DNA from: Fictibacillus macauensis ZFHKF-1
GTDB lineage: Bacteria; Bacillota; Bacilli; Bacillales; Fictibacillaceae
Direction of reading: 5' to 3'
Assembly: GCF_000269865.1 (NCBI RefSeq)
Contig: NZ_AKKV01000007.1
Span: forward strand, 1-64,000
DNA length: 64,000 nucleotides
Positions within the stretch are counted from its first letter, which is position 1. Every line of letters starts with the position of its first letter. The position numbers were made by a program, and so were the translations under genes. The notes beneath the pieces are model-generated. The model worked only from the letters and a program-made list of their open reading frames with translations. It was not told the origin of the DNA and ran no database searches. Shown in pieces: positions 1 through 64,000 of the stretch.

Positions 1-58
1 CTTCTGCCTTCACAGTTCGGGACTTTCACCCTATAGATTGTACCCATGCCAGGCACAC
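1..58 (-). mobile_element. 5' end of a probable group II intron (class C type), cut by the window edge
   Basis: Read on the minus strand, the sequence after the sigF terminator T-tract starts with GTGTG, the usual GUGYG 5' end of group II introns. It continues into GGGTGAAAGTCCCGAACTG and GTGAAGGCAGAAG, which I recognise as typical domain I sequence of Bacillus group II introns. The position directly after an intrinsic terminator fits class C introns, which home to terminator hairpins. Only the first 58 nt are visible; the rest, including any reverse transcriptase, lies outside the window. The family call rests on memory of related introns, not on a search. Confidence 0.72.
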
Positions 59-60
59 CA

Positions 61-102
61 AAAAAAATCAGATGAATGAGGTTACTCATCCATCTGATTT
101 TT
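61..102 (-). terminator. sigF terminator overlapping the sigF stop codon
   Basis: On the minus strand AAAATCAGATG-G-ATGAG and CTCAT-T-CATCTGATTTT form a stem around a 4-nt loop, followed by a T-tract. The 5' arm encodes the last residues of SigF and the loop holds its stop codon. The probable group II intron starts right after the T-tract. Confidence 0.85.
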
Positions 103-840
103 CATTTGTTTTAAAATTTTCTTTTCGAGCCGTGACACCTGCACTTGAGAGATGCCTAGGCGGAGCGCGACTTCGGATTGTGTCTGGTCCTTGTAGTATC
201 GCAAGTAAACGATGACTCGCTCTCGTTCATCTAAAGAAGCAATGGCTTCTTTTAAAGAAATTTTATCAAACCATTTGTTTTCTCCACTATCAGCAATTTG
301 ATCAAGCAATGTAATCGGATCGCCATCATTTTCATAGACTGTTTCGTGAATAGAGGCCGGTGCTCTTACGGCTTCTTGCGCAAGCACGGCATCTTCTACC
401 GAAATATCCAATTTCTCCGCCACCTCGTGTATTGTCGGGATTCTGCCTAGCGTTTTTGATAATTCATCTTTCGCCTTACGTACTTTATTTCCCGTTTCCT
501 TCAGAGATCGACTTACCTTAACCGTACCATCATCTCGGATAAAGCGTTGAATTTCACCGATAATCATTGGCACAGCATACGTAGAAAAGCGCACATCATA
601 CGATAAATCAAATTTATCGACCGATTTTAATAAACCGATACTTCCGATTTGGAACAAATCATCTGGCTCATAGCCACGATTAATAAAGCGTTGCACAACC
701 GACCAAACGAGTCGCATGTTTTTTTCTACAATTAAGTCACGCGCTTGTTGATCGCCTTCTTGACTTCGTTTAATCAATAGCTTTACTTCTTCATCTTTAA
801 CGAACGATTCGTTCTTGCCTCCCTTAACCTCAACATCCAT
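82..840 (-). CDS. sigF: RNA polymerase forespore sigma factor SigF
   Basis: This is the first compartment-specific sigma factor of sporulation and directs early forespore transcription. The 252 residues show sigma-70 region 2 (about 40-110, including EPDDLFQIGSIGLLKS around 57-72) and a C-terminal region 4.2 helix-turn-helix (about 220-248, SEVALRLGISQVQVSRLEKK). The length is normal for SigF. It is the last gene of spoIIAA-spoIIAB-sigF and starts 12 nt after the spoIIAB stop behind an AAGGAG ribosome binding site. By family knowledge it is held inactive by SpoIIAB and released by SpoIIAA. In B. subtilis spoVA genes follow; here a likely intron follows instead. Confidence 0.98.
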   Translation of the reverse strand: MDVEVKGGKNESFVKDEEVKLLIKRSQEGDQQARDLIVEKNMRLVWSVVQRFINRGYEPDDLFQIGSIGLLKSVDKFDLSYDVRFSTYAVPMIIGEIQRFIRDDGTVKVSRSLKETGNKVRKAKDELSKTLGRIPTIHEVAEKLDISVEDAVLAQEAVRAPASIHETVYENDGDPITLLDQIADSGENKWFDKISLKEAIASLDERERVIVYLRYYKDQTQSEVALRLGISQVQVSRLEKKILKQMKNQMDE

Positions 841-852
841 AAGGCATGCTCC

Positions 853-1293
853 TTAATTATAGACGGCTTTATTTTTGGCCAAATATTTTGTTACGTGAAT
901 CGTCGTCCCATACGCAGGCTCCGAAATCACTTCCACTTCATCCATGAAATTTTCCATAATCGTAAAGCCCATACCTGAACGCTCAAGCTCTGGCTTAGAC
1001 GTAAATAACGGTTGGCGCGCTTCATCTAAGTCTTTAATACCAAGTCCTTTATCGCGAATTGTCAGGCGCACCACTTCTTCATCAATGCTTGCTTCAATAT
1101 AGACAATGCCATCGGCTTGATTTTCATAGCCATGTATGATGGCATTCGTTACAGCTTCCGAAACGACCGTTTTAATTTCTGTTAATTCATCAACCGTTGG
1201 ATCGAGCTGGGCAATAAAGGCCGCAACAGTTACCCTGGCAAAGGATTCATTTTCACTAAGCGCAGAAAATTGAAGCTTCATTTCATTTTTCAT
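853..1293 (-). CDS. spoIIAB: Anti-sigma F factor / serine kinase SpoIIAB
   Basis: SpoIIAB binds and inhibits SigF and phosphorylates SpoIIAA. The 146 residues carry the GHKL ATPase signatures: N box [13 protein letters not shown] (about 46-58), G1 box RDKGLGI (about 80-86) and G2 box SGMGF (about 106-110). The start codon shares one base with the spoIIAA stop (TAATG), so the two are probably translationally coupled and made in matched amounts, as expected for partner-switching proteins. Confidence 0.98.
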
Positions 1294-1643
1294 TACGCCA
1301 CCCCCAAGGATTGAAGAGCGTATTCTTCGCTCGTTTCAAGACGCATGATTTTAAATAAGCCAGACATGTCGAACAAGCGTTTCACCGCAGGCGAAATCGC
1401 ACACACGACCATTTCTCCTTGCTGACTTTTTATTTGCTTATAACGTCCTAAGATCACACCAAGACCTGAACTATCCATGAATTCTAAGTCTTCAAGGTTT
1501 AAAAGGATATGATCAATGTTTTTCGTTTTAATGAGCTCATCTACTTTTCGACGTAAGTCATCTGCCGTATGATGATCCAGCTCCCCTTCTAGTCGTATAC
1601 AAAGCACGTTATGCTTAATTTCAAGCCCGATGTTAAGACCCAA
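1293..1643 (-). CDS. spoIIAA: Anti-sigma F factor antagonist SpoIIAA
   Basis: STAS-domain protein of 116 residues that frees SigF from SpoIIAB when unphosphorylated. The motif [15 protein letters not shown] contains the phosphorylatable serine (S58 or S59 in this numbering; the conserved site is in DSSG). It is the first gene of the spoIIA operon. A SigH-type promoter lies 30-60 bases upstream, overlapping the terminator of dacF. A GGAG-rich ribosome binding site precedes the ATG. Confidence 0.98.
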
Positions 1644-1673
1644 CTCCTTCTCCTCCTTCTTCTTGATACTGAC

Positions 1674-1701
1674 ATTTTCGCTGAAAAAAGGACGAATTCC
1701 T
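1674..1701 (-). promoter_or_regulatory. SigH-type promoter of spoIIAA-spoIIAB-sigF
   Basis: On the minus strand AGGAATT (1695-1701) and GCGAAAAT (1674-1681) are separated by 13 nt. This resembles the SigH consensus and lies where the SigH-dependent spoIIA promoter is expected. The -35 element lies inside the downstream arm of the dacF terminator hairpin. No start-site data; match by eye. Confidence 0.55.
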
Positions 1702-1735
1702 TCACGCTAGCAAAACTAGTGAGGATTCGTCCTTA
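1682..1735 (-). terminator. dacF terminator
   Basis: Minus-strand hairpin: AAGGACGAAT pairs with ATTCGTCCTT, with further inner pairing CACTAG/CTAGCGTG, followed by a T6 tract. It sits between dacF and spoIIAA and should limit read-through into the spoIIA operon. Confidence 0.85.
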
Positions 1736-1758
1736 TCAGTCAAATTATGAGAAATTCT

Positions 1759-2919
1759 TTAATGAACCATTTCGCTAATGGTCCGCTTAAACAAACGCCA
1801 CCATGAAGCACTGTCTACATCTTCCGAAGCTAGCAACGGGCTTGACGTTACCACTTTACCATGTTGCATAATTTTCAATTCTCCGACAGGCTGGCCTTTT
1901 TTAATCGGCGCTTTTATGTTGTTATGCAGTGTAATAACGGACTTTGCTTCGCTGTTGCGATCGCCTTTTTTATTCAAAACGGAAATGCTTTCTGACGTAA
2001 CAGCTGCTAGTTTTGGTTGACTTCCTTTTTGTACATTTACTTGCTGAACGATTTGATAGCGATCATACAACCGTTTTGTTTCATACTGCGAGAACGCATA
2101 GTCTAACATTTTCGTCACTTGTGCATTGCGCTCTTTCGGATTAGGTGCACCCATAACGACGGCAATGACACGCATATCCCCTTTTTTCGCTGTTGCTGTT
2201 AGACAATATTTCGCTTCTTGTGTAAAGCCTGTTTTTAAACCGTCCACGCCAGGATAAAATTTCACAAGGCGATTCGTATTCACAAGCCAAAACTTTTTCT
2301 TCGTATTTTGGCGTAGAAAATCTTCATAAAGTCCTGTATACTTCGTGATTTCTTCATGTTTTAAAAGCTCGCGACCCATCATTGCCATATCGTGCGCCGA
2401 TGAATAATGCCCAGCTGATGGCAGACCTGTTGCATTTTTAAAAAACGTTTCTTTTAAGCCAAGCTGCTTCGCTTTTTTATTCATTAACTCGACAAATGCT
2501 TCTTCAGAGCCTGCGATTTTCTCAGCCATGGCGACTGAACCATCGTTCGCACTCCCAATAGCGATTCCTTTTAATAGATCGTGAACCGTCATTTCCTCAC
2601 CTGGTTCAAGGAAAATTTGCGAACCACCCATAGAGGCAGCATAATCACTGACACGTACCGCGTCATTACTTTTAATTTTCCCCTCATCTAAAGCTTCCAT
2701 AATTAAAATCATGGTCATAATTTTTGTCATGCTTGCTGGTGGTAGTTTCACATGTGAATTTTTATCATATAATAACTTGCCCGTATCTCGTTCAATCAAA
2801 ACAGCGGACGACGCATTCGGTACAAGCTCCTTCGTCGATTGTTCCTTAGCCAGGACGCCATTACCACTAGCTCCTACGAGTAAAATGACAGCGAATAACG
2901 CCATTATGTATCGTTTCAT
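1759..2919 (-). CDS. dacF: Sporulation-type D-alanyl-D-alanine carboxypeptidase DacF
   Basis: Penicillin-binding protein of the S11 family (386 residues) that trims the terminal D-Ala of peptidoglycan stem peptides. It shows a signal peptide (1-24, ending VLA), the SxxK site PASMTKIM (S63, K66), the SxN motif GSANDGS and the KTG motif DGLKTGFT. The longer open frame reaching 3036 is rejected: ATG at 2919 follows GGAGGGAACGAAC and begins the signal peptide. An upstream SigF-like promoter and the position before spoIIA match B. subtilis dacF, which is expressed in the forespore and shapes cortex cross-linking. Confidence 0.95.
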   Translation of the reverse strand: MKRYIMALFAVILLVGASGNGVLAKEQSTKELVPNASSAVLIERDTGKLLYDKNSHVKLPPASMTKIMTMILIMEALDEGKIKSNDAVRVSDYAASMGGSQIFLEPGEEMTVHDLLKGIAIGSANDGSVAMAEKIAGSEEAFVELMNKKAKQLGLKETFFKNATGLPSAGHYSSAHDMAMMGRELLKHEEITKYTGLYEDFLRQNTKKKFWLVNTNRLVKFYPGVDGLKTGFTQEAKYCLTATAKKGDMRVIAVVMGAPNPKERNAQVTKMLDYAFSQYETKRLYDRYQIVQQVNVQKGSQPKLAAVTSESISVLNKKGDRNSEAKSVITLHNNIKAPIKKGQPVGELKIMQHGKVVTSSPLLASEDVDSASWWRLFKRTISEMVH

Positions 2920-2948
2920 GTTCGTTCCCTCCATATTCAATGTACTCC

Positions 2949-2977
2949 TATTTTTTCCAACCACTCCTGCTTTATAC
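2949..2977 (-). promoter_or_regulatory. SigF-type promoter of dacF
   Basis: On the minus strand GTATA (2973-2977) is followed after 14 nt by GGAAAAAATA (2949-2958). The latter fits GGnnAnAHTR, the SigF -10 consensus, at every position. The location is about 30 bases upstream of the chosen dacF ATG. The SigF dependence of dacF is established in B. subtilis. Confidence 0.6.
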
Positions 2978-3017
2978 GTTTTCTTCAACAAAAAGCAAAA
3001 TCGGAAAAGGAAGGGAA

Positions 3018-3064
3018 CAAAAAACTCGAGGGGCAATGGTATGGAACCATCGTCTCCCTCGAGT
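3018..3064 (-). terminator. Terminator of the deoB-pnp-pnp-pdp operon
   Basis: On the minus strand CTCGAGGG pairs with CCCTCGAG, with an inner ATGG/CCAT helix, and is followed by TTTTTTGTT. It lies between the pdp stop and dacF. Confidence 0.85.
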
Positions 3065-3076
3065 TTTGTTGTTTTG

Positions 3077-4378
3077 TTATTTAATAATATCGTGAATAAG
3101 CTCTGGCGCTGGAACTTCTTTGTCTGTAAATGTATAAGCGTCTTTTAGCGTTTTTTCTGCAACAGCGATATCTTCCGCATTCGCATGGAAAATCGCAAGT
3201 GTATCACCTTTTGCTACCGTGTCACCGACTTTTTTCAGCAGAGTAATGCCAACTGCATAATCGATCGCATCTTCTTTCGTTTTACGACCCGCACCTAGTA
3301 ACATGGCAGCAATTCCAACAGATTCTGCATCAATGGCTTCTACATTACCTTCTGCTTCTGCTTTAATTTCAATATGATAGGCTGCTTGAGGCAACGTTTC
3401 TGGTGAAGTAATTTGATTGCCATTACCACCTTGGGAAACGACGAAATCTCTCATTTTCTCAACAGCTTTACCTGATTTTAGCACGTCTGTTAAACCTGCA
3501 TACGCTTCTTCAAACGTATCATACGCCCCACCAAGTACGGCCATATTCCCAGCAAGCGTTAAACATACTTCTGTTAAGTCATGATCGCCTTTTCCGCTTA
3601 ACACGTCAATCGCTTCTTTCACTTCATTCGCATTTCCGATTTCATGACCTAGTGGTTGACCCATATCTGTAATAATAGCAATCGTTTGACGACCCAATTT
3701 ATTACCGATTCCAACCATTGCATTTGCAAGCTTACGTGCGTCATCTAATGTTTTCATAAACGCACCTGAACCAAATTTCACATCAAGAACGATGGCATTG
3801 GAGCCAGAGGCAATTTTTTTAGACATGATTGATGAAGCAATCAATGGAATAGAGTCCACTGTGCCCGTTACATCACGAAGTGCATAAAGCTTTTTATCAG
3901 CTGGCGTCAAGTTTCCACTTTGGCCCACGATGGCAATTTTATGTTCATTTACATTATCAATAAATTGTTGCGTCGTTAATTCCACTTGGAATCCTTCAAT
4001 CGCTTCTAATTTATCAACCGTTCCACCAGTATGACCAAGTCCGCGCCCACTCATTTTAGCGACTGGAATGCCGACTGAAGCGACGAGTGGCCCGATAATT
4101 AAACTTGTTTTATCACCAACACCGCCAGTAGAATGCTTGTCTACTTTAATACCCTCAATTTTAGAAAGGTCAATTTGATCACCTGACTGCACCATTGCGT
4201 TCGTTAAATGTGCTGTCTCTTCTTCCGTCATTCCTTTAAAGTATACGCTCATTAAAAAAGAAGACACTTGATAGTCTGGAATGTTCCCCGCAGTATACCC
4301 TTCAATTAAGAAGTCGATTTCTTCCTTTGTCAGCTCTTTACCGTTACGTTTCTTTAAAATGATGTCAACTGCTCTCAT
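3077..4378 (-). CDS. pdp: Pyrimidine-nucleoside phosphorylase
   Basis: Cleaves uridine, deoxyuridine and thymidine with phosphate, giving the base and (deoxy)ribose 1-phosphate. The 433 residues match the nucleoside phosphorylase-II/glycosyltransferase family 3 fold: an all-helical N-terminus, the phosphate-binding stretch [10 protein letters not shown] (81-90), the [16 protein letters not shown] segment and a C-terminal alpha/beta domain. It is last in the operon behind two purine nucleoside phosphorylases and deoB, which isomerises the sugar 1-phosphates released. The start follows GGAGAGGGAACAT. Confidence 0.96.
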
Positions 4379-4413
4379 ATGTTCCCTCTCCTTTTAAGAA
4401 AAAAATTCTATTT

Positions 4414-5244
4414 TTACAGTGTTACGTCTTTTACAAGCTCTTTAACAAGTTGGATAAACTTCGGCTTTGTACGGTTTGCGACAGCAACTACTTGCTCATG
4501 TGTTAATGGCTCAAGCTCATCGGCAACCGCCATATCTGTAATACAAGAAATACCAATAACTTTCATACTCATATGACTTGCTACGATGACTTCTGGAACG
4601 GTTGACATACCAATTGCATCGCCACCGACTGTACGAAGCATGCGAAGCTCTGCTTTTGTCATGTAAGTTGGTCCTGTAATACCTGCATAAACACCTTGTT
4701 GGACGTTCACGCCAAGACGCGCTGCTGTTTCTTTTGTAAACGTTACAAGCTCTGGTGTGTAGGCTGTACTCATGTCTGGGAAACGAGGCCCAAGTTCTGC
4801 ATCATTTGGCCCGATGAGTGGATTTGCTCCAGTCATGTTTAAGTGATCTTCAATGATCATTAAATCGCCTGCCGCAAAGCTTGGATTCATTCCACCACAT
4901 GCATTCGTTACGAGAAGAAGCTTAACACCAAGTCCTTTCATTACACGAACTGGGAACGTTACTTCTTGCATAGAATAGCCTTCGTAAAAGTGGAAGCGTC
5001 CTTGCATCGCAAGTACTGTCTTTCCATTAAGTGAACCAATGACAAGTTTTCCAGCATGTCCTTCTACAGTTGAGACTGGGAAATGAGGAATATCACTATA
5101 ATCGATGTGAACCGCTTGCTCGATTTCATCTGCTAATTCTCCAAGACCTGAGCCGAGAATCAATCCAATTTCAGGGTGTAACCCGTTCATTTTTTCTGTA
5201 ATGAAGCTTACTGCTTCGTTCATTTTCAAAGATAAAGTTGCCAT
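4414..5244 (-). CDS. Purine nucleoside phosphorylase paralog with altered base-recognition residues
   Basis: Trimeric-type PNP of 276 residues: LGSGLGELADEIE phosphate loop, FPVSTVEGHAGKLV, QGRFHFYEGYS and MSTVPEVIVASH. It is a tandem duplicate of the next upstream gene, 13 bases away. Two base-pocket motifs differ from classical 6-oxopurine enzymes. GP[ST][FY]ET becomes GPTYMT, so the Glu equivalent to human PNP Glu201 is Met. ITN/ISN becomes ITD, so the Asn equivalent to human Asn243 is Asp. Asp there favours 6-aminopurines in engineered human PNP, so adenosine-type substrates are a reasonable inference, not shown. The enzymatic class is sure; the substrate is not. Confidence 0.9.
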   Translation of the reverse strand: MATLSLKMNEAVSFITEKMNGLHPEIGLILGSGLGELADEIEQAVHIDYSDIPHFPVSTVEGHAGKLVIGSLNGKTVLAMQGRFHFYEGYSMQEVTFPVRVMKGLGVKLLLVTNACGGMNPSFAAGDLMIIEDHLNMTGANPLIGPNDAELGPRFPDMSTAYTPELVTFTKETAARLGVNVQQGVYAGITGPTYMTKAELRMLRTVGGDAIGMSTVPEVIVASHMSMKVIGISCITDMAVADELEPLTHEQVVAVANRTKPKFIQLVKELVKDVTL

Positions 5245-5257
5245 TTATTTTTCCTCC

Positions 5258-6064
5258 TTAAATAGATTGAACAATGCCTTTAACTAAACCTAAAAAGTTT
5301 GCTTTAACGCGTTCTGTCGTTTCCATCACTTCATCGTGTGTTAACGGTTGATCCAAAATGCCTGCAGCCATATTTGAAATACAAGAAAGACCTAGTACTT
5401 CCATACCTGCATGACGAGCAACGATGACTTCTGGAACGGTTGACATACCGACTGCATCGCCACCAAGCGTACGAAGCATGCGGATTTCAGCTGGTGTTTC
5501 ATAGCTTGGTCCAGAGTTTGCAACGTATACGCCTTCTTGTAATGAAATCGATAAAGAAGTAGCGACCGAACGAGCCACGTCTTGCAGGCGTTTCGTATAA
5601 GCTTCCGACATATCAGGGAAGCGAACACCACGAGTTGGATCATTTGGTCCAATAAGTGGGTTATCACCTACTTGATTAATATGGTCCGTAATGAGCATAA
5701 GATCTCCTGCTTCAAACGAAGTATTAATCCCACCTGCCGCATTCGTTACGAGCACCGTTTCAACACCAAGCGCTTTCATAACAACAATCGGAAATGTTAC
5801 TTTTTCTAGAGAATAGCCCTCATAAAAATGGAAACGTCCTTGCATAGCAATGACTTGTTTGCCTTCTAATTCACCGATTACCAATTGGCCTGCATGACCT
5901 TCTACAGTAGAAACCGGGAATTCAGGAATTTCATTATAAGGAATCATAACTGGATTTTGAATTTCATCCGCTAAAATACCAAGGCCTGAACCTAGCACAA
6001 GGCCAATTGTTGGTTTGTTTGAAAGTTTACTTTCAATATAAGCTGCTGCTGTTTGGATGTTCAT
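5258..6064 (-). CDS. punA: Purine nucleoside phosphorylase, classical inosine/guanosine type
   Basis: Phosphorolysis of inosine, guanosine and their deoxy forms. The 268 residues keep all signature positions of trimeric PNPs: LGSGLGILADEI, FPVSTVEGHAG, QGRFHFYEGYS, NAAGGINTSFEAGDL, SGPSYETPAEIRMLR (base-binding Glu) and LSCISNMAAG (base-binding Asn). B. subtilis has one such gene (punA/pupG) in this position, between deoB and dacF; here it is followed by a diverged copy. The gene starts behind AAGGAGAACGTTGAC. Confidence 0.95.
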   Translation of the reverse strand: MNIQTAAAYIESKLSNKPTIGLVLGSGLGILADEIQNPVMIPYNEIPEFPVSTVEGHAGQLVIGELEGKQVIAMQGRFHFYEGYSLEKVTFPIVVMKALGVETVLVTNAAGGINTSFEAGDLMLITDHINQVGDNPLIGPNDPTRGVRFPDMSEAYTKRLQDVARSVATSLSISLQEGVYVANSGPSYETPAEIRMLRTLGGDAVGMSTVPEVIVARHAGMEVLGLSCISNMAAGILDQPLTHDEVMETTERVKANFLGLVKGIVQSI

Positions 6065-6085
6065 GTCAACGTTCTCCTTACTTTC

Positions 6086-7273
6086 TTAAGATAACTGATC
6101 GAGGAAGCTCGTTCCGTGTTTCGGAAGTGTTACATCATAATTGTCGGCAACGGTTGCACCAATATCGGCAAACGTATGACTTACGTTCAATGGCTTGCCT
6201 TCTGCGATGCCTTTATAGTAGACAAGTAGTGGTACATATTCACGCGTATGATCCGTGCCGTGATGGACCGGGTCATTTCCGTGATCAGCCGTAATAATGA
6301 GAACATCTTCATCGGTCATTTTCGCAAATACTTCTGGTAAGCGGGCATCAAATTCTTGCAGTGCCGTTCCATAGCCAATTGGATCACGACGATGGCCGAA
6401 CAACGCATCAAAATCAACAAGATTTAAGAAATTCAACCCTGTAAAATCTTGATCCATTGATTGAACAAGCTGATCCATTCCATCCATGTTGGACTTCGTA
6501 CGAATGGCTTCTGTAACACCTTCACCATCATAAATGTCGGAAATTTTCCCTAACGCAATCACGTCAAAGTGATTGTCACTTAACTCATTCATCACTGTAC
6601 GTTCAAATGGTTTTAAAGCATAATCATGACGGTTCGCTGTGCGTTTAAAATCGCCCGGTGAGCCAACAAATGGTCGTGCAATAATACGACCAACCATATA
6701 TTGATCATTCATTGTCATCTCGCGCGCCATCTTACAAATGTTATACAATTCTTCTAACGGTACTACGTCTTCATGCGCCGCAATTTGCAACACAGAGTCA
6801 GCAGACGTATAAACAATGAGCGCTCCTGTTTTCACATGCTCTTCGCCAAGTTCATCCAAAATTTCTGTTCCAGAAGCCGGTTTATTCCCGATAATTTTAC
6901 GACCTGATTTTTCTTCTAATTGTTGAATTAAATCAGCCGGAAATCCTTCTGGAAATGTTTGAAACGGTTGTTCAATATGAAGGCCCATGATTTCCCAATG
7001 TCCTGTCATTGTATCTTTTCCGTTGGATGCTTCTTGCAGCTTTGCAAAATGTGCCTCTGGGCGCTGTGCAACGGGTACACCTTGGATTTCACGAATATTA
7101 CTTAAGCCTAATTTCGCCATATTAGGCATCTTAAGACCGTTCATTTCGCGGGCAATATGACCAAGCGTATCCGAACCAAGATCATCAAAGCGTGCTGCAT
7201 CAGGTGCTTCCCCAATACCGACAGAATCCATGACGATTAAAAAGGTTCGTTTGAATCGTTTGTACTGTTTCAT
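6086..7273 (-). CDS. deoB: Phosphopentomutase
   Basis: Interconverts (deoxy)ribose 1-phosphate and 5-phosphate, feeding sugars from the downstream nucleoside phosphorylases into central metabolism. It belongs to the alkaline phosphatase superfamily: metal-site motifs [13 protein letters not shown] at the N-terminus, KDTMTGHWE and, near the C-terminus, [16 protein letters not shown]. Start chosen as ATG at 7273 behind GGAGGG; an in-frame TTG 15 bases upstream would place the ribosome binding site inside the gene. First gene of the salvage operon (B. subtilis drm). Confidence 0.96.
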
Positions 7274-7390
7274 AAGTAGTCCCTCCAAAAAAATCCATCA
7301 TTCTGCATCTTAACTAGTGTTTCCGTTTCATTAAAACATCAAACAAAAGTCGGGGATGTCAGAAGTCAGACATCTATCCACAAAAAGAAA

Positions 7391-8281
7391 TTACGCACGC
7401 GGATGGTATGAAGAATAAATATCTTTTAACCGCGCTTTAGAAACGTGCGTATAAATTTGAGTCGTCGAGATGTCTGCATGTCCGAGCATTTCTTGCACGG
7501 CACGTAAGTCTGCTCCATTTTCTAACAGATGTGTCGCAAAAGAATGTCGAAGCGTATGCGGCGTTAATTCTTTTTGAATATTCGCCTTTTGAGCTAACTG
7601 CTTTAAAATCTTCCAAAAGCCTTGTCGTGACAAACGATTACCATGATGATTAAGAAACAGTGCCGTCCCATTTTTCCCTCGAGAAAGCTTAGGTCGACCT
7701 CGTTCTAAATAACGCGTAATTGCTTCTGCTGCCATCGTTCCTAACGGGATTATTCGCTCTTTATTCCCCTTACCGACACACCGGACAAAGCCCATCGTTA
7801 AATGAACATCTCCTAAATCAAGTGAGATCAGTTCTGAAACACGAATACCTGTCGCATAGAGCAACTCAAGCATTGCTTGATCTCGTTGGGAAAAAGGAGT
7901 CGTCCCTTTTGGCGTATCTAAAAGCGCTTCCACTTCTTTCATCGTTAGTACTTTCGGAAGTTTCCGCTCGGCCTTTGGTGTTTCAATATGTACCGACGGA
8001 TCACTTTCGCATACTTTTTCACGCAATAAAAATTGATGTAGCGATCGGATCGAAGCGATATTGCGTGCAATCGTGGTCGTTGCCTTTCCGCCTTCCTTCA
8101 AATGAAGAAGATATCCGATAATATGGGAACGTTGCACATGATCCAGGTTGGTCACGTTTTCCTTCGTCTCAATATACATCGTATACTGAGAAAGATCTCG
8201 GCGGTAAGATTCGACCGTATTTTTTGAAAGACCACGCTCGACAGTTAAATAATGCATAAAATCATCGATAGGATCCTTCAC
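7391..8281 (-). CDS. xerD: Site-specific tyrosine recombinase XerD
   Basis: Chromosome dimer resolution at dif together with XerC. The 296 residues have an N-terminal SAM-like core-binding domain (about 1-95) and a catalytic domain with R147 (ATGIRVSEL), K171, H242 and R245 ([16 protein letters not shown]), H268 (LGHADI) and Y277 (TTQIYTHV). All catalytic residues are present. It lies between deoB and yqzK as in B. subtilis (ripX/xerD). Confidence 0.95.
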
Positions 8282-8293
8282 ATTTAACGCTCC

Positions 8294-8530
8294 TTATTCA
8301 CCAGATTCAAAGAAAAACAGCAATCGTTTCAGCCAATCATTTCCTTGCTCACCGACTTCAGATGAGTTGGCTTGGTATACTTTGACTGCTTTTCCCTTCG
8401 GTTCATCATATTTATGATAATTTTGATATTCTTGATTCATCCATAGTAAGCCGAAATAAAAGATTAACGTACACACTGTGAATGAAAGAAAGATTTTGGC
8501 AGCATGCCATCCCGCTCTCCATGCTTTCAC
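8294..8530 (-). CDS. yqzK: Small membrane protein of the YqzK (DUF4227) family
   Basis: About 78 residues with one N-terminal transmembrane helix (IFLSFTVCTLIFYFGLLWM) and a short charged tail. The position between xerD and fur matches B. subtilis yqzK. I chose the GTG start at 8530 because AGGAGGATGGACAA precedes it; the longer frame to 8575 would run through that ribosome binding site. Function unknown; the family is conserved in Bacillaceae. Confidence 0.8.
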   Translation of the reverse strand: MKAWRAGWHAAKIFLSFTVCTLIFYFGLLWMNQEYQNYHKYDEPKGKAVKVYQANSSEVGEQGNDWLKRLLFFFESGE

Positions 8531-8653
8531 TTGTCCATCCTCCTGTACAAAACATATTAGTACAGGGTATGCCAATGGAAGAACAGAATATACGCATCAA
8601 TTTAAAAAATTGATGCTAACTTTACGTTAACTGATTGAGCGCGATTTGTAAAT

Positions 8654-8690
8654 AAAAAAGATGAGCTCCATTAGGACGTCTCATCTTTTT
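8654..8690 (-). terminator. fur terminator overlapping the fur stop codon
   Basis: On the minus strand AAAAAGATGAG pairs with CTCATCTTTTTT around a 14-nt loop that contains the fur stop codon. The 5' arm encodes the last residues of Fur (DETS). Confidence 0.85.
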
Positions 8691-9132
8691 CCTCATTTTC
8701 ATGACACCGATGACAAATTCCATGAAACGTCAAGCGGTGATCTTTAATTTTGAAATTCCAGCCTGCTTCTACAATTCGTTCTACGTCTTCTAGTAAATCT
8801 TCTTGAATTTCGTCCACTGCCCCGCATTCTAGGCAAACGAGGTGATGATGAAAATGAGCGGCTCCTTCCGTCCGTAAATCGTACCGTGAAACGCCATCTC
8901 CGAAATTTATTTTATCGACCACTTTTAATTCGGTTAATAGCTCCAACGTCCGATACACCGTGGCTAATCCAATTTCTGGAGCCTTTTCTTTGACGAGAAG
9001 ATAGACATCTTCCGCACTTAAATGATCTTCCTCGTTTTCTAGGAGGACCCTAACGGTCGCTTCTCGCTGCGGGGTAAGCTTATAGCTTTGAGAATGCAGC
9101 TGTTTTTTTATCCGGTCTAGACGGCTTTCCAT
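8671..9132 (-). CDS. fur: Ferric uptake regulator Fur
   Basis: Iron-responsive repressor of 153 residues. It has the N-terminal winged helix (about 10-85, LTPQREATVRVLLENEEDHLSAEDVYLLVKE split over two helices), a His-rich metal site HFHHHLVCLECG, and a second cysteine pair CHRC near the C-terminus, so both structural zinc CxxC pairs are present. Gene order xerD-yqzK-fur-spoIIM supports Fur rather than PerR or Zur. A SigA promoter with PerR-like and Fur-like operators lies upstream. In B. subtilis fur belongs to the PerR regulon. Confidence 0.92.
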   Translation of the reverse strand: MESRLDRIKKQLHSQSYKLTPQREATVRVLLENEEDHLSAEDVYLLVKEKAPEIGLATVYRTLELLTELKVVDKINFGDGVSRYDLRTEGAAHFHHHLVCLECGAVDEIQEDLLEDVERIVEAGWNFKIKDHRLTFHGICHRCHENEEKDETS

Positions 9133-9162
9133 ACCTTATCCTCCCTTATTCATCACCTTTTT

Positions 9163-9208
9163 ATTATAAGTCATGAGAAGAAAAGGTGTCAATTTAAAAT
9201 AATTATAA
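9163..9208 (-). promoter_or_regulatory. fur promoter with PerR-like operator
   Basis: On the minus strand TTGACA (9187-9192) and TATAAT (9163-9168) are 18 nt apart. Immediately upstream at 9194-9208 the plus strand reads TTAAAATAATTATAA. This matches the PerR box TTATAATnATTATAA at 13 of its 14 defined positions. PerR control of fur is established in B. subtilis. Confidence 0.65.
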
Positions 9209-9216
9209 TCTAGAGA

Positions 9217-9231
9217 TGATAATTATTATTA
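9217..9231. promoter_or_regulatory. Fur-box-like site upstream of fur
   Basis: TGATAATTATTATTA matches the 7-1-7 Fur box TGATAATnATTATCA at 13 of its 14 defined positions. It lies between fur and the spoIIM stop, about 25 bp upstream of the fur -35. AT-rich sequence gives chance matches, so autoregulation is only suggested. Confidence 0.45.
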
Positions 9232-9239
9232 AGTGAGAA

Positions 9240-9878
9240 TCACTTCCCAATCAAGCTCATAATACCTTTCATTAAATAAGGAGAGACGTAGGCTTCAAAT
9301 CCTGAAGCAACACTCATCAATAATCCAATCCCTACTATAATAGACGAATATCTAAAAAAGGAAGGAAAAAAAGGTTCTGATTTCTTTTTTAAAAACTGTT
9401 GTTTAATCATGTTCACGGAAAATAACACCGAAGCACCTCCCGCACAAAGAATGAGCGGTACAACGAGTATATTCTGGGGTAGCACAGAAACAAAGGCTAA
9501 AAAAAAGCCATGCCAGCCCATTTGGCTCACCAAAAATCCAACCGTAAAACCAATCACCGCACCTTTAATAAAAATCATAATTAACACAATCGGTAACCCG
9601 ACCACTGTTAATCCTAAAATCCATAATAAAAAAATGTACTTAATATTATGACTGAAACTTTGCGAAAACATATCCGCTGCATTCGCAAAGTTTCCACCTT
9701 TTACTTCTGAAAAGAAACGAAGCAAATACGTAAATAAATCTTGCTTTTGTGATAGCGTTAAACTATTTACAATGACGGCCCCAAAGATGACGCCAACGAA
9801 CATTAATACCGAAATAAACACATATAAAGGATAGTTTTCTTGTAAATGAAATCGCGCAAAGCGTTTAATAGCTTGCAT
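9240..9878 (-). CDS. spoIIM: Stage II sporulation protein M
   Basis: Membrane component of the SpoIIDMP peptidoglycan-degrading machine that drives septal thinning and engulfment. The 212 residues contain five or so hydrophobic helices, starting at YPLYVFISVLMFVGVIFGAVI after a short amphipathic start, as usual for the family. It follows nudF on the same strand and precedes fur, as in B. subtilis. ATG follows GGAGGAAGAG. A SigE-like promoter lies about 30 bases upstream. Confidence 0.94.
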   Translation of the reverse strand: MQAIKRFARFHLQENYPLYVFISVLMFVGVIFGAVIVNSLTLSQKQDLFTYLLRFFSEVKGGNFANAADMFSQSFSHNIKYIFLLWILGLTVVGLPIVLIMIFIKGAVIGFTVGFLVSQMGWHGFFLAFVSVLPQNILVVPLILCAGGASVLFSVNMIKQQFLKKKSEPFFPSFFRYSSIIVGIGLLMSVASGFEAYVSPYLMKGIMSLIGK

Positions 9879-9906
9879 CTCTCTTCCTCCCTTAGTCTCT
9901 TAATAT

Positions 9907-9934
9907 ATTCTATGAGACGGGTTGGAAGATATGT
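9907..9934 (-). promoter_or_regulatory. SigE-like promoter of spoIIM
   Basis: On the minus strand ACATATC (9928-9934) and CATAGAAT (9907-9914) are 13 nt apart. This is close to the SigE consensus (KMATATT, CATACAnT). spoIIM is a mother-cell SigE gene in B. subtilis. Confidence 0.5.
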
Positions 9935-9959
9935 CACTTTTACTAGAGTTCTCTCTCTA

Positions 9960-10505
9960 TTATTTCGTTAGTAGCTGTTGCAATTGTAAATATTGCACGG
10001 CATACACTGTTTTCGCATCATGAATTTCTTCATTTAGCACCATTTGTTCTGCTTCCTCTAGCGATACTTCTAGTACATCTAGAAATTCATCTTCATCTAA
10101 TTGTTGTTTAGAAAAAGTTAAATCCTCTGCTACATAAAGATGAATAAGCTCATCTGCAAAGCCTGGCGACGTGTAAAAAGAGCCAATAGAACGCAAGGAG
10201 CCACTTTCATAACCTGTTTCTTCTTGTAATTCGCGCACGGCACTCTCTTTTGGATCTTCCCCTTTTTCTAGCTTGCCTGCTGGGATTTCCACGATTACTT
10301 TTTCAAGTGCTTTTCGATATTGACGCACGAGCAAGAGTTTATTTTCTTTTGTAACGGCAATAATAGCTACTGCTCCCGGGTGTTTTACAATTTCACGCTT
10401 ACTTGTAGAGCCGTTTGGTAAGGAGACGTCTTGCACTTCAACATCAATGATTTTTCCATTGTAAATCGTCGAGACGGATAGTGTGTTTTCTTCCAAATGC
10501 TTCAT
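9960..10505 (-). CDS. nudF: ADP-ribose pyrophosphatase (Nudix)
   Basis: Hydrolyses ADP-ribose to AMP and ribose 5-phosphate. The 181 residues carry a full Nudix box, GKLEKGEDPKESAVRELQEE continuing into TGYE (about 97-120), within the NUDIX fold. Homologous to B. subtilis YqkG/NudF and in the same place, next to mciZ and spoIIM. The C-terminal third is the family's usual dimerisation and substrate segment. Confidence 0.93.
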   Translation of the reverse strand: MKHLEENTLSVSTIYNGKIIDVEVQDVSLPNGSTSKREIVKHPGAVAIIAVTKENKLLLVRQYRKALEKVIVEIPAGKLEKGEDPKESAVRELQEETGYESGSLRSIGSFYTSPGFADELIHLYVAEDLTFSKQQLDEDEFLDVLEVSLEEAEQMVLNEEIHDAKTVYAVQYLQLQQLLTK

Positions 10506-10522
10506 TAGTATCTACTCCTTGT

Positions 10523-10549
10523 TCTATTCCTTATTTACTCTCATAAAGT
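10523..10549 (+). promoter_or_regulatory. Possible SigE promoter of mciZ
   Basis: TCTATTC (10523-10529) and CATAAAGT (10542-10549) are a loose match to SigE elements, 12 nt apart. Listed because mciZ is SigE-controlled in B. subtilis; the sequence match alone is weak. Confidence 0.25.
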
Positions 10550-10592
10550 GTATCACAAGACAGTTCACAATCCTACGAACGGAGGTTCATCT

Positions 10593-10727
10593 GTGAAAGT
10601 ATTCATTCAGCCAAAGCGGATTATGGTGTCAGGAAAAGCCTGGCAAGTACAATATCTATTAAAAAAATATATGCAAGAATATGAGACCGTACAAGACTGG
10701 ATTGATGGACGGCCAAAACAAAAATAA
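10593..10727 (+). CDS. mciZ: MciZ, mother-cell inhibitor of FtsZ (44 residues)
   Basis: Short GTG-started gene 12 bases after the first G of GGAGG. The product VKVFIQPKRIMVSGKAWQ, continuing to QDWIDGRPKQK, resembles B. subtilis MciZ (start MKV, a central GKAWEI and a C-terminal DWI). It lies in the same place between nudF and yqkF. MciZ caps FtsZ filaments and blocks Z-ring formation in the mother cell. It is divergent from nudF and is followed by its own terminator. Identification rests on the GKAW and DWI motifs, size and synteny. Confidence 0.85.
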   Translation: MKVFIQPKRIMVSGKAWQVQYLLKKYMQEYETVQDWIDGRPKQK

Positions 10728-10739
10728 TAGAAGAATGGA

Positions 10740-10771
10740 AAGAACGGAGCGCCTACTCTCTGTTCTTTTTT
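10740..10771 (+). terminator. mciZ terminator
   Basis: AGAACGGAG pairs with CTCTGTTCT (one G-U pair) around a 7-8 nt loop, followed by T6. It separates mciZ from the aldo-keto reductase. Confidence 0.75.
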
Positions 10772-10848
10772 CATGTAGTAGAGGCTGAAAAATTACCATC
10801 TTGGCGGTCAATGCGCTATAGTAGTAACTAAAAAAGGACTGATTGCAT

Positions 10849-11760
10849 ATGAAGCGCAATACGCTTGGATCTTCTGATTTAGTTGTAAGCGAAATAGGAT
10901 TAGGATGCATGTCCATCTCTCCCAACAACCCAGAAGAAGGTAAGAAAATTATCGCGACCGCTCTTGAAGCTGGCGTTACCTTTTTTGACACAGCTGACTT
11001 GTACGATTTCGGATGGAATGAATCATTTATTGGCGAGGTACTGAAACCTTATCGGAATCAAATCGTGCTCGCTACAAAAGTCGGCAATCGCTTTACACCT
11101 GGCGTAGAAGGCTGGGAGTGGGATCCGTCCAAAACCTACATAAAAGCCGAAGTAAAGGAAAGCCTTCGCCGCCTCCAAACCGATTATATTGATTTATATC
11201 AACTACACGGTGGTACGATTGAAGATCGTATGGATGAAACCATTGAAGCATTTGACGAATTAAAACAAGAAGGTGTCATTCGTGAATACGGGCTATCTTC
11301 CATTCGTCCGAACGTCATCGATTATTATGCAGAACATTCATCCATCGTGTCTGTTTTAACTCAATATAGTATTTTAGATCGTCGGCCTGAAGAACAAACG
11401 TTAGATCGTTTAGCGGAAAAAAACATTAGCGTCATTGCTCGCGGACCGCTAGCAAAAGGATGGTTATCCTCCCGTGCTTTCGAAAAAGATGGGGCCGCTT
11501 ATTTAACGTATTCATCCGAAGAAATGAAGCAGCTTTTAACAGCATTTCAAGAAACATTGCCGCATCGCTCGTTGCTTGAACTCGCTCTGCGCTATCCATT
11601 GCACCATCCTGCAGTTGCCACGATTATTCCTGGAGCAAGTTCTGCTACGCAACTGCAAGAAACGATTGCAGCTGGCACGTGTGCTTCTCTTACAGAAGAG
11701 GAAGTAAAGCAGCTCCAGGCTCTTTCGAAAGCAGATGTGTATGAGCAACATCGCCTATGA
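10849..11760 (+). CDS. yqkF: Aldo/keto reductase, YqkF family
   Basis: NADPH-dependent oxidoreductase of the (beta/alpha)8 AKR superfamily, 303 residues from ATG at 10849 (an in-frame TTG two codons earlier is less likely). Catalytic residues are visible: Asp and Tyr in FFDTADLYDFGWNE, Lys in IVLATKVG and His in YQLHGG. A C-terminal cofactor segment IIPGASSATQL is present. Substrate unknown. Synteny with mciZ/nudF gives the yqkF assignment. Its 3' end faces the first minisatellite element. Confidence 0.92.
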   Translation: MKRNTLGSSDLVVSEIGLGCMSISPNNPEEGKKIIATALEAGVTFFDTADLYDFGWNESFIGEVLKPYRNQIVLATKVGNRFTPGVEGWEWDPSKTYIKAEVKESLRRLQTDYIDLYQLHGGTIEDRMDETIEAFDELKQEGVIREYGLSSIRPNVIDYYAEHSSIVSVLTQYSILDRRPEEQTLDRLAEKNISVIARGPLAKGWLSSRAFEKDGAAYLTYSSEEMKQLLTAFQETLPHRSLLELALRYPLHHPAVATIIPGASSATQLQETIAAGTCASLTEEEVKQLQALSKADVYEQHRL

Positions 11761-11884
11761 GCGTTCCTATTTACGACTTAGGACACACTATTTCCTCTGT
11801 TTTGTGGCACATGAGCGAGCTTAGCGCTTGATTTGCTCTCTTTTCCTCTTTTGCGTATGCTCTGAAGGCTGATTTGTCTTGCTT

Positions 11885-11968
11885 GCGCGCGAATCGAGTG
11901 CTCCTGCGCGCGAACGGACATGCTCTGCGCGCGAATCGAGTGCTTCTGCGCGCGAATCAGGCGCTTCT
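11885..11968. repeat. 21-bp tandem array (4 units) in element 1
   Basis: Units begin at 11885, 11906, 11927 and 11948. Each starts with GCGCGCGAA and ends with CT; the middle 10 bases vary, TCGAGTGCTC being one form. A fifth, degenerate unit starts GCGAGACTT at 11969. Confidence 0.92.
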
Positions 11969-12020
11969 GCGAGACTTGAACACAAGACAATCTACTATAA
12001 AATAACAAGCAACATCAAAG

Positions 12021-12060
12021 AATGGCTTCAGCATCAAAAACCGATGATGAAGCCATTTTT
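12021..12060 (+). terminator. Terminator-like hairpin of element 1
   Basis: ATGGCTTCA-G-CATC pairs with GATG-A-TGAAGCCAT, then T5. It is shared nearly base for base with element 2. It would end yqkF transcription and, read in reverse, weakly that of the thiolase. Confidence 0.75.
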
Positions 12061-12068
12061 AGGAGTGA

Positions 12069-12097
12069 GAGCTGTGAATGTCACAGCCTCTTTTTTT
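12069..12097 (+). terminator. Second hairpin with T7 tract
   Basis: AGCTGTGA-ATG-TCACAGC is followed by CTCTTTTTTT, directly before the stop codon of the facing thiolase gene. A weaker GGCTG/CAGCC version lies at the same place in element 2. Confidence 0.65.
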
Positions 12098-12108
12098 GTG
12101 GCTCTGTC

Positions 12109-13281
12109 TTACACATTTTCAATGAGCATGGCAATGCCTTGACCGCCACCAATGCATAAGCTTGCGATGCCATAGCGCTTGTCACGGCGCTTTAGTTCGT
12201 ATGCAAGCGTAAGCAAAAGACGACTACCGCTTGCACCAACCGGGTGACCAAGGGCAATGGCACCGCCATTAACATTGGTTTTCTCCCGATTTAACTGCAA
12301 TTCTTTTTCAACGGCTAAATATTGAACGGCAAAGGCTTCATTGATTTCAAATAAATCGATGTCTTCACTAGTTAAACCGCTTTTTTGCAGCACGTTCGTA
12401 ATGGCTGGAACCGGTCCAAGTCCCATCCGTCCTGGATCGACACCGCACACACTCCAGTTCACAATACGCGCGAGTGGTTTCACATGAGATGTGCGGATCA
12501 TCTGTTCATGCGCAAGTATGAGAGAAACAGCACCATCATTTATACCACTCGCATTGCCTGCTGTTACCGTACCTTCTTTCTTAAAAGAAGCACGCAAAGA
12601 GCCGAGCTGTTCTAATGAGCTGTCTTCTTTAATGCGCTCATCTTGACAAAATGAACCCTTTTTCCCTAACGGTACCGAAATCATTTCTTCTTCCAAACGA
12701 CCGGCAGCCGTTGCGGCGGCGGCCCGTTGGTGACTTAGTAGCGCAAACTCATCTTGTTGTTGCCGCGTGATCTGATACTGATCGGCCAATGCTTCAGCTG
12801 TTATTCCCATTGGTACACCGATATATTGATCGGTCAATGTATGCAGCAGCATATCTTCTAACGCAAGTGTCCCCATTTTCGGGCCACTAAATCGTTGTGT
12901 ATACGTCGCATGTGGACTCATCGACATGTTCTCAATGCCTCCACAAAGTGCATAATTATTCCCTTCGCTTACTAGCTGCTGGGCACTAGAAATAACCGCT
13001 TGTAGTCCTGAGCCACAAAGGCGATTGACTAGCAGCGCTGGAACTTCGACCGGCACACCAGCCTTGAGCGCTGTATGGCGAGCAATGTAAGCGGCATTTG
13101 TGCTCGCATGAATCACATTGCCGTAAACAACATCCTGCACTTGTGTCGGTTCAATGCCTGCTTTTTTCAAGGCAGCTTCTGCTGTTACAAGACCAAGTTC
13201 AACAGGAGCTACATCTTTTAATGAACCTCCGAAACTACCAAACCCTGTTCGTGCTCCATCAACAAGATATACAGAACTCAT
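12109..13281 (-). CDS. Acetyl-CoA acyltransferase (thiolase), first paralog
   Basis: Thiolase of 390 residues that interconverts 2 acetyl-CoA and acetoacetyl-CoA, or acts on longer 3-ketoacyl-CoAs. It has the nucleophilic cysteine in NRLCGSGLQA (about 88-97), the GGIENMS motif, the catalytic His in [16 protein letters not shown] and the second Cys in SLCIGGGQG. Last gene of a minus-strand cluster with scoB, scoA and another thiolase. Chain-length preference cannot be read from the sequence. It ends facing the minisatellite element. Confidence 0.92.
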   Translation of the reverse strand: MSSVYLVDGARTGFGSFGGSLKDVAPVELGLVTAEAALKKAGIEPTQVQDVVYGNVIHASTNAAYIARHTALKAGVPVEVPALLVNRLCGSGLQAVISSAQQLVSEGNNYALCGGIENMSMSPHATYTQRFSGPKMGTLALEDMLLHTLTDQYIGVPMGITAEALADQYQITRQQQDEFALLSHQRAAAATAAGRLEEEMISVPLGKKGSFCQDERIKEDSSLEQLGSLRASFKKEGTVTAGNASGINDGAVSLILAHEQMIRTSHVKPLARIVNWSVCGVDPGRMGLGPVPAITNVLQKSGLTSEDIDLFEINEAFAVQYLAVEKELQLNREKTNVNGGAIALGHPVGASGSRLLLTLAYELKRRDKRYGIASLCIGGGQGIAMLIENV

Positions 13282-13296
13282 CTTTTCACCTCACGT

Positions 13297-13947
13297 TTAA
13301 TACGCTTCTAACTTCACGTCTTCATCAATAAGCAGTGTAGCTTCTGTACATTGTTTAATTGCTTCTACATCATAACCAGACGCTACTTCCACTAATTTTA
13401 GCCCGTCTGGTGTCACATCCATCACCGCGCGATCGGTAATAATACGTTGCACAACACCTTTTCCGGTTAAAGGAAGGCTACAGTTTTTTAATATTTTGCT
13501 ATCGCCACTTTTATTCACATGATCCATAATAACGATGATTTTACGAGCGCCATGCACGAGATCCATCGCGCCTCCCATTCCTTTAATCATCTTGCCAGGA
13601 ATCATCCAGTTTGCAAGATCACCTTGCTCTGAAACTTCCATTCCGCCTAAAATCGCAATATCTACATGACCGCCGCGAATCATTGCAAACGAATCCGCAC
13701 TATCAAAATACGAAGCACCAGCAATCGCTGTTACGGTTTCTTTGCCAGCATTAATGAGATCTGGATCCACTTCTGCTTCCGTTGGATACGGTCCAATACC
13801 GAGCAAGCCGTTTTCAGATTGCAAAACAACATGTTTGTTGTCTTGAATATAGTTGGCAACCATTGTAGGGATGCCGATTCCGAGGTTAACGTAAAAGCCG
13901 TCTTGAATTTCCTTTTCTGCGCGTTTAGCAATCTTTTCTCGATTCAT
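13297..13947 (-). CDS. scoB: 3-oxoacid CoA-transferase subunit B
   Basis: Beta subunit (216 residues) of the heterodimeric CoA transferase that moves CoA from succinyl-CoA, or a related donor, to acetoacetate. The active-site glutamate lies in [11 protein letters not shown] (about 50-60), with the [14 protein letters not shown] segment further on. It follows scoA with a 22-nt gap. With the thiolases it turns acetoacetate into two acetyl-CoA. Confidence 0.93.
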
Positions 13948-13969
13948 TGTTACGTCACCCTTTCTCTCT

Positions 13970-14659
13970 TTATGAACGTACTGTCAAACGCTCAATGCGC
14001 TTTTGTTGTTGACCGACAATCATTTTTTGCACGTAGATACCCGGCGTATGGATATGATCTGGTGTTAGTTGACCGATTTCATGAAGCTCTTCTACTTCCG
14101 CAATGGTAACGCTTCCAGCTGCGGCCATCATCGGATTAAAATTGCGTGCCGTCTTATGATAGATTAAGTTTCCTGCATAATCTCCATGCATCGCGCGTAT
14201 TAAACTAAAATCGGCTACAAGCGCCTCTTCTAGTAAATAAGGCTTGCCATGAAACAACCGCGTTTCCTTCCCTTCAGCAATCGGCGTTCCAACGCCTGCT
14301 GGTGTATAGAAAGCCGGTATGCCAGCGCCACCTGCTCGAATCCGCTCTGCTAGCGTGCCTTGTGGAAGCAGTTCCACTTCAAGCTCTCCTGATAGTACTT
14401 GACGCTCAAATTCTTTGTTTTCACCTACATAAGATCCGATCATTTTTTTAATTTGTTTATTTTGCAACAAGAGACCGAGACCCCAATCATCAACGCCACA
14501 ATTGTTTGAAATGACTGTTAAATCTTTCGTTCCTTTTTCAGCAAGCGCAAGTATTAATTGTTCAGGAATGCCGACAAGACCGAATCCTCCAACCATTAAA
14601 ACGGCGCCATCATGAATGCCTTCAATTGCTTCTAGTGCACTTTTTAACACTGGTTTCAT
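13970..14659 (-). CDS. scoA: 3-oxoacid CoA-transferase subunit A
   Basis: Alpha subunit (229 residues from ATG at 14659). CoA-binding signature [13 protein letters not shown] (about 26-38) and a Gly-rich loop [17 protein letters not shown]. The start follows GGAGAGGTTACG; the longer frame to 14692 would overlap the upstream thiolase stop. Partner of the scoB product. Confidence 0.93.
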
Positions 14660-14678
14660 CGTAACCTCTCCTTTTGTG

Positions 14679-15866
14679 TTATACGTTTTCAACGATGGTT
14701 GCTACCCCTTGGCCGCCTCCGATACAAAGCGTTGCTAGTCCATATTTTACTTCTCTTTTTTTCATTTCATGAAGCAACGTGACGAGAATGCGTGCACCAC
14801 TTGCGCCAATCGGATGACCTAACGCAATCGCACCACCGTTTACATTCACTTTCTCAGGCGACCATTGAAGCTCGCGACCGACAGCTAATGATTGCGCTGC
14901 GAACGCTTCATTTGCTTCAATTAAATCGATGTCTTCAAGCGATAGCGCTGCTTTTTCTAGTGCTTTTTTTGTTGCTTGAACAGGTCCAATGCCCATGATC
15001 GATGGATCAACACCGACGCTTGCGTTCGCACGAATAACCGCCATTGGCGCTAATCCTAACGCTTCCGCTTTTTCACGCGACATCACCACAAGCGCTGCTG
15101 CGCCGTCATTAATGCCTGATGCATTTCCTGCCGTCACACTGCCATCCTTTTTAAAAGCAGGGCGTAGCTTCGCAAGCTTTTCTGCTGTCGTTCCTTGCTT
15201 TGGATACTCGTCATGTTCAAAGAGAACGGGCTCTCCTTTTCGCTGTGGAATGGGAACAGGCACGATCTCTTCCGTAAATTTATGTACCTTCATCGCTTCT
15301 TCACATTTTTGTTGACTTCCTGCACTAAATGCATCCATTTCTTCGCGTGTAATGCTATATTTTTCACTAAGATTTTCCGCGGTTACGCCCATATGGTAAT
15401 CATTAAATGCGCACCACAAGCCGTCTTTAATCATGGAATCCGTTACCTTTTGATCTCCCATCCGCATGCCGCTTCTTGCTTCCGATAGCAAATAAGGAGC
15501 TGCGCTCATGTTTTCCATACCACCACAAACAATCACTTCGCTATCGCCTACCATAATGGCTTGACTAGCAAGATGAAGCGCCTTTAATCCAGAGCCGCAT
15601 ACTTTATTGATCGTCATAGCGGGTATTTCTTTTGGAAGCCCTGCCTTCATCGCTGCTTGTCTAGCTGGATTTTGTCCGAGCCCTGCTTGCAGCACGTTCC
15701 CCATAATGACTTCACTTACCTCTTCTTTCGCTACGCCTGCCTTTTCTAGTGCCGCTTCGATCACAAGCGCCCCTAATTGTGTAGCCGGTACATCTTTTAA
15801 TGCTCCTAGAAAACTTCCAATCGGTGTTCTGACAGCGCTTACAATTACAGCGTCTCTCCCATTCAT
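14679..15866 (-). CDS. Acetyl-CoA C-acetyltransferase (thiolase), second paralog
   Basis: Biosynthetic or degradative thiolase of 395 residues, first in its operon. The nucleophile is in [13 protein letters not shown] (about 88), with His in [16 protein letters not shown] and Cys in [10 protein letters not shown]. It is closer to typical acetoacetyl-CoA thiolases (AtoB/MmgA type) than the downstream paralog, as [17 protein letters not shown] and the full 395-residue length suggest. It is divergent from HMG-CoA lyase. Confidence 0.93.
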
Positions 15867-16021
15867 TGTGCCACTCTCCTATCTTCTCTTTTCTAATAAT
15901 TTGCACTATTAGCATACCATATATTTCTACAAAAGATTGCAACTTCTGCAGTAAGAACGTAAAATTAAGAAGAAATTTAAAAAAGCAAGTTCATGACACG
16001 CTCAATTAAAGGAGATATTGT

Positions 16022-16939
16022 ATGAACCTTCCTACACACGCAACAATTATTGAAGTGGGAGCACGCGATGGGCTACAAAATGAAAAACAGCTCGTGCCAA
16101 CGGCCGATAAAATTGCCTTTATTCACAAATTAAAAGCGAGTGGTCTAGTAGAAATGGAACTAACGAGCTTCGTTTCCCCAAAATGGGTACCACAAATGAG
16201 CGATGCGGCGACCGTAATTGAACAGTGCACCGATCAACTGCGTAACTTCGTCCTCGTACCGAATGAAAAAGGTGTCGAACGACTGCGCGCTACGGCTTGC
16301 AAAAACGCTGCTTTTTTTGTAGGCGTTAGCAATACATTTAACCAAAAAAACATTAACGCAACGACCGAGGAAAGTCTTCAAAAGATCGGTCCGCTTATCG
16401 AAGGTCTTAAAGCGGACGGTTATTTTGTAAGGGCTTGCATTTCGACAAGTTTCTATTGTCCATACGAGGGGAAAATCGAGCCGCGCGCTGTGCTCGCTCT
16501 TTGCGAACGGTTTGTTGCCTTAGGAGCCGACGAGCTTAGCATCGCCGATACAATCGGTATGGCCAATCCTTTTGAAGTATATGAACTTTTTACGTTACTT
16601 AAAGAAAACCTACCACCCTCTGTCCTTTTAACAGCTCACTTTCACGATACGCGCGGCATGGCGCTTGCTAACATTACTGCTAGCTTACAAGCCGGTATTA
16701 GTCGTTTTGACACGTCAGCAGGCGGTTTAGGAGGGTGTCCTTTTGCTCCAGGTGCCACGGGGAACGTAGCGACCGAAGATGTTGTCTACATGCTTCATGC
16801 GATGGGAATTGATACAGGCATTTCACTTCCAAAGCTCCTTGAAGCTGTTGCCTATATTGAACCTTTTGTTACGCATGGCATTGCTAGTCGACAGTTTTTG
16901 CTTGCCCAAAACAAGCACGTTTCTGTACCAAAACCATGA
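16022..16939 (+). CDS. mvaB: Hydroxymethylglutaryl-CoA lyase
   Basis: Splits 3-hydroxy-3-methylglutaryl-CoA into acetoacetate and acetyl-CoA, the last specific step of leucine breakdown. TIM-barrel of the DRE-metallolyase family, 305 residues: EVGARDGLQNE near the N-terminus (general base and metal-binding Asp), ADTIGMANP, HFHDTRGMALAN (metal His pair) and the catalytic Cys in GGLGGCPFAPGATGN. The divergent scoAB/thiolase operon consumes its acetoacetate. Start follows AAAGGAGATATTGT. Confidence 0.95.
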   Translation: MNLPTHATIIEVGARDGLQNEKQLVPTADKIAFIHKLKASGLVEMELTSFVSPKWVPQMSDAATVIEQCTDQLRNFVLVPNEKGVERLRATACKNAAFFVGVSNTFNQKNINATTEESLQKIGPLIEGLKADGYFVRACISTSFYCPYEGKIEPRAVLALCERFVALGADELSIADTIGMANPFEVYELFTLLKENLPPSVLLTAHFHDTRGMALANITASLQAGISRFDTSAGGLGGCPFAPGATGNVATEDVVYMLHAMGIDTGISLPKLLEAVAYIEPFVTHGIASRQFLLAQNKHVSVPKP

Positions 16940-16948
16940 TTACTCAAA

Positions 16949-16999
16949 AAAAAACAAACGATTGTAACATGCATACAGCGTGTCACAATCGTTTGTTTT
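16949..16999. terminator. Bidirectional terminator between HMG-CoA lyase and yqkB
   Basis: AAAACAAACGATTGT and ACAATCGTTTGTTTT form a 15-bp stem, extended by ACA/TGT after a mismatch. A/T tracts on both sides suit two convergent genes. Confidence 0.85.
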
Positions 17000-17012
17000 A
17001 ACGTCTCGATCG

Positions 17013-17330
17013 TTACTTTGTAAGAACGAGTCGCAGACGTGGATTAAGCATCCCATTTGGGCTTTTTAGTTGAAACGTGTTGTATTCTTTCTTGTAATCG
17101 ATCGTCATACGTTCCTCAAAAAACACAAGCTTTGTTGTATCAAGAAAGACGGAAATATCATTTGTGTTTAGTTCCGTCGTACCTTCAGGTTGCTCATGAA
17201 CCGGATACAGTGCGGTCACGCCGCTCATAACACAACCGCATCCTTCTGTTTCATATTTCAGGTACATACTCGTCGATAGCGCGCGTGTTCTTAATTGTTC
17301 AATTGCTTCTTTTGTCCATTCTAGTTGCAT
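17013..17330 (-). CDS. yqkB: HesB/IscA-like family protein YqkB
   Basis: 105 residues of the iron-sulfur-carrier-like (HesB/YadR/YfhF) fold. The CGC in YETEGCGCVMSG sits in the family's central region; the C-terminal cysteine pair of true A-type carriers is absent. So a role in iron-sulfur delivery is doubtful. It starts one base after the padR stop, so the two are co-transcribed, and the ribosome binding site lies inside padR. Molecular role unknown. Confidence 0.75.
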   Translation of the reverse strand: MQLEWTKEAIEQLRTRALSTSMYLKYETEGCGCVMSGVTALYPVHEQPEGTTELNTNDISVFLDTTKLVFFEERMTIDYKKEYNTFQLKSPNGMLNPRLRLVLTK

Positions 17331-17331
17331 A

Positions 17332-17901
17332 TCACTCTTGCTTCCTCTCTATGCTTTCTTTGTTCTTCTCTGACTCAATAATAGCCATTGCCCAGTCACA
17401 CCAGTCGATCCAGTGTTGCATATAACGTCTGCCAAACTCTGACGTTAAGTATTCGCCGAGGTCTGCACTTGAAAACTCATTACCCGGAAAATGAGTCGTG
17501 CGCCACTCATTCATTAATCCTACTCCAAACAGATGTTGTTCCTTCGCTTTTTGCAAATAAGACAATGCCACATCTTTTGGAATTAAATGAAACAACGAGG
17601 CTTTTAAAAGCAAATCATCCTTCAGTGTCGGTTGAGCTACGTTCATATTCATCATCCATTGTAGCAAGAGGTGCTGCCCTTGCTTTTCTAGTTTATAAAG
17701 CTTCTTATCCGGGTACTCTACTTGATGGATTACATGTGAAGATACGAGCTGTTCCTGCTCCATCTTCCCAAGCTCTCGATAAATTTGGGTATGATGTGCC
17801 TTCCAAAAATGAATCATCGTTTCTTTAAAGCGCTGATTCAGTTCGTAGCCTGTTGCCTCTCCTTTCGTCAATAGACCAAGAAGTGCATACCGTAACGCCA
17901 T
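17332..17901 (-). CDS. PadR-family transcriptional regulator
   Basis: 189 residues. The N-terminal winged helix is clear (ALLGLLTKGEATGYELNQRF, recognition region HTQIYRELGKMEQEQLV), with a C-terminal helical Vir_act_alpha_C-type dimerisation domain (about 95-180). It is divergent from an RND efflux gene with a 155-bp shared intergenic region that contains an ATGT-N8-ACAT site, the PadR operator pattern. It probably represses the pump and perhaps itself; the inducer is unknown. Confidence 0.88.
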   Translation of the reverse strand: MALRYALLGLLTKGEATGYELNQRFKETMIHFWKAHHTQIYRELGKMEQEQLVSSHVIHQVEYPDKKLYKLEKQGQHLLLQWMMNMNVAQPTLKDDLLLKASLFHLIPKDVALSYLQKAKEQHLFGVGLMNEWRTTHFPGNEFSSADLGEYLTSEFGRRYMQHWIDWCDWAMAIIESEKNKESIERKQE

Positions 17902-17974
17902 GTCTATTCATTCCTTCATTTTCGTCTCTTGTTTCATTGTAACATAATTTTTTTCGTATTTTTACAATTAAGAC

Positions 17975-18004
17975 TTGATACATAACTAATACTTTTATTA
18001 TACT
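17975..18004 (+). promoter_or_regulatory. SigA promoter of the RND efflux gene
   Basis: TTGATA (17975-17980) and TATACT (17999-18004) are 18 nt apart on the plus strand, about 50 bases before the start codon. Confidence 0.6.
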
Positions 18005-18016
18005 AAACATACACAT

Positions 18017-18032
18017 ATGTGAAAATGCACAT
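18017..18032. promoter_or_regulatory. PadR-type operator
   Basis: ATGTGAAAATGCACAT fits the known PadR operator ATGT-N8-ACAT exactly. It overlaps the end of a palindrome ACACATATGTG (18011-18021). It lies just downstream of the pump's -10 element, a good place for repression. Confidence 0.6.
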
Positions 18033-18056
18033 ATTGATATTAAAGGAGTGTGAAGG

Positions 18057-21000
18057 ATGAACTGGCTCACAAAGTTTAGTTTAAAAAACCCCGTTGCAAT
18101 ATTCATATTTTCATTTCTTCTTATACTTGGAGGGCTCTTTTCCTTCAGCTCACTGAAGGTAGATTTGTTGCCAAACGTGGAATTCCCACAAATCACGGTA
18201 CAAACGGTCTATCCCGGTGCTTCTCCTCAGGATGTGAATAAACAAGTCACAGATCCATTAGAAGAAAAGTTTAAAGGGCTTGATAACGTTAAGACGATTA
18301 AAAGCTCTTCCTTAGAGGGTGTCTCCATCATTAGTATGGAGTTTCCATTTTCAGCGAAAATGGATGACATTGAAAAGCAAGTCAACACTTTGGCTAGCGA
18401 TGCAGATCTTCCTGACTCCGCTAAGCCTGATGTGAAACGTTTCTCATTTGGAACGATTCCAATCTATAATATTTCTCTATTCCCAAAAAAGGGCGATTCT
18501 ATTCAAGGATTTGTTGAAAAAGAGTTAGTGCCTGAATTGAAAAAAATCCAAGGTGTTAATAACATTTCTGTCGGTGGTGTGCAGGAAAATTACGTTTCTA
18601 TTACTGTGGATGAGAAAAAAGCACAAAAGCTTGGCTTAAGTCTTAGCGCCATTAAAGATACGATTAAATCACGCTACATTTCCTTCCCAGCTGGAAATGT
18701 TAATACGAAAGAAGTGGCCGTTCCTGTTCGTGTGAACGAAAAAGTAAAAACGATTGCTGCTTTAAAAGAACTGAAGCTTACCCCAGCTAGTCAAGGACCA
18801 AAAGAAAGTGCTCAAAGTGCTGGACCACCCGCTGCCCCAAAACCTGGTGGACCGCCACAAGCAAGTGCGCCTGCTAGCGCTACACCTCCTTCTGTGAAGC
18901 TGAAGGACGTGGCTACGGTTAAGCAAGCAAAAGATGTAAAAGAATTAACGCGTTACAATCAGAAGGCCTCGTTATCGATGGCGGTTACAAAAAAACAAGA
19001 TGCGAATACTGTTGATGTCGCCGACCAAGTAACGGATGTTCTTCAGAAAAAGAAATTTAAAGATAAGCTTGATTACACGATTGGTTTTGATCAAGCCGCA
19101 AGCATTAAAGATTCCGTAAACTCACTCGTTAAGGAAGGTTTATTCGGTGCTTTATTTGCTTCCATTGCCGTTCTCTTATTTTTACGCAATGTGCGTGCTA
19201 CAATTATTGCGATTATCTCGATTCCATTATCGTTGTTAATTTCGGCTATCTTCTTAAATCAATTAGACATTACGTTAAACATTATGACACTCGGTGGCAT
19301 GGCGGTTGCGGTTGGACGTGTGGTAGATGACAGCATCGTCGTTATTGAAAATATTTTCCGACGCATTCGCAAAAGCGATGGTACAGCTTCCAAAAATGAG
19401 CTCGTCATCCAGTCAACAAAAGAAATCTTACGTGCGATTGTGTCTTCTACGATTACAACGGTCGTTGTCTTTTTACCGCTCGGTTTCGTAGGTGGTATTA
19501 CAGGGGAATTCTTCTTGCCTTTTGCTTTAACAGTCGTCTTCTCCTTACTTGCTTCTCTCTTAGTAGCGATTACGATTGTTCCAGTCTTAGCGAAGTTTTC
19601 CTTTAAAAAGGTGAAGCCAGAGAACAACAATGAAGGCCCGCTCGTACGCTTATATGAAAGAGTCATTCGTTCGTCACTTAATCATAAAGTGATTGTGCTC
19701 GTAACCTCTGTTCTTCTGCTTGCCGGCTCTCTCTTTTTATCAACGAAGCTCGGTATGGTCTTCTTGCCAAATGAAGAACAAAAAACGATTACAGCGAACA
19801 TTGAGCTCCCTGTATCTACAACGGTTAAGAAAACCAATGATATTTCTCTGAAGATTGAGCAGCTATTAGCCGATCGCAAAGATACGGTGAAAGACGTCAC
19901 CGCAGGAGTTGGTAGCCGTGATTTCCAAACGGGTCTCAAGCGTGAAAATGTTGCCAACTATTTTATTAATCTGAAGAAATCTACTGATGTTTCAAAAGAA
20001 ATTAAAGTACTTGAAAAAGAAATGAAAGAGATTGTTAATAACAAGAAAGCGGTCATTACGCTTCAAGAAGCGCAATCCGGTGGCCCGCCTTCCAACAATG
20101 AAGTAAAGATCGATTTGTATTCAAATAATTTAAATGATCTCCAAAAAGCGGCAGCTTCTGTAGAAGACTATATGAAGTCGCGCAACGATTTAAAATATGT
20201 TTCTAATAACTTTAAAGATACACAACGCCAATTCGACGTTGAAATTAATACGAAAAAAGCAAGTGAGCAAGGTGTATCCGGTTTTGCCCTACTTGGCGCC
20301 GTAACCGATGCGACAAAGCCTTTATCTGTCGGCAAACTGGAGCTTAACGACAAAGAAAGCGACGTACGTCTTGTTTATAATAAGAAACCGAGTAGCATTG
20401 ACGATTTAAAGAAACTCAAAGTATTCGGTGCCAAAGGACCTGTTTCTCTCGATAGCGTCGCTACGGTTAAAGATATTAATGCGGCAACCGCTATTCAAAA
20501 ACTGGATGGTAAAGTTTACGCACAAGTATCTGCACAAGTGACGAATACGAACATTCAAGGCGTTACAAAAGAAGTAACTGACCACGTCAATGGCATGAAA
20601 TTGCCTGATAGCATTTCTACGAACAGTGGTGGTGGTAACGAAGAAACAGTGAAAACATTTAAAGAGCTTGGACTTGCGATTTTAGTTGCGATCGGCCTCG
20701 TATACTTAACGATGCTCATTACGTTTGGTCGCGCGCGCATTCCATTCATTATTCTCTCATCACTTCTTTTCGTTCCGGTTGGCGCCATCGGTGGTCTTTA
20801 CCTTACGAATGAGCCGCTTTCTGTATCGGTGATGATTGGCATTCTCATGCTGATCGGGATTGTGACGACGAATGCAATTGTTCTCGTGGATCGCATCGGT
20901 CAAAATCGTGAGCTTAAAGAAATGTCCATTCGTGAATCCTTGCTTGAAGCTGGGAAAACGCGGTTGCGTCCAATTTTAATGACGGCTTTTGCTACCATTG

Positions 21001-21179
21001 CCGCTCTCATTCCATTGGCGTTAACCTCTTCATCAGGTACACTGATCTCTAAAGGCTTAGCTGTCGTTGTTATTGGCGGTCTCGTAACCTCTACACTACT
21101 AACCTTAATTATTGTACCTGTATTATATGAACTGTTTTTCCGTAAACAGGCGAAAAAAGAACAAAAACAACAAAATTAA
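18057..21179 (+). CDS. RND-family efflux pump (SwrC/AcrB-like)
   Basis: Proton-driven resistance-nodulation-division transporter, 1040 residues, with the usual internal duplication. Each half has one helix, a large extracytoplasmic loop and five or more helices (first half FIFSFLLILGGLFSF about 14-28; helices at 355-500; second half at about 535-555 and 860-1030). The proton-relay aspartates are present in VGRVVDDSIVVIENIF (about 420-435). A Pro/Ala/Gly-rich insert, about residues 243-282, interrupts the first porter loop. B. subtilis SwrC is the nearest well-known relative (surfactin export, swarming), but substrate here is unknown. No outer-membrane or adaptor partner is nearby, as expected for a Gram-positive. 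Confidence 0.93.
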   Translation: MNWLTKFSLKNPVAIFIFSFLLILGGLFSFSSLKVDLLPNVEFPQITVQTVYPGASPQDVNKQVTDPLEEKFKGLDNVKTIKSSSLEGVSIISMEFPFSAKMDDIEKQVNTLASDADLPDSAKPDVKRFSFGTIPIYNISLFPKKGDSIQGFVEKELVPELKKIQGVNNISVGGVQENYVSITVDEKKAQKLGLSLSAIKDTIKSRYISFPAGNVNTKEVAVPVRVNEKVKTIAALKELKLTPASQGPKESAQSAGPPAAPKPGGPPQASAPASATPPSVKLKDVATVKQAKDVKELTRYNQKASLSMAVTKKQDANTVDVADQVTDVLQKKKFKDKLDYTIGFDQAASIKDSVNSLVKEGLFGALFASIAVLLFLRNVRATIIAIISIPLSLLISAIFLNQLDITLNIMTLGGMAVAVGRVVDDSIVVIENIFRRIRKSDGTASKNELVIQSTKEILRAIVSSTITTVVVFLPLGFVGGITGEFFLPFALTVVFSLLASLLVAITIVPVLAKFSFKKVKPENNNEGPLVRLYERVIRSSLNHKVIVLVTSVLLLAGSLFLSTKLGMVFLPNEEQKTITANIELPVSTTVKKTNDISLKIEQLLADRKDTVKDVTAGVGSRDFQTGLKRENVANYFINLKKSTDVSKEIKVLEKEMKEIVNNKKAVITLQEAQSGGPPSNNEVKIDLYSNNLNDLQKAAASVEDYMKSRNDLKYVSNNFKDTQRQFDVEINTKKASEQGVSGFALLGAVTDATKPLSVGKLELNDKESDVRLVYNKKPSSIDDLKKLKVFGAKGPVSLDSVATVKDINAATAIQKLDGKVYAQVSAQVTNTNIQGVTKEVTDHVNGMKLPDSISTNSGGGNEETVKTFKELGLAILVAIGLVYLTMLITFGRARIPFIILSSLLFVPVGAIGGLYLTNEPLSVSVMIGILMLIGIVTTNAIVLVDRIGQNRELKEMSIRESLLEAGKTRLRPILMTAFATIAALIPLALTSSSGTLISKGLAVVVIGGLVTSTLLTLIIVPVLYELFFRKQAKKEQKQQN

Positions 21180-21190
21180 GGACGTGAAAT

Positions 21191-21228
21191 GACCCTTGCA
21201 AAAACTAGGCAAGGGTCGTTTTTTTTTT
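21191..21228 (+). terminator. Terminator of the RND gene
   Basis: GACCCTTGC pairs with GCAAGGGTC around a 9-nt loop, then GT9-10. Confidence 0.9.
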
Positions 21229-21318
21229 AGCAAATCATTGTTTCACACGTAGCATTTCTGGGTATAAACTAGTATGACAGAAAATCAACCTTGATTCCTT
21301 TAAGGAGGACTATACATA

Positions 21319-21603
21319 ATGAAAACCATTTGTTCAAAATCCATCTCATTAACGCAAGGGGCATCTACTTTTACGATTCAAAAAATGACTGATTTAGCGC
21401 ATAGTTTGCAAGCGTTTCAATCCAACGTATTTCTTTGTAAAAACGGCATAACGTTACAAGCAAAAAAACTTTCAGGACTTGTTTCCTTTTTCTTAACGTT
21501 ACGTAAAGGAGAATCCTTTCTTTTAATTACAGAAGGAGCAGATGCCCAACCAGCCATCGATCAGGTGATGAAATACTTCTCTCTACCACAAGCCACTGTA
21601 TAA
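21319..21603 (+). CDS. HPr-like protein lacking the catalytic histidine (A)
   Basis: 94 residues that follow the HPr fold: a first helix near TIQKMTDLAHSLQAF, then SNVFLCKNGITLQAKKLSGL, a FLTLRKGESFLLITEG strand region and a last helix DAQPAIDQVMKYF. Aligned by eye with Crh/HPr, the His15 position is Ser and the regulatory Ser46 position is Lys. It therefore cannot serve as a PTS phosphocarrier or be phosphorylated by HPr kinase at that site. It is a single-gene unit with AAGGAGG before the ATG and its own terminator. Function unknown. Confidence 0.7.
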   Translation: MKTICSKSISLTQGASTFTIQKMTDLAHSLQAFQSNVFLCKNGITLQAKKLSGLVSFFLTLRKGESFLLITEGADAQPAIDQVMKYFSLPQATV

Positions 21604-21609
21604 AACGTA

Positions 21610-21650
21610 AAACGCTTGCTCATTATTTAAAATGTAGCAAGCGTTTTTTT
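21610..21650 (+). terminator. Terminator of HPr-like gene A
   Basis: AACGCTTGCT pairs with AGCAAGCGTT, followed by a T7 tract. Confidence 0.9.
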
Positions 21651-21793
21651 CATAGAATGCTTTCTCTACTCATAAGCTTTAAAAAACTTCCTCGGTTTAG
21701 AACGTCATACCTTCCTATGAGCATTGCTTTTTCCTCTTTTTATGCGTTTGCTTTTTGTCGTCTTTAAAATGACCATCCAAGGAGCTACTGTCG

Positions 21794-22036
21794 ATGAAAA
21801 TGATCGCAACAAAACCACTGTATCGTCGTAATGCTGCTTTATTTGTTGAACAAGCAACAGCACTTAATCAGCCCCTGCTGTTAAAAAAAGGACACCTCAC
21901 CGCTAATGGACAAAGTCTTCTTGGTGTAATTACGCTAACAATTCTACCTGGTGATACGATTGATTTCATCAGCGCCGCTTCACTTTCTTCACTGATCCAA
22001 TACGTAGAAGAGTGCGCGCTTTTCCGAAAAGCATAG
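21794..22036 (+). CDS. HPr/Crh-like protein retaining the Ser46 position (B)
   Basis: 80 residues aligning by eye with Crh: RNAALFVEQATALNQPLLL against RPAALFVQEANRFTSDVFL, and GQSLLGVITLTILPGDTI against KSIMGLMSLAVSTGTEV. The His15 position is Tyr (Gln in Crh). The Ser46 equivalent is kept (S in GQSLLG), so regulation by HPr kinase/phosphatase is possible but untested. Real Crh is usually encoded elsewhere, so this is probably a lineage-specific paralog. AAGGAGCTACTGTCG precedes ATG. It is convergent with polY2, with only 6 bp between the two stop ends. Confidence 0.7.
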   Translation: MKMIATKPLYRRNAALFVEQATALNQPLLLKKGHLTANGQSLLGVITLTILPGDTIDFISAASLSSLIQYVEECALFRKA

Positions 22037-22042
22037 CAAACT

Positions 22043-23290
22043 TTAGGCTTTATGCCCACCTAGCAACGTACTGCGATGGCGCGCCGTTCCTGCTGATGTA
22101 TACGACACCGCACGCAACAAAGCCGTCGAACCATGCTTACGCCGAATTTCATCCATCACATAACCAAGTGTGCGTTTTTTAGGTTCATCAAGCGCAAATA
22201 AATTCAATTGCATTTCCGTATCATCACATACGTTCGACAATGTAATGGAAAGTTTTCGCACCGTTTGTCCGCTATAAAATTCCTGCATTAACTGCAAGCA
22301 TACGTCATACAACTCCATCGTAATATTCGTCGGTTCTTCTATGCTTTTGGAGCGATGAAAGCCACCACCGCCTTCATGTCTGCTATAGCCCATCCCTAAA
22401 CTAATCGTCCGGCCCGCTTTTTTAGCTGTTCGTGCGCGCCGTGCGACCTCTTCACACATTTCTAACATGACATGCTGAATCTCTTCTTTCTTCGTATAAT
22501 CACGCAATAAGATTTGGCTTTTACCATAGCTAATTTGTCCGTTCGTTGCTGGTCGTTCTTCTAGCTGCGTTTCATCAATTCCCCAGGCGTGATGATACAG
22601 TTGATTGCCCATCACACCAAATTTTTTCTCCAATAACGCGAGGGGATAGTGCGCCAAGTCTCCTACCTTCGTTATGCCCATACGGTGAAGTGTCTGCTCT
22701 AGCCGCGGCCCAATGCCCCACATTTTACGCAAAGGCGAAAGTGGCCACAGTTTCCGTGGAACATCTTCATACGTCCACTGAGCAATGCCGGTTTTTTTTG
22801 CTTCTAAATCTAGGCAAAGCTTTGCTAGCAACATATTGGGACCAATTCCAATGGCACTCGGAAGACCAAATTCTTCTTGAATGGACGTTGTAATCGCAGT
22901 GGCTAACGCGCGGCCATCTCCCCATAATCGCTCCGTACCATCTGCTTTTATAAAGCTCTCATCAACGCTATACGTATGAATCGCCTCTTGCGGCACGAAA
23001 CGATTTAACAGCCCCGTAATTTCTATCGATCGTTGCAGAAAAAAAGCCATTTGTGCATTAACAACATGAATGCGTTCATCTTTTGGAATTTCAAATAGTC
23101 GACTGCCCGTTTTAATGCCATAATCTTTTTTTAAGGCAGGTGATGCAGCTAACACGACACTTCCTTGTCGCTCGGTATTGCCAACGACTGCTAAATGACA
23201 GGTGAGAGGATCTAAGCCAAGACGAAGGGCGGCACAACTTGCATAAAAACTCTTCATATCAATGCATAAAATCGTTTGCTTCGTTAACAT
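22043..23290 (-). CDS. polY2: Y-family translesion DNA polymerase (YqjW/UvrX type)
   Basis: Error-prone polymerase of 415 residues from ATG at 23290 (GGAGGTGAG before it; the frame to 23311 would include that site). Catalytic motifs are ILCIDMKSFYAS near the N-terminus and YSVDESFIKADG (metal-binding DE). Helix-hairpin-helix residues MWGIGPRLEQTLHRMGITKVGDL and a little-finger domain follow. LexA-box-like sites lie upstream, as for B. subtilis yqjW, which is SOS-induced. No beta-clamp or YolD-like partner gene adjoins it. Confidence 0.92.
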   Translation of the reverse strand: MLTKQTILCIDMKSFYASCAALRLGLDPLTCHLAVVGNTERQGSVVLAASPALKKDYGIKTGSRLFEIPKDERIHVVNAQMAFFLQRSIEITGLLNRFVPQEAIHTYSVDESFIKADGTERLWGDGRALATAITTSIQEEFGLPSAIGIGPNMLLAKLCLDLEAKKTGIAQWTYEDVPRKLWPLSPLRKMWGIGPRLEQTLHRMGITKVGDLAHYPLALLEKKFGVMGNQLYHHAWGIDETQLEERPATNGQISYGKSQILLRDYTKKEEIQHVMLEMCEEVARRARTAKKAGRTISLGMGYSRHEGGGGFHRSKSIEEPTNITMELYDVCLQLMQEFYSGQTVRKLSITLSNVCDDTEMQLNLFALDEPKKRTLGYVMDEIRRKHGSTALLRAVSYTSAGTARHRSTLLGGHKA

Positions 23291-23304
23291 GTAACACTCA
23301 CCTC

Positions 23305-23318
23305 CAAACATTTGTTCT
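23305..23318. promoter_or_regulatory. LexA-box-like site 1 (polY2)
   Basis: CAAACATTTGTTCT matches CGAACRNRYGTTYC at 11 of 14 positions. It lies just upstream of the polY2 ribosome binding site. Confidence 0.35.
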
Positions 23319-23340
23319 CTTTATCTATTCCCAGTTTATA

Positions 23341-23354
23341 CGAATATATGTTCT
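23341..23354. promoter_or_regulatory. LexA-box-like site 2 (polY2)
   Basis: CGAATATATGTTCT matches CGAACRNRYGTTYC at 12 of 14 positions and lies 50 bp upstream of polY2. SOS control of this gene family is established in B. subtilis. Confidence 0.55.
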
Positions 23355-23424
23355 TTATTCAACAGGAAATGTTCACCAAAAAACGACGAAAAAAAACCGA
23401 ACGTCACACGCGTTCGGATTTTCC

Positions 23425-24213
23425 TTACTTTTGATGAAAGGCTTTGCCACCAAGTGTCTCGACAAGCCGTGGAAACAATTGATAGAGCGTACTGCCAATG
23501 CCCATTAAGCGCGGTATATTCACTTCACGGCGACGAGAACTAATGGCGCCAAGTACTGCCTTCGAAACAGCTTGTGGCGTAAGCATCCACCGCTTGACAT
23601 TGTTAACGTAATTCCCACTAGGATCTGCAGTGGCAAAAAAATTCGTAGCAATCGGACCTGGATTCACAGCTGTCACTGCTATACCCGTACCCGCAAGCTC
23701 CATGCGCAATCCGTTCGTAAAACCAAGCACGGCATGTTTAGATGCCGCATAACCTGTCGATTTGGGCGTTGATAGCTTACCCGCTTGTGAAGCAATATTA
23801 ATAATATGACCCCGACCATGTTGACGCATCGCTCCTAACACCGCTTGTGTACACGCCATCGTCCCCATTACGTTTGTTTGCAACATATGTTGAATGTCCG
23901 ATAGGTTTGCTTCATGGAAAGAATCAAACACACCAAAACCAGCATTATTAATGAGCACATGCGGCGTTACTTTTTGCAGAAGCGCGTCAAAGACGGCACG
24001 GACCTCCTCCACGTTGGCCACATCCAGTGTATAGAGAAGCGGTTCTTTGCCAGTAGCATGAGCAATACGTTCTTGTACTTCTACTAACTTTTCCCCCGTA
24101 CGCGCCATCAGTACAACCTCTGCCCCAAGCGTTGCTGCATCGAACGCCAATTGAGCACCAAGCCCGCTTGAAGCCCCAGTAATCACAATGACTTGACCAT
24201 CAAGGCGCTTCAT
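23425..24213 (-). CDS. yqjQ: Short-chain dehydrogenase/reductase, YqjQ family
   Basis: Classical SDR of 262 residues: TGASSGLG cofactor motif (about 12-19), NNAGFG, catalytic Ser in NIASQAG and YAASK. Substrate unknown. The ATG at 24213 follows GAGGGAG and overlaps the yqjP stop by 14 nt, suggesting coupling. A longer frame to 24258 is less likely. Order yqjP-yqjQ next to proI matches B. subtilis. Confidence 0.88.
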   Translation of the reverse strand: MKRLDGQVIVITGASSGLGAQLAFDAATLGAEVVLMARTGEKLVEVQERIAHATGKEPLLYTLDVANVEEVRAVFDALLQKVTPHVLINNAGFGVFDSFHEANLSDIQHMLQTNVMGTMACTQAVLGAMRQHGRGHIINIASQAGKLSTPKSTGYAASKHAVLGFTNGLRMELAGTGIAVTAVNPGPIATNFFATADPSGNYVNNVKRWMLTPQAVSKAVLGAISSRRREVNIPRLMGIGSTLYQLFPRLVETLGGKAFHQK

Positions 24214-25174
24214 TGACTTCGACTCCCTCTTTTTGAACATAGTACGTTGTATGCTCATGCTCTTGGCGCTCTACTAATTGTTGTTCTTCTAAAAGATCTA
24301 GCAATGCTACTGTTTCAGAAATGGTTAAATGAAGATCTTTTGTATATATTTTTGGAAATAGCAGCTGACTAAGTTCATACGGTGTTTGCGGCGATTGCAG
24401 CGCTAACAACAGCGAAGAAGCACGTTTTTCCTGTAAGTGTAAACGTTCATCAATGAGTGTTGACACGTTGCTAAAAGGCAGTCGATGACCTGGATAAAGC
24501 AGTGTCACCGGTAAGGAACGCAGCATTCGCAGCGACTGACGATAGTGAAGTATTGGCTTTAATCGCACCGTTTCACCGTGCAGTGGCGGTTCCATAAGCG
24601 CAGTGGATGACACGTGCGGCAACAAACAGTCACCGCCAAGAAGCGTACCGCTGTCCTTATGATAAAAGGAACGATGATCGGGAGAATGACCAGGTGTTTT
24701 CAGCACTTGCCAGTCAGGATGACAAGGTAACGTCGGACCGAGCGGTAATGGCGCTGAAATAACCGAAGCGTAGTGTGCATACATCGCTAATTTCTTTTGC
24801 TCTCCCTCTATCAGCTTAGGAGGAACACCCATCTGTTTATAAAAAGTTGTAAAAAATGTAGTACGATGTTGTAAAAATAAGGAATCTCTTTGCAAATACA
24901 CCATTTCATCTGCGGGAGCAAAAACAGTCGGCGGCTCTGAAAAATACGCGTACATCCCAACATGATCGGGATGATAATGCGTAAGAACAAGCTGCTCAAT
25001 ATCGCTCTCTCGATAGCCATAATGATGAAGTTGCTCCGTAAATACAGTCCACGCTTCCTTCGTTTTCGGACCACAATCAATAAGGGTGATTGTGTCTCCA
25101 ACGAGTAAATACACATTAACCGCTCCAATATGAAACGGAGTTGGAAGCTCAATTGTAATGATTTTTTCTTTCAT
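24200..25174 (-). CDS. yqjP: Metallo-beta-lactamase-fold hydrolase, YqjP family
   Basis: 324 residues. Metal-binding motif THYHPDHVGM (HxHxDH), further ligands at PGHSPDH and in GGDCLLP, then a C-terminal winged-helix-like tail (about 255-320). This resembles the B. subtilis YqjP/glyoxalase II-like group; no substrate is known. ATG at 25174 is preferred, and a GTG 9 bases upstream is possible. Confidence 0.87.
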   Translation of the reverse strand: MKEKIITIELPTPFHIGAVNVYLLVGDTITLIDCGPKTKEAWTVFTEQLHHYGYRESDIEQLVLTHYHPDHVGMYAYFSEPPTVFAPADEMVYLQRDSLFLQHRTTFFTTFYKQMGVPPKLIEGEQKKLAMYAHYASVISAPLPLGPTLPCHPDWQVLKTPGHSPDHRSFYHKDSGTLLGGDCLLPHVSSTALMEPPLHGETVRLKPILHYRQSLRMLRSLPVTLLYPGHRLPFSNVSTLIDERLHLQEKRASSLLLALQSPQTPYELSQLLFPKIYTKDLHLTISETVALLDLLEEQQLVERQEHEHTTYYVQKEGVEVNEAP

Positions 25175-25304
25175 AAAATGCACCTAACCTTACGTATGTG
25201 TCATATGTATATAGTGACAGTATAGCAAATTTTTCTCATGAACAAAAAGAAGCTTGACATCTTCCCCCACAAACTTGCATACTATTTGTTAATAAAAATA
25301 TGGC

Positions 25305-25555
25305 ATGATGGCGCTTGTAAGGGGGCCAGTACATGATGAACGGCTGAAAAGAGAACGGAATCCACCGGCTGAAAGATTCCGACAGTACGTGATCACGGAA
25401 ACCTATCCCCTAGCCTGTCAAGGATTGAACTTGGCCGTACACCTTCGTTACAGGTATAAAGAAGCTGGGCTTGCACGCAATAAGCCAATAAAGGTGGTAC
25501 CGCGGAACACACTCCTCCGTCCTTTTCTAAGGATTGAGGAGTGTGTTTTTTTCTA
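25305..25555 (+). promoter_or_regulatory. T-box riboswitch, proline-specific, of proI
   Basis: The T-box core AAGGTGGTACCGCG is at 25491-25504. It is followed by a terminator (ACACTCCTC/GAGGAGTGT, then T7) at 25507-25555. Stem I closes with AGGGG (from 25320) and CCCCT (25407-25411). An AGTA motif (25329-25332) lies on the 5' side of the specifier loop. On the 3' side GAAACCTAT places CCT (Pro) at 25402-25404. Uncharged tRNA-Pro should favour antitermination and ProI synthesis. Confidence 0.93.
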
Positions 25556-25581
25556 TTAAACAAGTAAAGGAGCGGTTTCGT

Positions 25582-26397
25582 ATGAATGAACAAATCACCT
25601 TTATTGGGGCAGGCGCAATGGCAGAAGCGCTCATTGCCGGCTTATTAAAAAAAGGCCTTCATCCATCTCAAGTAACAGTAACCAATCGCAACAATAGCCT
25701 ACGATTACAAACCTTACAACAACGCTATGGTGTTCGCACAGCTGCACTGACCGCTGAAGCGGTTGCCAACGCCACTATCGTTCTCTTAGCAGTAAAACCA
25801 AAAGATGTGGGAGAAGCACTGCAAATGCTCGCTGGGATTCTTGTAAAAGACACCTTGGTTCTTTCCGTTGTTGCCGGTATTTCCACCCAGCATGTAAACG
25901 AATTATTGCACGGAAATACGCCTATCATTCGTGCTATGCCAAATACGTCAGCTCAAATCGGCTATTCGGCGACAGGTCTTGCGCTCGGCTCTTCCGCTAC
26001 TAACGAGCATTTACAACGAGCCCTTGCTTTATTTCAATGCATCGGCACAACAACGGTTGTCAGCGAAGAGCAGCTTCATGCGGTGACGGGATTGGCCGGA
26101 AGTGGGCCAGCCTACATTTATTACGTAGTCGAAGCGATGCAACAAGCGGCTACAGAGTTAGCACTTTCGGCTGTCGATGCCAAAGAGCTAATCGTACAAA
26201 CGTTGCTCGGTGCTGCGCATATGTTGCAACAAAGCGGTGATTCTCCACACGTATTACGGAGTAAAGTAACGAGCCCAGGCGGTACGACGGAAGCTGGCAT
26301 TACCTTTTTAGAGAATGCTTGTGTAGGAGAAGCGATCACACAAAGCATTCAAGCAGCTGCCGCCCGCTCGTTTACACTTAGTCAAATCGACCTATAA
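25582..26397 (+). CDS. proI: Pyrroline-5-carboxylate reductase
   Basis: Last step of proline synthesis: NAD(P)H reduction of pyrroline-5-carboxylate. 271 residues with an N-terminal Rossmann motif FIGAGAMAEALIAGLL and the C-terminal P5CR dimerisation signature ALFQCIGTTTVV through GSGPAYIYYVVEAM and VTSPGGTTEAGI. ATG at 25582 follows AAAGGAG; the longer frame would start inside the T-box terminator. The proline T-box upstream fits an anabolic role (B. subtilis yqjO/proI). Confidence 0.95.
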   Translation: MNEQITFIGAGAMAEALIAGLLKKGLHPSQVTVTNRNNSLRLQTLQQRYGVRTAALTAEAVANATIVLLAVKPKDVGEALQMLAGILVKDTLVLSVVAGISTQHVNELLHGNTPIIRAMPNTSAQIGYSATGLALGSSATNEHLQRALALFQCIGTTTVVSEEQLHAVTGLAGSGPAYIYYVVEAMQQAATELALSAVDAKELIVQTLLGAAHMLQQSGDSPHVLRSKVTSPGGTTEAGITFLENACVGEAITQSIQAAAARSFTLSQIDL

Positions 26398-26401
26398 TTG
26401 T

Positions 26402-26430
26402 TTGACAATTCTGTCATATCATCCTATACT
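26402..26430 (+). promoter_or_regulatory. SigA promoter of the 56-residue gene
   Basis: TTGACA (26402-26407) and TATACT (26425-26430) with a 17-nt spacer, 38 bases before the start codon. A near-consensus vegetative promoter. Confidence 0.8.
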
Positions 26431-26467
26431 AAGGGAACGATAATCGAAACAACGGGAGGTATTTTAT

Positions 26468-26638
26468 ATGCTTGGTCAAGAAGCTGTCGAGCGTTACAAT
26501 CTGTTGTTTAAAGAATTCGAACGTTTTCTTACACGACCGTTAACGATGAAAGAGAAAACCTTTTTAAAATGGATGGCAACACATGACATTGAAATGGAAT
26601 ACTTTCGCAAACAAACATCGATTACCTCCTCCTCATGA
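26468..26638 (+). CDS. Small conserved-looking protein of unknown function (56 residues)
   Basis: An ATG eight bases after the last G of GGGAGG opens a 56-codon frame. The product is rich in charged and aromatic residues (ERYNLLFKEFERFLTRPLT, then FLKWMATHDIEMEYF), predicted helical, with no membrane segment. It has its own strong SigA promoter and a terminator overlapping its stop. So it is a real transcription unit. I do not recognise the family; B. subtilis has a small gene, yqzH, in the same neighbourhood but I cannot confirm similarity. Confidence 0.7.
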   Translation: MLGQEAVERYNLLFKEFERFLTRPLTMKEKTFLKWMATHDIEMEYFRKQTSITSSS

Positions 26639-26655
26639 GGAGGTTTATTTTTTTG
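26624..26655 (+). terminator. Terminator overlapping the stop of the small gene
   Basis: ACCTCCT-CCTCATG-AGGAGGT is followed by TTATTTTTTT. The stop codon lies across the end of the loop and the start of the 3' arm. Confidence 0.75.
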
Positions 26656-26719
26656 TTTAGCACACCTATGGTAAAGTGAATGCTAGAAAGAAAGAGCAAG
26701 AAAAAGGAGTGACTCTCAC

Positions 26720-27445
26720 ATGACTTACATATACGGACATCGCGGTGCTAGCGCACACTGTCCCGAAAATACGATGGCTGCCTTTGTCAAAGCACTGGCA
26801 TGTGGCGCCGATGGCATTGAGCTTGATGTTCATTTAACAAAAGATCGCATTCCCGTTATTATTCATGATGATCAAGTAAAGCGCACGACAAACGGCAAAG
26901 GCTGGGTAAAGCATCTCTCCTTGGATGAAATCAAGCGCCTTGATGCCGGAAGCTGGTTCAGCCCAGCTTTTAAGACCGAGAAAATTCTTACCTTACAAGA
27001 ATTTCTAGAGTGGATTGCGCCTACTTCTCTTTTCTTAAACATCGAATTAAAAAACAATACTGTTGAGTATGAAGGAATGGAAGCGCTCGTCTATAATCTC
27101 GTGCAAACGTATGAAATGAAGGAGCGAACCATATATTCTTCCTTCAATCACTACAGTCTCGTGCAAATGAAGAAAATCGATGAAAGTGTGGAAACAGCGA
27201 CGCTTTATTCTTCGGCACTGTATAAGCCATGGGCTTATGCAAAAAGTCTTGGTGCAAGCAGCGTTCACCCACACTACAAAACTTTAAAACCAGCTATCAT
27301 TCAACAATTAAAAGCACATGGAATCGGCATTCGACCTTATACCGTTAATCAAGAAAAATGGCTAACTTATTTTTTTCAACAGAACATTGATGCCATTATT
27401 ACCGATTCCCCTGATGTAGCACATGCCATTCGACACTCATGTTAA
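26720..27445 (+). CDS. Glycerophosphodiester phosphodiesterase
   Basis: GDPD of 241 residues with the usual N-terminal motif YGHRGASAHCPENT (catalytic His), metal-binding ELDVHLTKD and the second His in IIHDD. It is cytoplasmic (no signal peptide), like the UgpQ/YqiK group. It hydrolyses glycerophosphodiesters to glycerol 3-phosphate and an alcohol. Its 3' end abuts the larger minisatellite element. Confidence 0.93.
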   Translation: MTYIYGHRGASAHCPENTMAAFVKALACGADGIELDVHLTKDRIPVIIHDDQVKRTTNGKGWVKHLSLDEIKRLDAGSWFSPAFKTEKILTLQEFLEWIAPTSLFLNIELKNNTVEYEGMEALVYNLVQTYEMKERTIYSSFNHYSLVQMKKIDESVETATLYSSALYKPWAYAKSLGASSVHPHYKTLKPAIIQQLKAHGIGIRPYTVNQEKWLTYFFQQNIDAIITDSPDVAHAIRHSC

Positions 27446-27564
27446 CAAGAAAGGACTTGGTACACACTATTTCCTCGGTTTTGTGGCGCATTCGCGAGCT
27501 TTGCTCTTGAATTACTCTCTTTTTGATTTCTTGCACATGCTCTGAAGGCGAATTTATCTTGTTT

Positions 27565-27690
27565 GCGCGCGGTTCGAGTACCCCTGCGCGCGAACTCATC
27601 GGGTCTGCGCGCGAACTCACCGGGTCTGCGTGCGAATCGAGTACCTCTGCGCGCGAACTCACCGGGTCTGCGCGCGATTCACTCTTTTCT
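27565..27690. repeat. 21-bp tandem array (6 units)
   Basis: Units start at 27565, 27586, 27607, 27628, 27649 and 27670. All begin with GCGCGCG, GCGTGCG or a close variant. Two sequence types occur, one with GAGTACC and one with TCACCGGG in the variable part, in the order A-B-B-A-B. The last unit (ATTCACTCTTTTCT) is distinct. Confidence 0.93.
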
Positions 27691-27811
27691 CAATCATTGC
27701 ATGGCTTGCACGCAATTTTACTCGTTTTTTTGGCGCATTCGTGATCTTTGCTCTTGAATTACTCTCTTTTTGATTTCTTACACATGCTCTGAGGGCGAAT
27801 TTGTCTTGTTT

Positions 27812-27958
27812 GCGCGCGAATGGAGTGCCTCTGCGCGCGAACTCACCGGGTCTGCGCGCGAATGGAGTACCTCTGTGCGCGAACTCTCCGGGTCTGCGCG
27901 CGAATCGAGAGCCTCTGCGCGCGAATTGGAAGCTCTTGCGCACGATTCACTCTTTTCT
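27812..27958. repeat. 21-bp tandem array (7 units)
   Basis: Units start at 27812, 27833, 27854, 27875, 27896, 27917 and 27938. Types alternate A-B-A-B-A, then a variant, then the same distinct end unit as in the first array. This gives a 42-bp higher-order period. Confidence 0.93.
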
Positions 27959-28081
27959 CAATCATTGCATGGCTTGCACGCTACCACTTTCATTTGAAAA
28001 TTCTTCAAGTAAGGCAGCGTTTATGACAGGAAACTTGAACGCAACACAATCCAAAAAGAAAATAACAAGCAACATAAAAAA

Positions 28082-28120
28082 AATGGCTTCAGCATAAAAA
28101 ATGATGCTGAAGCCATTTTT
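28082..28120 (+). terminator. Terminator-like hairpin of element 2
   Basis: ATGGCTTCAGCAT pairs perfectly with ATGCTGAAGCCAT around an AAAAAATG loop, followed by T6. Same hairpin as in element 1; it sits between two convergent genes. Confidence 0.8.
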
Positions 28121-28136
28121 TATGAGTTAAGGCTGT

Positions 28137-29087
28137 TTATGTCCCAGCCGCTTCCCTCACTGTTCCGCTAGCATCCAATCGATAACAGGCAAAATCACGC
28201 GCCACTGCTACATGATTCGTCTGTGTCTTTGCTTCGGCAATTAGCAAGGCTTCATCTTGTTCAGAATAACGCGCACTTACATGTTGAAGGATGAGAAAGC
28301 GCGCTTTCGCTTCAGCGGCAACGCTACCAGCTTGTTGCGCGGAAGAATGGCCATATGCGTTTACGTGCTCCACACGCTCATGAAGAGATGTAGCTTCGTG
28401 AAGAAGTACATCTGCGTCCTGCGCTAACGCAATTGCGGCAGCACATGGTCGGGTATCGCCTAAAATCGTCACAATACGTCCTCTCGTCGCTGCTTCCACA
28501 AAGTCTTGGCTCTTCAGACACGTCCCATCTTCTAACCACACATCTTGTCCTTCTTTTAATTGACGAAACAAAGGACCCGCAGGAATGTTCAAGGCGCGTA
28601 GCTTCTCCACTTTCAGACGCCCCGGGCGATCATGCTCTTGAATTCGATATCCGTAACATGGAATGACATGATCTAATTGTCGCACTTCAACAGAAAACCC
28701 TTCATCGGTAAATAAGAGTCCCTCTTCTTGAATTTCATGCACAATCAAAGGATACGTTACATGCGTTTCACTCAGCGTAAATACCGTATCAATATACTGT
28801 TTTAACCCTATAGGACCATAGATATGAAGGGGCGCCCCTGTTCCTAAGAACGAGCGACTTCCTAAAAGTCCTGGTAAGCCAAATAAATGATCGCCATGAA
28901 GATGGGTAATCATTATTTTTGTAATTTTACCAGGCTTGATTGGTGTGTGTAACATTTGATGTTGCGTCCCCTCGCCACAATCAAATAACCATACAGAGGC
29001 GTGGTCATTTATCTTTAAAGCGACACTGGAAACGTTTCGTGCTTTAGAAGGCATTCCAGCGCCTGTTCCTAAAAATTGCAACTCCAT
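28137..29087 (-). CDS. rnz: Ribonuclease Z
   Basis: Endonuclease that trims the 3' end of tRNA precursors. 316 residues from ATG at 29087, AAGGTG upstream. Zinc motif THLHGDHLFG (H62, H64, D66, H67), ILGDTRPC and LHEAT, and the exosite-bearing insertion around 150-190 expected for the long-arm RNase Z. It follows dinB by 14 nt. Its last codons fall in the tail of repeat element 2. Confidence 0.94.
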   Translation of the reverse strand: MELQFLGTGAGMPSKARNVSSVALKINDHASVWLFDCGEGTQHQMLHTPIKPGKITKIMITHLHGDHLFGLPGLLGSRSFLGTGAPLHIYGPIGLKQYIDTVFTLSETHVTYPLIVHEIQEEGLLFTDEGFSVEVRQLDHVIPCYGYRIQEHDRPGRLKVEKLRALNIPAGPLFRQLKEGQDVWLEDGTCLKSQDFVEAATRGRIVTILGDTRPCAAAIALAQDADVLLHEATSLHERVEHVNAYGHSSAQQAGSVAAEAKARFLILQHVSARYSEQDEALLIAEAKTQTNHVAVARDFACYRLDASGTVREAAGT

Positions 29088-29101
29088 CTCTTCACACCTT
29101 T

Positions 29102-30307
29102 TCATTCATCATGCGGCTCTAAAGGAGCGGCTTCCGCTCCTTTACGAATCGATGACTGTCCAAATTTTTCTTGTAAATTTTGTACAAGTTGATTTACTTT
29201 TTCTGTTTTCTCATCCTTCTCGTAGGTGAATAAATCCATTTGCCGAAAAGCATGTTCTTTTGACAGTAATGCACTTGCTGTAATCCCAAGTAAACGCACG
29301 GGTTCGCGTGTCCAATGCTTCAAAAAAAGCGCCCACGCTTCCTGTAAAATGATTTGTTTTTCATGAAACGTATTATCTAAGGCTTTACTTCGCGTCACCG
29401 TCTTACGGTCACGATAACGAATCACAATTTGCACGTGTTGCCCGACCACGCTTTTTTCAAACATTCGTTTTTCAACAGAAGTCGCCAATGAGGAAAAAAT
29501 GTGAAACAGAGATGCTTCGTCATCTAGATCCTCGGCGAGCGTAGTAGAATTACCAATCGATTGAAATTCATCGGCGCGTTGTGGATTTACTGGCGAGTCA
29601 TCGATCCCATTGGCACGCTCCCACATTTTCACACCATTTACGCCCATGCGCTGTTTCATCGTATAACGATCTTGCTGCGCTAAGTCACCAATCGTATAAA
29701 TGTCATACTGCTTCAGCTTTTCAGCCGTAGCTTGGCCAATGCCGTGCATTTCAGCTACATGTTTTGGCCATAAAATATGGTGCACTTCCCGCTTGCGCAA
29801 AATTGTAATTCCCATGGGTTTTTTCATATCCGATGCCATTTTTGCTAAAAATTTATTCGGTGCAATGCCAATGCTACACGGTAAGCCAATTTCCTCATAT
29901 AAACGCCGTTGAAGGTCCTGTGCAATTTCAATGGGGTTAGACGCTAAATGCGTCACATCCATATAGCCTTCATCGATGGAAACAGGTTCGACCATCTCGG
30001 TATATTCACGCAACAGTTGAAACATTCTTTTTGAAAAGGTACGATATTTCGGGAAATCCGGTCGACGAATAATGAGTTCAGGACAAAGTCGTTTTGCCTG
30101 CCATAAGGGCATTGTCGTCTTTACGCCACGCTTTCGTGCTTCATAGCTACAGGTCACGATAATACCGCGTCGCTCTTGAGGATTCCCGGCAATGGCAAGG
30201 GCTTTTCCTTTCAATGAGGGATCTACCACGCTTTCCACAGAAGCATAAAAACTATTCATGTCTACATGTAAAATGAACCGACGTTTTCCTACAGATTCTT
30301 GATTCAT
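29102..30307 (-). CDS. dinB: DNA polymerase IV (Y family, DinB/YqjH)
   Basis: Translesion polymerase of 401 residues: FILHVDMNSFYASVE (metal Asp), SIDEGYMD (catalytic DE), helix-hairpin-helix EMHGIGQATAEKLKQYDIYTIGDL and a C-terminal little finger. The C-terminus includes QMDLF, a good beta-clamp-binding motif. It is distinct from the UvrX-type paralog at 22 kb. It starts an rnz-containing operon. Confidence 0.94.
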   Translation of the reverse strand: MNQESVGKRRFILHVDMNSFYASVESVVDPSLKGKALAIAGNPQERRGIIVTCSYEARKRGVKTTMPLWQAKRLCPELIIRRPDFPKYRTFSKRMFQLLREYTEMVEPVSIDEGYMDVTHLASNPIEIAQDLQRRLYEEIGLPCSIGIAPNKFLAKMASDMKKPMGITILRKREVHHILWPKHVAEMHGIGQATAEKLKQYDIYTIGDLAQQDRYTMKQRMGVNGVKMWERANGIDDSPVNPQRADEFQSIGNSTTLAEDLDDEASLFHIFSSLATSVEKRMFEKSVVGQHVQIVIRYRDRKTVTRSKALDNTFHEKQIILQEAWALFLKHWTREPVRLLGITASALLSKEHAFRQMDLFTYEKDEKTEKVNQLVQNLQEKFGQSSIRKGAEAAPLEPHDE

Positions 30308-30351
30308 AGCAGCCGACCCCTTTCACTCTCTTATTATTATACGAAGAAAAG

Positions 30352-30378
30352 CAAAAAAGAGACAAGGAATCTCTCCAT
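30352..30378 (-). terminator. Terminator of the MarR/Hpr-like gene
   Basis: On the minus strand AAAGAGAC pairs with GTCTCTTT around a 13-nt loop and runs into a T6 tract. It lies between the regulator and dinB. Confidence 0.7.
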
Positions 30379-30434
30379 GTCTCTTTCCTACTATAATGGT
30401 TTAAGAGATGAACAATCGTAGACAGCTTGTCTTT

Positions 30435-30944
30435 TTACGATTTTACTTCTGCTACATCCATTAATTGATTCCCTGTATGTTCAATCCATTGAACATATTC
30501 TTTGCCATGAAAATGTTCATTAATATCTTTATGTAATGCTACTAATTGAGCAGTAAATTGCTCTTTATCAATATCTTGGCTCCACTTTTCAAAATAAGAG
30601 AAGACGGGGTTGCGGTCCGCACTCGATTGCTGTTGCTTTTCCACTCCCTCTGCTGTTAACGTCACATAAGAAATGCGGCGATCATGATCTTTTTTCATAA
30701 GCTGAATAAATCCTTTTTCTTTTAACCGCTTGATCACTTGCATGACCGTTGAAACATCCCATAAGCCAAGCTGTGCAATACGCGTAATCGTTGCTTCTTT
30801 TTCAAAAGAAACAATCCAAAGAATGTGCTGTTCAGCTTGCGTTAAACCAATCGCTTTCGCTGACTTTTGCCACTCGTCTTCTAGGACCTTATAAACACCT
30901 CGTAAATAGTTCATCATCATGTGCATTTTTGCTAAATCACTCAT
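30435..30944 (-). CDS. MarR-family regulator, Hpr(ScoC)-like
   Basis: 169-residue winged-helix regulator: LTQAEQHILWIVSFEKEATITRIAQLGLWDVSTVMQVI (helices and recognition helix) then the wing KKDHDRRISYVTLTAEG. The EQHILWI and VSTV...KRLKEKG pattern resembles B. subtilis Hpr/ScoC, a transition-state repressor of proteases, though this protein is shorter. Target genes are unknown; it is a single-gene unit beside an M20 peptidase gene. Confidence 0.8.
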   Translation of the reverse strand: MSDLAKMHMMMNYLRGVYKVLEDEWQKSAKAIGLTQAEQHILWIVSFEKEATITRIAQLGLWDVSTVMQVIKRLKEKGFIQLMKKDHDRRISYVTLTAEGVEKQQQSSADRNPVFSYFEKWSQDIDKEQFTAQLVALHKDINEHFHGKEYVQWIEHTGNQLMDVAEVKS

Positions 30945-31062
30945 TCTATCCCTCCAGCTTCCATCAATTCATACATATATTTCCACTACTGAACTATCAA
31001 CAACTATACTAATTCATGTGAAAACTGTCAACCTTTATGTTAAAAGAGATGAACAATTAAGC

Positions 31063-31100
31063 AAAAGGAGCCAGTCTCAATGAGAATTGGCTCCTTTTTT
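31063..31100 (-). terminator. Terminator of the peptidase/MCM operon
   Basis: AAAGGAGCCA pairs with TGGCTCCTTT around a 15-nt loop. Read on the minus strand, the T-tract is TTTTGCTT. Confidence 0.8.
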
Positions 31101-31105
31101 ATCCT

Positions 31106-32227
31106 TTATGCTTGTGCCACTTCTTGAATGACCGCCACAACCATTTCCGCTGTTTTGTTCAATTCTTCAATTGGCATTCTTTCATTTTTCGTATGAATAT
31201 CTTCATAGCCTACCGCTAGATTGACTGTTGGAATTCCATGTCCGGCAATGACGTTTGCATCACTACCGCCACCGCTGTGCAGCAAACGATGTGGTCGACC
31301 AATGCGCGTTGCTGCTTTTTTGGCAATTTCAACAACGTGATCGCCATCTCCAAATTTAAAGCCTGGGTACATAATGTCTACTTCTACCGTCGCTTTGCCA
31401 CCAAACTCTTGTGCTGTTTCTTCAAATGCTTTTTTCATTTTAGCAACTTGTGCTTCCATTTTTTCAGCAATCAATGAACGTGCTTCTGCAAGGATAAACA
31501 CATGATCGCATACGATGTTCGTTTGCGTTCCGCCTTCAAAGCGACCGATATTAGCCGTCGTATCTTCATCAATGCGACCAAGTGGCATACGAGACACAGC
31601 CTTTGACGCTAGCGTAATAGCTGATACGCCTTTTTCAGGTGCCACACCTGCATGCGCTGTTTTGCCATAAATGTTCACGTGGAGCTTGGCTTGTGTTGGT
31701 GCAGCAACGATAATATCGCCTACTTTTCCATCGCTATCAAGCGCAAAGCCGAATTTCGCCGTTAATTTTGCCGGATCGAGCACTTTGGCACCGACGAGAC
31801 CTGACTCTTCACCAACAGTAATAATGAATTGAATATCGCCGTGTTCGATTTCTTGTTCTTTTAAAAGACGAATTGCTTCAAACATTGCAGCAAGGCCCGT
31901 TTTATCATCCGCGCCAAGAATTGTCGTGCCATCCGTCACAACATATCCATCTTTGATCGACGGCTTCACACCAGCACCCGGAACGACCGTATCCATATGT
32001 GATGTAAAATAAATTGGATCTACGCCTTCTTTTGTCCCTTTAAGCGTACAAATTAAGTTGCCCGCGCCATGGCTCGTTTGGCTTTCTGCATCATCTTCGT
32101 ATACGTCTACACCGAGCGCCTCAAATTTTTTCTTTAAAACGATTGAGATTTCTTTTTCATGTTGCGTTTCTGAGTCAATTTGCACAAGTTCTAAAAACTC
32201 TTCTAATAGACGTTGTTCATTTACCAT
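31106..32227 (-). CDS. yqjE: M20 peptidase (PepT-like, YqjE)
   Basis: Zinc aminopeptidase-type enzyme of 373 residues with YFTSHMDTVVPG (metal His and catalytic Asp), GADDKTGLAAM (bridging Asp), TVGEESGLVGA (catalytic Glu-Glu), a dimerisation domain (about 180-290) and a late GGGSDAN. The family cleaves tripeptides. It is last in a run starting with mcmA, as yqjE is near yqjD in B. subtilis. Confidence 0.88.
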   Translation of the reverse strand: MVNEQRLLEEFLELVQIDSETQHEKEISIVLKKKFEALGVDVYEDDAESQTSHGAGNLICTLKGTKEGVDPIYFTSHMDTVVPGAGVKPSIKDGYVVTDGTTILGADDKTGLAAMFEAIRLLKEQEIEHGDIQFIITVGEESGLVGAKVLDPAKLTAKFGFALDSDGKVGDIIVAAPTQAKLHVNIYGKTAHAGVAPEKGVSAITLASKAVSRMPLGRIDEDTTANIGRFEGGTQTNIVCDHVFILAEARSLIAEKMEAQVAKMKKAFEETAQEFGGKATVEVDIMYPGFKFGDGDHVVEIAKKAATRIGRPHRLLHSGGGSDANVIAGHGIPTVNLAVGYEDIHTKNERMPIEELNKTAEMVVAVIQEVAQA

Positions 32228-32245
32228 GTGTAGTTACTCCTCCAT

Positions 32246-33796
32246 TTACAACGGAATGTTTCCGTGTTTCTTCCACGGACGGTCTTCCTTCTTCGTACGT
32301 AACATATCAAGCGCCGCAATCAGTTTCGTGCGCGTATCGCGCGGATCAATCACATCATCCACCATGCCACGCGAAGCGGCCACGTACGGATTAGCAAACT
32401 TCGTGCGATATTCGTCGATTTTTGCTTGTCGCGTCGCCTCGGGATTGTCACTTTGTGCGATTTCCCGGGCAAAAATAATATTTGCCGCTCCCTGTGGTCC
32501 CATTACAGCGATTTCAGCGTTCGGCCAGGCAAACACAAGGTCAGCGCCAATGGACTTACTGTTTAGCGCCACGTACGCTCCACCATACGCTTTTCGCGTA
32601 ATCACCGTTATTTTCGGTACCGTCGCTTCGGAATACGCATATAAAATTTTCGCACCATGTCGGATGATTCCACCATGCTCTTGCTTAATGCCTGGGAAAA
32701 AGCCCGTCACATCTTCAAATGTAATCAGTGGAATATTGAATGAATCACAAAACCGAATAAACCGCGACGCCTTGTCCGAAGAATCAATATCCAGACCGCC
32801 TGCCATCACTTTTGGTTGATTACATACTAATCCTACCACTTCTCCTTTGATCCTGGCAAAACCAACGACTATATTTCGCGCAAAATTAGCGTGGACTTCA
32901 AAAAAAGATGCCTCATCGACGACTTCAGCAATAACCTTGCGAACGTCATACGGCTTTGTGCTATCAAACGGCACCTGATCTACTAAATGCGGTCGATCAT
33001 CACTTGCTTCGTGATCAACAGGTAGAGCTTGTGGCTTTTCTTGGTTGTTTTGCGGTAAATAGTGCAACAACGTGCGCACTTGTTGAAGCACTTCCGCTTC
33101 GGTACTTCCCATAAAGTGCGCATTTCCGCTTTTGGAGGTATGCACTTTTGCACCACCAAGATCTTCGGAAGAAATTTTTTCACCTGTAACCGTTTCAATC
33201 ACTTTCGGTCCCGTAATAAACATTTGGCTCGTCTCTTCTACCATGAAAACAAAATCAGTAATCGCAGGTGAATAGACAGCGCCACCTGCACACGGTCCGA
33301 GAATAACGGAGATTTGTGGAATAACACCCGAGTAAATGGAGTTTCGATAAAAAATTTGTCCGTAGCCATCTAATGACACGACGCCTTCTTGTATACGGGC
33401 ACCACCAGAATCATTTAATCCGATAAAAGGTGTACCGTTTTTTGCGGCTAAATCCATGACGGCCGCAATTTTATGCGCATGCATTTCACCTAGTGCACCA
33501 CCAAAGACGGTAAAGTCTTGTGCGAAGAGATACACTGGGCGACCATGAATTTTACCAAAGCCTGTTACAACCCCTTCCCCCGGCGCTTTCATGGCATCAA
33601 GACCAAAGTCTGTACAACGATGTTCAATAAAGGGATTTAATTCAATAAACGTTCCTTCATCAAGCAATAAATCGATGCGTTCACGTGCCGTAAGCTTGCC
33701 GCGTTCGTGCTGCTTATCAATTTTTTCATCGCCACCGCCAAGTTCCACTTCACGCTTTTTATCGTATAACTCATCCATCACTGAGAAATGATCCAT
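32246..33796 (-). CDS. yqjD: Acyl-CoA carboxylase carboxyltransferase subunit (propionyl-CoA type, YqjD)
   Basis: 516 residues of the carboxyltransferase family, with the two crotonase-like halves and motifs GGARIQEGVVSLDGYGQIF, GPCAGGAVYSPA and AYGGAYVALNSK. It would make methylmalonyl-CoA from propionyl-CoA with a biotin carboxylase partner, which is not in this window. It abuts the B12/epimerase fusion gene (one shared base), and its product feeds that gene and mcmA. Whether it acts as a carboxylase or a Na-pump decarboxylase subunit cannot be decided from this gene alone. Confidence 0.85.
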   Translation of the reverse strand: MDHFSVMDELYDKKREVELGGGDEKIDKQHERGKLTARERIDLLLDEGTFIELNPFIEHRCTDFGLDAMKAPGEGVVTGFGKIHGRPVYLFAQDFTVFGGALGEMHAHKIAAVMDLAAKNGTPFIGLNDSGGARIQEGVVSLDGYGQIFYRNSIYSGVIPQISVILGPCAGGAVYSPAITDFVFMVEETSQMFITGPKVIETVTGEKISSEDLGGAKVHTSKSGNAHFMGSTEAEVLQQVRTLLHYLPQNNQEKPQALPVDHEASDDRPHLVDQVPFDSTKPYDVRKVIAEVVDEASFFEVHANFARNIVVGFARIKGEVVGLVCNQPKVMAGGLDIDSSDKASRFIRFCDSFNIPLITFEDVTGFFPGIKQEHGGIIRHGAKILYAYSEATVPKITVITRKAYGGAYVALNSKSIGADLVFAWPNAEIAVMGPQGAANIIFAREIAQSDNPEATRQAKIDEYRTKFANPYVAASRGMVDDVIDPRDTRTKLIAALDMLRTKKEDRPWKKHGNIPL

Positions 33797-34644
33797 TAAG
33801 AAACACCGCCTTTTACAACCGGCTTTTCACATAGCTCAAAAAGAACTTTATGCGTAGAGGCTGGGTGAATAAACGCAATGTTAGCGCCTCCCGCTCCAGG
33901 AACAGGTTGATCTTGAATCATTTTGATTCCCTGTGCCTTTAACTCTGCAATTCGTTCAGTCAGGTCGGTGACGCCAAGTGCAATATGATGCACCCCTTGA
34001 CCGCGTTTTGCTATGAATTGTGCTACTGCGCTTTGGTCACTCATCGGCTCTAATAGCTCAAGGCGAACGTTGCCAATCTGTAAAAAGGCAACTTTTACTT
34101 GCTGGGTACTGACCTCTTCAATGGCCTCTAACGTTAAGCCTAGTACATTTACGTAAAACGGCAACACCTCATCTAGTGAAGCAACAGCAATTCCAATATG
34201 ATCAATGCGCTCCGGAGGCGTTACGTTCCCTGTAACCGGCAAGCCATCTCGTTCACGTACCGCTTTTTCTATGTAAATCGCGGTTTCTTGCAGAGGTGTA
34301 CCGGGTGTAAAAATCTTTTGAATCCCTGCTTGCTCTAAAAACGGAATGTCTTCCCACGGAATGACACCGCCACCGATTACGATAATATCGTCTGCGCCTC
34401 GTTCCTTTAATCCTTTCATCACTTCTGGAAATAGTTCGTTATGCGCCCCTGACAAACACGAAAGGCCAATTGCATCTACATCTTCTTGAATGGCTGCGGC
34501 AACAATTTGTGCGGGCGTTTGGCGCAATCCGGTATAAATCACTTCCATTCCATAGTCACGTAAGGCCTGTGAGATAACAAGCGCTCCACGATCGTGCCCG
34601 TCAAGCCCTGGCTTTGCTACTAATACACGAATCTTCTTTTCCAT
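33796..34644 (-). CDS. Methylmalonyl-CoA mutase B12-binding domain fused to methylmalonyl-CoA epimerase
   Basis: 282 residues in two domains. Residues 1-130 are the cobalamin-binding mutase domain: D15-x-H17-x-x-G20 (GLDGHDRG), SCLSG (about 63-67), GGGVIPWED. Residues about 145-280 are a glyoxalase/VOC-type epimerase: [27 protein letters not shown] and the ending HKVLFELCE with likely metal ligands (His and Glu). So the epimerase and half the mutase are made as one chain, next to the separate catalytic mutase gene. Both are often separate genes in other bacteria. Confidence 0.92.
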
Positions 34645-34665
34645 ATGAATCCACTCCTACTCTCT

Positions 34666-36309
34666 CTATACTCCCGTAAACTCCCCAAATTCTTGACGAA
34701 GCACGCCACATATTTCACCAATCGTACAGTACGATTCCACACAGGCAATAATAAGTGGCATCAAATTATCGGTACCTTGCGCTCCGCGTTGAAGCGCTTC
34801 CAACTGAGCGCTCACTCGGTTCTGATCTCGCGTATTACGCAAAGCCGCTAGCTTTTCTTTTTGCTTCTCTCCAAGCGACGGATCAACCCGTAATAACTCC
34901 GGCTGCGGCTCATTTTCCATTTTAAAAGAGTTCATTCCAACAATGACCTCTTCACCACGTTCGATTGCTTTTTGCGTTTCATAGGACGTATGATGAATTT
35001 CCCGCTGCATATAGCCTTGCTCGACAGCTGCTACCGCTCCGCCAAGTGCCTCAATTTTGTCTAAATAGTTCGCTACACCTTGTTCCATTTCATCGGTTAG
35101 TTGCTCCACATAAAAAGAGCCCGCTAGTGGATCTACCGTGTCAGCCACGCCACTTTCATGTGCAATAATTTGTTGTGTACGAAGCGCAATGCGCGCAGAA
35201 TCTTCGGTTGGCAAAGCGAGCGCCTCATCGCGTGAATTCGTATGCAAACTTTGTGTACCGCCCATGACGGCTGAGAGTGCTTGCAGCGTTACACGAACGA
35301 TGTTGTTATCCGGCTGTTGCGCCGTGAGCGTGGAGCCTCCGGTTTGCGTATGAAAGCGGAGCTGCCAGCTTTTCGGATTTTGTGCTTTATATTTTTCTTT
35401 CATTAATTTCGCCCAAATACGTCGTGCTGCTCGAAACTTCGCCACTTCTTCAAAAAATTGATTGTGCGCATTAAAAAAGAACGCCAATCGTGGTGCAAAG
35501 TCATCGATTTCTAAACCGACCGCTAGTGCTGCTTCTACATAGGCCATGCCATTTGCAATCGTAAAGGCTAATTCTTGTAGCGCATTGGCTCCCGCTTCGC
35601 GAATATGATAGCCAGAAATACTAATCGTATTCCATTTCGGGACATGCTCTTTGCAATAGGCAAAAATATCTGTAATGAGACGCATGGATGGCTGCGGTGG
35701 AAAAATATACGTTCCCCTTGCAATGTATTCTTTTAAAATATCATTTTGGATGGTGCCAGAAATAAGGTGTGATGCTACGCCTTGTTTTTGGGCAACGACA
35801 ATATACATCGCAAGCAATACAGCCGCTGGTGCATTAATCGTCATGGACGTGGATACTTGATCGAGAGGGATTCCTCGTAAAAGCGCTTCCATATCTTCCA
35901 ACGAATCAATGGCAACCCCAACTTTTCCGACCTCTCCTTTTGCCATCACATGATCGGAATCATAGCCAATTTGCGTCGGTAAATCAAATGCAACGGAAAG
36001 GCCTGTTTGTCCTTGCTCTAATAAATAACGAAACCGTTTATTCGTTTCCTCCGCCGATCCAAACCCAGCGTATTGCCGCATCGTCCAATAACGAGCACGA
36101 TACATGGTTGGTTGAATTCCACGCGTAAATGGATATTCGCCAGGCAATCCGAGTTTCTCCATAGGATAGCGCTCATCTTCAAGACCATATAACCGGTCCA
36201 CCGTCAGCTCAGAGCTCGTTGTAAAAGTTTCCTTACGTTCTGGAAAGCGTTGCATGCCTTTTTCTGTCGCAAGCTTCCATTTTTTAATGCGATCGTGATG
36301 TTTATTCAC
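34666..36309 (-). CDS. mcmA: Methylmalonyl-CoA mutase, catalytic (TIM-barrel) chain
   Basis: Large-subunit catalytic domain of the coenzyme-B12 mutase (methylmalonyl-CoA to succinyl-CoA), 547 residues. Conserved segments include [56 protein letters not shown] and [15 protein letters not shown]. It ends without the B12-binding domain, which is supplied by the next gene. It starts the operon mcmA - fusion - yqjD - yqjE. Confidence 0.94.
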
Positions 36310-36424
36310 TATGCTGCCTCCCTACATCCTATCATTCGACATTTTCCGTTCCTTCCATAGTTCTTGTTTTGTTCCGTTATTTCCTGCTTGATTTTATAAA
36401 AAATGCAAAGAAACCGTAGATTTA

Positions 36425-36453
36425 TTGTCTCTACCATAAATTCTTTGTACAAT
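36425..36453 (+). promoter_or_regulatory. SigA promoter of the Prli42 gene
   Basis: TTGTCT (36425-36430) and TACAAT (36448-36453) with a 17-nt spacer. Confidence 0.6.
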
Positions 36454-36479
36454 ATAAGGAGAATAAGGGGGCACTTATT

Positions 36480-36572
36480 ATGTCAAAAAAAATAATGAAA
36501 ACCGTGGTTGTTGTTATGCTCTGTTGCTTATTGCTTACAACACTCTTAGCAGGCCTTTCTGCACTTCTTTAA
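36480..36572 (+). CDS. Prli42-type stressosome-associated membrane miniprotein (30 residues)
   Basis: Thirty codons: a short basic start (MSKKIMK) followed by one transmembrane helix (VVVVMLCCLLLTTLLAGLSA). This is the pattern of Prli42, which in Listeria anchors the stressosome through RsbR. It has an AAGGGGG ribosome binding site, its own promoter and a terminator. Identification rests on the motif K..K-hydrophobic-TTLLAG and size; no Rsb genes are in the window. Confidence 0.82.
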   Translation: MSKKIMKTVVVVMLCCLLLTTLLAGLSALL

Positions 36573-36579
36573 AGGCTAC

Positions 36580-36621
36580 AAAAAAACAGGTCATTCTCAC
36601 TTGGAGAATACCTGTTTTTTT
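36580..36621. terminator. Bidirectional terminator between Prli42 and yqjA genes
   Basis: AAAAACAGGT-C-ATTCTC pairs with GAGAAT-A-CCTGTTTTT, with T7 on the plus side and A-rich sequence on the other. The yqjA stop lies within it. Confidence 0.85.
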
Positions 36622-37586
36622 GGAGTAGGAATACCTGATGGATGAAAGCTTTTTTTAATCAGTAAATAGTGTTCAATTTCATGAAGCAGCGCAATCAGCT
36701 TTGAACGCGTTTCAAATTCTTCTCGGTCTTTTGGCAGCGGCATCTCACGAAATTTTTCACGCATAACATCAATGATTTCTAAATACTTCACCGCTGTGTT
36801 CCCAGGATGAACGGCCTCGCTAATACTTTGAAAGAAATCGCCTAGCATCAAGCTTTGTACATACCGACGATCTAATGAAGAAAGAATGGGCACCATCCGT
36901 TCAATTCGCTCTAACTGTTTTTCGCGCATTTTAAAATAATGATAATATTTATTTTCATAGCGCACGGTATGATTTTCAATATCTCGAAATGCTAAGTTCT
37001 TTCCTTCGTCGATCAGTTCAGCAGCTCGGGTAATTTCTTTTCCATCCCACATATGACTTTGTTCATACAAATACTGCTTAAACTCCATAAAGATCGCTTT
37101 AAACTGCTCTTCTAGTTCTCGTTGGCGAAGCTTAAGCGTCCGTTCCATGCTCGGCATGTATAAATTGACGAGTAGGGCAATCCCAATGCCAATAACAATC
37201 AGCGCAGCTTCATTTAAAACGGCTTGAATGCTTATGTATTGCAAGTTATATAAATGCAAAATAATAACCGCGCTCGTTATGATTCCTTCTTTCAAATGAA
37301 ACATGACGAGCACAGGGATAAATAAGAGCAATAACAAGGCAACACTCCACGGATGATAGCCAAGCGTCGAAAAAAAGATCGCGGCAAACAGTATGCCAAT
37401 CATGCAGGCAGCAACGCGTTCCCAGGCGGAAATTAACGATCGTTTTTGTGTTACTTTTACACATAATATGGTTAGTATTCCAGCTGAACTATAAAACTGT
37501 AAATCAAGCCATTGAGCAATAGCAATTGCCAAACCTGCTCCAATTGCTGTTTTTATCGTTCGATAGCCGATTTTATAACCGGTCAT
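36597..37586 (-). CDS. yqjA: Aromatic-acid-exporter-family membrane protein YqjA
   Basis: 329 residues: five or six N-terminal hydrophobic helices (about 12-150, e.g. ACMIGILFAAIFFSTLG, VALLLLLFIPVLVMF) then a charged cytoplasmic helical domain (about 160-325). This matches the DUF939/ArAE_1 half-length family of which B. subtilis YqjA is a member. Substrate and role are not established. Confidence 0.82.
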   Translation of the reverse strand: MTGYKIGYRTIKTAIGAGLAIAIAQWLDLQFYSSAGILTILCVKVTQKRSLISAWERVAACMIGILFAAIFFSTLGYHPWSVALLLLLFIPVLVMFHLKEGIITSAVIILHLYNLQYISIQAVLNEAALIVIGIGIALLVNLYMPSMERTLKLRQRELEEQFKAIFMEFKQYLYEQSHMWDGKEITRAAELIDEGKNLAFRDIENHTVRYENKYYHYFKMREKQLERIERMVPILSSLDRRYVQSLMLGDFFQSISEAVHPGNTAVKYLEIIDVMREKFREMPLPKDREEFETRSKLIALLHEIEHYLLIKKSFHPSGIPTPKKQVFSK

Positions 37587-37680
37587 AAACTACTTCCTTT
37601 CACCTTTGATTCATTTGTATTATTCTACTTCATTCAAAAGAAATACGATAATAATTTGTTTTACAACGTAGAATTATAAA

Positions 37681-37713
37681 AAAAAAAGCGTCGCAGCACA
37701 CTGTCTGCAACGC
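37681..37713 (-). terminator. Terminator of the ABC transporter operon
   Basis: On the minus strand GGCGTTGCAG and CTGCGACGCT form a stem with a mismatch, followed by T11. Confidence 0.75.
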
Positions 37714-37719
37714 CATGAT

Positions 37720-38442
37720 TTATAATACTTTTTCTAAAAAAGCTTGTGCACGCTCACTTTTCGGTGCGGCAAAAAACTGTGCAGGTGACGCATCCTCAAC
37801 GAGCAAACCACCGTCTAAAAATAAGACGCGATCAGCCACTTCTTTAGCAAAGCCCATTTCATGCGTAACAATGACCATTGTTATACCTGAATGTGCTAAT
37901 GACTTCATGACTTCTAATACTTCTTTTACCATTTCAGGATCAAGCGCTGACGTTGGTTCATCAAATAAAATTACTTCTGGCTCCATAGCAAGCGCGCGCG
38001 CAATCGCTACCCGTTGCTTTTGTCCTCCCGACAACCGATTCGGATACTCGTTTTCTTTATCGGCAAGTCCTACTTTTTGCAGCAATTCTCGTGCCTTTTG
38101 CACGGCTGTTGCTTTTCCTACCTTATTCACTGTAATCGGCGCATACGTTATGTTTTCTAAAACCGTCATATGCGGAAATAAGTGAAAATGTTGAAAGACC
38201 ATGCCAATTCTCTTGCGAACCGCTTGAAGCTTGGCCGCATGTGCTGTTACTTCCTCACCTTGATAAACAATGCGACCGGACGTTGGCACTTCTAAAAAGT
38301 TAATACAGCGTAGGAAAGTTGATTTACCGGAACCGGATGGGCCGATGACTGCGACAACCTCTCCTTGTTCAATATGAGCGGAAATCCCTTTTAACACATC
38401 ATTTTTCCCAAATGATTTATGCAACTTTTCAATATCAATCAC
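37720..38442 (-). CDS. Polar amino acid ABC transporter ATP-binding protein
   Basis: 240 residues: Walker A GPSGSGKS (33-40), Q-loop, signature [15 protein letters not shown], Walker [15 protein letters not shown] and the switch His in VTHEMGF. It belongs to the GlnQ/ArtR(YqiZ) group. It overlaps the upstream fused receptor/permease gene by 8 nt. An ARG-box-like site before that gene, and synteny with B. subtilis artPQR, suggest arginine. Confidence 0.93.
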
Positions 38443-39895
38443 TGCGACTCATTCTCCTTTCTAGCATTCTGCCGAGCACGGTTAGAATCATAACCATGAC
38501 ATAATAAATGACCCCAGCCACTAGAAGCGGCTCTAGATAGCGATAAGAATCGGCACTAACAATTTGCGCGCGACGCATGATGTCCATCGTGCCAATCACA
38601 GCCACAATTGCTGATTCTTTTGTTAACGTAATAAATTCATTCATTAAAGATGGCAATATATTTTTTAGTGCTTGAGGTAAAATGATTTGGCGCATCATTG
38701 CACTTTTCGGTATACCAAGTGCCATTGAAGCTTCCCGTTGTCCTTTATCCACGGCATTAATACCACCACGAATAATTTCAGAAACATAGGCTGCAGAGTT
38801 TAAGCCAAAGGTAAGCACCCCGGCAACAAATGCGCTAATTTTATAGCCTGTTACTTGCGGTGTCGCATTGTAAATAACAATAAGCTGTAAAATAAGCGGT
38901 GTGCCTCGGAAAATAGACGTATAGGCATCCGCAAACCAGCGAAGCGGCTTTACGCCTCCAATTTTACAAAGCGCCAGCAACGTTCCTAGTAAAAAGCCAA
39001 AAATGATAGAAACAACGACAAATTGTAGCGTTGTGACAATTCCTTTAAGAATGAAGGGAACCGATGGGAAAATCTCCGAAAAATCAATAATCGCTCGCTT
39101 CTCATCACTTGCTTTCTTTTTAGGTTCAAACCATTTTTTTGCGATTTTTTCAATGTCGCCATTTTTTTTCATCGTTGCGATTTGTTCATTAAATTTTTCC
39201 GTTAACGCACTGTTCTTAGGTAAAGCGATAGCTGTTCCTGTGGCATCGGAATGAGGAATTTTAAAGCCCGATAAGTCCGGGTTTTTATTTAAATACTCTA
39301 CCGCCACGCCATCTTCAATAACCGCCGCATCCATGCGGCCACTCTTTAATTGCTCTACAAGATCGGTTACTTTATTTTGCTTATCAATAGCTACATCGTT
39401 CACTTGACTCGCAATTTTCTTAGCTTCTTTTTCTTGAATGGAACCAAGTTGCACCCCAATGGTTTTTCCTTGTAAGTCTTTTACCTTTTTTATGCTTTTT
39501 TGATTCGTTACAATCATTTGTGACGCTTTATAGTAGACCGAGCTAAAATCAATTTTCTTTTTTCGTTCGGCATTTGGCGTCATTCCAGCCATTACAAAGT
39601 CTACACGGTTGGCGTCCAACGCTGGAATTAATCCATTAAAGTCCATATCTTTTATTTCCAAATTATAGCCTAAGCGATCCGCAATTTTCCGCGCAATATC
39701 CACATCAAAGCCAATTACATCAGAACTTTTTTTCGTATCGACAAATTCATACGGTGCATAATCAGCAGACGTTCCCATGACGAGCGTTTTTGCATGCTTT
39801 CCTTGAGCGGCTGCGTGTTGTTGAAAAGGTGTAAACAGCATACTACTAATCGTTACCATAAGTATCGTTAGCAGTAGCCAACTTGATTTTTTCAT
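38435..39895 (-). CDS. Amino acid ABC transporter: substrate-binding protein fused to permease
   Basis: 486 residues joining what B. subtilis encodes as artP and artQ. A signal/anchor helix is at 1-30 and the solute-binding domain at about 38-262 ([39 protein letters not shown]). The permease at about 280-480 has its EAA loop [20 protein letters not shown]. Tethered receptors are known in other Gram-positive transporters (e.g. GlnPQ), so the fusion is credible, not a frameshift artefact. Arginine or a similar cation is inferred from synteny and the operator. Confidence 0.93.
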
Positions 39896-39939
39896 GAATC
39901 AAACTCCCCCTTACGTTTCTCTATTGTCATGTAAACAAA

Positions 39940-39953
39940 TTAATAATTATTCA
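39940..39953. promoter_or_regulatory. ARG-box-like site (ArgR/AhrC)
   Basis: On the minus strand TGAATAATTATTAA matches TGAATWWWWATTCA except at one position. It is 45 bp upstream of the transporter. A weaker second half-site pair (TGCATTAATATGAA) overlaps it at 39950-39965. argR itself is at 56.7 kb. Confidence 0.5.
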
Positions 39954-40097
39954 TATTAATGCATTTTAACACATTTTAAAAGGAAAGCGTACTTTTTGAT
40001 TATTCTGAATTTAAGGCTCGTAAAGAAACGTAAATATGAGAAAAGACCCCTCACATCATAGGAGAAAGGTCTTTATGTTTCCATCTAGAAGATTGTA

Positions 40098-40529
40098 TTA
40101 GCGACAATAGGTTTCAAAAGCATTCATTAATTTATTCACAACATTCATTGGCTCTTCGCCTTCAATTTCGTGGCGCTCGACCATCATTTGAATTTCGCCA
40201 TCTTTTAGAAGCGCAAATGATGGGGATGATGGCGCATACCCTGTAAAATAAGAACGTGCTTTTTCCGTCGCTTCTGCATCTTGTCCTGCAAAGACGGTGA
40301 CAAGATGATCCGGACGTTTTCCTTGTTTTACGGAATACGAGGCAGCCGGACGAGCAATTCCTCCCGCACACCCACAAACTGAATTGATCATTACGAGCGT
40401 TGTACCACTTTTCGCCATTGCTTCATCTACCGCGTCAGGTGTTTGCAACTGTGTATAGCCTGCTTCAATCATTTCTCTACGCGCCGCTTCTACGGCATCG
40501 TCCATGAAGAAGTTAAAATTTAAGTTCAT
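40098..40529 (-). CDS. brxB: Bacilliredoxin BrxB (YqiW)
   Basis: DUF1094/BrxA-BrxB family protein of 143 residues that removes bacillithiol from S-bacillithiolated proteins. The active CGC motif is in [14 protein letters not shown] (about 49-62). The thioredoxin-like fold and length fit. Neighbour relation with the bkd operon and art genes matches B. subtilis yqiW. Start follows AAGGGATG. Confidence 0.92.
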
Positions 40530-40582
40530 GAAACCACATCCCTTTTTTCTTTATTGTACCGAATTTTTGTGCACAATCAAAG

Positions 40583-40609
40583 AAAAGACGCTTATTTAAA
40601 AGCGTCTTA
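40583..40609 (-). terminator. bkd operon terminator
   Basis: AAGACGCT pairs with AGCGTCTT around an 8-nt loop. Minus-strand tail TTCTTTG. Confidence 0.65.
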
Positions 40610-40685
40610 TCCAATAGGGGGTATAGGGTTTGGAGGTGTAGATAGTATTCCATTCCCGCCTCGCTATTTTTAAAACCTATTTTCT

Positions 40686-41972
40686 TTAATAAATTGAAAC
40701 TGTTTCACTAGAAATGTTTTCCAAGCGTTCTTTCACGCGAGCTAAGAAACGACCACATACAAGACCATCTAACACGCGATGATCAAGCGATAAACAAAGG
40801 TTTACCATATCGCGAACAGCAATCATGCCATTGTTCATTACAACAGGACGCTTCACAATCGATTCTACAGAAAGAATCGCGGCTTGTGGATAGTTAATGA
40901 TTGGCTGCGACATAACCGAGCCAAAAGAGCCCGTATTATTAACCGTAAAGGTGCCGCCTTTCATATCATCAGCGCCAAGCTTATTGTTGCGAACTTTATC
41001 TGCTAAATCTTTTACTTCACGCGCTACACCTTTAATGCTTTTCTCATCCGCATGTTTAATAACAGGTACATATAGTGCAGTATCCGTTGCAACAGCAATT
41101 GAAATGTTAATATCTTTCTTTTGGATGATTTTATCGCCTGCCCACATCGAGTTCAGTTGGGGGAATTCTTTTAGTGATTCAACGACTGCCTTTATGAAGA
41201 ACGGTAAGAACGTAAGATTGTAGCCTTCCTTCGTTTTAAAGTCGTTTTTCACAGAATTACGATAGTCCACTAAGTTCGTAACATCCACTTCCACCATCGT
41301 CCACGCATGAGGTGCTTCATGCTTACTACGAACCATATTCGCAGCAATTGCTTTACGAACGCCATTGACTGGGATTTCTAGATCTCCCGGTGCTGATTCG
41401 ATTGGCGCCGCTGCAGGTTGCGATGATGCTTTCGGCGCTTGTGGTGTTGGTGCTTGTGCTACTGGCGCTTGGGAAACAGGTGCTTCTGCTGGTGCTGATG
41501 GCGCCGTTGGAATGTTTCCTGAAGCAATGATGGCATTCAAGTCTTTACGCGTAATGCGACCATTTAAGCCCGTTCCTTTCACATGATCCAAGTTAATGTT
41601 ATGCTCACCTGCTAGGCGCAATACAGCAGGTGAAAAACGTGCTTTACTTCCTTCTGTTTCTACGGCTTGCTCTGATGAAACTTTATTCTCACGTTGAGGA
41701 GCCGCTTCCGTTGGCGCTTGCTCACCGCCACCTTCTGTTTCAATGTAACAAATGAGTTCACCAACAGCGAGTGTATCTCCTTCGCCAGCTACGAGATCTT
41801 TAATGACACCGGAAAAAGAGGAAGGCACTTCTGCATTCACTTTATCCGTCATCACTTCCGCAAGCGGGTCGTATTTTTTTACCGTATCGCCAGGCGCTAC
41901 GAGCCATTTAGAAATTGTTCCTTCGGTTACACTTTCCCCAAGTTGGGGCATTACGATTTTTTCTGTCGCCAT
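40686..41972 (-). CDS. bkdB: Branched-chain 2-oxoacid dehydrogenase E2 (lipoamide acyltransferase)
   Basis: 428 residues: lipoyl domain (1-78, lipoylated Lys in EVMTDKVNAEVPSS), an Ala/Pro-rich linker, the peripheral-subunit-binding domain (FSPAVLRLAGEHNINLDHVKGTGLNGRIT), a second linker rich in APAEAPVSQAPV, and the catalytic domain ending with the active site DHRVLDGLVCGRF. Transfers branched acyl groups to CoA. Last of the seven-gene bkd operon. Confidence 0.97.
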   Translation of the reverse strand: MATEKIVMPQLGESVTEGTISKWLVAPGDTVKKYDPLAEVMTDKVNAEVPSSFSGVIKDLVAGEGDTLAVGELICYIETEGGGEQAPTEAAPQRENKVSSEQAVETEGSKARFSPAVLRLAGEHNINLDHVKGTGLNGRITRKDLNAIIASGNIPTAPSAPAEAPVSQAPVAQAPTPQAPKASSQPAAAPIESAPGDLEIPVNGVRKAIAANMVRSKHEAPHAWTMVEVDVTNLVDYRNSVKNDFKTKEGYNLTFLPFFIKAVVESLKEFPQLNSMWAGDKIIQKKDINISIAVATDTALYVPVIKHADEKSIKGVAREVKDLADKVRNNKLGADDMKGGTFTVNNTGSFGSVMSQPIINYPQAAILSVESIVKRPVVMNNGMIAVRDMVNLCLSLDHRVLDGLVCGRFLARVKERLENISSETVSIY

Positions 41973-41996
41973 GTTTTTACCCTCCTGCTTACAGCA

Positions 41997-42980
41997 TTAA
42001 AATGCAGCCAATTCCCTCATTGCTTTTTCCACTTTATCTGGATTGATCATGAAGTATTTTTCCATTGTTGGTGCATAAGGCATTGCCGGTACATCTGGAC
42101 CTGCAAGGCGTTTAATTGGCGCATCAAGCTCAAATAAGCAATGTTCAGCAATAATTGCGGCTACTTCACTCATGATGCTACCTTCTTTGTTATCTTCCGT
42201 AACAAGCAACACTTTACCTGTTTTCGTTGCTGCTTCAATAATCGCTTCTTGATCTAGTGGATAGACTGTACGTAAATCAAGCACGTGGACAGAGATTCCG
42301 TCTTTTTCAAGTTTTTCAGCTGCTTGTAACGCAAAGTGCACACTCAGTCCGTATGTAATGACAGTAATGTCTTCTCCTTCACGCTTCACATCTGCCTTAC
42401 CGATCGGCAGTACATATTCTTCTTCTGGAACTTCACCTTTAATTAGACGATACGCCCGCTTATGTTCAAAGAAAATAACCGGATCTTCGTCACGAATCGC
42501 TGCTTTTAACAACCCTTTTGCATCATAAGGTGTGGATGGCATGACAATTTTCAAGCCGGGAACGTTCGCGAATAGCGCTTCAACAGATTGTGAATGATAG
42601 AGCGCACCATGAACACCGCCGCCATAAGGCGCACGAAACGTAATAGGACATGACCAATCGTTGTTTGAACGATAACGGATTTTTGCCGCTTCTGATACAA
42701 TTTGGTTCACCGCTGGCATAATAAAATCAGCAAATTGCATCTCAGCAATTGGACGCATACCATACATAGCAGCACCAATACCCACTCCTGCAATTGCAGA
42801 TTCTGCAAGTGGTGCATCAATCACACGCTCTTCTCCAAATTCTTCAATTAAGCCAGCAGTAGCGCGGAACACGCCTCCACGTACCCCAACATCTTCTCCA
42901 ACAACAAACACTTTCTGATCGCGTTGCATTTCTTCACGCATCGCCTGTGTAACTGCTTCAATATATGAAATAATCGGCAT
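41997..42980 (-). CDS. bkdAB: Branched-chain 2-oxoacid dehydrogenase E1 beta
   Basis: 327-residue thiamine-diphosphate enzyme subunit: FVVGEDVGVRGGVFRATAGL, APLAESAIAGVGIGAAMYG, FRAPYGGGVHGALYHSQS and VLLVTEDNKEGSIMSEVAA. It pairs with the E1 alpha product immediately upstream, and decarboxylates the 2-oxo acids of Leu, Ile and Val. Confidence 0.96.
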   Translation of the reverse strand: MPIISYIEAVTQAMREEMQRDQKVFVVGEDVGVRGGVFRATAGLIEEFGEERVIDAPLAESAIAGVGIGAAMYGMRPIAEMQFADFIMPAVNQIVSEAAKIRYRSNNDWSCPITFRAPYGGGVHGALYHSQSVEALFANVPGLKIVMPSTPYDAKGLLKAAIRDEDPVIFFEHKRAYRLIKGEVPEEEYVLPIGKADVKREGEDITVITYGLSVHFALQAAEKLEKDGISVHVLDLRTVYPLDQEAIIEAATKTGKVLLVTEDNKEGSIMSEVAAIIAEHCLFELDAPIKRLAGPDVPAMPYAPTMEKYFMINPDKVEKAMRELAAF

Positions 42981-42994
42981 CGCTATCTTCCCCC

Positions 42995-43987
42995 TTACTC
43001 CGCATATACGTAGCGCATCGAAGATTCTGGATCTGCGTATGGCGCTGCTTCTGCATAATCAGTTGCTTCATCAATTACAGTCGCAATTTCGTCTGTTAAT
43101 TGCTGTTGCAGCTCATCTGTCAATACACCTGTTTCTTTTAAGTACGCCGCAAACGTGAGCAGCGGGTCTTTTGCTTTTGCTTCTTCCACTTCTTCTCGTG
43201 AACGATAGGCACGATCATCATCATCACTTGAATGTGGTGTTAAGCGATAGGATACAGTTTCAATGAGCGTCGGACCTTCACCGCGTCGACCGCGATCCGC
43301 TGCTTGTTTCACTGCTTCATACACAGCTAATGGATCATTTCCATCCACTGTTACACCTGGAATTCCGTAACCTAGCGCGCGATCGGAAACATTTTCACAA
43401 GCCAACTGCTTAGAAATTGGAACCGAAATCGCATATTTATTGTTTTCACACATGAAAATCACTGGTAATTTATGCACGCTTGCAAAGTTAATTCCTTCGT
43501 GGAAATCTCCTTGGTTAGAAGACCCTTCACCAAACGTTGTAAATGTGACTAAATCTTTGCCTTCTAATTTTCCACCAAGCGCCATTCCAACGGCATGGGG
43601 AACTTGTGTTGTTACCGGTGAAGAACCTGTCACAATGCGGTACTTTTTAGCACCAAAGTGACCTGGCATTTGACGGCCACCGCTATTCGGATCTTCCGCT
43701 TTCGCAAAGCCAGAAAGCATTAAATCACGAGCCGTCATACCAAACCATAGAACAACGCCCATGTCACGATAGTACGGTAATACGTAATCTTTTTCGCGAT
43801 CTAAAGCCATAGCCGCTCCTACTTGAGCCGCTTCTTGCCCCTGACACGAAATAACGAATGGAATTTTACCAGCGCGATTTAATAACCACATACGCTCGTC
43901 AATCTTTCTTGCCATTAGCATCGTTTTGTACATTTCAAGTACATTTTCGCTGCTTAATCCTAATTTCTCATGGCGATTTTCTCCCAT
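42995..43987 (-). CDS. bkdAA: Branched-chain 2-oxoacid dehydrogenase E1 alpha
   Basis: 330 residues from ATG at 43987 (GAGGAGG upstream; the longer frame to 44008 would cover it). ThDP-binding motif GEGSSNQGDFHEGINFASVHKLPVIFMCENN (GDG-NN type, written here as GEG) and the conserved SYRLTPHSSDDDDRAYR phosphorylation-loop-like region. Follows lpdV. Confidence 0.96.
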   Translation of the reverse strand: MGENRHEKLGLSSENVLEMYKTMLMARKIDERMWLLNRAGKIPFVISCQGQEAAQVGAAMALDREKDYVLPYYRDMGVVLWFGMTARDLMLSGFAKAEDPNSGGRQMPGHFGAKKYRIVTGSSPVTTQVPHAVGMALGGKLEGKDLVTFTTFGEGSSNQGDFHEGINFASVHKLPVIFMCENNKYAISVPISKQLACENVSDRALGYGIPGVTVDGNDPLAVYEAVKQAADRGRRGEGPTLIETVSYRLTPHSSDDDDRAYRSREEVEEAKAKDPLLTFAAYLKETGVLTDELQQQLTDEIATVIDEATDYAEAAPYADPESSMRYVYAE

Positions 43988-44019
43988 GATGGATCCCTCC
44001 TCATACAATCTACAAAGTA

Positions 44020-45441
44020 TTAAAAATGTATTGCTTTGCCATCAACAGCAAGCGCTGCTTCACCAATCACTTCTGATAGCGATGGATGTGGATGAACGGT
44101 ATGCGCAATTTCAAACGGCGTTGCATCAAGCACGCGAGCAAGTCCTGCTTCAGAAATCATATCTGTTACGTGTGGTCCAATCATATGAACACCTAGAAGG
44201 TCATCCGTTTTCTCGTCCACAACAAGTTTCACAAAACCATCTGATTCACCGTAAACAAGCGCTTTACCAACTGCTTTAAATGGAAATTTCCCAATCTTTA
44301 CAGCATAGCCTTTTTCTTTTGCCTCTTTTTCTGTATAGCCTACGCTTGCCATCTCTGGAGAGGAGTAGATACATTTAGAGATCATGCTATAATCGAGCGG
44401 ATGCGGATTTTCATTACAAAGATGCTCAACGGCTGTAATCCCTTCATGAGAAGCAACATGAGCAAGTTGTAAGCCACCAATCACATCTCCAATCGCATAA
44501 ATATGGCTTTCTGCCGTTTGAAACATATCATTCGTTTCAATAAAGCCGTTCTTAACAGCGATGCTTGTATTTTCAAGACCGATGCCTTCTACGTTCGCTT
44601 GACGTCCAACGGAGACTAGCAATTTTTCAGCGCTATACGTTTCGGTTGTACCTTTACGTTCAGCTGAAATGGAAAGCTGTGCGTCTTTTTGTAAGGTTTC
44701 TGGCAATACTTTCGCACTTGTTACGAGCTTAATGCCTTTTTTCTTTAACAAGCGCGCCGCTTCTTTTGAAATCTCTTCATCTTCGGTTGGTAAAATGCGA
44801 TCGGCATATTCGAGCACCGTAACGTCTACACCAAAATCATTCAGCATCGATGCCCATTCGATGCCAATCACCCCACCACCAACGATGATCATGGAACTAG
44901 GAAGAGATTCCATCGTTAAGGCTTCGTCAGACGAGAGCACGCGCTCACCATCAAATTCAAGCCCAGGCAACGTGCGAGGACGAGAACCTGTCGCAACAAT
45001 TACATTTTGTGGAACAAGCATTTCGTTTTCGCGACCATCTTTAAATTCTACAGAAATTGTGCCTGGCATTGGCGAGAAAATACTCGGTCCTAAAATGCGG
45101 CCCATTCCTTCAAAGACTTGAATGTCGCCTTTTTTCATAAGATGCTTAACACCATTATGAAGCGATTGAACAATGCTTTCTTTACGGCTTTGAACTTGTT
45201 GAAAATCGAGGGATACTCCATCAATTTGCACGCCGAATTCGCTTGCTTTTTTTGCTGTACGATACACTTCAGCACTGCGCAGTAAAGCTTTACTCGGAAT
45301 ACATCCTTTATGTAGACATGTTCCACCAAGCAAACCTTTTTCAACGACTGCTACTTTTTTCCCAAGCTGCGCTGCTCGAATGGCTGCTACATAACCACCC
45401 GTACCGCCACCCAGTATGACTAAATCAAAATCTGTTGCCAT
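44020..45441 (-). CDS. lpdV: Dihydrolipoyl dehydrogenase (E3) of the Bkd complex
   Basis: 473-residue flavoprotein: FAD motif LVILGGGTGGYVAAIRAAQ, redox disulfide GGTCLHKGCIPSK, NAD motif IIVGGGVIGIEWASML and C-terminal His-Glu pair HTVHPHPSLSE. Reoxidises E2 lipoate. A dedicated bkd-operon E3, as in B. subtilis. RBS AAAGGAG. Confidence 0.96.
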   Translation of the reverse strand: MATDFDLVILGGGTGGYVAAIRAAQLGKKVAVVEKGLLGGTCLHKGCIPSKALLRSAEVYRTAKKASEFGVQIDGVSLDFQQVQSRKESIVQSLHNGVKHLMKKGDIQVFEGMGRILGPSIFSPMPGTISVEFKDGRENEMLVPQNVIVATGSRPRTLPGLEFDGERVLSSDEALTMESLPSSMIIVGGGVIGIEWASMLNDFGVDVTVLEYADRILPTEDEEISKEAARLLKKKGIKLVTSAKVLPETLQKDAQLSISAERKGTTETYSAEKLLVSVGRQANVEGIGLENTSIAVKNGFIETNDMFQTAESHIYAIGDVIGGLQLAHVASHEGITAVEHLCNENPHPLDYSMISKCIYSSPEMASVGYTEKEAKEKGYAVKIGKFPFKAVGKALVYGESDGFVKLVVDEKTDDLLGVHMIGPHVTDMISEAGLARVLDATPFEIAHTVHPHPSLSEVIGEAALAVDGKAIHF

Positions 45442-45492
45442 AAATTGGATCTCCTTTAATTCGTTTTACGTAAGAAGCGCTACTTTCTTCGT

Positions 45493-46575
45493 TTATTGTG
45501 GATATACTTTCGCGACTTCTTCTTTACGAAGGACGCGTAAACCGCCTTCTGCGAGCGCTTGAAGTTCATTTTCGCCCGGTTGCACGATGACATCAGCAAT
45601 CCATTCAATGCGTTCGGTAATTTTCTTTACAAATTCTTTGCCATACGCTAAGCCGCCGGTAATGATAATGGCGTCGACTTTTCCGTATAAAACCGCACTA
45701 GCCGCAGCAATTTCTTTCGCCACGCCATAAGCCATCGCCTCATACACCATCGCTGCATCCTTATTGCCATTAGCAATCATTTCTTCGACTTTTACCGCAT
45801 CATTTGTACCAAGATAGCCAACGAGCCCACCTTGTCCTACGAGCTTTTTCATAATTTCTTCTGCATAATACTCACCAGAGAAACAAAGTTCAACCAATTG
45901 TCCCGCCGGTACAGTACCAGCTCGCTCTGGTGAAAAAGGTCCTTCACCATGAAGACCATTATTGACATCTACGACTTTACCATGTTCATGAACACCAACG
46001 GTAATGCCACCGCCCATATGCGTCACAATCAATCGAAGGTCTTCGTATGCCCGACCAAGCTCTGCAGCCGTTCGCCGCGCTACTGCTTTTTGATTTAACG
46101 CATGGAAAATGCTTTTGCGCTCAAGCTCTGGCACGCCAGAAAAGCGTGCAAGTGGCCCCATCTCATCAACAACGACAGGGTCTACAATAAAGGATGGAAT
46201 ATTTAAACCACTTGCTATTTCATACGCCAGAATACCACCTAAGTTAGAAGCATGTTCTCCAGCATAACCTCGTTTTAAATCATGAAGCATGTCATCATTG
46301 ACGGCGTACGTACCACCCTGGATGGGACGAAGCAAACCGCCTCGCCCAACAACAGCGTGTAATTTGGAAATATTAATGCCTTCATGATGTAACGCTTCTA
46401 ATATGGTTTGTTTGCGAAAATCATATTGATCAATAATATGAGAAAACGCCGATAATTCTTCCGTACTATGTCGAATGGTTTTTTCTAAGATCGCGCGTTC
46501 GTTATCGTAAATCCCGATTTTCGTCGACGTCGAGCCTGGGTTGATGACGAGCAAACGATATTCATTCTGGTGCAC
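45493..46575 (-). CDS. buk: Butyrate kinase (branched-chain fatty acid kinase)
   Basis: Acetokinase-family enzyme: [10 protein letters not shown] phosphate motif near the N-terminus, [46 protein letters not shown]. With Ptb it converts branched acyl-CoAs to acids, gaining ATP. GTG start at 46575 follows GGAGGTCTCACTC; an in-frame TTG at 46590 overlaps that site and is rejected. Confidence 0.94.
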
Positions 46576-46610
46576 GAGTGAGACCTCCAAATAATAATCC
46601 TTATCGCAAC

Positions 46611-47711
46611 TTAACGAATGCGGTTAGAAAGCACATGTCTTTCATTCACTAGAAATTGGCTTCTAGAATTACGCATTCTTTCAATTCTTTCTTCAGCAAG
46701 ACGATCGGCCGCTACATACGTAGGAATGTTGTCACGTTTTGAAATATCGATAACTTTTGCAATGTTATCATAAATCGTTTCAACTTTCTTTAACGCCCGC
46801 TCACGATTGTAGCCATTTAATTCGTCTGCTACGTTAATAACGCCACCCGCATTAATAACATAGTCTGGTGCATATATAATGCCCATTTCGTGAATAGCGT
46901 CACCATGACGTGTTTCACGAAGCTGATTGTTGGCAGCTCCTGCAATTACTTTTGCTTTAATTTGCCCAATCGTCTCGTCATTAATAATCGCGCCTAGTGC
47001 ACATGGTGCAAAAATATCGCAATCGACGCTATAAATTTCACTTGGATCAACAGCTTTTGCACCAAATTCAGTAACAACACGATCCACTGCTTCTTTATTA
47101 ATGTCCGTTACGATCAGTTGCGCGCCTTCTTCATGAAGGTGACGGCAAAGGTTATATGCCACATGGCCAACACCTTGAACAGCAATGACTTTTCCTTCAA
47201 GAGAATCTGTGCCAAATGCTTCATTCGCTGCTGCTTTCATTCCTTTATATACACCGTAAGCTGTGACAGGAGACGGATTACCCGAAGAACCAAAAGCCGG
47301 AGAAACGCCCGTAACAAATGGTGTTTCTTGATAAATCATATCCATATCTTCTACTGTCGTACCTACATCTTCTGCTGTAATATAACGACCATTTAAGCCT
47401 TGAATGTAACGACCAAAGGCACGGAACATTTCTTCATTTTTATCTTTTTTAGGATCGCCAATGATGACTGTCTTTCCACCGCCAAGGTTTAAGCCAGCTG
47501 CTGCGTTTTTATACGTCATTCCACGCGCTAAACGAAGTGCATCTTCAAATGCTTCTTCTTCTGATTTGTACGTCCACATTCTCGTTCCACCTAGAGCGGG
47601 TCCAAGCGTCGTATCATGAATAACGATAATTGCTTTCAAACCTGATTGTTTATCTTGACACACTACCATTTGTTCGTAATCATAAGTTTCCATATATTTG
47701 AAGTATTCCAT
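46611..47711 (-). CDS. bcd: Leucine dehydrogenase
   Basis: NAD-dependent oxidative deamination of Leu, Val and Ile to 2-oxo acids, the first catabolic step. 366 residues with the substrate-binding lysine region [42 protein letters not shown] and the Rossmann motif [15 protein letters not shown]. Lies between ptb and buk, so the operon handles BCAA from deamination onward. Confidence 0.97.
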
Positions 47712-47734
47712 GTTTCATTCCTCCTAATAGTTGT

Positions 47735-48640
47735 TCATTCAGATTCGTTTTGTAAAGATGTGATGGCGAGCGCGATCGAATAGAGTTTACTTTGCGCAGA
47801 ATCCGATCGTGATGTTAAAACAATCGGCGCTTTGGCACCTGCAATCATTCCGCCATTTTTAGCGTGTGCAAAGTAGACGAGAGATTTATACAGTACATTG
47901 CCTACCTCAATGGAAGGAACCATTAATATATCCGCACGCCCTGCCACTTCTCCATCAATATGCTTCATTTTTGCAGCATGGAGATTAATAGCATTGTCTA
48001 GTGCTAATGGACCATCAACGATACACCCTTGAAGTTGACCGCGACGATTCATCGTCGTTAAAAGTGAGGCATCGGTTGTTGCGCTCATCGCTGGATTGAG
48101 TGTTTCAACAGCGGCCAGAACAGCTACCTTTGGTAAAGGTACACCCATTCCCCTTGCCACAGCTGCTGCATTTTCAATGATTTGTGCTTTTTGCGTTACA
48201 TCTGGGGCGATATTCATGCCCGAATCGGTTATAAAAAGCAAGCGATCATAGCCTGGGACTTCAAAAACGGCCACGTGAGACAATACATTACCCGTGCGTA
48301 ATCCGTATTCTTTATTTAAGACAGCCTTCATTAATGTCGCTGTTGGCACATGCCCTTTCATTAAAATATGCGCATCCCCAAAGTGAACAGCTTTTACTGC
48401 TTCTAGCGAGGCGTGAGCAGCGTCGGTGGGAAAGACTTCTAGCTCGTGTGAGCGCTGCAACTCATGTTTGTGCAGTAAGCGTTGGATTGCTTGTTCATCT
48501 CCGTACAAGCGAAAGGATGCTAATCCAAGGTTATACGCTTCTTTTACACTAAGGATCACTTCCTCATCCTCTGCATGAGCGACCGCGATGATTTTCTTTG
48601 CTTGCTCAGAAATGGCGGATACTACGTGTTCTAATTTCAC
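47735..48640 (-). CDS. ptb: Phosphate butyryltransferase
   Basis: Acyl-CoA to acyl phosphate. 301 residues of the PTA/PTB family (VAHAEDEEVILSVKEA, GHVPTATLMKAVLNKEYGLR, FITDSGMNIAPDV). First gene of the bkd operon. GTG start at 48640 chosen because AAAGGAGGCGAAGAA precedes it; the frame to 48661 would contain that site. A sigma-54 promoter lies about 40 bases upstream. Confidence 0.94.
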   Translation of the reverse strand: MKLEHVVSAISEQAKKIIAVAHAEDEEVILSVKEAYNLGLASFRLYGDEQAIQRLLHKHELQRSHELEVFPTDAAHASLEAVKAVHFGDAHILMKGHVPTATLMKAVLNKEYGLRTGNVLSHVAVFEVPGYDRLLFITDSGMNIAPDVTQKAQIIENAAAVARGMGVPLPKVAVLAAVETLNPAMSATTDASLLTTMNRRGQLQGCIVDGPLALDNAINLHAAKMKHIDGEVAGRADILMVPSIEVGNVLYKSLVYFAHAKNGGMIAGAKAPIVLTSRSDSAQSKLYSIALAITSLQNESE

Positions 48641-48672
48641 TTCTTCGCCTCCTTTCACCACTCTTATCTATA

Positions 48673-48690
48673 TTGCAAGTTCTGTGCCAA
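48673..48690 (-). promoter_or_regulatory. Sigma-54 (SigL) promoter of the bkd operon
   Basis: On the minus strand TTGGCACAGAACTTGCAA has the -24 element TGGCAC and the -12 element TTGCA in the exact spacing of sigma-54 promoters. BkdR, encoded just upstream, is the cognate activator in B. subtilis. Confidence 0.92.
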
Positions 48691-48699
48691 CTTTTCCAC

Positions 48700-48783
48700 G
48701 TCGTCAAAAGGCGGATTTGCGTATTTTTTTCATCCTTACTATGAAAGCGATTGCAAACCATGAATAATATTGCATGCAAGTTT
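48700..48783. promoter_or_regulatory. Likely BkdR activator-binding region
   Basis: About 25-95 bp upstream of the -24 element. Direct-repeat-like sequence TTGCAAACC (48752-48760) and TTGCATGCAAG (48771-48781) is seen; no consensus is known to me. Assigned by position only. Confidence 0.3.
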
Positions 48784-50826
48784 TTACATCATATGATATT
48801 TTTCAAGTTTATAATACAAACTTCGCAGCGAAATGCCTAATACTTTTGCACATTTCGTTTTATTTCCCTCAAAGCGTTGCAACGTTTGTTCAATAATTTG
48901 CTGTTCAACACGTTCTAGCTGATCCGCTAAGGACGCCTCACTCTGTTCATGTGTTGGTAGCTGCTCGCGATGTTGTTGTAACGGCGGCGCAAGCGCAATG
49001 TGCTCCGAGCCAATCATATGCGCTAATAGCGGCATATGAATCATCGCTCGTCCTAGTACATTTTCAAGCTCTCGCACGTTACCTGGCCAATCATATTGTT
49101 GTAAAACGAGGAGCGCCTCCTGTGTTACTCCTTCTACATTCTTTCCATAGTCTTGATTAAGCTTATGAATTAAATGCTGACATAACAAGGGGATATCCTG
49201 TTTTCGTGACCGTAATGGGGGGATGAAGATGGGCATCCGATTTAAGCGATAGTATAAATCTTCTCGAAAAATACCTTCACCAATTTTTCGTTCTAGATTC
49301 ATATTCGTTGCAGCAATCACACGAACATCAATCGGAATAGAAGTCGTACCGCCTACTTTACGAATTTCTTTTTCTTGCAAAACGCGTAACAGTTTTGCTT
49401 GCATTTGCGGTGCTAATTCACCAATCTCATCTAAAAAAATGCTCCCGCCATTTGCTTCTTCAAATAACCCTCGCTTGCCGCCGCGAACGGCACCTGAAAA
49501 TGCACCTTCCACGTAACCAAACAATTCGCTTTCTAAGAGCGACTCCGAAAGAGCAGCACAATTCACACGAATAAACTTGTTATACTTGCGAGCACTACCA
49601 TTATGAATGGCATGTGCAAATAGTTCTTTACCTGTTCCAGATTCACCGCGCAATAATACCGTCGCTGGCGTGGATGCAGCAAGTCCAGCTTGCTCGATGG
49701 CAAACTTCATTTCCTCAGATTGACCGCGGATGTCTTCAAACGAATATTTTGCTTCGAGCGTTCGAATAATTTGGCGTGCCCGGCTGAGTTCTTCTGTTAA
49801 GGATTTAATTTCTGATACGTCGTGCACAACGCCAACGCTGCCTTTCAGCTGGCCGTCTACAATGACAGGCGCAACATTTACAATCACATCTCTTTTTTGT
49901 GGACCAACCTTCAATCGTGCACCGCGAATCGGTTTTCGATTGTTTAACACTTGCATGTGAATGCTTTCTCCTTCAGAAATGTCGATGGCCGCTGGATGCC
50001 CAATAACATTTTCTGAGGAAAGACCGGTTAACTTCGTATAAGCTGGGTTTACCATCATGTTGTTTCCGTGTTCATCGACGACTGAGATCGCTTCTTCCGA
50101 AGACTGTATGATGGCTTTGAGCATCGATTCAATGCTTTTTAAATTGGTCACTTCTTCTGCTAAATCAATCATTTCAGTAATATCGCGAAAAACAGCAAAA
50201 GCGCCGACTTTTACACCGTATTCATCGACAACAGGAATGCGGGTCGTAATAATTCTCGTCCCATTATCAAGCACTTGCTCTTGATTGATCTCCTCTTTTC
50301 CGTCTCTCATCACTTTTGGCAGACGACTCGTCGGAATCACATCGGTTATTAGCTGACCGATGACTTCTTCTTTTCGACAGCTTGTCATCTTTTCAGCACT
50401 TTTATTAAATAACGTAACTTTTGAATCCACATTAATGGCAATCATGCCATCATGCGCCGATTCTAAAATGGCATTAATCTTATGTAACTTACTCTTATAA
50501 GAAGGAATATAGTCTTCACTTGTCGCTAGCGTTTGGCAAAATCTCCATGCTTTACTAGCGGGTATGACCGTTACAGTAGGCCCCCCCATCGCTTTTGCTG
50601 CTTGGAGTGATAACCCTTCCGTAAAATCAAAGATAAAATCGACATGTCCCTTCTTAGGATCTTCCATTGATTGCAATGGAAATAAAAATTGTTGTGCTAA
50701 TCGTTGCATCATAGAAGAGGGTGTAGAGGTTATGACCGCTTCGATTTGTAACACACGAGTGGAAGCCAGTAAACGTACGAACGCATCGATTTGTTCTCCC
50801 GATCCATAAATGACAGCTTTTTGCAT
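48784..50826 (-). CDS. bkdR: Sigma-54-dependent activator BkdR
   Basis: 680 residues from ATG at 50826 (GAGGAG upstream). An N-terminal Rossmann-like segment (1-90), two PAS domains (about 108-210 and 225-335), an AAA+ domain with Walker A GESGTGKE, the sigma-54-contact loop and Walker [12 protein letters not shown], and a C-terminal Fis-type helix-turn-helix ([26 protein letters not shown]). The contact loop reads GAFSGA, not GAFTGA. Divergence-free: same strand as the bkd operon it activates, 140 bp before ptb. Confidence 0.94.
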
Positions 50827-50957
50827 AGGACACTCCTCATGCTTTGCAATAAATTTCATAACCATCATATCGTTATATGAAATGAATTGCAACCTCCTTC
50901 TAATGACAAGGCTTACATTTTCCAGTACACTAAAAGAAGAATAAAGGGGGAATCCTT

Positions 50958-51203
50958 ATGCAGCGCCTTGTTGCCTTACTTATTATGCTTATCCCTGGAA
51001 TCATTGGTGTGATTGGTGTCAAACTGATGAGAGATGTTTTGTTTGGAATTGTCCATCGTGGCTTCTTTTCGTTAACACTTCAATTTATTATCGGCTTGCT
51101 GATGCTTCTCGGCGGCCTAGCTTTTGTCGGTGGCTTCATTTTTTATCGCGACCGCAAACGTAATAAAGTACAACCGAAATTCCAGCGCAAGCCTTCTTCC
51201 TAA
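50958..51203 (+). CDS. yqzF: Small membrane protein YqzF (DUF2627)
   Basis: 81 residues with two transmembrane helices (LVALLIMLIPGIIGVIGV and FIIGLLMLLGGLAFVGGFIFY) and a basic tail. It is divergent from bkdR, as in B. subtilis. Function unknown. RBS AAAGGGGG. Confidence 0.83.
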   Translation: MQRLVALLIMLIPGIIGVIGVKLMRDVLFGIVHRGFFSLTLQFIIGLLMLLGGLAFVGGFIFYRDRKRNKVQPKFQRKPSS

Positions 51204-51206
51204 CTT

Positions 51207-51242
51207 GTATAAAAAAAAGAGCGATAAACTATGAGCGCTCTT
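51207..51242 (+). terminator. yqzF terminator
   Basis: AAAGAGCG pairs with CGCTCTTT around a loop of about 12 nt, then T8. It also lies directly before the stop end of the facing propeller gene. Confidence 0.8.
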
Positions 51243-51246
51243 TTTT

Positions 51247-52362
51247 TTATGAACAAAAAGTACCAATGGTCACACCAAACGGAAAACTTCCAACTGGTAC
51301 TTCCGCGACGACAGTATTGGTCCGTAAATCAATGACAGAGACGTTGCTTGAAAGTGCATTGGCGACATACGCATAGCGACCGTCAGGCGTAATGGCAATG
51401 CCTGTAGTCAATTGCCCGCCCGTCGGAATGACCGCGGTTTGTGTGTTGTTAACCGTATCGATGACCGTAACCGTTCCGTTTGTCGTATCGGTCGCATATA
51501 GACGCGAACCGTCAGGCGATAACGCCAAATAGTTCGGATTGGACACATTTGCAATTGTCGCGCTTACCGTATTAGTCAGAACATCGATTACACTTATGGA
51601 ATCGTCATCGCGATTAGCTACGTAGGCTGTCGTTCCATCACGCGAAAAGACAATGCCTGCTGGATTACCGCCAACGTTAATCGTCGCCGTTACCGTATTG
51701 TTACTCGTGTCAATCACGTCTATCGTATTAACATTTGTACCGGCAACGTAAGCTACACTACCATTAGGCGAGATAGCGATCGTGCCGGCAATGCCGCTAA
51801 CCGGAATAACGGCAACGATCGTATTCGTCGCCGTCTCGACTACCGTAACCGTTTCCGCCAAAAAGTTTGCTACATATAAATAGGCATTATTGGGCGTTAA
51901 GGCGAGATCGACCGGACTCGTAATGCCTGTAATCGTCGTGATGGTTTCACCCGTTGTGCTCGCTACGACGGAAATCGTATTATCCGCTAAATTCGCCACG
52001 TAAAGAAGCGATTGATCGGACGATAATACGAGCGACCGTGGTTGTGTCTCGACCGTATAAGTGGCAATGACCGTATTCGTTGCCGTATTGATTACAGAAA
52101 CCGTAGATGATCCAGAATCGGCGATAAATGCGAGTACAGAACAATTACTAAGTGGATACAGTCCGTAATACAGTGCAGCCACATCACAGCACCCTACCGT
52201 AACTATACTTCCCGATCCAATACGCGCCCCTCTTATACAGCCACTCGTTGTGTCAACACTAAGAAACACAATAGGAAGTGGCGTAGCATACGACGATAAA
52301 AACAGCGTAATGATTTGACCTCTTATGATATGAACGAGGCGAGAACACATGCAATTAGACAT
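51247..52362 (-). CDS. Seven-bladed YVTN beta-propeller protein with Cys-rich N-terminus
   Basis: 371 residues. Seven YVTN-type repeats of about 40-42 residues fill residues 78-368 (starting FIADSGSSTVSVINTATNTV; e.g. YVANRDDDSISVIDVLTNTV; last YVANALSSNVSVIDLRTNTV), enough for a closed propeller. The first 78 residues are different and hold six cysteines (C4, C6, C42, C58, C59, C74); C370 lies at the end. No clear signal peptide. A good SigK-like promoter and strong AGGAGGT suggest mother-cell expression and perhaps a spore-surface role. It is not in the B. subtilis order here. Function unknown. Confidence 0.85.
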   Translation of the reverse strand: MSNCMCSRLVHIIRGQIITLFLSSYATPLPIVFLSVDTTSGCIRGARIGSGSIVTVGCCDVAALYYGLYPLSNCSVLAFIADSGSSTVSVINTATNTVIATYTVETQPRSLVLSSDQSLLYVANLADNTISVVASTTGETITTITGITSPVDLALTPNNAYLYVANFLAETVTVVETATNTIVAVIPVSGIAGTIAISPNGSVAYVAGTNVNTIDVIDTSNNTVTATINVGGNPAGIVFSRDGTTAYVANRDDDSISVIDVLTNTVSATIANVSNPNYLALSPDGSRLYATDTTNGTVTVIDTVNNTQTAVIPTGGQLTTGIAITPDGRYAYVANALSSNVSVIDLRTNTVVAEVPVGSFPFGVTIGTFCS

Positions 52363-52384
52363 GACTTTACCTCCTCTCCTCGTC

Positions 52385-52413
52385 TAGTGTATGACCGATT
52401 AATCCCAATGGTT
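52385..52413 (-). promoter_or_regulatory. SigK-like promoter of the YVTN gene
   Basis: On the minus strand AACC (52410-52413), a 16-nt spacer and CATACACTA (52385-52393). The -10 fits the SigK consensus CATAnnnTA fully; the -35 AACC holds the core AC. It lies 25-50 bases before the ATG. Confidence 0.5.
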
Positions 52414-52433
52414 AGTAGCACAAAAACAAAGAA

Positions 52434-52470
52434 AGCACTATAAAAAGGCAAAATGCCTTTTCATAGTGCT
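52434..52470 (-). terminator. spo0A terminator
   Basis: AGCACTAT-A-AAAAGGC pairs with GCCTTTT-C-ATAGTGCT around an AAAAT loop; the minus-strand tail is TTCTTTGTTTTTG. Confidence 0.85.
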
Positions 52471-52490
52471 TGTGTTGTTTATCGATTCTT

Positions 52491-53285
52491 TCAAACGACT
52501 GATTTATGCTCAATTCGTAATTTATCTGCGACCATCGCGATGAATTCTGAATTCGTTGGTTTTGCTTTCGTCATTGAAACGGTATAGCCGAACAACGAAG
52601 AAATGCTATCAATGTTCCCACGACTCCATGCAACCTCAATGGCATGGCGAATGGCACGCTCTACACGGCTGCTCGTCGTATTAAATTTCTTCGCAATATC
52701 CGGATACAATACTTTTGTAATCGAGCCTAATAGCTCAATATCGTTATACACCATAGAAATTGCTTCACGTAAGTACATGTATCCTTTAATATGAGCCGGA
52801 ACACCAATCTCATGAATAATGCTCGTAATGCTCGCATCTAAGTTACGCGGTTGTTTTACGGCATGTGACGTTTGTCGCGAACTTTGTGGTCTTGTTGAGA
52901 ATCCTTGGTCTGAACCACATACGGCACGAATTTGACTAGCAAGGTTTTCCATATCAAACGGTTTCAAAATAAAATAGGCAACGCCTAAGTCGACCGCTTT
53001 TTTCGTAACATCTTCTTGACCGAACGCTGTAAGCATAATAACCGTTGGCTGAGGGAGCTGCTCGTTTGCTCGAATTCTCTCAAGAACCGCCAAGCCATCG
53101 AGATGCGGCATAATTATATCAAGCACAAGAACGTCCGGCTGGTGCGTCTCCACCATATTTAAACATTCTTGCCCGTTATAAGCCACCCCTTGAACCTCCA
53201 TATCCTCTTGGTTCGTGAGATATTCTTTCAATAAACTAGTTAGTTCTCGGTTATCATCCGCCAAACAAACTTTTATCTTATGCAC
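52491..53285 (-). CDS. spo0A: Sporulation master regulator Spo0A
   Basis: Response regulator of 264 residues. Receiver domain 1-125 with the acidic pocket (DDN at 10-12), phospho-acceptor Asp in [15 protein letters not shown] (about D56) and conserved Thr/Lys (MLTAFGQ, LKPFD). A linker (about 126-145) and the Spo0A-specific DNA-binding domain (about 146-264) follow, with recognition helix region [21 protein letters not shown]. Phosphorelay-driven control of entry into sporulation. Two inverted 0A boxes lie upstream. Confidence 0.98.
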
Positions 53286-53420
53286 GAATATTCCTCCCTA
53301 TCTTACATTTTCTTCTATTCCACTTTAGTATTTCCACAAAAAACCTGTTTTCCCTTTATTTTTTCTCAAAATATTGTTTTTTTAGGGAATAAGGCGTATA
53401 TTCTTCAATTATCTCATGTT

Positions 53421-53458
53421 TTCGACACTTCTCATCTTTTCCATATGAAGATGTCGAA
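53421..53458. promoter_or_regulatory. Two inverted 0A boxes upstream of spo0A
   Basis: TTCGACA (53421-53427, TGTCGAA on the minus strand) and TGTCGAA (53452-53458) are exact matches to the Spo0A box core in opposite orientation, 24 bp apart, and 135-175 bp upstream of spo0A. Autoregulation is known in B. subtilis. A possible vegetative -10 (TACAAT on minus, 53479-53484) lies further upstream. Confidence 0.65.
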
Positions 53459-53508
53459 TTTTCTTTATGTATTGTTATTGTACAAAATATTCCTGTAAAA
53501 GTCTAAGG

Positions 53509-53548
53509 AAAAAAAGCAGAGATGGCTCGTTAGCCGGCTCTCTGCTTA
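53509..53548 (-). terminator. spoIVB terminator overlapping its stop codon
   Basis: On the minus strand AAGCAGAGA pairs with TCTCTGCTT, then T7. The 5' arm encodes the C-terminal residues of SpoIVB and the stop lies in the loop. Confidence 0.85.
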
Positions 53549-54837
53549 TCACTACCATATAATTTAATCCCAGCTTCTTCTAGCATCCACTCGATATGAA
53601 CACCATAACCTGACGTTGGATCATTCACAAAAACATGGGTAACCGCCCCGATTAATTTACCGTTTTGTATAATAGGGCTACCGCTCATTCCTTGAACAAT
53701 GCCACCTGTTTTCTTTAACAATTTAGGATCGGTTACTTTAATAACCATTCCTTTAATGGCAGGAAACTTTTGTGGAACCGAGCTTACAACTTCCACATTA
53801 AACGCTTGGACTTTCGTGCCATCAACAACGGTTAAGATTTGCGCTGGCCCTTCTTTTACCTCATCCGAAAAAGCGACCGACATCGGTTGATCCCATTTTC
53901 CATTCGATAAACCGCTGTTTAGTTTCCCGAAAATTCCAAAAGGACTATTACGAGTAATCCCTCCGATGCTTTCATTTTCGTTTGAAAAACGCGCTAGTTT
54001 TTCCCCTGGATGGCCGTTGCTACCTTTTTCAATAGATGTAACCGTTGAATTTAAAATTTCTCCATTATTCACAACAATCGGTTGTTTCGTATCCATATCG
54101 GAGATGACATGACCTAAAGCACCATACTTAAACGTATCCGGTTGATAAAATGTCAAGGTTCCGACACCTGCTGCCGAATCACGGATGTATAAGCCGATTC
54201 GAAAGCTAAGGTCGTTTTTATCTTGGAGTGGTGTTAACGTACGGTGATAGGTTTTTTTCTGCCGAATTACGGTAACATTTAATGGTTCTCCCGTCTTTCC
54301 AGCTTGTTTGACAAAGGGAGCAACATCCCCCATTTTTGTAATGCTTTGTCCGTTAATTTTCGTAATAATGTCACCAATTTGTATGTTTGCAATTTCACCT
54401 GGTGACTTTTGTCCTTTTTTCGTATTCACTAAATGGTGGCCAACGACAAGAACGCCCAATGTATTCAGTTTCACACCAATGGATTGCCCACCCGGAACTA
54501 CTTTTAACTCCGGCAATGAACGAACGGCCATTTTCTTCATTGGAAAATGCCCAGCTTCTAGTGTGACCACAGAATCACCATCCTCATGAGCATTAACTGA
54601 AAATGAGTGCTGATTGTCTCGTTGACCAACTGTTACAACTCCACGAGACGCGTCTTCTTTTCCAACAGAAACATGCGTACCCGCTGGCATATTTGAAATG
54701 GTTCGTTGGTCTCCTGAAAAGATGTTAATTCCTTGTGGCACGTTTATAAAATCCCGGACAGGTTGTAAAAAACCAATACCAACAAGACATCCTAAAAGAA
54801 TTACCCCAAATATCCGCCTTATATAATCTTTAACCAT
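53530..54837 (-). CDS. spoIVB: SpoIVB signalling serine peptidase
   Basis: Forespore-secreted peptidase that triggers pro-SigK processing by cleaving SpoIVFA. 435 residues from ATG at 54837: a signal/anchor helix ([16 protein letters not shown]), a PDZ domain (about 105-195, [23 protein letters not shown]) and the serine peptidase domain with the catalytic Ser in [12 protein letters not shown]. The catalytic His is likely the one in ALGHVISD. Located between spo0A and recN as in B. subtilis. Longer frame to 54855 rejected (it begins at TTG inside the AGAGGAG site). Confidence 0.95.
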
Positions 54838-54929
54838 TGTTCGTTCTCCTCTCAAAAAAACCTACACCTCCAACATGGCTGTAATAATTACTTTTGCCTT
54901 AGAACTCCGAGATTATAACCGGCAAACAA

Positions 54930-54960
54930 GAAAAAGCTACCCTCAATTGGATAGCTTTTG
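54930..54960 (-). terminator. recN terminator
   Basis: AAAAAGCTA-C-CC pairs with GG-A-TAGCTTTT; on the minus strand the tail is TTTTTCTTG. Confidence 0.75.
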
Positions 54961-54968
54961 CATGAATA

Positions 54969-56681
54969 TTAAGAGCTTTTTTTGATTTCTTCAGCAAGCA
55001 GGAGCAGTTCTTGTGCATGTTGTTTCGTCAATTCAGTCATTTCCACACCGGAGATCATGCGGCCAATTTCATCCGCTTTTTGTAGGGAATCCAGCGCAAT
55101 GACATTTGTTGTCGTTCGTTCATTACTGATGTGCTTTGAAATATGAAGGTGTGTATCTGCCATAGCCGCTACTTGAGGAAGATGCGTAATACAAAGCACT
55201 TGAGACCCAATAGACACGCGATAAATCTTTTCAGCAATGGCTTGTGCTACGCGACCACTTACACCCGTATCCACTTCATCAAAAATGATGGCTGTAATGC
55301 CTTGATGCTCAGAAAAAATGGATTTGAGTGCCAAAATAACCCGTGATAATTCCCCACCAGAGGCTACTTTTGCCAGCGGCTTTAATGGCTCTCCTGGGTT
55401 AGTGGAAATATAAAATTCAACTTGATCGCTACCATGCTTCGTAAATTCTGGCACACGCTCTCCTTCTTGGTCTACCGTTAACGAGCCGATTCGTATGTCA
55501 AAAATGGTCTTTTCCATGTAAAGCTCTTTTAGCTCTTGATGAATCGCTTCCGTCAGTTCAGTACCTAACGCTTTGCGATGATTATGTAAGGAGGAAGCGA
55601 CATTTTGCAAGGCTTGCTGTATTTCCGACAGGTCATGGCGAAGCGCTTCAATGTTGCTATCTTTGTTTTGCAACAGCTCTAGTTCTTTTTCAATGGTTGC
55701 TGCATAGTCAATAATTTCGTTCACTGTGTGACCATATTTTCGTTTCAGCTTACTAATATCGTTTAAGCGACCTTCAATATAATCCAAACGCGCTGGATCA
55801 AATTCTAATGACTCCAAATAATGGCGAATAGATGAAGCCGCTTCTTCTAGAGCATAATAATGATTCCCTACGTTTTCTTCCATATGCTGAAGCGCCTCGT
55901 CTAAATGAGAAACATTTTGCAACGAATGAAGCGCCAACGAAACAAATTCAATGCCACGCTGCTCTCCATAGAGAGATTGATACGCGTCTTGTAAATTGTT
56001 ATACAGCTTTTCATAATTGCCAAGCTTCGTTCGTTCTTCTTGAAGCTGATCATCTTCATCTTGCTTTAATTCGGCTAGCGAAATTTCCTCAAGCTGATAA
56101 TGGATTAAATCAAGCCGTTGATTGACCTGCTGTTCATTTTCAGTTAAATGACGCAGTTTCTTCTGAAGCTCTTTATAGCGTTCATAAAGCATTTGATATT
56201 CTTGAAGCGTCTCAGCCATTTCTTCGCCACCAAAGCTATCTAGCAACGCTAAATGCATATCAGGTTGTAACAAATATTGCGTTTCATGCTGTCCATGAAT
56301 ATCGACTAACGCTTGCCCTACTTCTTTTAATAACGTTAAGGTGACGAGCTTGCCGTTAATGCGACAAATGCTTTTTCCTGCGTCTGTAATATCTCGCTTT
56401 AAAACAATCATACCATCCGAAAGATCAATGCCTAGCGCTTCTGCTTGTTCAAAAACAGGATGTGGCTCTTCTACAAGAAATAAGCCTTCTATTTCTGCTT
56501 TTGCAGTGCCGTAGCGGACAAATTCAGATGAACCTCGTCCGCCGATCAGCAAGCCAATGGCGTCAATAATGATGGATTTTCCGGCTCCGGTTTCTCCGGA
56601 AAGAACCGTTAGCCCTTTTTGGAATGAAATGGTTAGCGTGTCAATAATCGCGAAATTGCGAATGGTTAACTCTGCTAGCAA
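54969..56681 (-). CDS. recN: DNA repair protein RecN
   Basis: SMC-like ATPase of 570 residues acting at double-strand breaks. Walker A GETGAGKS (29-36), a central coiled coil (about 150-380), signature VASGGELSRVILALKSIF and Walker B IIFDEVDTGVSGRVA. Follows argR by 35 bp on the same strand, giving the usual yqxC-argR-recN run. Confidence 0.97.
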   Translation of the reverse strand: MLAELTIRNFAIIDTLTISFQKGLTVLSGETGAGKSIIIDAIGLLIGGRGSSEFVRYGTAKAEIEGLFLVEEPHPVFEQAEALGIDLSDGMIVLKRDITDAGKSICRINGKLVTLTLLKEVGQALVDIHGQHETQYLLQPDMHLALLDSFGGEEMAETLQEYQMLYERYKELQKKLRHLTENEQQVNQRLDLIHYQLEEISLAELKQDEDDQLQEERTKLGNYEKLYNNLQDAYQSLYGEQRGIEFVSLALHSLQNVSHLDEALQHMEENVGNHYYALEEAASSIRHYLESLEFDPARLDYIEGRLNDISKLKRKYGHTVNEIIDYAATIEKELELLQNKDSNIEALRHDLSEIQQALQNVASSLHNHRKALGTELTEAIHQELKELYMEKTIFDIRIGSLTVDQEGERVPEFTKHGSDQVEFYISTNPGEPLKPLAKVASGGELSRVILALKSIFSEHQGITAIIFDEVDTGVSGRVAQAIAEKIYRVSIGSQVLCITHLPQVAAMADTHLHISKHISNERTTTNVIALDSLQKADEIGRMISGVEMTELTKQHAQELLLLAEEIKKSS

Positions 56682-56715
56682 ATAGTATCACACCTTACAA
56701 TTTAATTTCCTAAAG

Positions 56716-57165
56716 TTACAACATATCTAAAAAACGTTGTGAAACAAGGGGTGAGCCTTCTTTGGAACGACAAATGACTAAAATAGTATCGTCTCCACAA
56801 ATGGTTCCCATGATTTCTTCCCAATCAAGTTTATCAATTAACGCACCAATGGCATTCGCATTTCCTGGCATCGTTTTCATTACAATTAAATGATCAGCCT
56901 GATCAATGCTAACGAAGCTATCAATCAGTGTACGTCGTAACTTTTGCAGCGGATTAAAGCGTTGATCTGCAGGTAGACTATATTTATATCGACCATCCGA
57001 CATCGGAACTTTAACAAGATGAAGCTCCTTTATATCTCGTGAGACAGTAGCTTGCGTCACGTTAAAATGAGCATTGCGTAGTTCTTCGACGAGATCATCT
57101 TGAGTTTCGATTTCTTTATGGGCAATGATTTCTCTAATTTTTATATGACGTTGTCCTTTATTCAC
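56716..57165 (-). CDS. argR: Arginine repressor ArgR/AhrC
   Basis: 149 residues: N-terminal winged helix ([32 protein letters not shown], the VSRDIKEL recognition helix) and C-terminal oligomerisation and arginine-binding domain with [15 protein letters not shown]. Regulates arginine synthesis and catabolism. The ARG-box-like site at 39.9 kb is a candidate target. Confidence 0.97.
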
Positions 57166-57273
57166 GTCTTCACCTCATTGTTTGCTCTTCTGTATTGTTT
57201 AAATAATCTGCCTTTATCTTATAATATTGTACCCATCTTGTACATTCTTTCTCTTACACCATCCATTTTAAAA

Positions 57274-57308
57274 GAAAACGCCCGCATCGATAAGAAAGAT
57301 GCGAGCGT
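57274..57308 (-). terminator. yqxC terminator
   Basis: ACGC-C-CGCATC pairs with GATGCG-A-GCGT; the minus-strand tail is TTTTCTTTT. Confidence 0.8.
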
Positions 57309-57314
57309 CACACA

Positions 57315-58142
57315 TTATGCCTCTTTGTCTGTCTTTTTAAAAGACTGATGTGCGTCTTTTACAACTTGCTTCACTTCGGCATCTGAAAAGGGCACTTCTT
57401 CCTCATCTACCGCCTGTAAATGCACGATAAACTCAATATTCCCCTCACCACCAGTAATCGGGGAAAAGGAAAGATGGCGAATCGCAAACCGCTCACGTTG
57501 CGCAAAGCGGATAATTTCTGTAATTACGCGCTCATGTACCGCGGGATCCCGCACGATGCCTTTTTTTCCCACATCTTCTCTGCCCGCTTCAAACTGTGGC
57601 TTAATTAAAGCCATCACTTCGCCTCCTGGCATAATGAGCTCTCGAAGGACCGGCAAAATCAATTTCAAGGATATAAAGGACACATCAATCGTAGCAAAGT
57701 TCGGCAACCCTTTTGGTAAGTCCGCGCTTTGAACATAGCGGAAGTTCGTTCGCTCCATCACATGAACACGTTCATCTTGTCGCAACTTCCACGCAAGCTG
57801 ATTATAGCCAACATCTAGTGCGTAAACGAAGGCTGCCCCATTTTGCAGAGCACAATCGGTAAATCCGCCCGTTGATGCCCCAATGTCAAGCATCGTTACG
57901 CCTTTTAATTGCAAACCAAACGAATGAATGGCTTTTTCTAATTTTAAGCCTCCCCGACTCACGTACGGAATGGCATTGCCTTTTACTTCAAGAGGAAGCT
58001 CACGATCGATTTTCTCCCCTGGCTTATCCAGTCTCTCACTGCCTGAAAACACGATGCCTGCCATAATGGAACGCTTCGCTTTTTCACGCGTTTCACACAG
58101 ACCTCGCTCGACGAGCAAGACGTCTACACGTTCTTTTTTCAT
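57315..58142 (-). CDS. yqxC: TlyA-family rRNA methyltransferase YqxC
   Basis: 275 residues. S4 RNA-binding domain (1-60, [20 protein letters not shown]) and an FtsJ-like SAM-dependent methyltransferase domain (about 60-240; SAM motif [15 protein letters not shown]). TlyA 2'-O-methylates rRNA and is linked to capreomycin sensitivity in other bacteria. Its start overlaps the dxs stop by 4 nt. Confidence 0.92.
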
Positions 58143-60037
58143 GTATACAAACCCTTTTTCCGTTTTTCATTCACAAGTTGTTTCGTCCGCTCAACAACAG
58201 CATCTGTCGTTAACCCGATTTCTTCTAATAATTTCGTTACGCTACCATGCTCCACAAATACATCAGGAATTCCCATAGCATCAAGTAACACCGGTTGACG
58301 ATGCTCATTAGCATATTCTAGAACAGCACTGCCGAATCCGCCTTGAAGAACCGCTTCCTCTAACGTTAAAATTGGCAAGTTTGCTTTGAAAATTTGTTGC
58401 ATCATGTCATGATCAAATGGCTTAATAAAGCGAGCATTAACAACCGAAACAGAAATTCCTTCTTTAGCAAGACGTTCCCACGCTTCCAAGGCCATTGGAA
58501 TCGTTGTACCAAAGGTTAAAATAACAGCATCTGTGCCTTCTTTTAACAGTTCCCAGCTACCGATCGGAATTTCTTCTAGCTCGGCATCCATCTCGACGCC
58601 TAACCCATTTCCACGAGGATAACGAATGGCAATCGGACCGTCATTATATTTAAGCGCTGTATGCACAAGATGTTGAAGTTCATTCTCATCTTTACCCATG
58701 GCAATAACCATGTTTGGCATGTGACGCATAAAGGCAATATCAAACACCCCTTGATGTGTTTCCCCATCGGCACCAACAAGACCAGCACGATCAATCGTAA
58801 GGACGACGTTTAAATTTTGACGAGCGACATCGTGAAGCAACTGATCGTAGGCACGTTGTAAGAAGGTAGAGTAAATCGATAGAACAGGCTTCATATCTTG
58901 TGTCGCAAGTCCAGCAGCCATCGTCATCGCATGTTGCTCCGCAATCCCGACATCAAAAAGTCGATCTGGGAATTTTTCTGCATATTTTTCAAGTTTTGAG
59001 CCAAGAATCATGGCAGGTGTAATAACAACGATGCGCTCATCCGTTTCAGACATCGTTACGAGCGTATCGGTTACAAGCTGGCTATAGGAAGGACCTGCTT
59101 GTTTTGTTTTAATTTTTTCGCCTAATTCAATCTTATAAGGCCCTACTCCATGCCAATTATCAACTTGATCGAGTTCAGCCGGCTTATACCCTTTGCCTTT
59201 TTTCGTTAAAACATGAACGATAACCGGACCTTTTGTTTTCTTCGCGTATTGTAAGTTTTCTTCGAGATCGGATAAATCGTGACCATCAACAGGGCCAAGA
59301 TACGTATAACCAAGCTCTTCAAAGAACATTCCCGAAACAAGCATATACTTCAGGCTATCTTTCAAGCGTTCTGCTGTAGCTGCCAGTTTCCCGCCAAAAG
59401 CTGGAATTTTACGAATCAAGCTTTCGAGCTCTTCTTTCGCCTTGTTGTATTTACGCGCGGTACGCATGCGTCCTAACACGCTATGAAGGGCCCCTACGTT
59501 TGGAGCGATTGACATTTCATTGTCATTTAAAATAACAATTAAGTCTTTTTTCTCATGACCGATATGGTTTAACGCTTCAAGAGCCATTCCACCTGTTAAG
59601 GCACCATCACCGATGACAGCGACTACTTTTTCATCGGTTTTCTTTATATCGCGGGCTGTTGCCATCCCCATTGCTGCAGAAAGCGATGTGGAACTATGTC
59701 CCGTTTCCCAAACATCATGCTCGCTTTCATTGCGCTTCGGAAAGCCACATAGACCTTTGTATTGACGAAGCGTATCAAATTGTTTCATTCGTCCAGTTAA
59801 AATTTTATGAATATATGCTTGATGTCCTACATCCCAAATGAATTTATCTTTTGGGCTATCAAATACTTTATGAAGAGCTAGCGTTAATTCTACTACGCCT
59901 AAATTTGCTCCAAGGTGTCCCCCGGTCACTGAAAGCTTACTAATTAAAAACTGGCGAATATCCTTAGCCAGGTACTTTAACTGCTGCTGATCATATGACT
60001 TTAAAAACTGAGGGTTTTGAATATCTTCCAGTTTCAT
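58139..60037 (-). CDS. dxs: 1-deoxy-D-xylulose-5-phosphate synthase
   Basis: First enzyme of the MEP isoprenoid pathway: pyruvate plus glyceraldehyde 3-phosphate to DXP. 632-residue thiamine-diphosphate transketolase family: [14 protein letters not shown], ThDP motif [58 protein letters not shown] and the C-terminal transketolase domain. It stands 560 bp after ispA rather than close behind it. Confidence 0.97.
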
Positions 60038-60412
60038 GGAAAATCCTCGCTTTCCAGTTTAATTCTCTCTCTTCCTCTTCTAGAGAAATGATTGTGCTAC
60101 TGTTATTTTTCCCTAAACCCTTATAATAAATGGCAAGAAATGAAAGTAAGTACTAATTTTTTATTTATATAAAGAGCTTTTACGTTTATTCGATAACGAA
60201 AGATTCATAAAAGTTGCTTTATAATCGTTTTTTGTGAAGAAGTACTTCTAGTTTATTGAGGGAAGGTACTGTCCCATTCCATCTCCACAGCCTAACGCAT
60301 CGTGACACCGATTATCGCTAAGCATTATGTGATACTATGCCCATCATACACCACTTGTCTCAACGGGGAAAGTCATTTCTCCTAGACGCATGTAAAGCAG
60401 ATGAACGCAAAC

Positions 60413-60444
60413 AATGCCGTTAACACGGATGTGATAACGGCATT
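60413..60444. other. Perfect 10-bp hairpin in the dxs-ispA gap
   Basis: AATGCCGTTA and TAACGGCATT around a 12-nt loop (ACACGGATGTGA). No T-tract on either side, so not a standard terminator; could be part of an RNA or a protein-binding site. Confidence 0.6.
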
Positions 60445-60516
60445 ACCAGGTTTTCATTTCTACGCTTTCAAGGAATTCGCTGTCCGTTTTCAGTGACCGT
60501 GCTGTAGGTTATGTAA

Positions 60517-60543
60517 GGCGGTTTTTATAGTCACCGCTTTTTT
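60517..60543 (+). terminator. Possible plus-strand terminator
   Basis: GCGGT-(11 nt)-ACCGC then T6. Short stem, with no annotated plus-strand gene upstream. Confidence 0.45.
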
Positions 60544-60597
60544 CCATTTAAATATGTTCTATCATAGCACATTCTACGGAGAGCAACAATTGTAAGC

Positions 60598-61476
60598 TTA
60601 ATGGTTTCGCTGCACAACATAATCGGCAATGCTCGCTAGCAGCTCCGTTTGAATACCTGCTTGTGTTAAATGTGTTTTCGCTTGAGCCAAGTGGCCCATT
60701 AATTGATCTTTCGCTCCTTGAAGCGTTAAAAGTTTTGGATAGGTGCTTTTGTTATTATGTTCATCGCTGCCCACTTGTTTCCCCATCACTTGCGAGTCAC
60801 CTTGAACATCTAAGATATCATCTTGAATTTGAAAAGCAATGCCTAAGTGATAGCTATAGCGTTGCAAATGATCAAATGCCTCGTTTGAAACACCGCCTAA
60901 AATCGCTCCAAAGGAAACGGCTGCTTCCAATAACTTCCCAGTCTTTCGCTCGTGAACACGTTGGAGTTCTGTTAAAGTTAGTTGCTGATCTTCGGATTCC
61001 ATATCGGCCATTTGTCCACCAACCATGCCCTCTGCACCAGCTGCTTTTGCAAGCAATGCTAACAATGCAACCTTTTGATCAGCCGTATAATGGGGACTCG
61101 CCGCAATCAGTTCAAAACTAACAGTTAAAAGTCCATCTCCAGCGAGCACAGCCGTCGCTTCACCAAACACTTTATGATTGGTCGGCTTCCCTCTACGAAA
61201 ATCATCATCATCCATACACGGAAGGTCATCATGAATTAATGAATACGTATGAACGACTTCTAAGGCACATGCTGCTTCAAGACCGATTTCTAGTGGCTTA
61301 CCACATGCTTCGAGAACCGCTAATACTAATATAGGACGCAAGCGCTTGCCGCCAGCTTGCAGAGAATAGAGCATGGACTCTTGCAAGGATTGCGGAATCT
61401 TTTTCTCAGCAAAGATCTGATAAAGCTCTTTTTCTATGATTTCTTTTTTCTCTTGCAAATAGTGTACAATGTTCAT
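60598..61476 (-). CDS. ispA: Farnesyl diphosphate synthase
   Basis: Prenyltransferase of 292 residues: first Asp-rich motif DDLPCMDDDDFRRGKPT (about 84-100) and second motif FQIQDDILDVQGD (about 222-234). Makes FPP from DMAPP/GPP and IPP. Its ATG directly follows the xseB stop. MEP-pathway dxs lies downstream. Confidence 0.96.
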   Translation of the reverse strand: MNIVHYLQEKKEIIEKELYQIFAEKKIPQSLQESMLYSLQAGGKRLRPILVLAVLEACGKPLEIGLEAACALEVVHTYSLIHDDLPCMDDDDFRRGKPTNHKVFGEATAVLAGDGLLTVSFELIAASPHYTADQKVALLALLAKAAGAEGMVGGQMADMESEDQQLTLTELQRVHERKTGKLLEAAVSFGAILGGVSNEAFDHLQRYSYHLGIAFQIQDDILDVQGDSQVMGKQVGSDEHNNKSTYPKLLTLQGAKDQLMGHLAQAKTHLTQAGIQTELLASIADYVVQRNH

Positions 61477-61713
61477 TTAATTCTCTTCTTCCTTTAAGAT
61501 AAAAGGAGATGCTTCTCCGTTTTCATTCATAATAACATCCATTTTCTTTTCAATGTTTTGAAGTTTTGTATGACAAGTTTTTGAAAGCTCCATTCCTTGT
61601 TGAAAAAGCTCAATGCTTTTTTCGAGAGGAACATCGCCTTCTTCTAATGAGTCAACAATGTCTTCTAATTGCTTCATTGCCTCTTCAAACGTTAATGGTT
61701 GCTGATCAGTCAT
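61477..61713 (-). CDS. xseB: Exodeoxyribonuclease VII small subunit
   Basis: 78 residues with the usual pattern [34 protein letters not shown] and a basic/acidic tail. Overlaps xseA by 8 nt and abuts ispA. Confidence 0.96.
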
Positions 61714-63055
61714 GTTTTTTTCCTCCTATCTCAGAAACGTGACAATCAAGAGTACCGTCTTGTAATTGCACGGTGACAGCCTCTCCTACTTCTACATCTT
61801 GTACGGACTTTACCAATTGCTCTTCTTTTGAAAAGACGAGACTGTACCCCCGCTCCATCACAGCAAGCGGGCTTAATGCATTTAGTTTTGCCAATTCATT
61901 TGTAAAGGAAACTTTCGCTTTCTCCAAACGTTGCTTCATCGCACGCTCTAATGCTTTGACTTTTTTGGCTTGTTCTTCTTTTAACGTTGTCACCTTTTGT
62001 ACAGGTGAAAAATAAGCAAGCTGGCGTGAAAGCTGCAGAAGCTGTTGCTTTTTTTGCTGTATATTTTGCTTGCTTACTTTAAGTAATTGCTCCATCAGGC
62101 GATCCAGTTCTTGTTCTTTTTGCTTCACGAGCTGATTGGGATAGCGAAACGCATAGGATTTTTGAAGAGAAGCTAGCTGACGCTTACTTTGATCAACGTG
62201 CCGCTTCATCGCTTGTTGAAGGCGATGTGTGCGCTGTGCTAACCGCTCACGTAACTCATCGATATGAGGAACTGCTAATTCTGCCGCGGCCGTTGGCGTA
62301 GGTGCGCGCAAATCAGCGACAAAGTCAGCAATCGTAAAGTCGGTTTCATGACCGACTGCTGAAATAATTGGAATCGTGGAAGCAGCCATTGCACGCGCAA
62401 CAATTTCTTCATTAAAAGCCCACAATTCTTCAATGGAGCCACCTCCTCGTCCAACAATCATGACGTCATGTCGCAATTGGTGAGCTTGCTCAATAGCAGC
62501 TACAATCGAACGAGAAGCTTGTGGTCCTTGAACGAGGACTGGATAAAGAATGACTTGCGCAACAGGAAAACGGCGTTTAATGGTTGTGAGAATGTCACGT
62601 ACAGCCGCGCCAGTAGGCGAGGTAATAACCGCTATCTTATTCGGAAAAGCTGGGATGGGACGCTTACGTTCTTGTGCAAACAACCCTTCGTCCTGTAGCG
62701 TTTGTTTCAGCTGCTCGTACGCTAGATGAAGATCACCAATGCCATCTTTTTTCATGGCACGCGCATAGAGCTGGTATTGCCCCATCGGCTCGTACACAGA
62801 CACTTCTCCTTGAATAAGCACTTTCATCCCGTTTTCTGGTTGAAAGGGCAAAAAGCGATTATTGCCAGCAAACATAACCGCATTCATTTTTGAATGTTCA
62901 TCCTTTAATGTAAAATACAAATGACCGCGGCTATGTCGTTTGACATTAGAAAGCTCACCGCGGACCCATACGTTATTTAACTGGCTATCTTCTTCAAACA
63001 CTCGTTTTATGTAGCGAGTAACAGTGCTAATTGGTACATAACGGTCGTTTGGCAT
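61706..63055 (-). CDS. xseA: Exodeoxyribonuclease VII large subunit
   Basis: 449 residues: N-terminal OB-fold (about 10-100, [20 protein letters not shown]), catalytic domain with [16 protein letters not shown] and [15 protein letters not shown](L)[10 protein letters not shown], and a long coiled coil (about 260-400). Degrades single-stranded DNA with XseB. In B. subtilis folD lies between nusB and xseA; here only a 44-bp gap. Confidence 0.97.
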
Positions 63056-63099
63056 AATATTACTCCTTGTTTTGTACGGTGTTTGTAATCCTTGCTTCC

Positions 63100-63495
63100 T
63101 TATTTAGAAAATTGTTTCGTAATTTTTACGAGTACACCATTTACAAAGCGCCCTGATTCTTCGCCACCAAATACTTTGGCAAGTTCAATTGCTTCGTTCA
63201 TGGAAACATTGATCGGAATATCTGCTTCAAATTTCATTTCATAGACGGCGAGGCGCAGCACCGCTTTTTCTACATTGGCAAGACGTGAAAAACTCCAATT
63301 TTCCAAATGTTGTTCAATCAATGTATCAATCTCTTCTTTATGAGCCATCGTTCCAAGTACGAGTGAACGTAAAAATTCATCCTCACGCTCGCCTTCTTCA
63401 AGTACATGCCCCATTGCTACTTTCGGTTCGATATCGCTCACTTCAATTTGGAATAGCGATTGAAAAGCTTTTTCCCTTGCTAATCTACGTTTCAT
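63100..63495 (-). CDS. nusB: Transcription antitermination factor NusB
   Basis: 131-residue all-helical protein (RREKAFQSLFQIE-type start, ENWSFSRLANVEKAVLRLAVYEM, VSMNEAIELAKVFGGEESGRFVNGVL). Binds boxA with S10 for rRNA operon antitermination. Between yqhY and xseA. Confidence 0.96.
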   Translation of the reverse strand: MKRRLAREKAFQSLFQIEVSDIEPKVAMGHVLEEGEREDEFLRSLVLGTMAHKEEIDTLIEQHLENWSFSRLANVEKAVLRLAVYEMKFEADIPINVSMNEAIELAKVFGGEESGRFVNGVLVKITKQFSK

Positions 63496-63585
63496 GTCTT
63501 ACTTCCTTTCTCGTTCAACCCTCTGTATGAAAAAATCATACCATATGTTTGACTGCAATCAAAATGATTCTCTACTACCATCGAC

Positions 63586-63620
63586 CCAAAAAAATAAAGG
63601 GGATACGCTTATCCCCTTTA
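63586..63620 (-). terminator. yqhY terminator
   Basis: AAAGGGGATA pairs with TATCCCCTTT around a 4-5 nt loop; the minus-strand tail is ATTTTTTTG. Lies between yqhY and nusB. Confidence 0.85.
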
Positions 63621-64000
63621 TTAATAGGCTTCCGGTGCTTCTAGCGGCTTTTCTTTTGTATCAAATTGAACACCGACGACAAAGATATTAATCTCGCTCG
63701 CTTCTAAAGCCGTCATGCTTTTTAAGCCTTGACGAATTTGGTCTTGAATTCCTTGTGCTACTTCTGGAATTGAAACACCGAATTTCATAATGACGTACAC
63801 ACTTACGATAATTCCTTCGTCACCAAGTTCTACTTTTACCCCTTTGTTATGGGCCTTTTTACCGAATCGTTCTGCAACACCCGTTGCAAAGTTTCCTCTC
63901 ATGGAGGCTACTCCTTCTACATCAGAAGCTGCGATACTTGCAATGACTTCGATGACTTCAGGAGAGATCTCCACACGTCCAAGTTCTGAATGATGTTCTT
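63621..64000 (-). CDS. yqhY: Asp23/Gls24-family protein YqhY (5' end outside the window)
   Basis: Partial gene; the frame stays open to the window edge. The visible part reads EHHSELGRVEISPEVIEVIA and includes MRGNFATGVAERFG, the usual YqhY core. Asp23 proteins are linked to envelope stress and, for YqhY, to acetyl-CoA carboxylase control in B. subtilis. The ATG-like starts within the window are internal. Confidence 0.93.
   Translation of the reverse strand, partial: EHHSELGRVEISPEVIEVIASIAASDVEGVASMRGNFATGVAERFGKKAHNKGVKVELGDEGIIVSVYVIMKFGVSIPEVAQGIQDQIRQGLKSMTALEASEINIFVVGVQFDTKEKPLEAPEAY

Follow-up and report, generated by a model that had tools for sequence, protein, structure and literature searches.

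A dispersed element of Fictibacillus macauensis with alternating 21-bp arrays, probably derived from an IS1182-family insertion sequence and spread by stem-loop replacement

Introduction

BIME/REP repeats of enterobacteria are mosaic intergenic repeats with alternating unit types that lie at operon ends; the palindromic REP units in them are associated with RAYT transposases. In Streptococcus pneumoniae, BOX is a composite interspersed repeat with fixed ends and variable tandem inner units that is found in few species only, and SPRITE is a terminator-resembling repeat, an 18-bp duplex with a T-rich tract, enriched at the 3' ends of genes (PMC3049150). BOX, RUP, SPRITE and insertion sequences of pneumococcus are all enriched between convergent genes, which has been read as a mark of parasitic elements (PMC3049150). 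IS1272, a staphylococcal member of the IS1182 family with 16-bp terminal repeats, replaces stem-loops of 21-85 bp and leaves no target duplication (PMC5678879). In that account, one target lies downstream of two genes, IS1272L has a 25-bp tandem duplication at its left side, and replacement is reported from comparisons at about thirty sites (3 new and 7 older sets, and 19 from databases).

Here we describe a repeat in 64,000 nucleotides of the genome of F. macauensis ZFHKF-1 (contig NZ_AKKV01000007.1, positions 1 to 64,000; hereafter the window) that has features of each of these systems. Like IS1272, it has terminal inverted repeats of ~16 bp of the IS1182-family type (the match shown is to other IS1182 members), apparently lies in place of stem-loops downstream of genes and has no consistent target duplication (PMC5678879); unlike IS1272, it has no transposase gene, carries a leader and 21-bp arrays inside, and is present as ~69 diverged copies of about 0.2 to 1.2 kb in one genome. 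Compared by described features, it resembles BOX in its composite build, its enrichment at convergent genes and its restriction to few species (PMC3049150), and differs from BOX in its GC-rich 21-bp unit with A-B alternation, its IS1182-type ends and its terminator-like right-end hairpin. It shares with SPRITE a likeness to terminators and a place at gene 3' ends, while the passages of PMC3049150 on SPRITE describe no arrays. Unlike the units of BIME/REP, those of the element are direct 21-bp repeats inside IS1182-type ends. The parts are known (MITE, BOX-like composite, IS1182 ends); the combination is unusual. We argue that the feature in the window is very probably a copy of a non-autonomous, MITE-like element from an IS1182-family (IS1272-like) insertion sequence, probably spread by stem-loop replacement.

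Results

The copy examined here sits within its contig, not at a contig end, between two convergent genes (Table 1). We take the right-hand gene to be rnz, a name that follows the initial annotation, and the left-hand gene presumably belongs, judging from its sequence, to the glycerophosphodiester phosphodiesterase family. The initial annotation had described a leader-array-spacer module that occurs twice, and this was borne out: the modules span 27470-27713 and 27717-27981 with a spacer containing CAATCATTGCATGGCTTGC, are 90% identical over 146 nt at a spacing of 247 bp, have spacers 98% identical over 45 nt, and are reported by TRF with a period of 247 and 1.8 copies. The element tail does extend into rnz, as had been noted, in that the last four codons and the stop (28137-28151) lie in the right terminal repeat. 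The distinct last unit said to be shared by both arrays is indeed present in each (TGCGCRCGATTCACTCTTTTC), but it is the start of the spacer, which reads TTCACTCTTTTC..ATCATTG.ATGGCTTGCACGC. A loose pattern finds a spacer-like motif in 41 of 57 array-bearing clusters.

Table 1. Layout of the window copy, its neighbouring genes and a second copy (window coordinates)
Feature	Position	Strand	Basis or remark
Left terminal inverted repeat and A-tract (AAAGGACTTGGTACACA)	27450..27466	+	Family consensus of left ends
Leader 1	27467..27563	+	Found again 247 bp further on and in further copies
Array 1, five 21-bp units, A-B-B-A-B	27564..27668	+	
End unit and spacer 1 (TGCGCGCGATTCACTCTTTTCTCAATCATTGCATGGCTTGCACGC)	27669..27713	+	Repeat search
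Leader 2	27714..27810	+	90% over 146 nt repeat
Array 2 (42-bp period), six units: A-B-A-B-A plus one deviating, A-like unit	27811..27936	+	
End unit and spacer 2	27937..27981	+	Repeat search
Terminator-like hairpin, A run on one side, T run on the other	28071..28128	+	With right repeat, matches IS1182-family right end
Right terminal inverted repeat (TTATGTCCCAGCCGCT)	28137..28152	+	
rnz (ribonuclease Z-like; presumed name)	28137..29105	-	ORF list
Glycerophosphodiester phosphodiesterase-like gene ("glpQ"; presumed), convergent partner of rnz	26720..27445	+	
Second window copy: one module, four units, tail hairpin, both ends	11773..12091	+	

The window copy has no transposase gene of its own, its ORFs of at least 80 aa being repeat-derived. 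Because the 21-bp period keeps frames open, ORFs made mostly of repeat, with ARR, LRAN and SRA motifs, occur at 27399-27662 (-), 27659-27943 (-) and 27801-28097 (+), and annotation programs may report such ORFs as hypothetical proteins. Nearby, two genes ~6 kb apart (22043-23311 and 29102-30307, both on the minus strand) encode what we take, judging from their sequences, to be Y-family DNA polymerase-like proteins.

The main point, which the initial annotation missed, is that this feature belongs to an element dispersed through the genome, bounded by terminal inverted repeats and related to insertion sequences of the IS1182 family. A covariance model of the tail gave at least 122 matches in the F. 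macauensis genome, with 123 of 3562 candidates scored and both hairpin strands matched; by hand count these represent ~69 distinct places, one of which (C22:63259, E 3.6e-6) scores barely better than the best congener match (1.2e-5). Copies truncated where a contig stops may be without a tail and go uncounted. The same model found at most two matches in each of 33 other genomes of the family, with a best E of 1.2e-5. Searching the genome with the element DNA returned at least 111 matching pieces (40 of 114 candidates scored), mostly 67-88% identical to the window copy; the copies have diverged and give no sign of recent movement. The copy list was completed with a double-unit pattern, the tail model and further searches (for one of these, 100 of 117 matches listed), and 69 stretches of the genome were retrieved for comparison. 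The double-unit pattern has 372 matches in this genome and none in the 33 others; across 84,980 species genomes it gave seven single exact matches in scattered taxa, in a search from which the records of F. macauensis itself were possibly left out. A full-element DNA search gave no match in six congeners. Searches of open-licence PubMed Central text with end and unit sequences and by topic listed no paper that appeared to describe the element. The passages of PMC4666352 and PMC10969869 consulted do not describe it, and an S. aureus paper contains TTATGTCCCAGCC once (PMC10746193).

Aligning the ends of the copies in register gave a left consensus of an A-run followed by GGACTTGGGACACA or GAGACTGGGACACA (46 ends) and a right consensus of TTTATGTCCCAGCCTC followed by a T-run (47 ends), with one chance match among the listed ends on the left (window 21680) and one on the right (L043 minus). 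Together they make up terminal inverted repeats (AGAGRCTGGGACAYA-like), imperfect in many copies, with the A and T runs flanking them. Across the 34 elements with both ends, the A fraction is 0.67 as compared to 0.29 in the background, the T fraction 0.62 as compared to 0.30, and the local end-to-end score 6.2 as compared to 4.1 outside. The end sequence is widespread: AGAGRCTGGGACATAA, with one mismatch allowed, is present in 175 of the 299 order genomes searched, with a maximum of 109 matches in one genome, many of these 175 having one or two matches, near control level; the reversed control was never found more than once per strand, in ~26 genomes.

Transposase genes at loci with the end pattern belong to the IS1182 family by both NF033551 and PF13751 (at L152, NF033551 gives E 4.6e-121), and a protein search found relatives of this transposase in 42 of 150 genomes of the order. 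Both ends (AGAGGCTGGGACAAAA-like on the left, TTATGTCCCAGCCTCT-like on the right) bound 9 of 35 transposase loci at a distance of 1.8-2.0 kb, and a hairpin lies immediately inward of the right end. Other loci have one end only, often because the contig stops, and 14 of the 35, mostly with transposases ~40-45% identical, have no end of this kind, which confines the end type to a part of the IS1182 family. The IS1182 transposase genes annotated in plasmids of Kurthia and Cytobacillus are flanked by these repeats exactly. At the Terribacillus locus L227, the two terminal repeats carry matching changes (AGAGAGCGGGACAAAA / TTATGTCCCGCTCTCT), so that end pairing is kept while the sequence differs.

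A subterminal match to the presumed parent insertion sequence was found at the right end, which consists of the hairpin, a short linker and the terminal repeat. The tail model, for which 45 of the 47 right ends were aligned, L034 and L043 minus being left out, matches right ends of IS1182-family elements at E-values down to 6.1e-12; annotated IS1182 right ends in Terribacillus, Cytobacillus and Kurthia plasmid records (9198 bases) score 5.9e-9, 2.9e-7 and 3.3e-6, and the best value at the six congener rnz loci is 0.93. Part of this score is generic terminator composition, since the model also matches two IS1182 loci that lack ends of this kind (L179 and L184, 0.0035), the opposite strand of the hairpin (e.g. 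5.6e-5) and ten other genomes of the family (1.2e-5 to 8.6e-4). From the ends and the tail together, we infer descent from an IS1182-type insertion sequence. In a small sample of 29 loci from eight other genomes, all rich in the end motif, 16 loci (14 distinct sequences) have a terminal-repeat pair; TRF at a score of 50 found no tandem array in any of these 16 and recovered the window copy as positive control.

In the draft genome of F. macauensis, a PF13751 search (E 1e-3) and a protein search for the IS1182 transposase (1e-20) both returned no match, and no autonomous partner for the element was found there. The copies may therefore be immobile now, and the family may be a relic of an element that was possibly active in the past.

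Many short intergenic elements with unrelated interiors are bounded by AGAGGCTGGGACAWAA across the order (e.g. L139-L159 and L198-L226), and in many cases a hairpin adjoins the end or the interior is of the CGCTTTCCGCGGGC type. These apparently form a large group of IS1182-related repeats.

We compared two occupied sites with the orthologous sites of six congeners. Between rnz and glpQ, all six congeners keep the convergent pair and have a short hairpin between the genes (-15.8 to -19.9 kcal/mol). At the second site, between genes that we take to be ydiF and tsaD, the ydiF stop is followed in all six by a hairpin of -16.3 to -19.4 kcal/mol, e.g. ACAACGGTG..CACCGTTGT, and then by a T-rich tract; in F. 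macauensis this hairpin is absent, the element starts ~8 bases past the ydiF stop, and its left terminal repeat is followed at once by a T-tract. Stem-loop replacement fits both sites in six of six congeners each, and because these congeners are distant (rnz ~55% identical) it is read from orthologous sites and not from near-identical strains. Short direct repeats flanking the element were in slight excess in a narrow test (0.56 vs 0.09 with shuffled partners; none of 200 shuffles reached it), and a wider test showed no excess (3.71 vs 3.62 ± 0.32). The A-run and T-run at the element ends look like the remains of a terminator, although they could also be the element's own. Replacement is the probable mode of insertion, one that would fit the published inverted-repeat-replacing transposition of IS1272.

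The tsaD-ydiF region of F. macauensis is AT-rich at L131:1680-1990 and contains several TGTGGATA or TATCCACA boxes, seen too in the six congeners (L231-L236). This looks like a DnaA-box cluster.

The element tail points to the 3' end of a gene. There are 67 element clusters, 11 of them without a called flank on one side; at the 56 loci with both flanks called, 32 elements lie between convergent genes, 20 have only the tail-side gene facing them, 2 only the leader-side gene and 2 neither, all approximate counts because the ORF calls are mechanical and some ORFs are short or repeat-derived (e.g. L109, L118, L135 and L136). As background, 3 of 57 gene pairs in the window are convergent, a small set mostly on one strand. 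The bias towards the tail side (20 vs 2, p 1.2e-4) suggests either that the tail hairpin may serve the neighbouring gene as a terminator or that selection acts against the other orientations; we think that the tail is probably used in the former way. Convergent placement as such is no proof of function, since the same enrichment is seen in pneumococcal elements read as parasitic. At one locus (L024), two copies in opposite orientation lie ~3 kb apart (C42:63401-64057 and 66842-67579), each at a convergent pair.

Each unit has a nearly constant 10-nt core and a variable stretch of 11 nt, and units fall into two classes, A (..GAGGGCTCC or ..GAGTACCTC) and B (..GACCTGGTC or ..CACCGGGTC). The initial annotation had reported A-B-A-B-A alternation, with a period of 42 bp, for both arrays of the window copy; this is true of array 2 (TRF 2.7 copies, 90% matches) and fails for array 1 because of its order, A-B-B-A-B. 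It had also named random unit order across more copies as a refutation, and the order proved not to be random. Among 81 arrays with 533 units, 62 oriented arrays had at least five units; measured at unit positions 10-21, similarity at lags 1-4 was 0.43, 0.69, 0.45 and 0.63, and the excess of lag 2 over lag 1 (0.26) exceeded all 1000 within-array shuffles (0.003 ± 0.018, maximum 0.07). This excess arises because there are two unit classes. When units were classed by a simple rule, strict alternation from each unit to the next was seen in 6 of the 62 arrays, and 16 consist of A units throughout, with no alternation.

Several comparisons bear on the ordered growth that had been proposed for these arrays. 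Similarity between units of the same class is 0.72 within an array (n=847) and drops to 0.59 between loci (n=11429), and identical pairs make up 33 of 360 at lag 2 as compared to 12 of 430 at lag 1. Six multi-module elements were compared: in three, spacer-leader segments of the same element are 96-98% identical, as against a mean of 0.60 and a maximum of 0.82 for segments of different elements (n=204), and in the other three the figure is only 48-60%, at least partly because segmentation paired unlike stretches. Ordered growth thus keeps its footing in within-array likeness, lag-2 identity and near-identical duplicated modules, while slippage is not separable from unequal exchange. These sequence data support local growth by dimers and module duplication, which would have proceeded via either process. 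One leader type itself ends in a B-unit-like sequence (ACCTGGTC), suggesting that growth may have started from a B-A dimer. Unit number per element ranges from none or one up to 15, figures that need caution because repeats are unresolved in the draft assembly and contigs C7, C19, C32, C34 and C43 end in copies.

The regularity of the arrays and their placement raise the question of selection by the host. It is possible, but in our judgement unlikely, that the element is a mobile terminator co-opted by the host, each insertion exchanging the old terminator for that of the element, and that selection keeps the phased A/B array behind it in alternation because it separates colliding transcription units, as a barrier or as an array of binding sites. 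We give just as little credence to a host-selected intergenic element of the BIME/REP kind, in which phased 21-bp units (two helical turns) at convergent gene ends bind a DNA-associated protein or gyrase and selection keeps the A/B alternation. Such selection would accord with the regular spacing (a step of exactly 21 bp in 723 of 738 cases, both strands counted), the convergent-gene enrichment, an alternation far past that of shuffles and the quasi-palindromic centre of each unit class. It accords poorly with terminal repeats and a right end that match an insertion sequence, with the persistence of elements that have one or no clear unit (L015, L036 and L044), with the weak or missing covariation of palindrome pairs within class A or B, and with the element's absence from the tested congeners.

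A structured RNA read off the array strand, regulatory or processed, with the units as repeated hairpins, is very unlikely. The plus strand of the window copy does fold better than its shuffles (z -5.8; minus strand, z -2.5; 20 shuffles for each strand), but the self-complementarity of GCGCGC alone favours strong folds, and Rfam 15 at curated thresholds has no match in the window. Only 2 of 15 predicted pairs of the tail show a change kept on both sides, there is little covariation of units within a class, and the leader-side gene does not face the array in 23 of the 60 loci where that gene is called. Hairpins formed by each unit were rejected as well: over 286 distinct units, pairing appears at positions 15-19, 15-18 and 14-20, and this signal is mostly the A/B contrast, small or absent within classes.

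Plain satellite expansion at ordinary terminators, with the end motif a common terminator sequence and no transposition, could explain why that motif resembles the stem and the A and T runs of a terminator and why no transposase was found in the genome. We consider it highly improbable: two ends, a leader and a tail are shared by dozens of unrelated loci, which requires copying; the end motif bounds transposase genes elsewhere; and the hairpins at the orthologous sites are unrelated. An array of the guide-RNA type, be it CRISPR-like or TIGR-like, in which repeats would be constant and spacers would carry information, has next to no chance of being right and was set aside, for despite the near-constant core, variable 11 nt and regular spacing, the variable parts are two recurring classes and not diverse spacers, the arrays are scattered over dozens of loci, and no nuclease was noticed by eye among the listed ORFs.

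Discussion

The reading we prefer, a MITE-like derivative of an IS1182-family insertion sequence, implies a sequence of events that can be set out as a proposal. In inverted-repeat-replacing transposition, a target stem-loop would be removed and the element would take its place, after which the hairpin at its right end would terminate the adjacent gene. Inside the element, local multiplication of the 21-bp unit would have built the arrays, with the 42-bp A-B dimer as the main step of growth in one lineage, and leader-array-spacer modules would at times have been duplicated whole, in place.

If this is true, one genome holds dozens of natural insertions that replaced terminators and did not interrupt DNA, and inverted-repeat-replacing transposition would be open to study on a larger set of sites than that of IS1272. 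The arrays form a natural series, from about one to fifteen units and with or without alternation, for the growth of tandem repeats in bacteria. The kinship of the Bacillales end sequence, intergenic repeats and IS1182 would aid the annotation of many repeats that are so far unexplained.
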